Shown piece after piece: positions 1-64,000 of a DNA stretch of 64,000 nucleotides (the stretch's first letter is position 1; each line of letters starts with the position of its first letter). Under the pieces are notes generated by a model. It was not told where the DNA came from, searched no databases, and saw only the letters and a program-made list of their open reading frames with translations. The DNA lies in the NCBI GenBank assembly GCA_025201805.1, contig MU619329.1:21128-85127 (forward strand), written 5' to 3'. The position numbers and the translations under genes are program-made. This DNA is from Parasitella parasitica (lineage: Eukaryota > Mucoromycota > Mucoromycetes > Mucorales > Mucoraceae).

Positions 1-3000
1 CCAAGACCAGCAAGACCAATTGCAAGTGCTGAGACTTGGTCCCGGCACATTGTCTTGAAAGCATTGGGGCATTCGGGATTTAAGCAAAGAAACGAACAGC
101 CTGTTCGTTGTATTTTGCCATTGAGAGCAGCCACAGGATGAGAGAGCTTGTGGAAGCAGAAAACACACGTTTGTGTATAGCGGCCATGTCGCTGCTGTTT
201 CCAGAACCCATCAAATTGTCTGTGTCCCTTGATGCGAGAGCCGAATCCGTGTCCACGATCACCGACAAACATAATCGGCCTCTTTGCACAAGAACTCTTT
301 CTCTCGTAAGCTGCTAGTCTGTCAAAGTCTTTTCTGTAAGAGAGTTCCAGCCGTCTTCTTCTTTTTGTCATGGATTGGTTGTACTAGAATGAGCGCAACA
401 ATGCGCGCGCATTAGTGTGATGCGAATAGGCTTGCTCCAAACCATCAGCTGTTGAGCATTGATAAAGGCTATTTTTTCCAAGATCCATTTCCATCTCCAA
501 AACTGTATACCCGTCTTCTGTGATCTTCTTTTTTCGACTCAACGAATTTGTAAAACTAGCCAAGCCGGTATCTTGATTAATTTGCTTGGAGCCCAAAGTG
601 AGAGCGTGAGGTAGAGTCAAGTGTTTAAAAATATCAGCTTCATTTGTATTTGAACCATCAGCATTGTCTGCATCTTTGGTATCCTCTATAGGAGGCAAAC
701 ATATTTAGAATCAGTTCCTTTAACTATATACATATGTGTTCAAAGGCATTGAGTTACATACCCAAGATCTGAAACCTATTGTACAGCTTCAAGTGTGATG
801 CGAAACAATCGATATCAAAAAACACTGTCTCGGTAGTCTTTATAATGCCATTATCCGTGCCACTGAACACGGCTGTTGTCATATCCATGTCTTCATCCAG
901 CTTACATTCCTCTACCTTTCTACAGCATCCCTTGCTACCCACAGTAAAGGGCTTAAATGGTATTAGATTTTTCAAACCATCCACCAAAGGTTTTCCATAT
1001 TCATAAATCTTCCGCCGCAATGACGGAAGCATCTCCTTTGTATCTCGAATAGCTACCATTAATCTTCTCTTCCTTAACTTTACTGCTTCCACATTCTGAT
1101 AGCGCTCGTCTTTTTCTTCAACTTTAGCCTTCCAAGTCTTCGTAAGATCAGAAGTTTTGTCCCTTTCTTGGGCATCTACGACTTTCTCATAACATTGTTT
1201 TTGTTCTTCAAAGTTGGTTCTCCAAGCTTTCTTGAGACCACGGACACTGTCGTTGTCTTGAAGAAACTGATACAATTCGTTTGCGCGATCCCTGAGTGAC
1301 TTATCGAGCTCCTTCTTTTGAGCCTTCATAGCTCGTAACTGGTCGTCATCGGTATGATGGCTCAGCTTGCTTTTTGTTTCTGGGTTCCTGCGACTACACT
1401 TGAAATGTCCAATGCTGCCACACAATCTGACAGTCTTCGATCCTGGTAAGATGTGTATTCTATTTACGAACTCCATCCCATAGCTTGATGGCACGCTTTT
1501 CAGTTTGCCAATGTTAAAGAAACTGCTAAAGACGGCGTCTTTATGCTTTACGTAATTGCCTTAAAAGTCTCGAAGATACATCCGTTTTGAAAGTTTGCTC
1601 AAGCAGAAAAGTGCATACAGGGTCGTTGTGTCGATAAGAAGTGCATGCAAAGTAGTGGGTCTGACTATTGGAATAATTTAGCAACTTGGCCTTCATATTC
1701 GATTGAGCGCAGTAGTTGGTTCGCCATCAAGATGAACTTGAGTTGGCATGGAAGGAGATGATAAGTATCGCTTGATGCTATGTATGGCTGAACGAAGCTA
1801 GTAATTTTGATGATTGTTGCAGATTCTTGTGTAGTGATGTGTTCATCCTGATCTTGGAGGTATGCGTCTGTGATATCTTGCGTGGCAAACAATGCTGATC
1901 TTGCAATGTTGACTAACTGCCTGATTCTTTTTCTAGATACATTAGTATTGTTCCCTTTCTCGTAGTCCTCTCTATCATCAGTATCGCTTTCTTGGCGCTT
2001 TTCTTGCTGCTGCTGCTGCTGCTGATGTTTTGGATTTCTATCCCTTTCCGCTTGCTACATACATTCCGAGTTATGACACTATGTCTTCCTTTAAAAACCA
2101 GACGACTCCTACCTCTCTACAAAGTACTTGCTCATATGTACCGATTTTCATCTGGCACATGTCTGCTGCCTCATGCTTTTCTTTCTCTTCATACTTGGCT
2201 TTTCGCTTCTTTTCATCGGAAAACAGTTTTTGTCTTCCATTTCTTGTCTTGATCAGCACTGAAATTTCTGCCATTGGGATACTGCAATTTGTCGCTCTTT
2301 GTCTGCCTTTATAGTTTTTTCGAAGCTTGGCCGATTGTCTTTCAGTCTTCTTCGTCTTGATAGCGTGGACTTAATTGGGAGATAAATGTACAAACAACAA
2401 GAAGTTCAAGAGCTTTTTAAGTAGCTTGTTGACAATAGTATTCTCGGACCACATAATACGAAGATTCGTGTAATACTGTTGGCGAGCCATCTTCATAACG
2501 TGGAAGGACAGATTTTGATGTGGGTTGGCTTCATCACGGCCCAAAACGTTTACAATTGCCTTTTGGAGAGGCGACTTTTTAAATTTAGACTCTTCAATAC
2601 CCATTTGACCATAATATGTTGAGTGCATTTGTTCCAAATAGGGTTGTAGAAACAGCGATTGATAGTGAGCATTGAACTCGTCATTCTCGAGAGAGCTGGA
2701 ATTTAATGGCTTTGGTACAGTGATATCTTCCTCTAAATACCCTTCTGGCAGTATTGACGCAATGCTGTTTCCACCATCGTAGACAAGTTCAATTTTGCCA
2801 TCATTAGATTCAAATGTATACTTAGCAAACAACAGAGCGACTTTGAGAGCCTGCTTGCTAAAGTCAGACGATTAATTAGATACTTTCTCAATGGTAGCAC
2901 CGATTGTATTACTGAATAACGACATGATATGTCGTCTGGCAAGTCATCTCTGAGCACTTGACTTAAGAAATTGAGCATGCGCAAAATTTCTCAGCGTCAT

Positions 3001-3345
3001 CTTGAATCGCTCCGTCATTGTCTTCATCTTCGCTATCTTCACTCTCTTTATCATCATTGCTACCATCATCCTTTTCTGGTAAATCCAAAGAGATTGGAAG
3101 TTCTTCTCAACAAATTCTGTCCAGTATTCATGATTCTTCTTTCGAATTCCAGCCTTTTTATTCTGTGTATACACGGTGCTCAACATCGTTGTGATTTTTC
3201 CTGGATTTGCAGGAACCATACGAAAATAGCATATAAACGCTGATAAGCTTCGATAAAGAGCAGAATAAACACTGTCGCATACGCCATAAGAACAGGCATG
3301 ATCATCGCTATCTGAGCATAACTTGATTTCCACTGGGCAATGTCT
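1..3345 (-). pseudogene. Fanzor-like (eukaryotic TnpB-related) nuclease gene, decayed and partial
   Basis: Fanzors are transposon-encoded RNA-guided RuvC nucleases related to bacterial TnpB. Read on the minus strand, the window ends inside the RuvC/zinc-ribbon part. A SGTDNG motif near 843-860 fits the RuvC-I aspartate. At 1-150 there is a zinc ribbon (CVFC ... CLNPEC) followed by CRDQVSALAIGL, which fits the RuvC-III RD-x-x-A motif. A helical charged region (about 900-1380) precedes them. An intron at 686-761 (GT-AG, 76 nt, in phase) joins two ORFs. Disabling changes I can see are an in-frame TAG at 384-386, an in-frame TAA at 2371-2373, and single-base frame shifts near 1660 and 1545. Further upstream (2371-3345) the frame also breaks but keeps protein-like sequence, including an acidic stretch near 3010-3085. 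The 3' end lies off the window. The family call rests on motifs only. Confidence 0.62.
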
Positions 3346-3455
3346 CCATCAAACGTTTTTCGGTTTTTGATATCGGAGTTCGAAAAAATCACGCGTTGTA
3401 TGGGTGTGCTTGTATGTTCGTGCTAACGCTAAAATTGGAGCTATAATTACCATTA
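3180..3455 (-). mobile_element. 5' part of the Fanzor-bearing element
   Basis: About 150 bases (3350 down to about 3196, minus strand) match plus-strand copies at 25951-26098, 59424-59490 and 59956-60090 closely. This shows the segment belongs to a dispersed element. The reading frame containing KLCSDSDDHAC is shared with the 59.4 kb copy. A short match, ATAGCTCCAATT, near 3450 (minus) and 26142 (plus) may mark the outer edge, but 12 bases is weak evidence. No terminal repeat can be tested because the other end is off the window. Confidence 0.5.
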
Positions 3456-4719
3456 TTTATGGTCATCGGTCTCAAAAGCAGATTTTAAATCAACACAAAT
3501 TCAACTTAGTAGTATAAAATCAGATCATTAAATATTTTTATATTTCAGTTCGGATTGTGTAGTCGATATAAGATGTTAATTAAAAAATGTCGACTTTAAA
3601 AAAATGTATTTGATTTTGTCGGACCAAGCTCATACCAAGTTTGTAAAATGCTTGACAAATCAAGCCAATATTTGTATAAAGTTAGCTCAAGTTAAGCTTG
3701 GCAAGAGCTTGATATAGTTTTTCAAGCTTTGAAATGGCTGAATTTAGTATGTAAATAAGAATTAAGCAAGACAAACATAAGCAAGAAGGAATGGATTTAG
3801 CAAATGCTCTGGTTGGGGTTTTCAGTTCCATTCCAGTGTGTTGATTTTTGAGAAACGGCGTTAAGCCAAGCACATCTTATTTTCAAAAACTAATAAAGAC
3901 TTTAGAAAATAATAAGTAAAATATGTGCGTATAAAGAGAGTAAATAATGTTGAAAGTCGGGCGAAAAAGCTTGAATCTCTCGAAATTGGATATGTTCTAA
4001 TTGAAAAAGGCGATTTTTTAAGCTGTACACTTTGTTCTATTTAATAATATGTATGTGTAAATACTTATTTTGGTCTGTTACCAGATAATATGAAATAGAA
4101 AAACGTATACATTTAGGTTAGCATAATTATTATCTCACAGTTTACATTCTTTTTCCAGTCCTTGAAAATGAGCAAAGCAGCGATTGTTTATGATAAAAGA
4201 TGTGTATAACAGTTATGAAGGCTTAATTTATCAGGTACAAAACTATTGAGGTTTATTGAACTTGATAAGAAGCTGTCTATTTATATGGAAATCAATCCAC
4301 ATAAATCAATCTGTGAATTCAATCAGATTATGTTTAACATTTGATTGTCAAATAAGATTCTTATAACACAGTAGTAGTCAGAACAAGACCTATTTCTACA
4401 ATTTAAAAAATGTAGTCAAATAACAATTTCATTAAAACAATCTTGACCTGCTTGAAATCCCCACTTTTCAGATCATTCATAACTCACTAGAGAGCTGGTA
4501 TTTCTCTGCCTTGATTCAGGTATAATTCTATTTTCAATGCCATCTTTTACATGGCTTTCGAAGGATGTTCAAGGGAACTGTTCCTTCATTCTTTGCATAA
4601 AGATGAAAGATTGTCACGAGCATGGCTTATCATTTTTTCCGCTTTTCTTCTTGACTTCTCTCATTCCAAAATTTAAAGTTTTTTTATTTAGACAGCTTAC
4701 ATCAAAAATTTGATTAGCA
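3456..4719. other. AT-rich spacer, no gene seen
   Basis: About 1.26 kb between the element remnant and SPB1. No ORF here has recognisable content. The last 100 bases before 4720 are pyrimidine-rich and must hold the SPB1 promoter and 5' leader. No TATA box or tRNA was recognised. Confidence 0.5.
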
Positions 4720-7657
4720 ATGGGTAAAGCTAGAGAGAAGAAGAACTCCAAAGGTAAGAAACTGAAACTACAAAGGATATCGACTTTGGATTTAGAGAAT
4801 TGTTTGAAAGCTGATCAAGCCTATCTTTAATCACTATAGGACGTTTGGATAAATACTACCATTTGGCCAAAGAACAGGGTTACCGTGCTCGTTCTGCTTT
4901 CAAGCTTATTCAACTCAACAAAAAATACAATTTCTTGGAAAAGTCTCGAGCATTGATTGATTTGTGTGCTGCTCCTGGTGGTTGGTAAGTGTTACTTTTT
5001 ATTTATTTTGCACCGCATCCGATGTTGATCCAAAGAATTTTTGCAGGCTTCAAGTCGCAACAAAGTACATGCCTCAGTCCAGTCTAGTTATTGGTAAGCC
5101 CTGATCTTTGAAGCAAACTTTTTCTTAAAGCCTGTCATACTAATAAACATGAAGGTGTCGATTTGGTTTCAATCAAACCTATTCCCGGTGTAATTACTTT
5201 CCAAGATGATATTACAACTGAAAAATGTAGGCAAAATCTTCGACAAGAAATGAAAACATGGAAAGCCGATGTGTATGTAGTGACAACGATGTCATCTGTC
5301 CGGGTATTAATATCGCTCACATCGTATTATATAGTGTTCTACATGATGGTGCTCCCAATGTTGGTAGAGCTTGGGTTCATGATGCTTTCTCTCAATCAGA
5401 GCTTGTACTTGTGTCGTTGAAGCTTGCAACTGAATTTTTGACGAAAGGTGGTACCTTTGTTACCAAAGTTTTCAGATCCAAAGATTACAACAAATTACTT
5501 TGGGTTTTCCAACAACTTTTCCGTAAAGTAGAAGCTACAAAGCCTCCCTCATCTCGTAATGTTTCTGCCGAAATTTTCGTGGTATGCCGTGATTTCATTG
5601 CTCCTAAAAAAATTGATCCTCGTATCTTGGATCCCAAAGCTGTATTTTCTGATGTTGGCGCCGAGGAGCAAAAAAAAATGACAGACATTTTCAAACCTGA
5701 TAAGAAGAACAGACACAGAGATGGATATGAGGATGGTGATTATACTATGCACAAGACACTCGATGTGATGGAGTTTGTCCGCACAAATGATCCCATTACT
5801 GCTTTGGGTTCTTACAATCAATTTACTTGGAATTCTGACGAGTCAAGAGAGCTACTCAAACGCGATATTACTACTGAAGATGTCAAGTTGAATACTGAAG
5901 ATTTGAAGGTTCTCGGTAAAGGTGATTTTAAAGCTCTTTTAAAATGGAGAGCTACTCTCCGCGAAGAATACAAGATGGATAAGAAGGAAGAGCAAAAGGC
6001 CAAGGCTGCTTTGGTTGAAGAGGAACCTATGGATGAAGACGAATTACTCGAAGCTGAGCTTGCTAACTTGACTAAAGAAGAAGCCGCCAAGAAGAAGAGA
6101 GAGAGGAGAAAAGCTAACGAAAAAAAGATGAAGCTGATTCAACGTATGCAACTAAATATGATTATCCCTACCGACATTGCTTTAGAAGATGGAGGCGTGG
6201 CCGATGAGGAGGTTTTCAACATTAAAAAGATCAACAAGGACGATTCTCTTACGAAACTACATGCTGGTGACATGTCAATGGCTGACGAATTTGCTGATGA
6301 TGACAATACAAATGATATCAAGGTAGACAAGAACCTCCGTGGTCGTGTGAGAGAAATGGATATGGAGATGGACGAAAACTTGGACTCTGACGAGGATTAC
6401 GACCGGGATCTCGAGCAACAAATGGACGAAGCTTACAGTCGCTACAAACAAAGCAGAGCAGAGCGTAACGCCAAATTCAGAGCTAAGCAAGCTCGTGATG
6501 AAGACGATGAATGGAATGGCTTCGATGAAAAGAAGACAAAGAATGAAAATAGGAACAAAACTTTTGATTCTGATTCTGATTCTGAGTCCTCTAGCTCAGA
6601 GTCTTCCGATTCTGAATCTGACAGCGATGACGATGACGATGACAGCGAAGATGACAATGCTACGACCAAACTTGTAAAATCTGGAGTTCCCAAGGAAAAA
6701 AAGCTCAAGATCGCCACGAAATCATCCAACTCTCTCATGAACGATCTTGGTGAAAAAGCTGCACTGTCCAAAAAGACTGCCAATGGTCTCACAACTGCTG
6801 CTTCCATGTTTTTTGATCAAGATATTTTCCAAGATGTTGCTCTTGAGGAGCTTGTTGAAGACGGAGAGGAATCCAGCGACGACGACGAGTTCATTCGTGA
6901 GCAATCTCGCAAGAGAAAGAGAAGTCAAAAGGATGTCGATGGCATTAACGATGGAGAAGAACAGCAAGATGCTGATACAGACTTTGAAATCGAAGCTACT
7001 GAAGATGCTGTTCCTTCCGATGAAGAAATGTGGGATGGTGATGAAGATGAGAATTCTAAGGACATGAAGAAGGCTTTAGAGATTGGTCTGACTACTGCTG
7101 AAGCTATCACCATGGCTCGTCAATTGGCCAATAAAGAAAAGACTCTTGAAGATTTTATTGATGATGGTTTCTCCAAAGAAGCTTTTAGAGATAAGGATGG
7201 TCTTCCTGACTGGTTTCTGGATGATGAGAAACACCATAACAAGCCCAATTTGCCCGTCACTAAAGAAGCTATGAACCAGCTCCGTGAGAAGCTCAAAGCG
7301 CTCAATGCTCGTCCTATCAAGAAGATTGCGGAAGCCAAGGCTCGCAAGAAGTTCAAGGCCGTGCAAAAAATCGCCAAAGCCCAAAAGAAGGCTACTGATA
7401 TTGCGGATAACCCAGATATGTCCGAGAAAGAAAAAGCAAAGAACATTGGCAAACTGCTGGCAAGAGCAACCAAATCAAAGCCCAAGAAGGATGTCAAGAT
7501 TGTTGTTGCTAAGGGCGCTAATCGTGGTGTCAAAGGCCGCCCCAAGGGCGTCAAGGGCCGTTATAAAATGGTGGATGGTGTCATGAAGAATGAACGACGT
7601 GCAGAAAAAAGAAGAGAAAAGAAGGCAAAGAAGAGAAGCGGCAATGGTCGTCGTTAG
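4720..7657 (+). CDS. SPB1: AdoMet-dependent 27S pre-rRNA (guanosine-2'-O)-methyltransferase SPB1
   Basis: Nucleolar enzyme of 60S ribosome maturation that methylates the ribose of a guanosine in the large-subunit A loop. Exons 4720-4753, 4840-4984, 5047-5093, 5155-5272 and 5335-7657 all have GT-AG borders and sum to 889 codons (888 aa). The N-terminal FtsJ/RrmJ fold shows YRARSAFKL, the SAM loop DLCAAPGGW and VLHDGAPNV. It is followed by the long SPB1-specific region, with acidic low-complexity runs (about 6560-6660, DSDSDSES and DDDDDD type) and a basic C terminus rich in KKAKKR. The starting ATG is followed by a 34-base first exon encoding [11 protein letters not shown], a start typical of the family. 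First of four plus-strand genes. Confidence 0.95.
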
Positions 7658-8162
7658 TCTCGCTATATTATAGATTCCCTTTTATTTCTTATTTCATACA
7701 ACCTTTTTTTTTTCACATTTGTCATTTCTCTTTAAAAGATTATTATATTATTAAAGCTATTTTGTAAATTACCATGAAAAAAATATAAACCAAACTTTAA
7801 TGTGTCTCAATGCTGGACCATCACGCTTGCTAGGCTTTTCTAAGGAGCATTTTGTAGCTCTAATTTGTGCTTATGGCCAAATGAAATCATCTCAATCAGA
7901 AACTTTTCATCACTTTTCTCGTTATTTCTCGTTGTTTCTCATTGTATTATGATATAAAATTATGTGCTCTCTAACCTGAAGAAGAGTTTTTGGTTGATAA
8001 ACTAGTTTTGAGAGCGTCAGTTAACACAGGAGGTATTGTATCGGACCCCTCAATTGATAAGCTCTTGTAACGAGCCAACTCCGATGTAATTAGCTGCTTC
8101 CCTACAGCGACTCTGTTAAAATCTCTCTTTTCTTTTCTTCCCAGCAGGTTTGTTTTTAGGCA
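7658..8162. other. Intergenic region between SPB1 and AP-2 mu
   Basis: Holds the SPB1 3' flank (T-rich, with ATTATTAAAG-like AT runs near 7740-7760) and the promoter side of the next gene, which ends in a TC-rich tract at about 8115-8145. No ORF or RNA gene is visible. Confidence 0.5.
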
Positions 8163-9806
8163 ATGATAAGTGCTTTCTTTATTTATAATCAGAAAGGCGA
8201 AGTGCTTATATCTCGTTTATATCGCCATGACCTCAGGTAAGTGATAAACAAAACAAGGAGTGGTGGTTTTTACTGAGCAAAAAATACACAATTAGACGCT
8301 CAGTAGCCGACATATTTCGCATCCAAGTTATCTCCAATACGGATGTCCGTTCACCCATTGTCACTTTAGGCTCGACTTCGTTTTTCCATGTTCGTCACGA
8401 AAACCTGTACATTGTTGCAGTTACAAAGTGGAATGCCAATGCTGCTTTGATTTTCGAGTTTTGTTATCGAGTTGTGAATATCGGCAGAAGCTATTTTGGA
8501 AAGTTTGATGAAGAGGCGGTCAAGAATAACTTTGTGCTAATCTACGAATTACTGGATGGTAAACCACTAGAATATATTCATTGTACATTTGATTCACTGT
8601 AAAAACAAAACACATTCACAATTAGAAATCCTCGATTTTGGCTATCCTCAAAACAGCGAAACAGATACACTCAAAATGTACATTACAACTGAAGGCGTCA
8701 AATCCGAAAGAGCAGCAGAGGATTCCAGTCGGATTACGATCCAAGCAACTGGTGCTATATCTTGGAGAAGAAACGATATCAAATACAGAAAAAACGAAGC
8801 CTTCATCGATGTCATTGAGAGCGTAAACTTGCTGATGAGCAACACAGGCACCATTCTAAGAGCAGATGTAGCCGGCCAAATTTTGATGAGGGCATACTTG
8901 TCTGGTACTCCCGAATGTAAGTTTGGTTTGAATGACAAGTTGCTGCTGGATAAAGATTCGTTGAATCGTACCACGTAAGGTGACAGGAAATGCTGATTGC
9001 CGTTCGCATGTTTAACCAGGGTGATTTTTAGAGCTCGACGAGCCAATGCAGTTGAAATTGACGACTGCCAGTTCCATCAATGTGTCAAGCTGGGCAAATT
9101 TGATAATGATAGAAGCATCAGTTTTGTGCCTCCGGATGGTGAATTTGAATTGATGAAGTAATGAATACACACATTAGCAATAATGCGCATTTGTATAACC
9201 CAATAACTCCTTCTGTAGATATCGCACAACTGAAAATGTAAACTTACCTTTCAAGGTACATCCAGTTGTTACTGAAATCGGAAATACACGTGTGGAATAT
9301 AAGATCAGCGTCAAAGCCAATTTTTCACCAAAACTGTATGCCAATAATGTGGTATTGAAGATTCCCACTCCTTTGAATTCGGCAAAGGTTGAAGTGAAAG
9401 TAGGATCAGGAGGTAAAGCAAAGTACGCACCGTCTGAGAACTGTATTATTTGGAAGTAAGTTCTTTTCTTGTGTGCTTTAAATCATTCTGATTTTGTTCA
9501 TGATGGATTAGGATCCCCCGCTTCCAAGGTCAAGCAGAGTTTAATCTAAGCGGCGAGGCAGTGTTGTCCTCAATGACACATAAACGTGTCTGGTCAAGAC
9601 CTCCAATATCTATGGATTTCCAGGTTTTAATGTTTACTTCTTCAGGTTTGCTAGTAAGATTCTTAAAAGTGTTTGAAAAGAGCGGATATCAGTCTGTCAA
9701 ATGGGTGAGATATATGACAAAAGCAGGATCTTATCAAATTAGAGTAAGTCATTCTAACAAGTGCAAAACAAAACCCTGACTAATTGATTTGCGTTGATAG
9801 TTTTAA
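8163..9806 (+). CDS. APM4: AP-2 complex subunit mu (clathrin adaptor medium chain)
   Basis: Medium subunit of the plasma-membrane clathrin adaptor AP-2, which binds PIP2 and YxxPhi cargo signals during endocytosis. Exons 8163-8236, 8296-8558, 8626-8974, 9032-9157, 9219-9455, 9512-9743 and 9801-9806 sum to 429 codons (428 aa), against about 435 in animals. The N terminus [13 protein letters not shown] is the longin-like domain. [20 protein letters not shown] is the conserved end of that domain and is shared with AP-2 rather than AP-1. The rest is the mu homology domain. The last exon is only TTT TAA: with a strong GTAAGT donor at 9744 and TAG acceptor at 9800 it gives the C terminus YQIRF, as expected for fungal medium chains. 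Confidence 0.93.
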
Positions 9807-10012
9807 TCAAGTTTTTAAACCAAATCTAACGTATACTTACCATACCCTTTTCACTTGATAAATTAAAACCTTATTTTCAAGGGAAATTGGACACCCGTCG
9901 CGAACATCTACTTGATACGTTTAAAAAATTTTCTAGTCTCTTGAACATTTTGCTCCTTTTTCTTGCATTAAAGTATAGATCTTTCGACCTTCCATATTCT
10001 TAAACTCCATTA

Positions 10013-11886
10013 ATGAAAGATATATACTGCATGTCGACAACAGATATTGAAGAATGCGTTTATAGTAAACGATTATACCATTCTGACCAATATCATTTGG
10101 TATCAGAAAATGAAAAAATTAGAGTTCAAGAGCGATTGTTAAAATGGTATCAAGCAGAAAAGAGAACCAACATGCCATGGAGGAAAGAAAACGATGAAAG
10201 TTGGGATGCCAAGGTATTGCTTTTCTCCCCAAGTAATTCTTTGATTTAACAATCAAATATATGATTAGGCATTAGGACAAAGAGCATACGAAGGTAAAAA
10301 GAAAAAAACAGGTACAACTGTCAAATTCCACTTGTTAATTTTTTTTTTTTTTTTTTTTTGGCAGTATGGGTTAGCGAAATCATGCTTCAGCAGGTATTAT
10401 TTGACAAGCATCCAGAGGAAATACAGGCATTAGGCTAATTGATATATACAGACACAAGTAGCTACGGTTATTGATTATTACAATCGATGGATGACAGCAT
10501 TTCCAACGATTCAGAGTCTAGCAAATGCGGATATCGAAAAAGTGAACTCATTGTGGGCAGGATTGGGGTATTACTCTAGAGCCAGGAGACTTTGGGAAGG
10601 TGCTCAAAAAGTGGTGCATCAGTTAGGTGAATTACTGCCAAACAATGCCAAGGAGTTACAGAGTGAACTACCCGGCGTTGGCAGATATACTGCAGGAGCT
10701 ATTGCTTCAATTGTATTTGGTGAGGCAACGCCTGTTGTTGATGGAAATGTGATTCGGGTCATCGCAAGATGGAGAGCAATTCATGCAGATCCCAAGAAAA
10801 GCAAAACAGTAGAATTGTTTTGGTAAATACATACTTTGTTCTAACAAATTGCCACCGTGCTCTATTGACCTTGAATTAAAATTAGGGACATTGCTGCTAG
10901 TATTGTACCTGCATCGAATCCTGGTGATTTCAACCAGGCAATGATGGAATTAGGTGCTCAAATTTGTACTCCACAAAATCCTGACTGCGTCAAATGTCCC
11001 ATCGGAAGCGATTGCAAAGCTTTAAACCAGTTGAAGCATGCACAGGAACTATCAAAAAATGGTTTTTTTGACGAGAAAAAGAAAAAGAGAAAGGCGGTAG
11101 ACAATGAACATAGTGAGATCCATTTAATAATGTACGCAATGACGATATTCACGCATTTTTAATCTAGATTGCTCTGCCTGTCACCAACTGCCAAACGATT
11201 TGGAAGAAGATGCATATGCAGTGACAAGATATCCTTTAAAAATCGACAAGAAACCACCCAGGGATGAAGGTTAGTTTCTTTGTATCTTTTATTCATGAGT
11301 AGCCTACTCAAAAGTCTACGGCTTGTAGAATGCGCTGTTACGATCGTAGAAAGGACAATATCCGAAGGCACCGACTCATTATACCTAATATCCAAAAGAC
11401 CAGAAACTGGCCTCTTGGCTGGTCTTTGGGAGTTTCCCAGCCTTGAATTAGACTCGTTAAACACTGACTATAAAGAAAGACTGAGGAAATCAACCGAATT
11501 CTTAATAACGAAATACCACTTGGATTTGAATCAGTCAGCTAGACATGATTTGGGAAACGTTATACATTTGTTTTCACACATTCGAAAAGTGTACCATGTT
11601 GAATGGATCCAATATAAAGATGACTTGGACTTAATGGACATAGATGAAAGACAAGTCAAATGGGTGACCTTGACAGAACTGAAAGCATCTCCAATTCCCA
11701 CTGGGTTGAAAAAAGCTTTGAAATTACTAGAAAAATTCAAGGTAATGAGGCTCTTTTAAAACATATTGATTCTTAACTAATACACATCTCAAGACTACAA
11801 CATCTATACCTCTGACGAAGAAAAGTGTTGTTAAAAAGACTATAAAGACCGCTGATATAGGCTCATTTTTTGTGAAAAAACCTTGA
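10013..11886 (+). CDS. MUTYH: A/G-specific adenine DNA glycosylase (MutY homolog)
   Basis: Base-excision repair enzyme that removes adenine mispaired with 8-oxoguanine. Eight exons (10013-10213, 10269-10293, 10365-10393, 10452-10822, 10886-11112, 11168-11269, 11329-11741, 11794-11886) sum to 487 codons (486 aa). Visible features are [12 protein letters not shown] with the catalytic Glu (about E80), the helix-hairpin-helix loop [24 protein letters not shown] with the catalytic Asp (about D223), and the 4Fe4S ligands C236-x6-C243-x2-C246-x5-C252. A C-terminal NUDIX-like domain follows ([14 protein letters not shown]). The protein ends in [10 protein letters not shown], which resembles a PCNA-interacting box. 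Intron 2 carries a run of about 20 T before its acceptor. Start chosen at the first ATG of a long first exon; ATG 10031 is an in-frame alternative. Confidence 0.94.
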
Positions 11887-12167
11887 ATTTGTTAACATTC
11901 TTTTGAATCATATTATTTATTAAAATCTCATTGACTGTGTTGCGATATCTCATCTTAGATTAACAGATGGGATTTAGCTGCCTGAGCTTGTGGCCTTGCT
12001 GAATTGCAGCTGATGTTTTGCTTTATTATATCTGTGAGGGAGAAATGCCTCACTTGACCGGGCGCTCAAATGCTTGGATGATCGTTGTGACCTTCTGGCA
12101 TCCATTAACAGGAAGAAGGAGACCGTCTATTTTCTACTAATCTCAAGTTTGATAACTCTATTGCACA

Positions 12168-14297
12168 ATGGAACAAGAAAATACAGGTACAATCAACCAA
12201 AGATAATTACAATGCCAAAAATCCTTACATGTTTACTTCAGTTAAGGTGACACGCCTTGTTGTGTTTGCTTTTTGGAGTGTTGTGCTATTAGGCTTGCCC
12301 TTCTGGTGGAAAACTACGGAAGTCTACAGAGCTAGTCTGCCTTTTTCAGAAATAGATTCATGGCAAATCAAACAGGCAAGCAGTATTGAAAGCTGCACAA
12401 TTGTGTCTATCTCTAATCAAATAACCATAATTAGGCTTGTGATTTTGTTATGCCAACCAAATTCACCGTTTTTATACCTTCCTCTTTTCAAAAATCAATT
12501 GATAACAATCAATTATCAACAGAAATCAAAGCCAAATTAGCGGATAAACTATCCAGCTTCAACTACAAAGATAATTTTCCCATCGATATTTCTGTTCATG
12601 AGCAAGGTTAGATTCCAGAGCAGTCAGATGTTTTGTGTTCTCACCAACAAACATGTGTTTAGTGAAAGTGAAGGGCCATGAGGAAGCAACTATTGGACAT
12701 TACTTTATCTACGTTGATCAAGCTGACAAGATAAGCCTTGGAATTGGGAGTGAGAGGTCTAGTTTTCTTAAAGTCAACGACATGACAACCAGTAAATATG
12801 CAGTAGTTGACTTCGGCAGAATACTGTATTTACATTCAATTTTTAGGTAGTATCGCAAGTACGCTAGCCACTGTAATTCCGCCAGTGTATTTGAGCGAAT
12901 ATGAAGATTTAGGAAACATGGCATGTCATTTTGAAGAAAAGGACAAGGTATATACTTTTGCAGCTAGAATAATGCAAGTTACTAAAGAAGGCACGACAAT
13001 AGAATGACGTTTCGAGCATGCGAGCCTTCAAATACTCTTCACAATACGAGACTACATTCAGTCTGATGAATAATAACCCTGAAAACATGAAAATGGACTG
13101 GGAGATTCGCGACGCTGTCAATTCATACCTTTCTTTGTTCTTGAAAGAGGTCTCAATTGTCTCAAATTTCACTATTGATTCACAGGTATAGGCTAATGAA
13201 TTTGTATTATATTACCAGTAGCTCATGTCGCATTGCTATAGATCCAAAACTATGCGCCACTATCACTGAAGCCTTATTTCAAAGCAAGAGTAGGAAAGCC
13301 CGATTATTATTTCTTTGAGCCTCAACATTTGCCTCATTTTGTGAATTCAGCTGAATGGAATTTAGGTGAGAAATTTTATCTACAAACAATTTACAGCTAT
13401 GCTGAATCTTTCAAAAACAGCATCTACAATCACTTCATACCCTAGTATAAATTTTATACTGTACGTACCGTCTGCAGAAGAAGCACCCCTTCGCATACAT
13501 GACTCTAAAGGTAAACATCACTCTGATCAACACGGCCGGCCAGATACTGATACTTTAGTATAGGCCAACCGTTATTAACAAGCGCATTTCTCATTCCTCG
13601 CTGGGGTGGTATTGTCATAAAAAATCCACCAAAATCAGCTACAGACGAGTACACATTTACCAAGAAGGATCTTCAACCTATCATGAAGATATTCCTTTCC
13701 CAACTGCGAAGTTTGATTGGTATTCATGATCTACAAAGCCAGATTTCAAACAAATTTGTAAGTAGCCTGCATCTGGACTGATTTAAACCTTGTATATTTA
13801 TATTTGTATGTAATCTCATGCAATTATAAACATAGCCTGCCAATTATCATGTAACATTTGAGCCTGCCACTAAGTCTGGTATTACAACATTAGAAAAAGA
13901 CAACCTGATTCGCTCTAGAACAATAGAAAACGTTGTCAACACCATCTCCACATTAAAATCCTTGGCGCAATTAGTCGATGAGATTCCCAACATGGTTGTG
14001 GAGGATCATATCAGTATCAAGGTGCGCCAATCTCTGGATGCATTGGATTCAGTAAGTATGGCTTTGAGTAAGGTCAGTTATATCGAGGCGCTGCAGAGTT
14101 CAATTGAAACGGTTGAGCTGGCAGAGAAGGCCTTTTTTGACCCCACTATGGTTTCGATGCTTTATTTCCCTGACGAGCACAAATACGCTATTTACATGCC
14201 ATTGTTTGTGCCCATCTCGGTCCCCTTGATTATGGCTTTGTTGAAGGAAATCAAGAAGTTGAAACAGACAAAAAATATCAAAAAGAAGGAAGAATAA
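12168..14297 (+). CDS. GPI17: GPI transamidase subunit PIG-S (Gpi17)
   Basis: ER-membrane subunit of the complex that attaches GPI anchors to proteins. Ten exons (12168-12186, 12242-12375, 12435-12606, 12663-12791, 12847-12947, 13003-13185, 13242-13365, 13421-13510, 13564-13757, 13836-14297) sum to 536 codons (535 aa; the human protein is about 555). An N-terminal membrane segment (VVFAFWSVVLLGLPFWW) is followed by KTTEVYRASLPF, the PIG-S signature. A C-terminal membrane segment (PLFVPISVPLIMALL) precedes a lysine-rich tail, as expected for two transmembrane anchors with a luminal domain between. Intron 2 (12376-12434) must use a GC donor (CAG then GCAAGC) to keep frame. Same strand as MUTYH, 281 bases downstream. 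Confidence 0.9.
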
Positions 14298-14698
14298 ATT
14301 TCATAGATTACGGTCCTACCATTATTAGGTTTTTGGGGAAGCAATACTACATACATTGCTACGCTAATTTTGCTTTTAATTCGATTTTTTTGAGGATTGA
14401 GCTTACCGTCATTGAATTACTTGTTTTTTGGGATAATGATATTTGGCTTATCTAAATGATATGAAAAATGCAGCAGTGCAATACAAACTCTGATCTTTTT
14501 GTAATTACATCAAATCCTGTGTCAAACGAAAGCATAAATCATATGAGAATAACAGGGTTCATATATATTTATGTAAACAGTTATAAAAATGTCATTAGTA
14601 CACGTGAGAAGAAAGAAAAAAGGTTTTACAGGAAGAATAAAGCAGAAAAGAAAAAGAAAAAAGCAAAAGAGATGGATCTATGTCAAGAAAATTTTAAG
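14298..14698. other. Convergent intergenic region
   Basis: Lies between the 3' ends of GPI17 (plus) and the aspartate/glutamate carrier (minus). It contains AT-rich and A-rich sequence, including a run rich in AAAAGAAA at 14620-14665. One short ORF over the A-rich run has no recognisable content, so the region is read as 3' untranslated sequence of both genes. Confidence 0.5.
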
Positions 14699-16798
14699 TT
14701 ATGCATCCTTTTTTGTGGGTTTATAAACACCAAATCTATAGTCGAGATCTAACAACATCTTAAGTGCATTTGTGGAGCGAAGAGTAGCTCTTTGTTCAAT
14801 CGACCGCGTCGGATCAGCAGAAGAGGTGGTGGCAGTTGAAGCAGTGTTTGCAGCAGTTCCATGACCAGGAAGAGGAAGCATTTGATGTAAGAGTTCGTAC
14901 ACAGTCAAAGTAACACCAAATTGAGGAGAAGAACGGAAAATACGAGCAGGTCCACCTTTGAAGAAGGCCTTGAAACCTTCCTCTGCAAAAATCTTTCTAG
15001 CTGCATCAGCGATACCAGTATATGTAGTTTGACCTTTACGAGCTTCTACTTGCAAACGGGTCTTGATAACATCGGCAGGAGTTGTGAAATAAGCAGCGGG
15101 CATACCAGCAATGGCACCAGCCATCAAAAGTTCAGAAACGGCAAGCTTATGATCGGGACCCTCCTTGAAGAGATCCTTTTTCAAATGTGCATAGGCAGGA
15201 AAATAGATAGCAGAAAATGGCACATCTCTCAAAAGACATGCAGCAACACCCTTATACAAACCAACAATACCCAAATGTTTGACAATCCAAACTGCAGATC
15301 TTCGAGGAGCAGCATCAGCAGATAAGTTCTTTGCTTGTTCACCCTGAATTTGAAGGCGGATTTTAACAATTTCCAAAGGATTAGTGAACACAACTTGAGA
15401 AGCACCAGCAGCACCACCAGCAGCCATTTCTTGCCAAAAAGTAATTTCTCCATTTTGTTTACTAGTAAATCTGCTGCGAACAAAATCGTTTACAGTCAAT
15501 TTGATAGCTTTCTCAGGAGCGACACCCTATGCAAAAATGATTTTGTAATAATGAATAACCCATTTCTCTCTCTCTCTGTTACACATAATCTTTTTCAGCA
15601 CACTTACCACAAGCTGAGGACCGAGGCCTCTGTATAAACCAGTAAATCCTTCGTTTTTCAAAACTTTCTTGAAACAATCTAGACTGTTTTTGTACAAGAG
15701 CTCGCCAACAACTTTTGATCTTTGATTCTGCATACGAGTTTTGACCAGATCGATGGGGTATACGGCAGTCGCACCTACAGCACCAGCAATGGAGCCGAGA
15801 GTAAAAGAATACATGCTTTCAACAAGCTGCCAGATAGCACCTTTGTTTGGTTGCTGTGGGTGATCAACGTGGAGATCCTTGGTTTTATCCAGGTCCTTTT
15901 GCAAGACAGTCCAACGAGGATCCAAAACACGAGCAAAGTCATCCAAGCCGAGCACACCAGAATCATCGTCTACACCAGCAAAGTGGAAAATAACGTCAAC
16001 TTCCATAGGGGTAAATGCGGTATATCTGCTGGCTTCATGAGCGTGTTTCAGAAAGTCTGATTTTGTAATCTTTTGGTTGGCGTTATTTTCGATAGCTTTG
16101 CGAATGACCAATTCAACCATATCAATATTACGGATAACATTGTGGAATGCAACTACAGAAGAGAAGCTAATCTTGTTGCCACTGTATAAATTGCACAATG
16201 TAGGTAAATGGTCAATAACATCATCTGATAGTTTGTGTTTTGCGACGTCCAAAATGATCTTTTTGAAATCCTCGGGCTGAATGAAACCAGATTGCTCCTT
16301 GTCATAGTGCTTGAATTCTTGACGAAGACGCTCACCTTGTAAACCCTTGATCAACTGTGTAAACTCTTGATAGCTGAGTTCATGATGACCTTCCCTGGAC
16401 CCAATGTACAACTTTAACCAATCGCAATCAAAATCAAAAGGAACGGCGTCAGCAGGCATGTTGCTCGAGAGGACACTTTTAAACTGATCAAAAGTAACTT
16501 TGCCAACACCATTCACGTCAAACACACGGAAAGCCACCTCGTATTCGGCATCAGGCTTCGACAATAAATCTTCAAATATAACAAAATCATCAAATGAGAC
16601 AAAGCCTTTACTGTTTTTATCAGCCAATTTGTACAGAAGCTCGAATTGTTCACGTTGAATCTTCTTGAAATCTTCTCCAGGTGCAATAGCAGACAAAAAG
16701 TCATCCTTGGTCATAAATTTCTCACCTTCCTTGTCCAAGGAGGCATACATATGATATGTACGGCGATAGTGTTCTAAACGACTTACTGTATCTGCCAT
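14699..16798 (-). CDS. AGC1: Calcium-binding mitochondrial aspartate/glutamate carrier (aralar/citrin type)
   Basis: Inner-membrane exchanger of aspartate for glutamate plus H+ that serves the malate-aspartate shuttle; calcium regulates it through the N-terminal EF-hand domain. Two exons, 15608-16798 and 14699-15526 (intron of 81 nt), sum to 673 codons (672 aa, close to the 675-678 of animal members). The N-terminal half shows repeated EF-hand-like segments ([42 protein letters not shown]). The C-terminal half has three mitochondrial carrier repeats, with signatures [20 protein letters not shown] and [10 protein letters not shown]. The start at 16798 gives [13 protein letters not shown]; an in-frame ATG at 16900 would add a hydrophobic stretch, probably from the untranslated leader. 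Confidence 0.94.
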
Positions 16799-17924
16799 AT
16801 TCTCGAAAATTAGGGGGCTGAAAAAGGTACAAAGAAATGAAAGAAAGAAAGAAGGGAGGAAAAGAAGAAAGAAAGTTTTTTCGTTACTAATACGCTTCAC
16901 AAGGACTCACACTTGCACTACAAATTTAAAGGTACACAAAGAGGGGGAGAGCCCAAAAATAACCATGAAATTTTTTCGTGCACGGAAACATCGGAGGGAT
17001 GACAAACACACACCAATAAAATCTATCATCCAAAAGCGACATCAAACGCTTTAAACTAATCCATGATTCAAGATACATTGACTGATACTCAATGGATTTA
17101 TATTCTGGAAAGAGCCAATTGCTATGACAACTGGATAGTTTTTTTTTTTTTTTTTTTTCAGTTGTGTCGCCAACATATATAAGATACAGAGTATGAAGGA
17201 ACGAGCGGCTACAGGAGCATGTGAATATGCTATTCAAAAACAAGTGGGGAAATCAAATAATCTCCCGAGTAACCTTAAAACAAAAGAAAGCTCCTTTTGA
17301 TACATGTATTAGTCAAGAAAATACCACTTTGTGGTTTATGAAAAAAAGATCATCAAATATCTGTATGACCAAGATATTCCGGAAAAACTCATCAATTATC
17401 ATAATTTTACCGTCTTGAACGTAAAATGATATACTTTTACTGATACACGTGGCAAATATCGGGTAACTAGACCACGACCCCATATGACAATGTTTGACAT
17501 TTTAAAAATATCTCTTTTTAATAGATGAAGACATTCTGTACCTGAAATTTCATGTAAAATAGGTTTGATATTGTTACAGCAAGTTCCTGTCATTGTTTGT
17601 TTTCATTTGTGTGTGCTTGCATGTGGAGTTTGCCCTGATTTTTTTTTTTTTTTTTTGTTTCTGTCATGTAAAAAGACCTTCTTATTTTAGTATTGAACCC
17701 TTTAGTAAGTGAGTGAGTGGTGCAAGATACTTCAGAGTACATTCATGAAAGCATGGTCTATATTTTAAAAACTCAAATGTGCTTTGTTTGTATATACAGA
17801 GATTATCACAACCCAGTGGGCTCAGACAATGAAAATCAGGAGTGTAAAAAAATTACTGCCCAAAGGGGAAATGGTTACAATTGCACCCGAGGAAAGCAAA
17901 GAAAAGGTTTATTTTAAGGGTTGA
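16799..17924. other. Intergenic region upstream of the carrier gene
   Basis: About 1.1 kb holding the carrier gene promoter (minus strand) and the DHX16 3' flank. It has T runs near 17138-17158 and 17640-17656 and a GAAA-rich stretch at 16830-16880. Short ORFs on both strands show no conserved content. Confidence 0.5.
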
Positions 17925-20900
17925 TTATTGTCCCTTTTTAGGCATCTTTTTCTTGTCATCAAGGTTGTCCAAATCACTCTCTTTGTAATAGTGCGGGGCA
18001 ACTAAAAACACATCAGTCAAAGCAAATCTTGTATTCATTCCAATCAACATACCATCTAATAGCCAAGTAGGTTGAATTTCCATGACCTGTCTCATATATT
18101 CTTTACTTGTCAGAACCAACTCGAAATAGACTACCCATTTGGGCTTTTTCTCCAGCATGCCACTGCTGGGATGAATATGAACTGTTTGATTCTGCTTCAC
18201 CGTACGATAAGAATCGCCAGATTTGTTTAATCTTGCAGAATTAAAAAAGAAGCCAGATGTAATAGACTGTGTTCAGAACATTTAGTTTACTGTCTAAAGC
18301 ATTCATAATTTTTTCTCACCTTCTGAATGGAAACAGGGTCGTTGGGATTAGGATTACTGACCAACTTTACTTCCACACGATCCATCAGCTGTACAAGCTG
18401 ATCACGCACATTACGCACACGCTCTAAAGTCTTGACTTGCACAAAATTTTCATAGCACCATTGAACCGAAAAATCAGTTTCAACCCATTGATTCCAGATA
18501 TTAAGTAATGTCAAATGATCTCCACCTGGTTTCACTAAGTTTTGATGTGCTGTATCCGCAAGAATTTTCTTATCTTTTGGTCGGTATAACAATGAACTTT
18601 GCTCTGATAACATAGCACAAATGGAGACAACTTCATCTGTACACTCATATTTTTCAGCAGCTACAATAGCCTTCGAAAGACATGGATCCATAGGAAATTC
18701 AGCCATTCTTCTTCCTAATTTCGTCAGTTCTGCTCTATCATTTAAAGCGCCCAAGGCATACAATTGACTGAGTGATCGTATCATAGTATCTTCAACAGGT
18801 GGGTCCAGAAAATCAAAATTGACCAGATCATTAATACCCAAGCTCTAGCATCAACGGGTTTAGCATGTATCATCTTTTTGGATTTATCATGTAAAACCAA
18901 CCTTTAGTAGCAAGACAACATTGGATAGATTGACTCTTTGAATTTCAGGCACTGTATTTTCCTCCATTTCATTGTAAAATGCCCATTGTGTAAACAGACG
19001 GAAGCATTTGCCAGGGCCAGTACGACCTGCTCGACCTGCGCGTTGTGTTGACGATGCACGAGAGCAAGGCACAACTGTCAAGGCTTCCATACCAGTTCTT
19101 GGGTTAAATGTCTTTTGCTTGTTGAATCCAGGATCAATAACAAACGATACACCATCCACCGTAATTGAGGTTTCTGCAATATTCGTAGCCAAGATAACCT
19201 TACGAGCCCCTTCAGGTGTAGGTTCAAAAATTCGAGATTGCTGTTCAGAAGGTAAATTTGCATAGATCGGACAAATCATAAGCTCTGATATCTTGCTGCC
19301 TAAGGATTTGCATGCTTGAGTTAGACCTTCCTGTGCTGCTTCAATTTCATCTTGACCCTAAACGTCCTTATGCATGAGACGATTGTGTATGCGTATTTAT
19401 ATAAAGAGATTAAACTTACAGTTAAAAACACAAGAATATCACCTTTGCCTTGAGTGACATGGATGGTCAATACCTGAGTAATAGCAGCACGCAAGTAATT
19501 TGCCTCGGGCGCTTTTGTGTAGTAAATTTCAACAGGATATGGACGGCCTGGAATATTGAAGATAGGAGCATCATCGAAATACTCAGAAAACTTTTGAGCA
19601 TTCATTGTCGCGCTAGAGATCAATAATTTCAAATCAGGCCTGAAGCGAGCAATATCTTTGATCAATCCAAACAAGATATCAGTGGAGAGCGTTCTTTCGT
19701 GTGCCTCATCGATAATCATGCAACTATAAGAGGCCAAATCAGGCTCTGTCATGAATTCACGAAGAAGCATACCATCTGTCATATATTTGACACATGTCTT
19801 TTCCGATGTGCAATCTTCAAAACGGATGCTGTAGCCAACCTCTTGACCCATCAAGACTCCCATTTCTTCAGCAACACGAGCAGCTACGCTCATAGCTGCA
19901 ACACGCCGAGGCTGAGTGCAGCCAATCTTTTTGCCATGTTTTGTCAATCCGTGTTCGTACAAATACTGGGGAAGTTGAGTTGTTTTACCAGATCCCGTTT
20001 CACCCACAATAATAAGAACTTGATATTCGTCGATAGCAGCCAATAAGTCATCACGGTATTGGTAGATGGGCAATGATTTCCTAACTTGCTCAATGGATTG
20101 AGCTTTTCTTTCTGCCGCATCAATACGCTCTAGTAACTCGATATCCTTTGGATCAGGTTCGTTTAATTTTGCAGCCATGACAAAGTCAATTTTCTGATCT
20201 TCGTCAAAGACATAATCGTACTCATCCTCTACATCTTGTGCGGCTAAATTTTTTGCGGTAGCCTTCTGGATTTGAGACTTTTCCCAGATGTCATGTTCTG
20301 TTTCAAAATTTTCCTCTTCTTCGTAACGTTTATACAAGGCACTTTCCTTCTTTTTGCGATCAATTTTGCCTTTTTCTGTGATATAATCTTCGGGCATCAT
20401 GTAGCCATCTTCCTTGGTATCGATATTCATGCGGGCCTTTGCTAGACGAAGCACTTCTTTCTTGTACTCTAAATCCTTGATCTCTCGTCTAGTCATTTTC
20501 TGTCCACTAAAGAAACGCTCTTCGTCAGCAATTTCTTGCTCTAAAAGCGCCAATTGCTGCTCTTCACGATATTTCAGGTACTGTTGATTAGATCGAATTC
20601 TCAATTCAGGTAATGCTTCTTGTCGAGCTTTCTTGTCGTCGGCCAAATTACGGCGCTTTTGCGCTTCACTGCCTTCTTTGGCAGATCTGTCCTCTACAAG
20701 CTTTTTAGTTCGCTCCTTGTCCTTATCTTTGAGTCTTTGTGCCAGTTCGTCACGCTCTTTGATGTCCTGTAAACGCTCTAATTCTAATTGTCGTTCTCTT
20801 TCCTCCTCTGAATCTTCGTCTTCATCTACAGGACAGTTGGTAACGGTTACATTTATTCAATTTTCAGACACTTACGCTTCTTATATCTGCTGCTTTCTGT

Positions 20901-21451
20901 CATCTTTACTTCTGTGTCATCATCGCTTAAATCGTCCTGTCTTCTCTTTTTGCGAAGCTTCTTTTCCTTTTTACGAATACGATTCTCCTCTTCATCTTGT
21001 TCTTGTGAGTTCGCAGGATCTTCCAAAACAACTTTAAATGCTTCGTTGGCTTTACGAAGTTTAGCTTCTTCTTTCAACTCTTTTTTACGCTGTGCTTTCT
21101 CTGCTAATGCGGCAGCGGCGACAGCGGATTTACTTTGCTTGCGTGGGACTTTGTTGAATAATTCGAATGCGAATTGTTGTGTGGCAGCATCGCTTGGGGC
21201 ACCTGTATTGACTAGTTTTTGATACAATTCTTGTGGAGAAGAAGCCTTTTGTGCTATTTTCATGCAATTAGCTTTTATTCGACGGAGGCTTTCTATCCAT
21301 TTTACCTGTGGCAATGATAAAGTCTACTATGGTAGTCTCGGACATACCTAAAAGCTAGAAACGTATAGCTGAGTTGTATGCTTCAATAATTCTTCTACGC
21401 ATTTATTATTACCTTCATGGTATTATCAGATACCCAAGAGTGTAAGTCCAT
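17925..21451 (-). CDS. PRP2: Pre-mRNA-splicing DEAH-box RNA helicase DHX16 (Prp2/Cdc28 type)
   Basis: Spliceosomal ATPase that activates the assembled spliceosome before the first splicing step. Eight exons (21413-21451, 21306-21354, 20876-21253, 19420-20825, 18902-19357, 18320-18844, 18053-18266, 17925-18001) sum to 1048 codons (1047 aa; human DHX16 is about 1041). A charged N-terminal region is followed by the helicase core: GETGSGKT (about residue 430), DEAH (about 528), SSATM, and [17 protein letters not shown]. Then come the winged-helix/ratchet and OB-fold regions, ending in QPTWLLDVAPHYY. The 39-base first exon encodes [13 protein letters not shown]. The protein helps process the very short introns seen throughout the window. 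Confidence 0.94.
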
Positions 21452-21819
21452 TTTCTTTGACTGATCCTTAAAAGTTAAAAAGTAAAGACATTGCTAACTT
21501 GAAGTTATCACAAGAAAACCTTTCTCTTGCTTACAGTGACTGGCTTAAAGGCATCTGTAACTGCGGTCGTAAGCTGTCAAAGCATGGAAATGGCATTATG
21601 AACATCACTTTATATGAACATGCAAATTCCATTGATAAAAATTAACTTCTGCATGTAAGAGAAAGAACTTAGACTGTCCAAAAGTATTGAAATCGACGCT
21701 TATCAGGTAAGAAGATCTTCGTCATACACTAATATCAGATGCGAAATGTTTATATAAAGAATGAAGCTCCTATCCTGCTTCTGCAAAATTTATTCCTGAA
21801 TATGTACATGTTGTCAAAC
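21452..21819. other. Intergenic region between PRP2 and KIN17
   Basis: About 370 bases, both flanking genes on the minus strand. It carries the PRP2 promoter and the KIN17 3' end. No ORF of note or RNA gene is visible. Confidence 0.45.
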
Positions 21820-22802
21820 TTACGCTCTGATCTTTTTATTTGACTCTTGCCCTTCTTCAGCATTGCTCTTGCGTTTCATCATCATACTGCCCATTTTCAT
21901 CCCACTTGAGGCTGTTGTTGTGGTTAAGGGAGATGCAGAAGCTGATTTTTTGGCGAGTGCTGAAAGACCAGTTCTTTTCTTCATGCCTCCCATCATCATC
22001 TGGGATCCTTTGAATTTAGGCGCTTCCGCCGCGATAGTTACTGGCTTCATGCTCAGGCTTAATTTTATAGGTTGTTCTCCATCTCTTTTCAAATCTGTTG
22101 CTTCCGGCTCTACAATGCCACGCTCTTCAGCTGATTTTGTGGCTTTCTCGATCTGTTCTTTTAGTAATTCCAACTCTCTTTCTTCGTCATCCTTCTTGGC
22201 TCTGTCCATCTTTTGAATAGCAGCCTATACATGTGTATGGTAAGCAATCAATTTGGTATTTCTCTTTATCAATTCCTTAATGCTACCTGCTTGGCAAGTG
22301 CTTTTGGGCTATTGTCGACCCAAGTAATATATAGTCCTCTTTCCGCTTCATCGACTCGCAGAATGCCTTCTCTGCCCATTTGTTTGCAGAATTCGCTTAA
22401 TGAATTCCATTTCGTAGCGTTCATATGAATATGCTCCTTGAAAGCTATATACTCTTGATACACCTTGTTTGCCAAAACTCTCTTGGTACCATGACGGCGA
22501 GATAGAATACCCAAAAATTCCTTTTTAAAATCTGAAGAATAGTTGTGGATGAATCTACCAGGATTCGCAGCTACAAGCAGCATTTGTCGCTGATGAGATT
22601 CGGACATGGTATGGCATTTGAAGCCGTTTTCGTCACGGCATTGTTTTTCACAAGCCTGGCAGTAAAAACGCAGCTTTTGAAGACCTTTAGCCTGTAGGAA
22701 TGTGAGTTGATAATCGCAGGTACTTGTGCTCAATTTGACTCATTATATTACCTTCATACGGTTACCAAGATCCTTGGGCGACATGAACTCTGCTTTAGCC
22801 AT
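21820..22802 (-). CDS. KIN17: KIN17-like zinc-finger DNA/RNA-binding protein (Rts2)
   Basis: Nuclear protein linked to DNA replication, repair and splicing. Exons 22752-22802, 22287-22691 and 21820-22224 sum to 287 codons (286 aa). It starts MAKAEFMSPKDLGNRMKAKGLQ and carries a C2H2-type finger (CQAC ... H ... H). The winged-helix Kin17 domain follows (HMNATKWNSLSEFCKQMGREG, then GLYITWVDNSP). The C terminus is Met/Lys/Ser-rich (KMGSMMMKRKSN). The SH3-like C-terminal tandem of the 393-aa animal protein is absent, as is common in fungal members. It shares a 197-base divergent promoter with the next gene. Confidence 0.93.
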
Positions 22803-22999
22803 TTTGTATTGATTATTTCTTGATAGTGAAAACAGTAAAAGAAAAAAGGAGATGAACTCGATAATTGCATTTTCTTGATAGAATGATTGGTGCAATAGCT
22901 ATGTTGCTGCGTGACTCCAGTCTGAATACTGTACACATTCGTATTTGGTATGAGAATAATTCGCTTTAACTCTTTGTTTTTAAATAAAAAAAGTCTATA
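22803..22999. promoter_or_regulatory. Bidirectional promoter, KIN17 / BRF2-like gene
   Basis: The start codons of two divergent genes are only 197 bases apart (ATG at 22802 on minus, ATG at 23000 on plus), so both core promoters must lie here. No TATA box is obvious; the plus-strand start is preceded by an A-rich stretch. Confidence 0.6.
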
Positions 23000-24361
23000 A
23001 TGCCCTGTCCTGCATGTAATAGTGACAACATAGACTCTGATGAAGGTGTAACTGTATGCGCATCCTGTGGAACTGTGATTGATGACTCTGTTTTTCAAGA
23101 TAATGATTTCAGCTATACTCAAACAAATTCAGAATATCTCCAACCGAAAACCAAAACTCGGACTGGAAAGGTAAATGTAGTTAGACAATATGTTGTCCAT
23201 GAGTTTTACGCTAACCACTATTGACCGGTACAGCATAAAAGCGCTCTAGCGAATGTTGAAAAAATAGCTACATATTTCAGAATACCTGAAGACTCGATTG
23301 CTCAAGCTAAACATTTAATCCTGAAGCACAGTGAAGATCTCTCAAATCGAAATCCTTTGGAGACAGCATTGTTCGTCACTTATTTAACTGCTAGAGACCG
23401 GATATCACCTTGGTCTATTGAAGATTTTATAGAAAACTTTCCTATTCCAGTCAATAAATCAATAGTCCGGCATATCAATTTCACTTTTGCCAAAAAATCC
23501 AGCTTGTACAAGTCTATCCAGTTTGAATCCTCTCAGAACGAACCAGATATATTTTTGGAAACTATCATGCCTGGCATCAAAAAGCAGTATGGTGGATCAC
23601 ATAAAATGCCCAAGTCAACGACAATACAGCTAAAGCAACGAACAAAAGCGTTGATCAACTTGGGCGACTTGTATGGATTAAATACTGGCCGAAAAGCTAG
23701 GCCAACAATCATCGCCACAGCTATGATCGCCTATGCTTCACTTCAAATACAAAGCAAATCTAGTAACTCCAATACAAAATCATCCAAAAAACTTAGTCTA
23801 TACCAAAATCGTCGACTTGATTGCTTTAAAAAGTATTGCACTTTTAGCAATAAGATTATACAAAGTAGAATGTATGACTATATGGATTTCCTTCATGCTT
23901 GTGCTATTAATATTTCATGGATACCTAATCCTGATAAAAAGTTTATACATTACTTTTTGCAGGATATTCTCGATATGTATAGCCAGCAGAATGGCGCAGC
24001 TCCACATTTGAAGCTGACAGACGAGCAATACACTATCACCGTAATAAAGAAAAATGCTGCCTTGTCCAGCCAATTCGAAATCTTGATTAATTCTGCCCAA
24101 CGACACATTGACAATAACAGTGCACCCAGCGACTACCGATCACTAGAATATAGCATTTTTTACTTGATGACATTTGGATTGACAAGAAGCGATATAATGC
24201 AGTGGTCAGAACGATCAATACGAGGCATGGCTGATTCTCTGCAATTCAGATCAAAGTATGGAACAAACGCAAGCCTTGAATTAGACCTGGATAGAGAAGA
24301 ATTGGACGACAAAGACATGTTGGATCAAGAAGTGGATGTTTATATACAGTCAATAGAGTAG
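23000..24361 (+). CDS. TFIIB-family transcription factor, BRF2-like
   Basis: Exons 23000-23170 and 23234-24361 give 433 codons (432 aa; human BRF2 is 419). The N terminus is a TFIIB-type zinc ribbon (MPCPACNSDNIDSD ... CASCGTVID, C-x2-C then C-x2-C). Two cyclin-like helical repeats follow; the second begins around GLNTGRKARPTIIATAMIAY. That line matches the equivalent position in BRF2 better than in TFIIB or BRF1 as far as I can recall them. BRF2 directs Pol III to gene-external promoters such as U6. The C terminus is acidic (DREELDDKDMLDQE). A divergent TFIIB relative of another type, such as Rrn7/TAF1B, is the main alternative. A profile comparison of all TFIIB families would settle it. Confidence 0.65.
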
Positions 24362-24418
24362 TGTGTAAATATGGATTCTATTCTTTTTACTTTACTGGCA
24401 TCGAACTTGGATAGATAC

Positions 24419-24725
24419 TGATCTATCAGAATGAGAAATTATTCAAATAAAACGGTCGTGAATTAATCAGGTAAAGATCTCGTTTATTACATGAAAAAAT
24501 GATGGTTTATATACTAGTGAAGCTAAGTGGACTGATGGGAGGATAAGATACAAGTGTGAGACATGGTGTGATTTAGAGAGTGGAACGGTACATTGTATCT
24601 ATCGTCCATGTACATGTCATGTTGAGTTATAAATAAGGAACATGATCCATTGGGATATGTTCCTGAATTGTGTTCAGGATTGAATCTACTTGAGTTTGAC
24701 TTCCGGTTGGGAAATTGACACATCA
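24419..24725 (+). repeat. Dispersed repeat, copy 1 (partner at 60132-60430)
   Basis: Aligns by eye with 60132-60430 over the whole length, with scattered substitutions and small gaps. Shared landmarks include GAGAAAT-ATTCAAATAAAA, GATGGTTTATAT and TGGTGTGATTTAGAGA. An almost identical segment around GGAACATGATCCATTGGG forms an inverted repeat with the following ATATGTTCC (24637-24663). No ORF. It could be a MITE or part of an LTR; no terminal repeat or target duplication was identified. Confidence 0.7.
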
Positions 24726-25059
24726 GATACCACCCAAATTGATCATTACAGAAAAGCTTTAAGTTGATGTGATCAAATGCTATGTACTCGACATAACTTG
24801 AATTTGTCTCTAAAGTTTAAATCGGCTTTTATATTAGACAGCATGCTGAGATTTATAATTTTTTTTGTGCCAGGTATGCTACTGCGGCAAACGATTTGGT
24901 TGATACAGCTTACTTTCAACTTTGAAGGTATGTTTATTGTAAAATTAAGACAGTTAACTATAGAATCATGATAATTAATGATCACGGATCAATAAACGTA
25001 GTATAATAATAGTATAAATCCCAATTGTTATACGTCTTTACTGCGCACATTACAGTACA

Positions 25060-25450
25060 TGTAGTCTATATGATCTGCCATAATTATAGACAGGAGATCA
25101 TGGCAATGTACTTCAATTGAAGATTGAAGATTGTCCAATGATGTGATGTGATACGCTTGTGTAAATTGGCGAATAAAGTCTCTGTTTCAAATCAAGAAGG
25201 TTATTCCTGTAAGTAACACAGATCTGAGCACCAGGATAAAGGTTAAGGCTCTGTCAGATCAAAGACATGTAGCCCTTGCTGTATAACCTCATATCGTACC
25301 CTGTCAAGTAGATTGTCACTGTGAATTAATCTTGTCAATTAGTAATCTAAATAAGTCACCATAAATTTATGTAGTTGTAAAAAGTATAAATAGCAGATGC
25401 AATTTCGATCTTAAATAAAGTATCTTTAAGTTTTCGTATCTCGTTAACAT
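25060..25450 (+). repeat. Possible solo LTR
   Basis: The segment has the internal order of a fungal retrotransposon LTR: a TATA box (TATAAATA, 25385-25392), then a polyadenylation-like AATAAA at 25414-25419, then a T-rich end near 25450. Exact borders, TG/CA ends and a target-site duplication were not established and no second copy is in the window, so this is a guess from composition. Confidence 0.25.
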
Positions 25451-25828
25451 TTGGCTTTTGTTATCTTTTTTAACCCAACACTAGTATACCAATTTAAAAT
25501 AATTGGCTGAATCAAAAGTGGACAACAAATCATTGAAATAGGAAATTTATTTCACAATAACCAATGAATACTTCAATTTTTAAGCTCATTTTTATCAGAA
25601 AATCATTGAGACTTTACAAAATAATTTAAACAATACTCCTCCGCACGCTTCATACCAACAAGACAAACTTGATCCAAGAAAAACATTACACAGGAGACCA
25701 TACAGCTTAAATCTGAGTTTCAAATATTACAACTCCGAATTTCGAAAAATTCGCGCGACCGATTCATGGGAAATTTGACAATATCTACCATAACATACCA
25801 TCTAAGAGACATCCAAAGCTGCAAAAGA

Positions 25829-26098
25829 GTCAACGCTTAGCTTTTCAGGTTAGGTCATGGTTCTACGGTCATTTTAGCAAAAGTGGTGTGTAAATATTTG
25901 ATATTGATGATAAATATTGAAAAATAAAACTGTTTTTGTGGATAACTTTTGATAGAGACATTTCCCAGTGGAAATCAAGTTATGCTCAGATAGCGATGAT
26001 CATGCCTGTTTTTATGAAGCATAAAACAGGGGTTATATTGCTCTTTATCGTAGCGTATCAGTGTTAATATGCGATTTTCGTATGGTTTCCGCAGATAA
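25829..26098 (+). mobile_element. Truncated copy of the Fanzor-element 5' end
   Basis: Positions 25951-26098 match 3350-3196 (minus strand), including the line GAAATCAAGTTATGCTCAG and GCGATGATCATGCCTGTT. Upstream, 25829-25950 matches 59830-59955 (GGTCATTTTAGCA, AAAAATAAAACTG). Translation in the element frame hits a TAA after about 45 codons, so no protein is made. A second partial start (26137-26190) follows directly with the same GTTTTCCAAGTTAGATC motif. Confidence 0.65.
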
Positions 26099-26534
26099 CT
26101 TACTAGATTTAAAAAAATCATACAAATGTTTTCGCCAAATAATAGCTCCAATTCAACGCTGAGTTTTCCAAGTTAGATCACGGTTCTACGGTTTGTGTAG
26201 TAGAACGAGCAGCTATTGGAATTTTATAGCAATTGGTCTTTGATGAGAGTTATCATATGCATGCAATTGTCGAAACACATATAATATGTCCAACACAAAC
26301 ATTTAAGTTCTTTACATCAAATAATTATTAGCTCTATATCTGACTCAAAGTAGCAATTATTTAAAATGATTAAAGGAAACAGCATAGGTAGTGAAATATA
26401 GCTCATTAATAATACGGTACATTCTCTTCTGATTTAATTATAATAATCTGCTAATAAGTCAGCATTGATTCTCGGATCAATGCTCCACTCAAAAAAAGCT
26501 GATACACAACAAACCCAACTTTTATAAAAGGAAG

Positions 26535-26861
26535 ATGCCTTCACTTGATGTAATATCCAACAAACACTTTAATAAATATGAAGAAGCCACAACTTTTTTG
26601 CAGACGTATACATTTTACATTTATTCTGATTATTTTGTGGAAAGGGAATGTATCCTTACCCTTCACAGAAAAACAGATTGTGAGGCAATGGTAGTAGAGT
26701 ACCTTATTGAAACTGCAATTAGATATATTACACTAATGTTTCTTTTTATTCCATCACAGACAGAATCAATATTTTTTTTGAATACATCTTTTTACAGATG
26801 CGTCATTTTTTATGGGGAACAAAGGCACTTATCATGGTACATAATTCATGAAATCTTTTAG
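26535..26861 (+). CDS. Uncharacterised 108-codon ORF
   Basis: Begins MPSLDVISNKHFNKYEEATTF, 8 bases after a TATAAAA box (26523-26529) that lies too close to the ATG to be an ordinary core promoter. I do not recognise it. The N-terminal pattern (F-x-x-Y-EEA-x-x-FLQ) faintly resembles the start of FAR1/MULE-type transposase DNA-binding domains, which would fit its place in a repeat island. Codon content is AT-rich like the surroundings. It may be a remnant or chance. Confidence 0.22.
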   Translation: MPSLDVISNKHFNKYEEATTFLQTYTFYIYSDYFVERECILTLHRKTDCEAMVVEYLIETAIRYITLMFLFIPSQTESIFFLNTSFYRCVIFYGEQRHLSWYIIHEIF

Positions 26862-27274
26862 AGATTGATGAGATGAATATAGAAAATATGACCAAGTAGT
26901 AGTGTATGAAGAAGTGCGCTGAAAAGTTTACGAAAATGGGAACAATGGTGAATAAAATAAGCGTATAACTAACTTGACTTCACTCATGTCAGATACTAGC
27001 GTTCTTTACGTGAATAAATTCGCTCGCTTCGTAAGTCAGTCATTAAGTCCTATAATGCAAACAGCATTTCATACGCTCATTTTGCCGGCATGCTCTTTAT
27101 TTGTATACGAAGAATTATAAAAGACCATCATGATTCAGGCTATTTTTCTTGTCGCATTTCGAAGTGTTCAATGTTGAGAGCGTTAGTATTCCGGTTAAGT
27201 CACAATAACGAACATCTGTTCATTTTTTCTTTTCGTTTTTACCTCTATAATACTTTTAAAAAGTTTACAAGCAA

Positions 27275-27895
27275 ATGAGACTTGGTTCACTTAGTGCAGA
27301 GTTAGATGCCATCACAAGAGAGTTCGACTACGGTATTGTGCCAGGGTCAGCAACTGTATTTGTGAAAGATGAAGTAAATGGAATCGGCCGTCTTGACCTC
27401 ACTTTATTGGAAGGTGTTATGATTGTGTTGGAAGTTACTGACGAAGGCTACAAGGTAATAGAGCATAGAATTAAAGCAAAGCAAGCAAGATGAACAAGCA
27501 GTTTGTAGGTCACATCCTGCTCTCCTCTTTGCAATGTAGATCCTGCGCTATCCACTGCACATACTGTACAAGCTCACCTTGAAAAACCATTTGAAAGCAT
27601 GGAGAATTTATTAATGACCATATCGCCCATGTTTCGAGATAGATTCCAACAAGAACTTTACAGTAAACTCCAAAGTGTTCAGCAACAACAGCAACAACAA
27701 CCTTTGCATCCTACTTCGTTACATATAAATCAATCATTAGCATCATCACAACCTGAGTTAACCAATCAACCTAATAATATTTATACACCAATGAACACAA
27801 CCACAGGGGCAATCACATCAACATCATCAGCACCTAATACAGACACTCATTCTGATTTAAATGCGTTTGATAATTTAAACAAATGGATAAATTAA
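27275..27895 (+). CDS. GSKIP-domain (DUF727) protein
   Basis: Exons 27275-27454 and 27509-27895 give 189 codons (188 aa). This intron (54 nt) was chosen because a second acceptor at 27539 breaks the frame. Residues around LTLLEGVMIVLEVTDEGYKV and FESMENLLMTISPMFRDRFQ correspond to the GSKIP fold, which in animals binds GSK3-beta and the PKA RII subunit and in Clu/FMT proteins forms an N-terminal domain. The C-terminal third is a Gln-rich and Ser/Thr/Asn-rich tail (QQQQQQQ) probably without fold. What it binds in fungi is not shown by the sequence. Confidence 0.7.
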
Positions 27896-27946
27896 ATCAA
27901 GACATTCTTTATTTGTAAAAACGAATCAATTTTTGCTTTTTCATTT

Positions 27947-30051
27947 TTAGATGAGACTTCTAACAGTACCCATTATGCCCAAAGAAGCTGCAATAAACAA
28001 CAAGAAGTAGCTTAATGCAATTTCTTTCGCAGACATGGTATTCTTGAATAGTTTTAAATGGCACATCAATGGGAATATACCGGAAATAATAAATGAGAAG
28101 AGTGCCCCTAACAATGACATGATTTGATCGAAGTTGGGTAATAGAATGGCTAGCATGACGATGAATGCAGATGTCAAAATAACGCCTCCAGTTTTTATAA
28201 CAGGCTTTCTCCAACTTGACCTGCTAAGCCAATCGTCAATAGCAGGATAGCTTGTCAATCCAATTTGCCAGCTCAAAACCACAGGATTTAAGGTTAACCC
28301 GTATTTTGCGATAGGGTTTAGAGCTATAAGCCAGACAGCCAATCTATTCAGCATTTGATTATACTCTGGAATTGTAACCAGATTTTGTGTAATCTATTTT
28401 AAATTATTTAAATCATAAATTTGTACTCGGTAAATATATCTCACGATTATTTTATTACCTCCTGCATGGTATCTGATCCAAACATTGCATATCCACTTGC
28501 TGCTACTGTCATGTACACAAAAGCTGTGACAATATAAGTGTAATTCACCATCTTCTTATATTCTTTCGGTGATTCCATATCTCTGTAGATTGTCGGGAAG
28601 ACAGCATGGCCAGCAAAGCCCGCCATAATCAATCCAAAACTCATTGGAACGGCCATCCAATCCTCGGGAAGTACAGAAGCATCCTAAGAAAATATACAGA
28701 AGGTGTGTGAACAAACAGAAAGTCTATTACCAAATAAGGTTTTCAAATGAAGAAGATACGTTACTGCTGCAAATTCGTGTAGACTTCCAGGAGCATCTGG
28801 TTTGGATAAACCATCGTATAAGATCACAGCGAGCAGACTAAATACGCTCAAAATACCAAGCAGGCTTGTGTAAGATAAATGGCGTACGGGTATAAACAGT
28901 GTAGGTGTCAATATCAAAAAGGAAATACAACGAATCAAAAGAGGATCGTGCCCTGGAAATAAACTTTCGATGCCATCGCTCAATAAAACAACCAGTGCAA
29001 TGCTAATATTTTGCTTTGTAAATCAGTTGTTAAGTGGAATATATAAGCAATTATTTACCTGCAAGTGATTAATTCTGTAAGAAATAAAAATGAGATAAAT
29101 ATTCTGCCCCTGACACCATAAGCATTAGCTCCCATATCACCGTATGTACGAGAATCGGGATCAGTGTCCAAACATTTCGCCAACAATTTAGCAGTGTAAT
29201 TGGTAAGGCCAAAACAAAAAATAAATACAATTAGCCCGATAGCCCATCCAGCGTTCTACCCTAAACTGTCACTTGATTGCAATGTTATTTTTTCTATAAA
29301 AAAGATTTACCTTAAATCCTAATGGCAATGCTAAAATCCCTACACCAATCAAGATGTTGATAGAGTTGAAAATGCTCTGCAAAAAAGAAGACTTTTTTGG
29401 GATCACATGTTGTTGCGGGTAGCTGTCAGCCACTGTCATGACACTTGCACAAGTATCCACCTTCTGTAGCGATGGAAACAAGAGCGGTGTTCTCTCATGA
29501 AGAGTTCCTTCTGAGTTACGCCTTGATGAAGACTGATTTTGATATCTGAAGAGTAACAACACAAAATAGAGTTTGAGAATCCGCTTTTTTTTTTTTTTTC
29601 TAGTTTCTTTTAGGGAAGATTCTATGTTGTACAATCTGTACTAATGGGAGGGGGAAGGGAAGGGATGACAAGAAAAAAAGCAGGAGTGAAGGGTATCTAG
29701 TGTGTAGACATACCTTGGTAAATAACTAGAATGAGCAGAACAAGCATCATAGTCATCGTCATCATTCGTCTATTTGTAATTTGTTTAAATTTTTTGATCC
29801 ACGAAAGTACAATGAAAGAAACTTACCATGCCTCCTTCAGAAACCAATACGTTTTCAGCCATGTGCATCATTGAAGTTCTAGAGTACGAGCCAACAAATG
29901 TTTCTATACGATCTTTAAAAGATTGGCTCAGTTGAGCATCTGGATCTTGAAGGTAGCCATTGTTTTGACTAGGAGACCCATCTTCTGGTAGCATTCCTCG
30001 ATGCTCAGGATGTAGATTTGGTATATGTAAGCTACTGTTTTTATCTGTCAT
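27947..30051 (-). CDS. AVT1: Vacuolar amino acid transporter, AVT1 / SLC32-like
   Basis: Amino-acid/H+ antiporter-type permease of the AAAP family, probably in the vacuolar membrane. Seven exons (29827-30051, 29714-29769, 29311-29545, 29059-29255, 28765-29002, 28459-28683, 27947-28394 with the acceptor placing its first coding base at 28393) sum to 541 codons (540 aa). A roughly 150-residue hydrophilic N terminus with RTPLLF-type dileucine sequence precedes the first membrane segment (NSINILIGVGILALPLGFK, the family signature). About eleven hydrophobic segments follow. PMSFGLIMAGFAGHAVFPTIYRDM is also typical. The 60-base A tract lies just upstream of the start. Confidence 0.9.
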
Positions 30052-30082
30052 TTCAAAATAAATTTGTAAGTATAAATAATAT

Positions 30083-30086
<4 letters not shown>

Positions 30087-30146
<60 letters not shown>
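30087..30146. repeat. 60-base homopolymer A tract
   Basis: Uninterrupted run of 60 A on the plus strand (poly-T on the coding strand of AVT1). It lies 36 bases upstream of the AVT1 ATG and 75 bases beyond the MED21 stop. Such tracts disfavour nucleosomes and may form a promoter element. The exact length is prone to sequencing or assembly error. Confidence 0.8.
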
Positions 30147-30149
<3 letters not shown>

Positions 30150-30220
30150 GGCATGAGCTTATAAATCTACCTGATTACTTTATTTGGTAAAAAACGAAAA
30201 ACTGGCTTGTAAAAAAAAAT

Positions 30221-30926
30221 CTAGCCTTCTATTATAGATTGACTTTGCTCATCCGCTATTGCTCGTAGCGATTGATTTATCTGCTGCTTTACCATTTCTA
30301 CGGCATAACAATATTAATTTCATGGTAGACAGCAATTTCCACGATGACATACCCATTTCTTTCACTGCTTCTTCGTATTCCTCGCTTGCAATTCGATTTT
30401 CTTCTTCAAGTGATTTCAATAGATTGATCTATGTTAATTGCATTGCATAAATAATTCCATTTGCATGCATCAAACTCAAGCTTTCTTCACCTGCTCTTCT
30501 TCAGTTTGCTGAATGCCCGGTAAAACTTCTATAAGTGAGTCGATTTCTTTGGCTTTTTTTACTAAATCTGTTGCTAGTTCTCGCATATTTTCTATTTACG
30601 ATTGAACATCAGGATCTTTTTTTTTGCATCTAGATGGTTTAGTACCTTGAAACACTTCAGGCTCATCTGCTTGTACTAGAAACCGAGTAGAGCTGATTAA
30701 ATTAATGTTATTCGGCTTTTTTTTTCTATGTATATACTTTTAGGTTGGGCCACTGGTATATTTTGGTTGAGCTCTGCCATGCCAGACTTTTCGTGAACGT
30801 AATATATACTATTTGTAAACATTCTTGCCATCTATTTAATTGCTCAATCATAATGTGCGCGAAGGTAGCTATTGGCTTTACACTTACGGCGTCGATGGCA
30901 TCTTGTAATTGTGTTAATCTGTCCAT
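30221..30926 (-). CDS. MED21: Mediator complex subunit 21 (Srb7)
   Basis: Middle-module subunit of Mediator that links activators to RNA polymerase II. Six small exons (30888-30926, 30738-30831, 30646-30675, 30491-30591, 30353-30428, 30221-30297) sum to 139 codons (138 aa; human 144). MDRLTQLQDAID is the family start. LATDLVKKAKEIDSLIEVLPG and the helical EEENRIASEEYEEAVK complete the coiled-coil hairpin. The third exon is only 30 bases; an upstream acceptor at TTAATCAG fails the frame, whereas TTTCTAG (30676-30677) keeps it. Same strand as AVT1. Confidence 0.87.
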
Positions 30927-32967
30927 GATTTATATATTTAAAAAAGTGGAGAATACACAAACAAAATTTTCCTTGTAGTTTGTTGTTCAAATTCTTAAAT
31001 CCCAGCAACCTTGTCAGGCATTTGGGTTGCTCAAAGTTGCATCTTACTGTACCGCATAGAGAAGGAGACGTTAATTGTCGGATGGTTCTATCAGGCATAT
31101 TCAAAGGTGCCCAAAGCTACATCTTTTTGAATTTTTAATAGATAGATTATATTGAACTGTTAAATTATGTTGTACTTAACAGATACTTTTTTGTTTTCAT
31201 CGTACCCTCAAATATTGGCTCTCCATAATACACAGTAAATAGTTTATTTTTATCAATAGAGTTGCCTTGACAACCTAAATATGTCACCAGAACTACAGGA
31301 TCAAGCCATTGAAATCATCAGAAATATAATCGTAGCAAAAGTTCATATCTACCCAATCCTTAAAAAAGACATTTGCTAATTATTAAATCACGCGATGAAG
31401 ATTGGTTCATGAAACACAAGCCCACATAGCTAATGTCTTCATCAACTAATCCTTTATGGAGATGCAAGAGCCTGTCAAACATTTTAAACACTCCATGCAT
31501 TATATTTTGAATCAAATCTTTTCTTTCCTGGATTGTTAATAGTCTTCAATCCTTATTGCGTACATGAGTATCTTTAAGTTCTCTTTTTATTCCTCTGAGT
31601 TTCTGGACATCAGATAGCAGAAATCAGAATGAAAGGCAATTCTTCTCATGAACAAAAAGTATGCATGATTACAGAGATTAATCGAATATACCCTTAGGTC
31701 CATCAAGTTTGTTGGATGACCAAAATCAGGGTTTGTTTCATTGGTTAGTTTGCTTGTTTTCTTGTATTTTCAGCTATTTTGAAAACAAAAATCTACCCAT
31801 CTAACTGTTCTATTGACAAATACAATTACGGTTGCTTAAAACTGCAAAAAAAAAAAGGAGGGTGTGGAACAATGCTAATTCTAATCTTGAGTATACACAT
31901 TAAGCTATACAAAGTACAACAGTTCGCATGAGATCTATGCCGTACAGCCCATAAATAATCATACTTCCGACATGTCTTTGTGCAATCCTCCCATGCTGGG
32001 GGCATGCATTCTGTTTTACTATGTGTGGATATATATTTGGTTTTCCTAAAGGATGTCTTCCCTACCGCTTGAGGCGCCCTTTTGAGCGGCATTGTCACAT
32101 TTACTCTAGTGAGGAAAATGAATCTTGGTCATTTCATTAGAAAAATATCAATCAGGAAGCAGGAGACATTTGGGGCCATGTCAATTGTCATTAGCCAAGG
32201 AGGATTCAGGATAGCTTTCTTGATTTATGTCTGTCCTCTTCCTTGGGAAGTGCCTAACGTTATCATGTCACTTTGTGATGCTGTAAGCTTCAAAACTTAA
32301 TGTTCGGTGGCTTTCTGGTTTCTGTTAAACCAGGCATAGAAGTATGGGTTGAGTCGCAATTAGCAACGTTAACCGACGCCATTTTGCCGCCTGAAGCACA
32401 TAGGTTGCATTGGTAAGATAAAGGGAAATATCTTGAGAAGCTCTGCGTAGTAAAATAATTAACTCCATTGCTGATAACAGTACTGAATAATTATAGTAAT
32501 AGGTCAGCGAGGTGATGAACATATTCTCATTCACTGAATACAGCACCTAATTCCTCGGATGTAAACTTTGCTAAACAAGTACTGTATTTTTGTTGTTTAA
32601 AAAGTAAGCATGATTTGAAGAACGCAACTTGGAATTTCTGGCTTTGCATATATTGCGCTATCCCTCATTTCTAGCATTAAAATGTCTTATGGGATGTTTA
32701 AAGTGGAGGAAGTACCCTTTTGTCTTGTAGAAACACATCATTAATCAGTCTTTCATTAGAATTATACACATAGAGAGCTTGGTACATGTTCCCCCTCCGG
32801 ATAGGAAGTTATTGACGAAAAGGATAAAAGTTAACCCCAAACCTTTTATGAGGAGGTTAAAGTGCAGCAGCACGCGCCAGTATTTATACAAAGGTATTAT
32901 ACTTTTTCCACAGTTACATAAATCTCACCTATGGTGGTAATAAGCTACAATACGTTTTAAATCATCT
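30927..32967. other. Intergenic region, no gene seen
   Basis: About 2 kb between MED21 and the aminopeptidase. I found no ORF with conserved content, no tRNA-like fold and no repeat shared with the rest of the window. The right end contains a TTTATACAAAGG stretch (32882-32893) that may belong to the aminopeptidase promoter. Confidence 0.45.
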
Positions 32968-34969
32968 ATGACTAATTTCAACGCACCCGATAGTTCAATC
33001 CAATTCCAGTTAAAGAAGGTTTTCTTTGTGTACAATGCACATTAGCCAAGTAAATAGCTAATTCTTTAGTTGTATAGCTCAAGATTTTATTGAATTTGTC
33101 AACAAGTCTCCTTCTCCTTTTCATGCTACTTTTGAGGCCTCAGAAATTCTCAAGGCTGCTGGTTTTAAAGAGATCAAGGAGCGTGATAGTTGGAATGATG
33201 GCCTTATTCAGCGTAATGGTAAATATTTCTTTACTCGAAATGGCTCTGCCCTTGTAGCTTTTGAAGTTGGTGGCAAGTACAATCCTGGCAATGGTTTCTC
33301 CATTATTGGAGCCCATACTGATTCTCCTTGTCTCAAGGTGAGCTATTTCACTTAAATTTTGGTTGTCGCTCATGTTAGTGTTATCACTCGGTAGATCAAA
33401 CCTATTTCCAAAAAAGATAAATCAGGATATCTTGAGGTTGGTGTACAACTTTATGGCGGTGGTATCTGGTAAGACGAGAGAAAAGGACAGTAGACGAGTG
33501 ATATTCATACACACATCTGCTTATTAGGCACACTTGGTTTGACCGAGATTTGAGTGTAGCTGGTCGTGTTCTTGTTGAACAAGAAGATGGTACCTTTAAG
33601 CATACTTTGGTCAAAGTTGACAGGTAATATCTTCGAAGTGTAACCATCAAAGTAGCAACAAAAAAAAAACTAAATCATGCCGTGATAGACCTATTTTGCG
33701 CATTCCTACCCTAGCAATTCACTTAGACCGTACTGTTAATGAAAAGCTCACATTCAACAAGGAAACTCAATTAGCTCCCATCCTTGCCACCGCAGCAAAA
33801 GCGTAAGTAGTCAAAGCGTATCATGAAAAAGTACGATAATGAACCCTTATTGTAGTCAATTATCTGGTATCGAAGCTACCGAGGATGCTGAAGCTACAGC
33901 AAATCACCATCCCCTGTTAATTCAGATTTTGGCTGATGAAATGAACGTTAAGCGTGAGTCTTTCTCTAGTAACTGCTCCATTTGATGACTCATATTTCTT
34001 TAAAACAGCTCATCAAATCCGCGATTTTGAATTAGCCGTCTATGACACCCAAAAATCTGTAATTGGTGGTGCCTGCAATGAATTCATTTTTTCTCCTCGT
34101 CTCGATAACCTGGAGATGTCCTACTGTTCAATCATTGCATTGACTCAAGCCAAGGATATTGACAACGACAGCAACATCCGTATTGCCGCTCTCTTTGACA
34201 ACGAAGAAGTTGGATCCTTGACCGCCCATGGCGCTGATTCCAACCTTTTACCTGTTACTCTACAGCGCTTAGCCAATACACATGTCATTGATGCTGTCAA
34301 GAATGTATCGTTGACAGCTTTTGAGGAAGCCATCCACAAGAGTATTCTAGTTAGCGCTGACATGGCACACGCCATTAACCCCAACTACCCTGATAAACAT
34401 GAAGAAAACCATCGCCCTGAGATGCACAAGGGCACTGTCATTAAGGTGAATGCTAACCAGCGTTATGCTACCACCGCCGTAACAAGCCTGGTATTAAAGG
34501 AATTAGCAAAAAAGCATCAAATCCCAATCCAGGTACCGATCACAAGAACAAAGAAATGAGCATGCTTACTAAAATTTCAAGTGTAGGAATTCGTTGTGCG
34601 TAATGATTCTAGCTGTGGCTCCACTATCGGTCCAATGTTGAGTGCTAAGCTTGGTCTCCGTACAGTTGGTAAAGTATATTTATACATATATATTAAAATC
34701 GAGGGAGAGCAATACAAGGGGAAAAATTCTTGAGATTTTTTTTTTTTCTTTGCTGATACGTGTTTGTAGATATTGGTAATCCTCAATTGAGCATGCATTC
34801 GATCCGTGAAACTGGTGGTACAGAAGATGTCAAGCATGGTATTGATTTGCTCAGAGTAAGTTTGATCTACATATGCTCTCTAGAGTAACATACTGACGCA
34901 GACATTGCATTTAATCAGGTATTTTACGAGGAATTTGCTGTATTGGAAGAAAAGTTCATAGTCGATTAA
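32968..34969 (+). CDS. DNPEP: Aspartyl aminopeptidase (M18 family)
   Basis: Cytosolic zinc aminopeptidase that removes N-terminal Asp/Glu, relative of yeast Ape4. Exons 33078-33337, 33395-33468, 33528-33623, 33689-33802, 33856-33953, 34009-34532, 34587-34668, 34770-34855 and 34919-34969 are firm. With a 25-base first exon 32968-32992 the total is 470 codons (469 aa; human about 475). The donor of exon 1 (A then GTTCAA) is weak, so the first eight residues are uncertain. Landmarks are [21 protein letters not shown] (metal His), [21 protein letters not shown] (catalytic/metal Glu), [16 protein letters not shown] and SCGSTIGP. The propeptide of vacuolar Ape1-type enzymes is missing. Confidence 0.92.
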
Positions 34970-35185
34970 TTTACAAGGAGGTGTTTCTCCATATGTCGTA
35001 TAACATGGTAACATCGCATAACGCACTGAGTTCCAATGCACAATGAATAATAAACACACTATTATCTGGATCATGATGAGGCTTTGACTGATTTTTCTGG
35101 CTATTTTATCTCTTTTACTTTTTCTTTCCTTGGACCCTTTCTTCCTGATAACGGTTTTTCTTTTCTGCTCAACGTATACATTTAT

Positions 35186-36689
35186 ATGGAATCTACTGAT
35201 ACGAGCAACAATCTATATGAAACGCTTGGCATAACCAAATCAGCTACTGCTGATGAGATTAAAAAAGTAAATCAAAAAATTTTGATACACATGCCAGTAT
35301 TGACTGACATGCTCGAACAATGTTAGGCCTACCGAAAATTAGCATTGCGTTACCATCCGGACAAAAATCCCAATAGCACAGACAAAGTGAGTATAGTGCC
35401 ATAGTGTCTGTCTAAGACTTGCCATACTGACGTCTCTTTCTAGTTTAAAGAGATCAGCCACGCGTATGAAGTGCTTGGAGATGAACACAAGAGAAGAGTG
35501 TATGATAAGTATGGAGAGCTCGGTCTGCAGATGATGGACACTGTGGTCAGCCCTTTATTTGATCCTCAAGTCGAGTCTATGCTGTGTACTATATTGATGT
35601 CAGCGTCTTTACTATTCTCGCTGGTCATCATCTTCCTTGCGTTCCTGACGGTTCGCATTGACAATCTTGTTTTGTGGTCATGGTCGGTTGTGTGGATCCC
35701 GGCGTGGATCTTGAATGTATTCGTATTCTACTGTCTTGTTCAATACATATTGAAGCGCACAGAGAAGCAGGAAAATCAAGAGCAAGAGAACGGAGAAACA
35801 GAAGAGCATGCCAGTCGACTCAAACAACATGAACAACATTTGAAAATAGCCAAGAATACTATTCTCATGGTGAATTTTGTGCTGGCCCTTTTATTCCAGA
35901 TCTTTATTGTGCTACGACTAGATGGCAAAGTGATGTGGGCAGCATGCCAGGTGTTCATCCCTTATTTTGTATATGAAGGGATTCGATTTTGTGTCGATTG
36001 TATCAAAGCATTGGTGGGCTGTTTAGCACTTGTGTCATTGAAGGAATTAAGCCGAATGCCGTCATTCTTGTTCAAGCAATTCTGGTTCAGCGCCTTGAGA
36101 TTCTGCTTGTTTTTGCTTATTCCTTTGCGTATTGATCAAATCATACAGTGCTCTTGGGGTGTTGTGTTTATTCCACTTTATCTGGTCGGTATGAAATGGG
36201 CCCTGGAACTAGTGTATCGTTATCGAGTGTATTCAAAGATGACTCAGCCCGAGGTTGCACATCAAGGCAAAGTGACAGTACTGGCAGGAGCAGTTTTGTT
36301 TTGTATCGTGAGTGCCTTGTTTTATGCTCTGGTTGGGTTGATTGCGACAAGATTGGATGGATATCTATTTATAAAAATGGGCAACGTGTTTGTGCCATTA
36401 TTTATTGTTTTCGTAAGTGTTTCGAGTAGAGTATTATACAAATACACAAATACACTAAGTCTGCGCACATGTATAGTCTTTCTTTTTATGTTGCTCCGGG
36501 TGCTGCCTTCCGTGTCTTTTGCAAGTATCAGCTATCTCTGACTTGGAAGCCCATGAAACACAAACCTTGGTAGATGCAAATAGACGTATTACTGCATCTG
36601 GTGAATCCTATGCTATTAATGAATCCAGTACTGCTACGGCTTTTACGGCAACAAGCCCACCCACAGTAAGCAGTAGCCTGGCTAAATAA
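35186..36689 (+). CDS. DnaJ domain fused to a TMEM185-like multispanning membrane domain
   Basis: Exons 35186-35266, 35327-35386, 35444-36412 and 36477-36689 sum to 441 codons (440 aa). Residues 1-70 are a J domain ([33 protein letters not shown]) with the HPD motif needed to stimulate Hsp70. The rest has about eight to ten hydrophobic segments with the repeated pattern RIDNLVLWSWSVVWIPAW / LDGKVMWAACQVFIPYF / RIDQIIQCSWGVVFIPLY. This pattern is characteristic of the TMEM185 (fragile-X-F) family. A cysteine-rich CCSGCCLPCLL follows the last segments and the tail is Ser/Thr-rich. J-domain side chains would face the cytosol if the protein is in the ER membrane, which is inference. Confidence 0.83.
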
Positions 36690-37910
36690 TAAGAGCAGTT
36701 TTCAATCCTTTTGTATTTTTAATAATTTCTTAATATATACACTCTCATACCATACATCTGTTAAAAAAAATCTTTTCATTTTAAATCACATCATATATAT
36801 CATGCATACTCTTAGTAGTATTATGAAATTGTCATTATATGCTAGATATACGATGTTGTCGTCGTGCGTTAAATATTCCAACAGCACCATGTTCATACTG
36901 TTCGTTTGGTTCATTTTGAAAAATAATGTGCATATTCGAAGGTGTGTACTTGACAAGCCGACACCAAACGTCAACTAGTCAAATTTGCGGTTCCAAAGCT
37001 ATCCATTTCAAATCGATCTCTTGATTGAGTTTTTTGTAAGTGATTGGACCCCCTAAATTATTCCGCCCTGATAATGGCATTGTATTGAACAGCGCGTATA
37101 TCAAGAATTTTTCGACCCCTTTTTCCACCTCTTGAAATACAAGTAGACATGTACTTGCGGGATTGAGAGAAGTATAAAAGCCGTCGCATTTACTTTTCTT
37201 TGTGAGCTCTGTTGATGTTGAAACATAGTGGTCATCTGCCGTTTCCTGATACCAGAGTTCTCATTGTCATGTTGATTTTTTAGCTGTTCATAGCATTTTA
37301 CTAAACAAACTAGTGCCTGGTCTATGGTCCTATGGAAGAACATAATCAGTGTTGTCTGAATATTTTTACCAAAGGAATGATAAAGAGCAATGGATTGGTG
37401 TCACCAATTACAATAACATCATTATCCGAGAAGGGTTATCTTCTACATGCTTAATCTTTGACGACAATTTATTTCTGCTAAACGGAGATCACAGGCGGAT
37501 AGAACAGCATATAATAGATATGCATAGTGGTGATCAAGAAGTAAATAGTAGTGATCCGTTACAAATTTTTATTGTGAAAACCTAATTATTAATCAAGTGT
37601 AATACTAATGGTCAATTTTCGCACTGAAGCCTTATGGCTATAGCATTATGTAATATGAATCACTGCGTACAACAAGATAGCGCTTAAAATAATAGTTGTT
37701 TCTGACCTCAGGTTAACTGACAGAGAAATTCATTCAATACGTTCAAACGCCATACCTAGCAATGCATTCCACAGGTCATGTAATCCCTAATTTTATGTGT
37801 GCAATCTGAATTTCTGTATGCGTGCAAAGTTTTCCTCCGTCTGTGCAATAATTTATTAATGGTAATAGTTTAGACTGTTCGCTATATGTACAAATGCCCA
37901 AGTTTTGGTC
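36690..37910. other. Intergenic region with one possible short gene
   Basis: About 1.2 kb. The only ORF with protein-like content is at 37349-37585 (listed separately). A TATAAAAG box at 37173-37180 could serve it. The rest is AT-rich 3' flank of the DnaJ gene and of the adenylate kinase. Confidence 0.4.
37349..37585 (+). CDS. Possible exon of an unrecognised small gene
   Basis: Open for 78 codons without an ATG start; a CAG acceptor (37347-37349) sits at its left end, so it could be a last exon. The peptide (EQWIGVTNYNNIIIREGL, LFLLNGDHRRIEQHIIDMH) has mixed composition unlike the AT-rich junk around it. I do not recognise the family. A TATAAAAG at 37173 and ATG at 37213 are possible upstream parts. 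RNA reads across the acceptor would decide. Confidence 0.25.
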   Translation: MLSEYFYQRNDKEQWIGVTNYNNIIIREGLSSTCLIFDDNLFLLNGDHRRIEQHIIDMHSGDQEVNSSDPLQIFIVKT

Positions 37911-38899
37911 TTAATTACTTGCGCCAGCAGCCATTTCTTGTGCTTCTTCGTCGCTTTCATTGATAAATGATGCAGTTGGCATTGCCGCTGTTGATAATTG
38001 TTGGAATCTTTGTCTCAGAGACGCAATTGAATAGGCCTCTGGCATATTACCTGGCAAAACACCAAGACGATTTACAATTTCGCTTTCAATTTGGGGGTAA
38101 ATTTCGTCACTTGTTTTGCCTCTAACATTCACAACGATATGCTGATAATGATCTAATAAAGGGGATGCCATAGCGTGATGCTGGTCTAGACGTACTTTGA
38201 ATACTTCGGGTGTGTCATCTGGTCTCTTGGACAAAGGCTCGCCTGTGATATCGTCTAAACCTGGTACGCGGGGTGGATTGTAAGATAGATTGTAGACTCT
38301 ACCAGAGGGAATGTGGACCCAGCGATCCATGATCCTCTGCAAAATGACGTCTTCAGGCACTTGTAAATTGATGACTAAGTTTAATGGTTGCATTAATTTA
38401 TTCAACGTAGCATCCAAGGCCTCTGCTTGGCCAATTGTTCTAGGAAAGCCATCCAATAGCCAGTTCTAAGCGACGTCGTTTAGAATATGTTGATGATGAG
38501 CATCAAAAAAATACTTACTGTGTTGCCAACATTCAACAGCTCAGAGTCAATCAAAGAAGTGAGCAGGGCGTCTGGCACTAATTTTCCATCTGAAACGTAC
38601 TGTTGAGCCTTTTTTCCCAAGGAGGTTTGGTCTGTAATGTTTTTTCGAAGCAGATCGCCACTGGATAAATGAGCAACACCAAAGTTCCTTTCTAATTTAC
38701 TCGACTGGGTTCCTTTACCAGATCCCTACATATTCACAGTTACTACATAGGCAACATTTTCCCACAGAGATTGTGCAGAACTTACGGGACAACCTATCAA
38801 CAGCAGCCGTAAAGGCTGGATGGCGTTTGTTGGGCAATCATAAAAAGCACGGATTTGCTTGTTGGAGAATTTGATAGATCGACTTATATTGCGCAACAT
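37911..38899 (-). CDS. ADK2: Mitochondrial adenylate kinase, AK3/ADK2 type (GTP:AMP phosphotransferase)
   Basis: Transfers phosphate between GTP (or ATP) and AMP in the mitochondrial matrix. Exons 38786-38899, 38519-38725 and 37911-38465 sum to 292 codons (291 aa). MLRNISRSIKFSNKQIRAFY is an Arg/Lys/Ser-rich, acid-free leader typical of mitochondrial targeting. Then come the P-loop GCPGSGKGTQSSKL, the NMP-binding HLSSGDLLR, the DGFPRTIGQAE motif, and a LID domain (WVHIPSGRVYNLSYNPP) lacking zinc cysteines, as in AK3. It is about 60 residues longer than typical AK3 because of the leader and a Ser/Ala/Glu-rich C-terminal extension. Confidence 0.92.
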
Positions 38900-41800
38900 A
38901 TGAAAGAGAGATTTGATGAAGAAGTAAAAACCAGCAGAAAAAAGGGCAACGGAATATAATTTATCTTTTCGATATGACTTTATTTGGGCACAAAGATAAG
39001 ATCAAAAAGGCGTTTTTTTTTTCACCTAATGATCCTTATGTAACCCACTAAAAAGAATTTGTACTTGGTTTTCGGATCTTACCATTTAAATTCCAGACGC
39101 TTGATAATACAGCGGTTCCATTCTGAAAGTCCTTTTTGGAATCTTACATTGTGTCTCGCAGCTCAAAGCTCGCTTTTTTATTGACAAACAGCTAAAATTC
39201 ATGTGAAAAAAAAACAAAAAAAACAAAAAGCAAAACAAACTTTGGGAGTGGAGTGGAGTCGCTGTAAAAACTGTCGCTAATCCACATTTACTATAAGATT
39301 GGTGTGTCTGAACACCCGATGAGTCTTACATATACCGTTTGTACTCTTTTTGAGTCTTGATGGATTCTATTTACAAAGCCATCCGGAGCTGTTCAATCTG
39401 CTACAAAAGAATATATAATATATCACGTTTCAAAATCAATTGAAATAAGATCATCTAGCTTTTTCAGTGAGTCCCAGAAAATGTAATGAGTTGCAGTTAC
39501 TGTACTAGTACGGTATTAGAATGTATTCTCTTAGCTTGGGATCCAAACAGTTTTTTTTTTTTTTTTTCAGTGAAAGCACCTACATTCTCTGTAAATTAAA
39601 CTCATAGTGTGAACCAAACAATCTATCACATCAATACCTACAAGTCGATATGCTGATCACATCCGTAGCTCTGCTGTTTCTGATGATGATTGAAATCTCG
39701 TGGCGACTGGAATGGATCCCTACCGTTTGTTTCCTATGGTTGTAGGGGTGGAATAAATCATCAACTTAAATCTGAAGCGTTTTAATTGAATAAAAGTAGA
39801 AAATATAGGTTTTTTAATGAAAACATGATTATACATTTCGAAAAGAAAAACATCATGTTTATCATCGTTGATGTAGTGCATTTCATTTTTCTTCTGCCAG
39901 AATATGCACTATAACCACCGCGGTAGAAAAAAAAAGGTAGACACGGTATACGGGTAAAAAGGCAAAACCTATTTTTTCCTTGGGAAATGATTGATTTATC
40001 AGAAAAACTTGATAGGAATTGTGGAATCAGTATAATATGTTTTATAGGTTTACTGAAAAAAATCAAATATAAAATCAATAAATTACAACTTGATAAAGGC
40101 ATAGGTTTTATTATCAAATCGACAGGTGTTGCAAGATCTCGTTCATCTACTGGCAAGGTTGATGAACCTTTACATACTTTAGCTAAGGTTAAATCTTCTA
40201 CTCTCGTAATTTAACATGTACGACAGTTCTGATTAATTAGCACCTTAACTTTGTGCTAACTGACATATCAGCAGACTAAAGATAACTTCAGTCTATCTAG
40301 GTGAATAAATGGACTTTACCCTAAGTACCCTGAGCAATCTTCTATACGAAGATTATTAATTGGTATTCATCTCAGCATATATCGGTATATGTAGCATGTC
40401 TATAGCATTGTACATCTTATTAACTGTGCACATTTGTAGTCTATATCAATTTGAGGTAACTGGATGAATCTAAAAGTAAAATGCAGATTATCATAGTGAA
40501 TGTATTTCACATCAGCTATCGATTCATATCAAGACATACCCAAGTTACTTCGTAGATTCATGCTTTGCTCTTCAATTGAAAATAAGTAGGTACCCTTATT
40601 TACAGCGAATAAAGAGGCTGTTGATTGAATCTCAGCACTGTGTTTCCATTTGGCCCAGCTTTTTTCGCATAGTTCATTGCTGGATATCTCATAAACGCAA
40701 TAGGTATACCGGATATGCGTACCAAGTGTTTTATAACAAAAATTAAATTCTGCATCCAATCATATAAATTACAAGGGTATAAAAATATCTTTTCTTATTG
40801 ACAATTTTCAAATATTCAAAAAACGCCTTTTTTGATAGTTTTTAAGTAAAATCAAGCATATTTTGAGCACACTCAGCTCTATAAAGTTGACCAAACAAAC
40901 CATAATCTCAATGCCTACGCATCAATATTTTTTACGCAGCTGTAGCTCTATTATGTCTGCCAAAAATCAAAATCTTGTGGCGATCAAAATGAATCTACGA
41001 TTTTCCGGCCCTATACTTAGAGGGCCAAAATGAACCCATTCAAAAGGGTAAAAATCAATTCCGTTTTTCGAGATTTTCTCGCTCAAAAATTGGTATTTTT
41101 TGATCAAACAAAAACTATTCCGTAGCTGTGTTGTAGCTCTATGTTTATATTGCTATATCATGTATCTTTAAATACTATTTATTGCTCTGAAAGTTGTGAA
41201 AATATATGAAGCCTCTGCTAAAAACCAATACGTCTAGTAGAAAATTAAGTTTCAAAAAGATTTTAATAATCACTCAAACCAAAGTGTCATAGTAGCTTTT
41301 TGAGAAACAGGTGGACAAAGTTTGACGTAAAAAGACAAAATTGGCCCAAGCTTGTCGAATTCGAGATCACGTACGACATGTTTTATACCAGTACGTGTAC
41401 CAAAATGTGCTTTATTATTTTACTTAGGAACTTGAAATTGGTTTAGTTGCAAAATATGGTACTTGTTATAGGAACATATGCTGTAAAATTTGGAAAATCT
41501 GCAAAATTTGGTTTTGGGAATATCTCGACAGCAAAGATAGATAGCGAGAATCGGAAGACGTAGTGAGGTACAGCTATCATACTAGAATTAACCTTTGTTC
41601 TTAGTTTGGACCTCAAATTCGTACCTAAAAATGACCCTGAAGGTTGACCCAAAGTTGAAAACTGAAAATCGAATATGAGGTTTGGGGTCCAAACATAGCA
41701 AGATCTAAAAAATGGCCAGAGGTTCATAGAACTCGGACATGTTGTAAAATGCTGCAAAAAAAGAAGAATTTAGCTGAAGGTTGTGTTTCTATCGCATAAT

Positions 41801-42674
41801 AGTTTGTAAAGATATCAGAGATTGTAGATTATGCTTTTAAGCGGGGGAAAAGGTGATGGTTTAGATTGTATTGCTATTATTTTGGCCATAAATAAAAGTA
41901 TAAAAAAAAAACTTAATGCTATATTTTGTGGCATATCAATTATTTATATATACCAAGGTAGCTTTATGTTGCTTTTTGAATCAATGCCTTAATCCTATAT
42001 TGGAAGAAAATGCAATAATGCAACGATGACTGTATACACAGTAACTCGAAACTCAGCGGGACGTTTGCGTTCGATTTTACATCAAACCCTAGGATATACA
42101 TACAAAATGAGCATGCTGCAAACTCAAACTTTGTCGGGAAAAAGGTTTTATAATCTAACAATTGCACTGAAATTAGATCACCAAAACTATTCGGAACCTA
42201 CAGTCATTTGTGCTTTAATATGTCCTTCATCAAAATTTGTATGCGTTTTCATAGGATCAATTGTGTGATTGACTTTGAGGATACACAAAAAGCCAAATTA
42301 AAACATCCTTTACTAATAAAATAAAAATCCTTACAAAAATATTAGGAAAACATACAGAAATCGTGAGCATAAAAGATCTTGTATTATTTTTTGTTTAATG
42401 AAATCCTATACAAAATCAATCCTTTGACAGAAAGAGCTTAATACACACGTCCCATTGAGATGATACTTGAAGGCTGAAAATACTTATACGTATCAGATGA
42501 GAAAGAAAAGAGTTATTCATGTTGTATAATAGGTAATTCATAAAAAAGAGAGACGTGTTTATTGCTTAATTATATCATAGATGAGTTTGGTACATTCCGC
42601 TACATGATAGTTCTAAAATGACTAGTTAAGCATTCTATTATATCAGTTTCAAAATTACTCTCCATCAACAATTT
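38900..42674. other. Gene-poor, AT-rich island
   Basis: About 3.8 kb without a supported gene. Short ORFs at 39987-40214, 41443-41757 (minus) and 42026-42268 show no recognisable content. A diverged repeat pair lies at 39608-39722 and 40887-40997. Poly-T and poly-A runs occur at 39551-39567 and 41904-41913. The left end holds the adenylate kinase promoter. Confidence 0.5.
39608..39722 (+). repeat. Diverged repeat, copy 1 (partner at 40887-40997)
   Basis: By-eye alignment with 40887-40997 shows shared order ACCAAACAA, CAAT(A/G)CCTAC, TGTAGCTCT-like (CGTAGCTCT here), TGTTTCTG versus TATGTCTG and ATCT(C/T)GTGGCGA. The copies are clearly related but diverged. A shorter third segment (GTAGCTGTGTTGTAGCTCTATG) is at about 41123-41144. 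Nature unknown; no ORF. Confidence 0.45.
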
Positions 42675-44097
42675 TCAACTAATAGGGAATGGCTTTATAT
42701 TTAAATTACCATTCTTCTGTATGAGATCAATCACAAAGGAAAATACAGCTTGCATATTCTTCTCGTCGTTTTGTTTTATTGCCTGTTGGATTGCAGATTT
42801 AATCAACTCAATAACTGGGTTGAACTGGGGTGTGTCGCCTTGTAAGCTTTGAATTACTTTGAGGATGATGCCCAAGATATAAATAGCATCAGGCGCTGAT
42901 GCCGCAGGTGTTGATGTTTGTGTAGGCAAAGATAAAGAAGGAAACCTTGCAGATGTTGTGATTGTTACTGTAGATATTACTGACTGACTAGAAGTTACTG
43001 TTGCTGTAATTGTTTCTGGTCTTGTCATCTCGTTGGTGATTATAACGGTTTTTGTGATGGTATCTTTACCCGTATTATTGCTGCAGAGTTTACTGGAAAT
43101 AGAGCCAGGAACGGCAGTTTCAGTTTGGAAGAAATTATCCCAAAGACATCCCAATGTCTTTGTGATTGTCGCAGTTGTCGTTGACGTTGATGGGGTGGCG
43201 GTTACAGTTACATATTCTTTGCTAGGTATTGATGTTACAGTAACGTATTCTCTACTGGGAGTAGATGTTACAGTAACGTATTCTTTACTGGGAGTAGATG
43301 TTACAGTTACATATTCTTTACTGGGTGTAGATGTTACAGTTACATATTCTTTACTTGGCGTAGATGTCACAGTAATATATTCCTTGCGAGGTGTAGACAC
43401 AACAGTAACGTACTCTTTACTTGGTGTAGCTACGACAGTAATATATTCTAGATTTTTTTGAGTCGTTGTGGAATTATTGAATACAGTTGTAGTGTTGAAA
43501 ACAGTAGTTGTTTTCCTTTGTCCAAAAAAGTCGAATCCATCTGTTGTAATTGTCTTTGTGGATGTGGCAGTAGTCGTAGTAGTCGTAAGAGGAATTGTTT
43601 CAGTTTTAGTAGTCGTGATAGTATATATGCCGAATGGGCCCGGCGTTGGCATTACAGTTGTTGTATACACAGATGCTAAGGCGCTACATATTTCTGGCAT
43701 TACCACTTGTCAATGTAAACACAAATGGTTGAGGTGAGTATTATGTTTTGGCAAAAACACAATCGTTTGGGCATTTACATCTTACTGGGGTTTGTGCACT
43801 GGTCGCTGGAATTGTTGCATCACTCAATAGCAAAGATGGCGAGCTTGGGTTCCAGGGACCACCAGATAAGTTATCAGGGTTTAGGGATTGCAATACTTTT
43901 GCTGAAACGCTACTAAAAAATTGATCACCCGAGCTTGAAAACTAATGAATGAATTTAATATGAGATTAATCCATAAAAATTACTGTTCCAATTCATATTA
44001 CACTCTGAGTATAAACATTTCTCAATGGTACCCTAGCAGCAGCAAATACAGAGCATTTGATCTGTAATAGAAAATGCAATAAAAGTAGCATCTTCAT
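42675..44097 (-). CDS. Secreted Ser/Thr-rich (mucin-like) repeat protein
   Basis: The first exon (44002-44097) encodes a signal peptide (MKMLLLLHFLLQIKCSVFA), the second (from 43941) a Ser/Pro-rich segment, and the third (to 42675) the repeat region. Keeping frame into exon 3 needs the donor at 43799 (A then GTGCAC) and acceptor at 43706, giving 423 codons. The stronger-looking GTAAGA donor at 43785 breaks the frame, so this junction is unproven. Exon 3 carries nine 11-residue units of type EYVTVTSTPSK, flanked by Thr-rich sequence likely to be O-mannosylated. The C-terminal 80 residues are folded-looking (DAIYILGIILKVIQSLQG). No GPI signal is visible. Probably a cell-wall or extracellular protein; function unknown. 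Confidence 0.75.
43152..43448 (-). repeat. 33-base minisatellite, nine units, in coding frame
   Basis: Nine consecutive 33-base units encode EY(V/I)TV(T/V)(S/A)(T/I)P(S/R)(K/R/T). The outer units are the most diverged and several inner units encode identical peptides with few silent changes, the pattern left by unequal exchange or slippage. All units keep the frame. Confidence 0.92.
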
Positions 44098-44787
44098 GCT
44101 TGTAGACAACTTCAACACAACAAAAAGGTTACGAAAAGAGTAGCATCCACATACAACGTATTAGAACTTTAAATAAAAGCCAGAATGTTTGGATCTTGAC
44201 CTACATTCTTTGGTATTGTTTCCATACATATCTCATTCTAATATATTTTATATATTTACATATGACAGAGATATCTTCTTGAACATACGTATAATTCCGC
44301 CTTTCAGATTTAAAGACATTCTAGTATCAATGCTATTGGTTCAACTCCGTTTTATCACAATAAGTAATTTCAGTTACTTGCATTGATTGCTAGTAAATTC
44401 AACATTTTTTCGTCGTTTGTTCATTTCGTGCTTTTGTTGTTATCAGCGACTTTTAAGAGTCCATACTGCTATTATTTTTGAAGATTTAATGAGGATATCG
44501 CAGGTCAAGCAGGGTTTGCACTTGAACATTTAATGATAAAGGATTGACATAAGAAATTTTCTTTCTGTGAATTTTTTGTTCTAATATCATCTAAGTTGTA
44601 TTTTATTCATTTTTGTAAATAAACTTTTGTTGTTGTATAAAAAAAAAAAGTATAAATACGAGAGTTTCGATTTAATTAATTTACGTAGAGCTAAAGAAAA
44701 GGAAAAGCTTTTGAGAATATGTGAAATGGAATAGAGGAAAATGTGAAAGAAGAAATTATATATATATAAAAAAGAAATCGAAGATAT
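44098..44787. other. Intergenic region between the mucin-like gene and ARB1
   Basis: About 690 bases with the promoter of the mucin-like gene and the ARB1 3' end. It has an A run (44639-44649) followed by TATAAATA (44651-44658, plus strand), and an AT dinucleotide run at 44757-44768. No gene seen. Confidence 0.45.
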
Positions 44788-46669
44788 TTACAACTTGACA
44801 TTCTTTCTGAGTGTTTCCTTGTATTCAGCAATGGAACCAGAGAAAGGTTCAACTTTTCCGTTTTCACAACGCCAAATTTGCTTTGCAACTTGAGAAATCA
44901 AACGGAAATCGTGAGAAACAAGCACTACACCACCGCTGAAAGCGTTGATGGCATCGGCGAGGGAGTCAATGGACTCCATATCCAAATGATTAGTAGGTTC
45001 ATCCAACAAGATGATGTGAGGACGGAGAACAGATAATTCTGCAAATACAAGACGAGACTTGAGACCATCAGAAAGAGTACTGATGAGAGATGTTTGATGA
45101 GAACCACTCAAACCAAAACGACCGAGTTGAGAACGCCAGTGCGCAATATCAGTGGAAACACTGGGGAACTTATCACGCATGTAATCGATAGGTGATTTGG
45201 TTTGATCGAGTTGGTCATTAGAGTGCTGAGAGTATTTACCAAGCTTCAAAGCAGTATGAGGTTGAACGCGACCATCCGTAGGGTGGAGCTCCTTGTTCAT
45301 CAGCTTAAGCAAAGTAGACTTACCAGCACCATTAGGTCCGACTAACGCGACACGGGAATCCATATCAAAACCCAATTCGAGATGTCTGTAAAGACAGTTA
45401 GCCATATTACCATCATAAGAGAAAGAAACATCCTGGAAGGCGAGAACAGGGGGAGGAAGTTTTTCGACATTAGTGAAGGTAAACTTGAAAGGCAACGGAT
45501 TCTCGACTTTTTCAATGAGACCGGCAGCTTCCATCTTATCGATGATCTTCTGCTTGGACTTGGCTTGTCTAACCAAGTTGGCATAAGTACCGGCAGAAGC
45601 AATGAATTTCTTAATATGAGCAATTTCTTCTTGTTGCTTAGCATAAGCTTTAGCTTGGTTGACTTCATTTTCTTCCTTGGTCTTGATAAACATATCATAA
45701 TTACCACCGTAGTAGTTAAGCTTACGCTTATGGGTCAAGTGCATCATGTTGGAACAAACACCGTTCAAGAAATCTTGAGAGTGAGAAACGATAACAAGAA
45801 TACGATCATAAGTTTTCAAGTATTCTTCAAGCCAGACAGTGGCTTCCAAATCCAAATGGTTAGTAGGCTCATCCAAAAGCAACAAGGTAGGCTTAATGAA
45901 AAGAGCACGGGCAAGGGCAACACGCATTCTCCAACCACCAGACATGTCCTTGGTCATTTTCTTCATCTGTTTGGTATCGAAACCCAAACCAGCCAAAAGA
46001 GTACAGGCTCTAGTCTCAAAAGTAGCGGGATCCATTTGTTCAATACGCTCATAGATGTCATCCAACAATGGGTTGTCTCCTGCATCTTCCTCACCGAGAA
46101 GATCCTCGACTTGCTTTTCAAGACGAGCAACTTCCTTTTGAGCAGAGGCAATTACAGCTTCGATTGCGTTTTGATCAGACGGCTCAGCTTCTTGGTTCAA
46201 AAGATAGATCTACAATTAAATGCATGAGTAAAGGCATTTAACTGATGTTGTCTCCCCATCTTTCTCTCTTTGGTATACACTTAATACTTACATCGATATG
46301 TTCAGGAATTTCCATATCACGACCGGCAAGGGATGCCAAGAAGGTAGATTTACCAGAACCATTAGCACCAATGAGACCATAACGTCTACCAAAATTGAGT
46401 TCGATAGAGGCATTGTCAATCAATACACGACCGTGGAAATTAAGAGAGAATGAATCAATTTTGATATCTCTACTTCTCTCCTGAGAGGAGTAAACACCGG
46501 TGGCAGTACGATCAGTGCTAATCTTGAGGTTATCAAGCTTCAAATCTTCAGTAGAGTTGTTTTCTGAAGCCATCATGGGTGTATTCTTGCCAGAAGACAG
46601 AGGAGTACCCTTCTTGGCTGCTCTAGCTGCGAGACGCTTGGCCTTGGATGCAGAGATATTTGCACTCAT
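44788..46669 (-). CDS. ARB1: ABC-F ATPase ARB1 (ABCF2 homolog)
   Basis: Soluble twin-ATPase that shuttles with pre-ribosomes and acts in 40S and 60S biogenesis. Exons 46292-46669 and 44788-46209 sum to 600 codons (599 aa). A lysine/alanine-rich N terminus (MSANISASKAKRLAARAAKKG) precedes two nucleotide-binding domains without membrane segments. NBD1 has GANGSGKST, LARALF and LLLLDEPTNHLD; its signature is MSGGWRMR. NBD2 has GPNGAGKST, a signature LSDGLKSR in place of LSGGQ, and IILLDEPTNHLDMES. The linker helices between the domains match the ABC-F arrangement. Confidence 0.93.
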
Positions 46670-47727
46670 CGTTTGTATATTCCTTTAGTGTAGTAAAAGA
46701 AAAATAAAGAAGGCAAGAGCAAGGTACTTATTTAAAGAAAACTTTTTCTTTACTCTAAAACCGATGTGACTCCTCTGCTTAAAAGCTTTCATTGGCTTGC
46801 AAATCGACACTATTATAGCGCTATCACTGTTACAGCCACAATGTTTGCATCTGCAAAACGCTCAAATTCGCTTTACATTACCCAAAAGTCCGTCTTTATT
46901 ATCTTTGAAATTCTCTTTAAAACTTATTGACGACCTAAATTGCTTAATGGCTTCCCATCAGGGTGGTTCTTTGTCAAAGCAGTTTTGAAAATTTTCAATA
47001 TAATGTTGAGGCGATGTTACAAAATCTTTCGTACAGTAGCCTCACTGACTCTGGTTTTCAATTCCCGGGCTCAGTATGGACTATAAGCTTCGCAATATTG
47101 TCTGAGATATGGATGCATGCAATGTCCATAGCAACATTGATGTTTCTCAGTTTGGGTAACTAACTCACTTCACCTGACGTTTTCGAAATGAACTTGATGT
47201 AAAAAAAAAAATTCCATCACAGCCCCAAGTTTCTTTGCAAATTCTCCATTGCAGCCCTGCAATTTGATCTTCATTGTTTTTGCAATGATTCGGATATTTA
47301 GCTCGAGTTTCAGGTCGAATTTCAAGCATTTGACCAACTAAATCTTGGCTAACATTTTATAGCTAGTGATTACTCAGAGCATTCATTAATGTACTCATGT
47401 GTTAACATGTGGTGTTGTTATGTCTATTTGATGCGTCAAATTCAATTGATAAAATTATCAAAGATTAAATGTGTGTTTCATTTGGTGTCGAGCATCCTGA
47501 AATACTGCATTTGCCATGGCGACGTAAAATCAATGATGAATGTAGTGGTTACACAATATTAATACCAATAGTGGCTTTTTAGCAACATGTTCAGGTAGGA
47601 ATACTCTATATAATAATGGTTTAATATTTGAAAACCTCATGTAAAATATAATATATAGTCCCAATGCTACGAGTGTTAGCATCGAGACCTTTTGTGAAAA
47701 AGCCTACTACCGCATAAAATACTACCA
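46670..47727. other. Intergenic region, no gene seen
   Basis: About 1.06 kb between ARB1 and SLX1. It holds the ARB1 promoter (a TTCTTT-rich stretch near 46735-46755) and the SLX1 3' flank. ORFs of about 60 codons show no conserved content. Confidence 0.45.
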
Positions 47728-48775
47728 CTAAGTTAAATTGATAGTCGACAAAGACGAATTTGAGGAATAGTCGTACATTTCCTCGTTTTGGTCTTCAATT
47801 GCTGACTGATTTGCTTTGCTTGCATTTTTCAATTTGAGGCTTTGAATCAAATCTCCCCATAACAGCTTGATATCGCAATTTGGACATCTTCCCATCACAG
47901 GAAGCAGCTCCAAAGGTGTAGTCCATTTCGCTGCCAAACACAATGCATGGCTCTTCATTGTATAACAACCATAGCATTCTACATAGTCAATGGTAGCTTC
48001 CTACAAGAAAAGGTTAATGTTGGGCTGAAATCCAAGATAATGCTGCCCATTTACATCCAATAAAGTTGTATCACACAGAAAGCAAGTCTGATTCACAGCG
48101 CCTGAACGCCTTGTTAGCCCGAATCTTGTCAAGATATTGCTATCTACATAGTTATAGACTTCACTGTCAAATACGAGAAGACATAGCATATTTTGAACAC
48201 CAACAACAAACCATTCTCCTTTATATCTCTGAGCAAATCCTCAACTGAACCAAGAGAAGAAGTAATTTGTGGTGGTAATGATGCGTTTTCTAGAAACAGC
48301 AACTGCATATTTGGTTCAAGAAAGCGGATTTTGAGAGGTAGCAGTGAAAAAGGCTTTGTTTTAAAAAGTATCTGCGCTGCCCACATCTTTGTAAGCATCA
48401 AATTAGATCCTTTAATGTTCTCCTGCAATCGAGATTTCAGTTCATTTGCAAGGGCTTTTGTGTGTCGGCTAACAAGAGGCTTTTGCCATGCACACTCAAA
48501 TTGAAGCGCATGTATCTTGGAAGGAAAGCCATAAACAATCATGACATATTCCCTGATTAGATTGTTTTGAGTACAGGCAATTACAGCTGACTGATCAATA
48601 AATACTACCATGGTCTATGTTTTCTTGTGCGATAGGCACCTTGCGTAAGCTCTCCATTGTGCTGTCTCAAACGTCGAATTGGATTCGGCGTTGATCCCAC
48701 ATACACTTTGTTCTTTTGGCCTTCTTTTAGAGAGCGAATCAAATAGCAGCTATAGAACGAGCAGTATGCTGACAT
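47728..48775 (-). CDS. SLX1: Structure-specific endonuclease subunit SLX1
   Basis: GIY-YIG nuclease that, with SLX4, cuts branched DNA such as Holliday junctions and stalled forks. Exons 48609-48775, 48208-48552, 48055-48163 and 47728-48000 sum to 298 codons (297 aa, the usual size). The N-terminal nuclease has [27 protein letters not shown] and [17 protein letters not shown]. The C-terminal RING-like zinc finger has CFLC ... CYGC ... H ... C ... GRCPNCD. The donor of intron 2 (GTTGTT) is weak but is the one I found that keeps frame. Start taken at [12 protein letters not shown] by family comparison; an in-frame ATG at 48892 would run into the HOG1 promoter. Confidence 0.88.
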
Positions 48776-48949
48776 GCTGTGCAAAACCAAAAAAGACATG
48801 CGCAATGAAGCTCTTCGAAGCTTTTTTTCCCTATAGAAATGCGGACCCCTAAACACGCCTGACCAGCAACTCCATTTGATGATCACATACATCTCTCTCT
48901 TTTTTGTTTCTCTTTCTCTTTCTTTCTATTTTCCATTTGAAACTTAAAA
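48776..48949. promoter_or_regulatory. Bidirectional promoter, SLX1 / HOG1
   Basis: The SLX1 start (48775, minus) and HOG1 start (48950, plus) are 174 bases apart. A CT-rich tract (TCTCTCTCTTTTTTGTTTC and onward, 48891-48930) precedes the HOG1 ATG, a common leader or promoter type in these fungi. No TATA box. Confidence 0.55.
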
Positions 48950-50505
<1,556 letters not shown>

Positions 50506-50686
50506 GTTGGGTTTTTTTTCCCCTCTCATTTGAATGTATAAATAAACCCCTCTAATCATAAAATTCGATGCCACAAAAACCCATGAAAAGACAGTACTTG
50601 CGGGGTAGAACAAGAGCATTACCTCAAATCCCTGTCATCATTTTTCTCGCACTTGACTCTTTTGTCTAAACATTTGTTATCACTAA

Positions 50687-51270
50687 ATGTCATTTCTTAC
50701 AAGACTCTCTGGTTCTATTAGACCTATTTCATTAACTGCTCCAAGATACTACACTAGCGGCGCAGTGTCTGCAGGTAAATCTACACCGCATGCAGTAGAT
50801 TTTCTCGACTAATTTGACCAGAGTCTCTTATTACTCGACTCAAAAATGATCGCAAAACCTTCATGAAGGAAAAAAAACAACCCGACTTGAACGTTGTCAA
50901 GGGACTCTTGAGCGATTTCACCTATTATACTAAAAGCGCTGACTTTGTGGAAGGCTCTTCGGAAGAGGATGCTTGCATGTCAGTGTTACAAAAAGCTATC
51001 AAACGTCGCCAAGACTCGGTAAGTCAGTATGAAGCTGGTGGAAGACCTGAATTGGCTGAAAAGGAGCGCGTGGAACTCAAGATGCTTCAAAGTTACCTGC
51101 CAGAACAAATGTCTCCAGAACTCATTGAGAAAGAGCTTAAAGACATCATTAAGGAAGTTGGTGCCACCACATCCAGAGATATGGGCAAAGTCATGAAGGC
51201 TTGGAAACATGATTCCACTATTGCTGATCGCAAGCTTGTTAGTGAGATTGTAAAGAAACTGTTAAATTAA
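50687..51270 (+). CDS. AIM41: YqeY/Aim41 family mitochondrial protein
   Basis: Exons 50687-50774 and 50822-51270 sum to 179 codons (178 aa). The first exon encodes MSFLTRLSGSIRPISLTAPRYY, a basic, Ser-rich presequence. The rest is a YqeY domain (LKNDRKTFMKEKK, LPEQMSPELIEKELKDIIKEVGA, DMGKVMKAW), the GatB C-terminal-like fold related to tRNA-dependent amidotransferase tails. Yeast Aim41 is mitochondrial with no defined reaction, so the function remains open. Follows HOG1 on the same strand. Confidence 0.9.
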
Positions 51271-52104
51271 ATTTTGTATTGGTAGATAAAAAGACACTGC
51301 TTATGCATAGTTTTTAATTACATTAAAGCACATTGCGTGAAAATCGTTTATTATATTGCTCTGTGTTTTCTCGTCTCTACTGCTACTAAGGACTGTAGAT
51401 AATATTCAACAGCTTTGAAAGAATTACACAATTGCTTCAGTGATCCCAAGCGTATTTTAGCTTAGTAGTTGCATTGAAACCTTGGTGCAGTTTTTGCATT
51501 ATGATTCTTGGCGTAGTAGGGAAACTCGGAAAGTGTCCTACTTCAGCTGATAAATGCTTCTTTGGATGGAAACACAGAGTCATACAAGCAAAGTCTTGTT
51601 TTTATTGTGGGGAAAGCATATCTTTCTGCCAGGATATATGTTTGGGCGTTCAAATGCTATATAAAAAGAGAGGCCAATTTGTTGCATATGATGAGAAATG
51701 CATGTACTATGGTTTATATAAAGCTTTTTGACGTTCTGCTTGCGCTGAGAACTCCGGAAATTCGCACATGAGATTCGCTAAAAGGGTTCAAGCTGACCAG
51801 ATGTTTATAGTTGATTCGCCAAGGAGAGTAAGTTGGTAAGATAGCTATATACGCAGCAGGCACATCTTAACAAGCATGTATTATACCAAGACATGTATAC
51901 GGCTACCCATCCAATTTTTTGTGTTTGCTCAATCAATTCTGCATTGACAAGCCTTCGTAGCCAGTTGCTTTTTGAAGGCCAAGATATTGCATGTGTGCCA
52001 TTGGTTCCTTTCTCAGCATTGACCTGCCAAGGATTTATTTATTTAAGCATTAAAATCACTTGGCTGCTTTTTGCTTCTTCTTTTTTTTCTTTAACTTACA
52101 CAAG
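51271..52104. other. Intergenic region, no gene seen
   Basis: About 830 bases. An 85-codon ORF at 51474-51731 is cysteine-rich (CFYCGESISFCQDIC) but shows no domain and has no partner exon that I can find. The right end has T-rich sequence before the next ATG. Confidence 0.4.
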
Positions 52105-54803
52105 ATGGGTGGAGGAACCTTCTATAACCATGATGCTATCAACTCTCTGAATAACCATATACCATCGCCGCAAGCACAGCGACAACAAATACTAGACAGG
52201 CAGGAACATACAAGACAACAGTATATTAACAGAGTAAGTTGCTCCCAACACAATTGAACGAAGGCCTATATAAATGAAACTGAGATGCACACATGTAGCC
52301 AACCTACAATCCGTCTCTCAATCATCTACCAAGCTCTGTAGCTTCTGTTTATCCAAGCTATGATCCCTCTGACTTCCATCTGGACCCAGTGCCACTGATT
52401 GCGCCTGAATTACCACCCAGGCCAGCTGCTTATAGGCAAACGACATTTTCTGAACCGTCAACAACACGACACACCTCAGAGCACAACCAGACACCAAGTG
52501 TACAGCCTTTCACACCAAGTGTACAACCTTTCACACCAAGCAATAGCAATAAGGTTCGACTGATATATACGAAATCTGGGTTTTATCTTAAATCAACCAA
52601 CCCAATGGAAGATCATCGCATTCATGGATTTCTGACGATACTCTCGAAATCAATAGAGAATGTGGATATTTTAATTGCATGGATCCCAGAGTATTTGATT
52701 GAGCCACACGATATTGCAAATTTCATTGATTTGGACGGTGTCTTGGCCTCTGACCAAGGATTTCCGAGCATTGATTTGAACTTTGGACAAGCAGAAACCA
52801 TGACTATTTCACTGAAAAGCGTTTACTCGTTTTATGTATGCCCACCTTCGCCAGCAACTCAAGGATCCATCGTCATTACCTCTATTGTAGGAGATGTATT
52901 GAAGCCTTTATGGTATTATGCTTCGGAACAAGCTGGCCCTAGCTATCAACTGGAGTCAGCCACATGGCCTGGTTATGATATCATCGATATATTGAGCGCC
53001 TTTCACCCTTTAAAGAGGTATAAATATATATATATATATACAGTTCAAAATCGCTTATACAATATGTACATCTCGATTAACTGAGTTTTTGTAGCTCAAG
53101 GGATATGCAGCATGTTCACTTGGTTGAAAGCGACACAACCCCATTTACCTCGCCAGCTTTGACAGCTTCATCAGCTGCGACAACAAATGCTCTCCCTGAA
53201 AACGGTTTTTCAGCACCAGCTTTTCAGCAGCAAAATGAGCCGTCTTCGTCCTCATCAGATCCTATTGTGAAAACTCTGCGTGATGCTCGTTGGACACTAC
53301 TTGAGAGACTATCAAGGATCACACAGTACTCAAAAGATACAGCCGTACAGGTGCTTGAACATCCAATGGCACGGCCCATCTTGCCATTACTTCCACCTTC
53401 GGTACAAGCACTCGGTAGAAACCGTGCAGTACAAAACACACTTCGTGAATACCAGATGGCATCACAATACCTCGTTAATTGGGGAACAGACAGCACAGAT
53501 TATCACTATCTCGCTGACGACGTGGACGGACTTTTACACGGGATGCCTGAACTGTGCGGCCCAACGCCAATCCACACGCGAAGAGAGCCAGTTTCGCCTG
53601 AAGAATGGGTCCTGTTCTTTGACAACGAAGGAAAACTGTGTGTTCCTGTGGAGCACATTCGACAGCTTGTGTTTAGAGGGGGTTTAGACGCTGATATCCG
53701 CATTGAAGCTTGGAAATTCCTTTTGGGCATTTACCCTTGGGACTCGACATTCAACGACCGTGAGGCAATGCGTCGCAGCCGTGCAGAAGCGTATTACCGC
53801 ATCAAAGCAAATTGGTTTGATCATCCAGAGATTCGCAACACAAAGCACTTTCAAGACGAAAAGCATCGTATTGATAAAGATGTTCACCGTACAGATCGAT
53901 CTCAAGAAGCCTTTGTCGGTGAGGATTTGCCAAATCCTGATCCTCTCATGGCTGTTGGAACAAACACTAATTTGGAAATCATGAAGGATATTCTAGTTAC
54001 TTACAATTTCCATAACTCTGAATTGGGCTATGTTCAAGGTATGTCTGATTTGCTGGCTCCTCTGTTTGTGGCTATGGGCGATGAAGCTTTGGCGTTTTGG
54101 GCCTTTACGGCCTTTATGGATCGTGTGCAGTCGAATTTCTTTATGGATCAGTCAGGAATGCATGGACAACTCAAGACGCTGGACTCGCTTATTCATTTTA
54201 TGGATCCTGGATTGCACAAGCGTTTGGAGGAAACAGAGACATCCAACCTCTTCTTTTGCTTCAGGTGGCTGTTGGTATGGTTCAAGAGAGAGTTCGAATG
54301 GGAACAAGTGATTCACTTATGGGAGGTTTTGTGGACAGATCATTTGTCTGACAAGATGATTTTGTTTATCGCGCTTGCCGTAATTGATTCCCATAGAAAG
54401 ACCATTCTGGAAGATTTGAACCAGTTTGATGAGATATTAAAGGTACTTGAATGCGCGAAAAAAAAAAGGCAGTTTTCACTGACATCCTGTATGCATTTCT
54501 TTTTAATAGTATATTAACGACTTGACGGGTAACATTCCACTGGAGCCTACTTTAGAAAGAGCAGAAGTGCTGTTTTATCAATTTGAACGTAAAGTAAGGG
54601 CTATGCAACACAAGAAATCAATGCTGCGAGAGCAACTAGAGATCCGATCAGTGTGGAATAGTAATGAAAGACCTAAAATACAAGAACGCATAGAAAAACT
54701 TGAAATACCCGCGAACCTATTGACTTTACTGCCACCTCTTACTTCTGAATCCCCTCCAAGGACCCCTACACCAAGTTACACTTCGGACAAGAAGAGTAGA
54801 TAG
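52105..54803 (+). CDS. GYP7: TBC-domain Rab GTPase-activating protein (Gyp7 / TBC1D15 type)
   Basis: Stimulates GTP hydrolysis by Rab GTPases, in yeast chiefly Ypt7 at the vacuole. Exons 52105-52233, 52299-53017, 53095-54442 and 54510-54803 sum to 830 codons (829 aa). An N-terminal lipid/Rab-binding-like region (VRLIYTKSGFYLKST) is followed by a Ser-rich linker. The TBC domain starts near FRGGLDADIRIEAWKFLLG and carries the catalytic fingers DVHRTDR (Arg) and YVQGMSD (Gln). A C-terminal helix and a Pro/Ser/Thr-rich tail (PPRTPTPSYTS) end the protein. The TPSVQPF unit is duplicated near 52496-52537. Convergent with the acyltransferase gene. Confidence 0.92.
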
Positions 54804-55137
54804 TGTTGGCCGCATATAAATAAAGTACCATATAGTTTTTAATCTTTCAAGGCTTTCTTGCCTGCTTGTTATCGCACATTGCAGATGCGTGATATGGAGA
54901 AGGAGGTACCGGTACCTACGAGCTTTAAAGGTGGCAGTGCAATGGAGCACATGTGGCGAGATTGCAAACGAATAAATCCAATGATGAGGGCTTATTGGCT
55001 TACCAAAACCATCGCATACATGTATCACAATCAAAACATTTACATCTATTTGTATGCATATGATTAGAATAAACATTTATATATTTTATTTGATGGGGAG
55101 AAGTTTAATGTATACTTCTTTTTTTCTTTTTCTTTTT

Positions 55138-56782
55138 TTAAAAATTAGTTGGGATTTGAACAGGAGGATGCGACGCCCAGGAAGCCCAAAATGCTTCACG
55201 ACAGTACAAGATGCCAAGCAGAGGAGGGCCAATTAACATACACAACCAAAAGAAAGAGTTGCCCAGCCAAAAACGGTTTCTAAATAAGGGCATTCTTCCG
55301 ATGACAATCATGGGCAGCTGCAGCATTTGAATGATAAACATATACAGTCTAATTTTATGGGTCACAATGATCAAAACCAGTTCGTGGAAAATGGATGACA
55401 ACAAAAATGTAACAAAAGTAGCATTAGTCTTTGAAAGCCTGTAGGATTCGATAGATTGAGCATAGACGTGTCTTAGTAGCCAATGATGCACTGGCTTATT
55501 CCATTTCCTGGCAAACTCGTCATATGTGATACTGTTCCACCAGTCATCATAAAAGTTACGATCGGCAAATCTATACATGAAACGATTGAAAATTTTAACA
55601 AACAAACACTTTTTTTTTGTGTGTGTGTTTTACCTGCTTAATTCTGCAAATGCATTCAAAATACATTCAAAAATAATGTAGAAAATGAACAGGTAGTTGA
55701 TCATGAATGGAAACAGCAGTTCAAGGATAACACGAGGCTCTGACATGTTGGGATCGTAGAGCTTAGGCAAGATCCAGCGTTCCGTTGTAACATACAACAT
55801 CAAGAATGAGCCAAGTGTCGCAGTTGTCTTTTCAAACACATACCAAATGCGAATCCTAATATGGATGGCCACACCACACACACACACACACACACACGCA
55901 CGCACATTAAAATAACTGTTTTGCAATAATGATTCATCCTTACTTTTCTGTTCTGGGGTATTCCATCCAGTACACCAGACTAGGCACCAGCAAATAATCC
56001 AGAAAGTTTGCTACGGTGACATTATCGGGATATCGAGTGTTTCCGTGCACCAATTCCCCTTCAAGAAATGCAATTTCTGACTCCATGTGCTCGATCGTCT
56101 CTGATTTTTGTCCATCGGCATTCGAAGCAATCATCTTGGGTAAATCTGCCTTGAGCTGCTTCAAACGTCTTAGTTTGAGAGAGAGATCGCCGTTTAATGC
56201 GGTATATGAGTGCGTTTTCATCATCATGACAATAGTGTGCATAGTGAAGAATCCAGACTGTACCCAAGGCCAGTTTCTCCAAAATGTCCAGTAAATGTTG
56301 ACAAACAAGAACAATGCTTGGCAAGAATGCTGGACGATCACTCCAAACGTGTCATAAGGTAAAAAACCCCAGATCAGCAGTTTGGAAAACAAGACGCTGA
56401 ATAAAGTCATCGACACCATGGTCAAATCCGATATCAATAGCGCCAGGCCGTCTTCAGAAATCAGCCGAAAAAAGCCCAAACTCAACAAAATACCCTCCTG
56501 CTCGTAGCATCTCACCACAGACTGAACCACGTACAAACCCATAGCAATCCAAAACAGAGTGTAAAAGCCACGAAAGGCGCCGTTTGAGCTGTCCGTGTTT
56601 GATAGATCAAATTGAGTCAACCTTGCTTTGAAGTGGAGTGGCCGTTGCTTGGCCAGCTTGAACTGAAGATGCGATATGTTTGTGTTGACAACAGGCGGCG
56701 ACGATGATTTGCTGCTTTTCGGGTCATCTGTTATCAGAACTGGCGCTGTTGCTGTTCTGGTTATGGGAGGCTGTTGTGTCAT
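55138..56782 (-). CDS. ARE2: Sterol O-acyltransferase (ARE1/ARE2, ACAT type, MBOAT family)
   Basis: ER multispanning enzyme that esterifies sterols with fatty acyl-CoA for storage in lipid droplets. Exons 55944-56782, 55634-55855 and 55138-55570 sum to 498 codons (497 aa). About nine membrane segments are visible. FYDDWWN is the ACAT signature. KWNKPVHHWLLRHVY follows, and SSIFHELVL contains the active-site His. The hydrophilic N terminus (MTQQPPITRTATAPV) is short compared with the 600-residue yeast enzymes. The first intron contains a (GT)n tract on the coding strand close to its acceptor. Confidence 0.92.
55872..55908. repeat. (CA)n microsatellite inside an ARE2 intron
   Basis: CACACCACACACACACACACACACGCACGCAC-type run on the plus strand (GT repeats on the ARE2 coding strand), within the 88-base first intron between donor 55943 and acceptor 55856. 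Length variation here would change intron size. Confidence 0.85.
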
Positions 56783-57342
56783 TTTGGTGATAGAAAAAAG
56801 AGAGAGAGAGAAAAAAAAAAAAAAAAAAAAACGGAAAACAGGAGAAGAAGAAAATGTTTGGATCTTTAAAATGACACACAAAAGGAGTTGAAGCTAAAAT
56901 ATACGTAGCATCTCACAATCATTTGGCATAGTCAATTCATGCAAAAGCTTGACCGAGTGGGAGATATTTTGAAATGGTGCTTGCACCACGGATGTCTATT
57001 TGGCAGGTTTCTATACCATAGGTGGCTCACGCATGTGAGGATTTTCTTTTCGCATTGGCATGCTGTTTTCATCGTAACTGAGTCGTTTCTAGTGGAAATG
57101 GCCATTGTGCATAAGGCATCTCAGACAATGCGGTAGTATACCATTCATTGTGAAGGGATTAAAAGCGTGAAAAGAGCGTTTATTACAGCGAATAAAGCCT
57201 CCCCTGTCAAGTTTATACAAACGTCTAACGTACAATGAGCCGATCAGCATTACGATGCTAAAAAGAATGAGCCACTACATTGACATCACTAGTACTAAAG
57301 ATATCCATTAGCACTGCATAAAGAAGACAAAGAATCGTACAT
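56783..57342. other. Divergent region between ARE2 and an F-box fragment
   Basis: Carries an A-rich run interrupted by G (56800-56830) directly upstream of the ARE2 start, and AT-rich sequence. No ORF with conserved content. Confidence 0.45.
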
Positions 57343-57855
57343 ATGTGTATAAAAGCATGTCATTTTTTTTTTCGTATAAATCATTTAAAATCAATAAAAT
57401 CAATGCCTGAATCGAATCAATGCCTGAATCAAGTCAATGGAACAAAGCTCCCTACAGAAGTGCTACTGAATATATTTAATCTAATCCAAGATATTACCTT
57501 GGATCGGACGGAGGTAATGCACAGCCTTTGTCAAAGCCAGATTGTATGCAAGCGTTGGTATATAGCAGCGCAAAGTGTACTTTACAAGAATGTATACTTG
57601 ACATCAAGAAATGTCGCTCATTTCACGTCTTGTATCGAAGCCATGGCAAAGTATAATAGTCCTACGCTTGTTCTCATCAAAAATGTAGATTTCTATCCAG
57701 AAATTGATACTCTTGGTCCTACGTGGGTGAATATTATGTTCCCACCCAAAGAAGTAAAAAAAAACCGATGTGTCGTATCAAAGTATTGTCCAAACAGCAA
57801 TGTCAGAAGAGTCTATGATGAAATAACAGATGAAATCATAATTAATGGTACGTAG
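57343..57855 (+). CDS. Short F-box protein, probably truncated
   Basis: ORF of 170 codons from 57343, or 150 from the ATG at 57403, which gives the more natural start MPESNQCLNQ. KLPTEVLLNIFNLIQ ... IVCKRWYIAAQSVLYKNVYL is an F-box, the Skp1-binding module of SCF ubiquitin ligases. Related Mucorales proteins usually continue into several hundred residues of leucine-rich or unstructured substrate-binding sequence, which is absent here. The ORF ends at NGT followed by GGTACGTAG, so a donor-like site l(GTACGT) is present, but I see no further exon before TIM8 on the opposite strand at 58026. Either a remnant or a short family member. Confidence 0.6.
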   Translation: MCIKACHFFFRINHLKSIKSMPESNQCLNQVNGTKLPTEVLLNIFNLIQDITLDRTEVMHSLCQSQIVCKRWYIAAQSVLYKNVYLTSRNVAHFTSCIEAMAKYNSPTLVLIKNVDFYPEIDTLGPTWVNIMFPPKEVKKNRCVVSKYCPNSNVRRVYDEITDEIIINGT

Positions 57856-58025
57856 CCAAGTACTATTTCAAAATTAATCCAAAATCAAGACAATACGTCA
57901 AATGTCAGTGTTACAGTTGGATTTTTATTTTGGTTTTATATATATATTTATATAATAGTACATTGTTTATGATGTGATGCCTTAATTTTTGGATTGAACA
58001 TGGATGGCAGAGTTTGTTTTTGAAG

Positions 58026-58394
58026 TTACATGCCAGTGTTTCTCAAATCTTCAAGTCTCTTGACAATAAACATGCTAGTGTCAAGGAAACGATCGACGCA
58101 GTTTGCTAAACAGGCTTCTTCGCTACGATCCAACTTGTTGTTGACCTTGGATATACACTTGTCCTGATAAAATTTCCCATTTATCAATACAAGATTGGTT
58201 CAAAATACCCTTTTGCTACTCACCCAACAGTTATCGGTTAGTGAATGAACAGTTTGTTGAACGCGAGCCTTGGCTTGTTCAGCTTCAAGGAACTTGATAG
58301 TACAAAGTCAACAATGTGTATCTTGTGCTTTCAAATCACAACTTACTTGACCGAGTTCACGCTGGTCGTTTTCTGAGAATTGAGGTTGAGACAT
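58026..58394 (-). CDS. TIM8: Mitochondrial intermembrane-space chaperone Tim8
   Basis: Small TIM chaperone that, with Tim13, escorts hydrophobic precursors across the intermembrane space. Exons 58347-58394, 58224-58292 and 58026-58163 sum to 85 codons (84 aa). The twin CX3C motif is CWDKC and CLANC, followed by VDRFLDTSMFIVKRLE. The Trp beside the first cysteine and NCVDRFLDTS point to Tim8 rather than Tim9, 10 or 13. It lies 190 bases from a divergent gene. Confidence 0.93.
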
Positions 58395-58584
58395 TTGTAT
58401 AAAAGGAATCAAAGAAGAGGTAGAAGAAAGGAAAAACCCGATAACCTTTTGTGTAGGGTCCCCCTCACTCCCACCACTCTTTTTTACTCGGCGAAATAAG
58501 ACTTATAGAATCAACAGTGGCTTATGTATTGAGCTCAAACTGTTGCATTGGGAAATACTAATAGCGTTCTTTTTTCATTGCAAA
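58395..58584. promoter_or_regulatory. Bidirectional promoter, TIM8 / small protein gene
   Basis: Only 190 bases separate the two divergent ATG codons (58394 minus, 58585 plus). The segment has a pyrimidine-rich stretch (CCCCCTCACTCCCACC near 58461) and no clear TATA box. Confidence 0.5.
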
Positions 58585-59003
58585 ATGTCGCCTCACCCTA
58601 CACCTCAAACCCATCCTATTCCAACAGAAGAAGCTCAGGAACGTCTTAAACGTCGCTTGCAGACACCTAAAGCCATGGCTCCTGCTCCAAGGCAGCGACA
58701 AATCCAAGTTTTATCATGGGCTGCATCTATCGGTAACAAAAAAAAATAAACATGCTCACCCAAATATATATAACCCTCAACCTCAATTAGGCTTGAGTGC
58801 TTATGTTGTGTTGTTTGCAGACTTTGGCACTGAAAAAAATTGCTACACTCCAGTAATGTTTAGGGAAATGCCAATGCAAATGTTGGTTGTTTATTCATCT
58901 GGTTTTTATTTAGATCCGTGAATGGTTTCAAGAGAAAAGAAAGGAATTTTGGTCTTTAAGCGAGCAGGAAAAGCAGGACTTGAAAGATCAAGGAAAACTC
59001 TAG
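58585..59003 (+). CDS. Small single-pass protein of unknown function
   Basis: Exons 58585-58732, 58791-58852 and 58914-59003 sum to 100 codons (99 aa), all with good GT-AG borders, which supports a real gene. Residues 1-40 are Pro/Thr/Gln/Arg-rich (MSPHPTPQTHPIPTEEAQER). One hydrophobic segment follows (QVLSWAASIGLSAYVVLFADFG), then a charged C terminus (REWFQEKRKEFWSLSEQEKQ). The size and layout suit a small mitochondrial or ER membrane protein, but I do not recognise the family. Confidence 0.7.
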
Positions 59004-59100
59004 ATATATAATTAGTAACTGTATATTTATGAATAAATGTGATTGTATAGCCTTTCCATCTTCAATTGGCATTTTTGTTGAACTGATTTTATCATTTCTT

Positions 59101-59290
59101 TCAAATTCAAGTAATCGAAATTTTATTTGAAGCTGGCTGTAATGATAGAATCAAATGGCATAAGTTGGTCCAGCCTTTTGTTTCTGCAGTTGACAGAATG
59201 CCGAATGAAATTAAGAGAGCAACTTCTGCTGTTAAAGTCAAAGTTGAAGCGCCCCCACTTGATAACAATAACCATAGTTGCTTTATATAG
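59101..59290 (+). pseudogene. ORF fragment without a start codon
   Basis: From about 59112 a 60-codon open frame reads VIEILFEAGCNDRIKWHKLV and ends in a TAG at 59288-59290. It is protein-like but lacks an ATG and a clear partner exon. Unknown family. Its place next to element copies suggests a transposon or captured-gene remnant. Confidence 0.3.
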
Positions 59291-59423
59291 GACTAATTAC
59301 TGGTAAGTAAAGAAGGTGTACGGGAGTGTAGATTCGCTTGGTAATCCATAAGAGTCAATCACCTCAGAAACGTGAATGAGAGTGTTATTCATGACTACAT
59401 GAAACTTTTGAATAGAACTTTTT

Positions 59424-59518
59424 GATAGAAACATCGCCAGTAGAATCAAGCTATGCTCAGATAGCGATGATCATGCCTGTTTTGATGGTGAGAGTTATTT
59501 CGATATGAATAACGATTA
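59424..59518 (+). mobile_element. Short copy of the Fanzor-element ORF start
   Basis: Matches 3350-3280 (minus) through CAAGCTATGCTCAGATAGCG and ATGATCATGCCTGTTTTGATGG. After a one-base loss it reads KLCSDSDDHACFDGESYFDMNND then a stop at 59516-59518. That acidic, Ser/Asp-rich peptide shows which frame was coding in the parent element. Confidence 0.5.
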
Positions 59519-59829
59519 ATAATTGCTTAATCTTATGCCTTTCTGGTACAAAATTAATTGAAAAAGGAAGCCAGCAGGATTCTGGCCCTGGTTTCTAAAA
59601 GTCTTGATACAATTCCATTTGAATGTCAGTGTCAATGTTGAAATTGAGACGATATTCAACCTGCAATTAATAGGCAAAAATTGACAGATGAAGCGCAAAA
59701 CAGGTCTTTACCGCAGCCTACTATCAACGATTATATATGCAATTTTGATATGTAAATTTGTGATATCATTTCATAGCTTTATAGAAATCGATGAAAGCAT
59801 GGATACCAATGTTGCTGTCAGATATAGTG

Positions 59830-60090
59830 CCAAGTCAATGCTAAGTTTTCCAAGTTAGATCTCGGTTCCATGGTCATTTTAGCACAAGTTATGAGCAAAT
59901 ATATAATATTTATGATAAATGTTGAAAAATAAAACTGTTTTTGCAGATAACTTTTGATAATGACATTGCCCAGTGGTAACCGAGTTATGCTCAGATAGCG
60001 ATGGTCATGCCGCATAAAATAGGCTTGATTTCTTTGGTTCTTTTTCATAGTAGCCTATCAGCGCTTATATTCAATTTTAAGCATTTCTCA
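59830..60090 (+). mobile_element. Truncated copy of the Fanzor-element 5' end
   Basis: Aligns with 25829-26098 over its whole length, including the untranslated leader (TTCCAAGTTAGATCTCGGTT, GGTCATTTTAGCA) and the first part of the ORF. It is followed after about 40 bases by the 300-base repeat, the same two repeats that occur about 1.1 kb apart in the 24-26 kb island. Confidence 0.6.
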
Positions 60091-60131
60091 CTACATATTT
60101 CATCATATCTTATCGTATTTTGATCCTAATA

Positions 60132-60430
60132 ATTGATTTATCGAGATGAGAAATCATTCAAATAAAATAATTGTGAATAAATCAGGTAAAAATCTCATTT
60201 ATCACATGGAAAATATGATGGTTTATATCATAAGTGAAGTTAACTGATGAGGAGATGCGATGTAGTTAGTGTGAAAAATGGTGTGATTTAGAGAAGATGA
60301 CGACAATGATTGTATACCTATTATTCATGAACATGTCCTGTTGACATAAACATGGAACATGATCCATTGGGATATGTTCCTGGATTGTGTTCAGGATTGA
60401 GTTATTTGAGTTTGGTAAATTGACATCAAA
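60132..60430 (+). repeat. Dispersed repeat, copy 2 (partner at 24419-24725)
   Basis: Same landmarks as copy 1. The segment GGAACATGATCCATTGGG with ATATGTTCC (60354-60380) is conserved without change while the flanks have diverged, so this inverted repeat may be the functional part. Orientation is the same in both copies. Confidence 0.7.
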
Positions 60431-60750
60431 AAAATTTTTACAAGGGCAAGCTCAAGTCGACCATTGCATCAAAGTGCCATCTTAACACTTTTGTAAAACA
60501 AATACCATTTATCTGTACTCAAGATGTTCCGCTTATAAAGATGCCAATCATATAAGTTGGAGACATGCTGCGTTTATGAATACGACTAGGCGAGAGAAAT
60601 ATTCTTTCTGTTGGATTTCAGAATCGTTGTAAATACACCCGACATAGCAAAACAAAAAGAACATGTGTCCTCCTTTTATCTACGATTAATGTAAGGTAAC
60701 GGACAAGACAACTAATGTTTTACATTATTTAACAATACATTCTATTCGTA

Positions 60751-60880
60751 GGATATGTTGAATGATCTTCGTAGAGTTTATTATGGTAACAATTCCAGTG
60801 ATAAAAAGGGTGTTGAAAATATCTTGGCTCAAGTCGCTCAAATCGATGAGACCGATGAAGAAGACAAAGATGATGAGTAG
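60751..60880 (+). pseudogene. Orphan exon-like ORF with acidic C terminus
   Basis: A good acceptor (TTCTATTCGTAG, ending at 60751) is followed by an open frame DMLNDLRRVYYGNNSSDKKG ... DETDEEDKDDE and a TAG at 60878-60880. This looks like the last exon of an acidic-tailed nuclear or chaperone-type protein. No upstream exon is visible before the repeat at 60430, so the gene may be broken by the repeat insertion or captured as a fragment. Confidence 0.35.
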
Positions 60881-61475
60881 TTCTTTCATTTACTTATATG
60901 TAAACACTGACAAATGCATAAAAAGACGCATACATATACAGACAAAAAAAGATCTTTATTCTAACACATAAATGCAATAAACAGTAATTTAAATGATAAT
61001 CGTACAAGACTTTGTAATGTGCAATGATGTACTGATCAAGGCTTTTTTAGTATCCATCAGTAAAACACAATACCAAACTAAAAAAGTTATACATGTGGAA
61101 AATGTTGTTTTGTGCAATGCTTTTTAAAAAAGTATATGGGAGCTTATCAAAGGATAGTTATTGCACAAAATTCCTTGATTTTAACGGGATTTCATTAGGG
61201 TATACAAAAAATAACGAAGAGAAAACACAATTGTTCAACTTGGATCTCAAATGCAGTAGCAAAAAGTCAAAACAATGCATATTTTGAAGGCATTGCACTC
61301 GAGTTCTCAACTGCCCTGTCCCAGATACCGACTACTATTACAACTGTAACCGCATCATTCAAGCCCCACTGTGACTAGTAGGACGAGTATCAGAACCGGG
61401 GTAAAATAAGGGCCTGGATTTTCTCTCTTGACACATCTGCTTTGCGCTCTCTTTCATTTCTTTTTCACTGCAAAA

Positions 61476-63175
61476 ATGTTCGTTTTCAAAACAGCAGCAA
61501 ACAAGATTGCTCTTCCTGCTACTCGTGTAGCTTCTCGCAGATGTATTTCTTCCTCTGCTAGCAAATCTGGTAAGATGTTGATGTTCCATTCATGTAATGC
61601 AGCATAATTGACACTCTCTACTACTGAATAGCCCTCATGTCTACTCGCATGGCTCTTCAAGCCGGTAACAAGTTTGTAAGTGGTTTATGTACAGTATCAG
61701 GGTATTGGTGGCTGACATGAAGCGTGAAATAATAGACCTCCAACCTTCTTAAGGAAGCCTATGTCTCCTCTGCTCCTTCTCGTTTGATGTTCTTTGGTAA
61801 GTGGAAAAAAAAAAAAAAAAAAAAAAAAACCTTAATTGTCCTGTACGACAACTTTGTATTGACATGAAATATCAAAGGTCGTCGTGGTATGGCCACTGAA
61901 GCTGGCGGTAAGTTCAGTCGTGCCAAGCCTCATGTCAACATTGGTACCATTGGCCATGTTGATCACGGTAAGACTACATTGACTGCTGCCATTACCAAGA
62001 CTTTGGCCATTGATGGTGGTGCTCAATTCATGGATTACAACCAAATTGACAAGGCTCCTGAGGAAAAGGCTCGTGGTATCACTATTTCCACTGCCCATGT
62101 TGAATATGAAACTGGCAACCGTCATTATGCACACGTCGACTGTCCTGGTCACGCTGATTACATCAAGAATATGATTACTGGTGCTGCCCAGGTAATTATT
62201 CATAATACACGTTCGTTAAAATAAAAAAAAAATGAGGCTCTCTAACAGCTTGTCTGTCGATAGATGGATGGTGCTATCATTGTCGTCTCTGCCACTGATG
62301 GTCAAATGCCTCAAACCCGTGAGCATTTGCTGTTGGCCCGTCAAGTCGGCGTGCAGAACTTGGTCGTGTTCGTCAACAAGGTTGATCAAGTTGACGATCC
62401 TGAAATGCTCGAGCTTGTCGAAATGGAAATGCGTGATCTCTTGGCTGAGTACGGTTTCGATGGAGAGGCAACTCCCATCATCAAGGGCTCTGCTCTTGCT
62501 GCTCTCGAAGGTCGTGATCCCGAGATTGGTGAGAAGGCCATCCATGAGCTAATGGCTGCCGTCGATGCCCACATTCCTACCCCCACTCGTGACCTGGATA
62601 AACCCTTCTTAATGCCTATTGAAGATGTCTTTTCCATCTCTGGTCGTGGTACCGTTGCCACTGGTCGTGTCGAACGTGGTGTTGTCAACAAGGGCCAAGA
62701 AGTTGAGATTGTTGGAATGGGCCCCACCCTCAAGACTACTTTGACAGGTATTGAGATGTTCCGCAAGGAATTGGATCGTGGCGAAGCTGGTGATAACATG
62801 GGCGCTCTTTTGCGAGGCGTTAAGCGTGAACAAATCCGTCGTGGACAAGTTATGTGTGCCCCTGGCTCTGTCAAATCTCACAAAAAGTTTATGGGAACCT
62901 GCTACATCTTGACCAAAGAAGAAGGTGGTCGTCATACTCCTTTCGCCAACAACTATCGCCCTCAGATGTTTGTTCGTACTACTGATGTTACCGTCTCCCT
63001 CACATTCCCTGAAGGTACTGAAGATGCCGATGATAAGTTTGTCATGCCCGGTGATAATGTAGAGATGCAATGTGAGCTCGTCCACGATATTGCGCTTGAA
63101 GAAGGCCAACGTTTCACTATCCGTGAAGGCGGCAAGACTGTCGGTACTGGTGTTGTTACCAAGATTATCGAGTAA
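61476..63175 (+). CDS. TUFM: Mitochondrial translation elongation factor Tu
   Basis: GTPase that delivers aminoacyl-tRNA to mitochondrial ribosomes. Exons 61476-61569, 61632-61675, 61736-61796, 61878-62191 and 62264-63175 sum to 475 codons (474 aa). The first three exons encode a basic, Ser/Ala-rich presequence ([22 protein letters not shown]). The mature part starts near [19 protein letters not shown] (P-loop), followed by DCPGHADY (G3), NKVDQVDD (G4) and GSALAALEG (G5), then domains 2 and 3. Codon use is biased to C-ending codons, as expected for high expression. The 3' side has an A-rich tract at 63247-63262. Confidence 0.97.
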
Positions 63176-64000
63176 ACATTGTCAATGATCATTATTACTT
63201 TTTGTATAGCTTTCTTTTCTTTTTTAATAACGATATTTTAGATATAAAAAAAAAAAAAAAAACAGCCAATTTTTCTTAAGTTAGCGTTGTGTGTGAAAGC
63301 TGAATGCAGGTACAGGGTTTGAGTCATACGAGTCAGATTTGCGATCAATGGATGAAAGATTGAAATTATTGTTTATTAGTGAGATCAAACTGTATCTCTG
63401 TTTACGTCTTAAATGAATTCGGAAAAATGCACAGATCAATCCTTTTCTTCTAAAAATATTGCTTGCTTTTCAGCTTTATGTATGTTTCCAGCACACAGCA
63501 TATATTCCTCTGTGTATATTGCGGTTTTTTGTTAAATTGCGAGGATAGTAATGCTTGATAAACATCTCACAAGCAGATGCATGTCGAGCTTCCTCTCCTG
63601 TTTTTGTTTTTTTTTATTATGCTTGAATCGAAATGGCGATACACATTCTCATACACTTAAAAATATGGCATTTTATTCACGTAATTGATCACAATGGTTT
63701 ATATGTTTATAGGAAGATTGATCTTGTAACAATAAACAGAGCCACGAGCACACGTCGATGATATAGCAACTGCTGATCGCCAGCCGCTTCGATTAACTGG
63801 ATTTCAATGTATGTGTTCCCATCAAGTAAATATGGTTGCGTAAGGTTATAAAATGCTCTTTTTTTTTGGTTTCTTTTTTTCGTTCCTTTTCTTTTCCTTG
63901 TGATTCATTTTTGCTGATACACTAGTTGGAAGCTATACATGATGGCAGGTATGAATAAACTTAGAGGACAAAGATAGGAATGAGGGGATTGGGGAATGGT
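63176..64000. other. Region downstream of TUFM to the window edge
   Basis: About 825 bases of AT-rich 3' flank with an A tract at 63247-63262 and T runs at 63609-63616 and 63860-63868. No ORF with recognisable content, no RNA gene seen. Confidence 0.45.

What the first reader, a model, noticed from the sequence alone, without database searches (positions are those of the whole stretch)
1..2275. Decayed Fanzor (eukaryotic TnpB-like) gene at the left edge
Seen: SGTDNG, a C-x2-C / C-x4-C type ribbon (CVFC ... CLNPEC) and CRDQVSALAIGL in the right order on one strand, joined by an in-phase 76-base intron, with stops and frameshifts elsewhere. Established: Fanzors carry a split RuvC domain with a zinc ribbon before the last Asp and occur in Mucoromycota. 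Inference: this copy is dead, but it points to live relatives and to a guide-RNA scaffold at the element end just outside the window.
Basis: partly seen in the sequence, partly recalled or inferred. Interest (0 to 1): 0.78.

Follow-up and report, generated by a model that had tools for sequence, protein, structure and literature searches.

The report
Dead copy of divergent fungal Fanzor
The left edge of the window holds a broken copy of a gene that looks like an RNA-guided DNA-cutting enzyme (Fanzor) in a mould, and its uninterrupted relatives in other moulds form an unusually large, divergent branch that standard domain models miss.

The parts
1..3205 (-). Remnant of a Fanzor-like element; continues about 320 bases left of the window (C93:20807-24332 in all). 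Shorter at the 5' side than the C181 and C226 copies by about 0.9 kb.
   Evidence: blastn against copies L029 (97.5%) and L030 (91.6%)
2080..3141 (-). Coding remnant matching P0020 residues 115-468 (REC-like lobe), with in-frame stops at P0020 positions 184, 207 and 374
   Evidence: tblastn
1674..1943 (-). Coding remnant matching P0020 residues 484-573, in another frame (frameshift, or an unrecognised second intron: the same change occurs in the C181 and C29 copies)
   Evidence: tblastn
763..1677 (-). Coding remnant matching P0020 residues 573-835, frame changed again, stop at 611; ends with RuvC-I
   Evidence: tblastn
847..864 (-). RuvC-I motif S-G-T-D-N-G; putative first catalytic Asp at 855-853
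   Evidence: TDNG in 13 of 13 long relatives examined
686..761 (-). 76-base GT..AG intron, phase 1, present in the five copies aligned
3..685 (-). Last exon (RuvC-II, zinc ribbon, RuvC-III) with an in-frame stop at 386-384; the gene continues to about window -132
173..174 (-). Junction of a 33-base deletion that removes a PTLITNEHNTS-type stretch, including the Fanzor-type catalytic Glu
   Evidence: DNA alignment of five copies; protein alignment A1
69..167 (-). Four-cysteine zinc ribbon (CVFC ... CLNPEC)
39..44 (-). RuvC-III Arg-Asp of RDQVSALAIGL

Best explanation
A dead copy of a mobile-element gene for a Fanzor, the eukaryotic relative of TnpB and Cas12. It belongs to a divergent, oversized Fanzor1-like branch found here in Mucorales (plus one C-terminal relative in Basidiobolus). 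By analogy with solved Fanzors, the working protein would bind an omega RNA, recognise matched DNA with its N-terminal REC-like lobe, and cut it with a RuvC site (Asp of TDNG, Glu of TNEY/TNEH, Asp of RD) next to a zinc ribbon. In the window copy the N-terminus is missing, the frame is broken and the Glu is deleted, so it can no longer do this. An ancestor carrying the same deletion and three of the same stops gave rise to both this copy and the C181 copy; copying after death, perhaps in trans, is inferred. Shown: homology, motifs, predicted fold, lesions, copy relationships. Inferred: RNA-guided cutting and the mode of movement.
Confidence: 0.9

Rival explanations
1. A RuvC/RNase-H-fold nuclease of another kind (Cas12-like or RNase H-like transposase) that only resembles Fanzor.
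Confidence: 0.06
2. Fanzor1-like by structure but a separate, independently acquired TnpB lineage rather than a branch of the described Fanzor1 clade.
For: Very low identity (8-13% to PpFz, SpuFz and GtFz on the full-length model), DNG instead of DPG, size 1,050-1,268 aa against the usual 600-700 (passage of PMC11423790).
Against: The REC lobe of the model also matches Fanzor1 proteins specifically, with PpFz of Parasitella first, which suggests a fast-diverging Fanzor1 branch.
Confidence: 0.25
3. The window and C181 copies share lesions because of ordinary segmental duplication, not because a dead element moved.
For: 98.0% identity with a shared deletion and three shared stops; no target-site duplication was identified and the window copy's 5' end lies about 0.9 kb inside the element.
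Against: Homology of both copies stops at the same 3' point as in a third, independent copy on C29, as expected for an element end.
Confidence: 0.35

Closest known systems
PpFz1, Parasitella parasitica Fanzor1 (PDB 9cf0, 9cf1)
   Different: 8% identity in that alignment; no sequence-level hit. Relatives here are 1,050-1,268 aa where long, against a 722-residue PpFz1 chain in the PDB match.
SpuFz1 and GtFz1 (PDB 8gkh, 9cey, 9cer)
   Same: Fanzor1 fold; catalytic triad in the matched range; Glu just before the zinc ribbon.
   Different: 10-17% identity; most Fanzor1 proteins are 600-700 aa (passage of PMC11423790); RuvC-I here is DNG, while DPG is reported as near-exclusive in Fanzors (PMC10711439 passages).
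Mucor, Rhizopus and Phycomyces Fanzor1 elements of 2013 (MCi, ROr, PBl families, PMC3627910)
   Same: Same kinds of fungi; multi-copy element-borne genes; Mucor circinelloides alone was credited with 10 Fanzor1 families (Table 1 passage); the long motif is met by 10 of 13 long relatives. MCi-2 also shows constant 3' and variable 5' regions (section 12).
   Different: Whether any MCi, ROr or PBl family is this one could not be checked, as supplementary files could not be looked up. P0020, P0023 and P0031 are Mucor proteins, so an overlap is possible.
TnpB and Cas12f (PF07282, NF040570)
   Same: Weak matches over the zinc-ribbon/RuvC-III end of both models.
   Different: All below cut-off; glutamate in the Fanzor position.

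Membership tests
Fanzor/TnpB (2013 definition) | D-X(125,275)-[TS][TS]XX-C4 ribbon-X(5,50)-RD | tested here: met
   Met by 10 of 13 long relatives; at most 1 of 2,000 shuffles for any of them; TDNG Asp at 157-239 residues in the 11 with a whole ribbon. Misses: P0022 and P0026 lack all or part of the ribbon in their gene models, P0032 has K-S in place of [TS][TS]. The window copy itself lacks the [TS][TS] part because of its 33-base deletion.
Fanzor | Catalytic Glu displaced to six residues before the zinc ribbon | tested here: met
   E-x6-CxxC in 11 of 13 long relatives and in 9 of 14 rows of the C-terminal alignment A1; the 5 without are the window piece, its gene model P0001, P0010, P0013 and the C226 copy. 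Deleted in the window and C181 copies.
Fanzor | RuvC fold closest to solved Fanzors, with REC lobe | tested here: met
   on relatives P0020 and P0030, not on the broken window protein. Model confidence modest; the RuvC half alone is nearly tied with Cas12j.
Fanzor (typical, reported as near-exclusive rather than defining) | RuvC-I reads DPG | tested here: not met
   DNG in 13 of 13 long relatives.
Fanzor1 clade | Placement inside the Fanzor1 branch of a tree | not tested
   No set of published Fanzor sequences was at hand to build the tree.
Fanzor/OMEGA system | Omega RNA encoded at the element end | tested here: inconclusive
   3' non-coding 150 bases of three copies fold no better than shuffles (z +0.42, +0.47, +1.22); no Rfam match; the copies examined are decayed.
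Fanzor element | Carried on a mobile element with defined ends | tested here: inconclusive
   Multi-copy; common 3' limit in 3 of 5 copies, a 5' limit from one pair of copies only; no TIR or TSD identified.
Cas12f1-like TNB (PF07282) | Score above Pfam cut-off of 26.3 bits | tested here: not met
   Best 14.8 bits (P0006); the window C-terminus itself gives no match.

The most novel reading that the evidence does not exclude
The Mucorales family to which this relic belongs is an undescribed, deep Fanzor lineage of roughly double size, with a DNG RuvC-I site and added helical domains. It still has active multi-copy members in Mucor and its kin, and it may use an omega RNA placed elsewhere than the 3' end.
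Probability: 0.35. Interest if true: 0.7.

Novelty: new variant of a known kind. Interest (0 to 1): 0.5.

Why it matters
Current domain models miss this family, so counts of eukaryotic RNA-guided nucleases that rely on them would be too low in Mucorales. A Fanzor branch with a changed RuvC-I motif and nearly twice the usual length would test which parts of the enzyme are essential. The probable species already has a solved Fanzor, PpFz1, so ordinary and divergent Fanzors appear to coexist in one genome. The dead copy in the window is not expected to have a function of its own.

Tried and rejected
Direct profile searches with the window's own pieces gave no useful family; the C-terminus misses PF07282, probably because of the deletion. 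A piggyBac origin was considered, because P0027 is a Parasitella gene model joining a piggyBac transposase part to a stretch of this family; it could equally be nested insertions merged by gene prediction, and the genome search that would test it did not complete. Terminal inverted repeats: scans of L030 and L029 gave only short chance-like pairs, and the complement of the 3' end was not found on the 5' side of the C181, C226, C50 and C29 copies as held (the C29 stretch starts inside the element). Retroposition was considered because of variable 5' ends, but no 3' poly-A was seen and the copies keep an intron. Omega RNA at the 3' end: no excess structure, no Rfam match in L009, L029 and L030. 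Viral relatives: a scan with the family alignment could not start; one with P0020 alone found none by tblastn among 20 pattern matches, but its patterns came from poorly conserved stretches, so this is weak. Bacterial and metagenome collections were not scanned. VIA rows on the P0020 model mostly span residues 167-765; the RuvC part was tested on a second model. Literature: Fanzor with Mucoromycota gave 0 papers, with Mucor 2, with Parasitella 1; of the papers found there I saw passages and two sections and met no description of a family of this size with DNG. Wider searches were seen as listings with abstract openings only, apart from passages of PMC10711439 and passages and one section of PMC10432273. 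Supplements were not seen.

Full report
Observation. The intron is present in the five copies aligned and joins ..QIL to EDTKD.., the same place as QIL-EDPMD in the Mucor protein P0020. In the relative P0025 an extra stretch sits at that same place and looks like a retained intron (alignment; inference).

Extent. The window lies at C93:21128-85127 of a 30.7-Mb genome in 232 contigs. Homology to other copies runs from window 3205 to about -320. The organism is very probably Parasitella parasitica: a named P. parasitica protein, P0003, is 100% identical over its full 149 residues to the copy on C29, and the contig length listed for another, P0015, equals that of C48 (213,054). Against this, P0003's listed contig length differs from that of C29, and the only stretch of P0015 above 90% identity in L034 covers 30 residues at 93%, so the assembly or strain may be another one.

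Family. The 127-aa C-terminal piece matches 19 proteins, one being the window's own model, among 27 candidates, and 47 stretches in its own genome including itself. The RuvC-I piece matches 33 stretches including itself. A search with a read-through of the C226 copy found 8 proteins, and one with P0020 residues 560-1114 found 12 including P0020. The long ones are P0020 (1,114 aa), P0021 (1,082), P0023 (1,050) and P0031 (1,268), which stand for 12, 41, 1 and 22 member sequences. P0023 lacks internal pieces that P0021 has, and the two are otherwise nearly identical although named from Mucor and Rhizopus; as the Rhizopus record's longest contig is 9,749 bases, its species name may be wrong. Rhizopus microsporus members P0032-P0034 are shorter gene models. 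No protein scanned is recognised above cut-off by Pfam as a TnpB or Fanzor relative or by NCBIfam (7 proteins); the weak hits to PF07282 and guided_TnpB cover the correct end of those models. In those Pfam scans of relatives the only match above cut-off is the piggyBac part of P0027.

Motifs. Thirteen long relatives were tested; P0024 and P0027, also found, were left out because they have neither TDNG nor a whole ribbon. Ten of 13 meet the long motif published for Fanzor/TnpB in 2013 (section 6 of PMC3627910) and 11 have the Fanzor-type Glu six residues before the ribbon (passages of PMC10711439). All 13 read TDNG at RuvC-I, whereas DPG is reported as near-exclusive in Fanzors. Shuffles of the same proteins matched at most 2 times in 2,000. 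In the 11 with a whole ribbon the TDNG Asp itself has the published spacing, 157-239 residues.

Relation to ordinary Fanzors in the same genome. PF07282 finds 36 places, 32 of them over the cut-off. By coordinates none overlaps the matches of this family (compared by eye), and pieces of this family do not match any of the 18 such loci held, L011-L028, at E 1e-3. A profile of seven of these 18 matches the family C-terminus at E 3.7e-5 over 88 columns in the right order, against 0.09 to 0.93 for eight column-shuffled controls. The seven were those that a motif pattern picked, so the result is somewhat favoured by the choice. One of these ordinary Fanzors hits GtFz1 in the PDB by sequence (E 2e-4); the family here does not.

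Decay. Against P0020 the window copy falls into four frame blocks. One change is the intron; the one between residues 468 and 484 also occurs in the C181 and C29 copies and could be a second intron rather than damage. There are in-frame stops at P0020 positions 184, 207, 374, 611 and 928, about 114 N-terminal residues are missing, and 33 bases that encode the Glu are lost. The C181 copy shares the 33-base deletion and the stops at 374, 611 and 928. The other three copies examined, C226, C50 and C29, carry their own stops and frame changes. So 5 of 5 copies examined closely are broken; the other places listed were not examined in detail.

History. In a five-copy alignment, window and C181 are 98.0% identical and all other pairs 92.3-93.6%. 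Eighty substitutions are shared by window and C181, with 18 and 16 private. The simplest reading is an old burst of copies followed by one later copying of an already dead gene (inference). Window, C181 and C29 share a 3' limit near ATAC-n-GTTACAGTAT (C181 has GGATACAGTAT there). Homology between C181 and C226 begins at one point on the 5' side, which is a limit from two copies only. No TIR or TSD was identified, so the transposon class is open. The 2013 survey describes Mucor Fanzor1 elements with constant 3' and variable 5' regions and no recognisable TIRs (section 12 of PMC3627910), which is a lead, not a test.

Guide RNA. The 3' non-coding 150 bases of three copies fold no better than shuffles (z +0.47, +0.42, +1.22) and nothing in L009, L029 and L030 matches Rfam. 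That neither shows nor excludes an omega RNA, since the copies are decayed.

Novelty. Mucorales Fanzors as such are known: Mucor circinelloides was credited with 10 Fanzor1 families in 2013 (Table 1 passage), and PpFz1 of Parasitella has been solved (PMC11423790, passages). What seems new is the branch: up to about double the usual 600-700 aa (passage), DNG at RuvC-I, and no recognition by sequence models. Paper searches for Fanzor with Mucoromycota, Mucor or Parasitella and wider ones seen mostly as listings showed me no description of it, but supplementary family lists were not available and much literature is not held, so it may be one of the families already listed.

Noticed in passing
own genome, places listed (18 of them held as L011-L028): 36 matches to the Cas12f/TnpB zinc-ribbon model PF07282, 32 over the cut-off: the genome is rich in ordinary Fanzors besides the family studied here.
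   Followed up: partly
protein P0027 (Parasitella parasitica, 751 aa): A gene model that joins a piggyBac-type transposase part (residues 57-223) to a C-terminal stretch of this Fanzor family; either nested insertions or a hint to the element type.
   Followed up: no
L033 (C205) and L034 (C48): More distant members of the same family in the same genome (about 44-49% identity in the C-terminal part), so more than one subfamily coexists.
   Followed up: no
proteins P0021 and P0023: A protein named from Rhizopus arrhizus (longest contig 9,749 bases) is nearly identical to one named from Mucor circinelloides: contamination, misnaming or recent transfer.
   Followed up: partly
window 43201-43449: Tandem array of 7.5 copies of a 33-base unit containing GTTACAGTAAC; it shares GTTACAGTA with the 3' end of the Fanzor-like element, probably by chance.
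   Followed up: no
window 5258-7657: Host gene for the ribosomal RNA methyltransferase Spb1 (Spb1_C E 9.9e-79), next to the relic and facing away from it.
   Followed up: partly
window 62264-63175: Elongation factor Tu/EF-1A type gene (three GTP_EFTU domains).
   Followed up: no
protein P0025, residues between HFHIS and EDPM: Extra stretch exactly at the conserved intron position, probably an intron left in the gene model.
   Followed up: partly
P0016 (Basidiobolus ranarum): A C-terminal member outside Mucorales with the same TDEHNSSQTC..RDSVSAFAIGL signature, so the family is older than Mucorales or was transferred.
   Followed up: no
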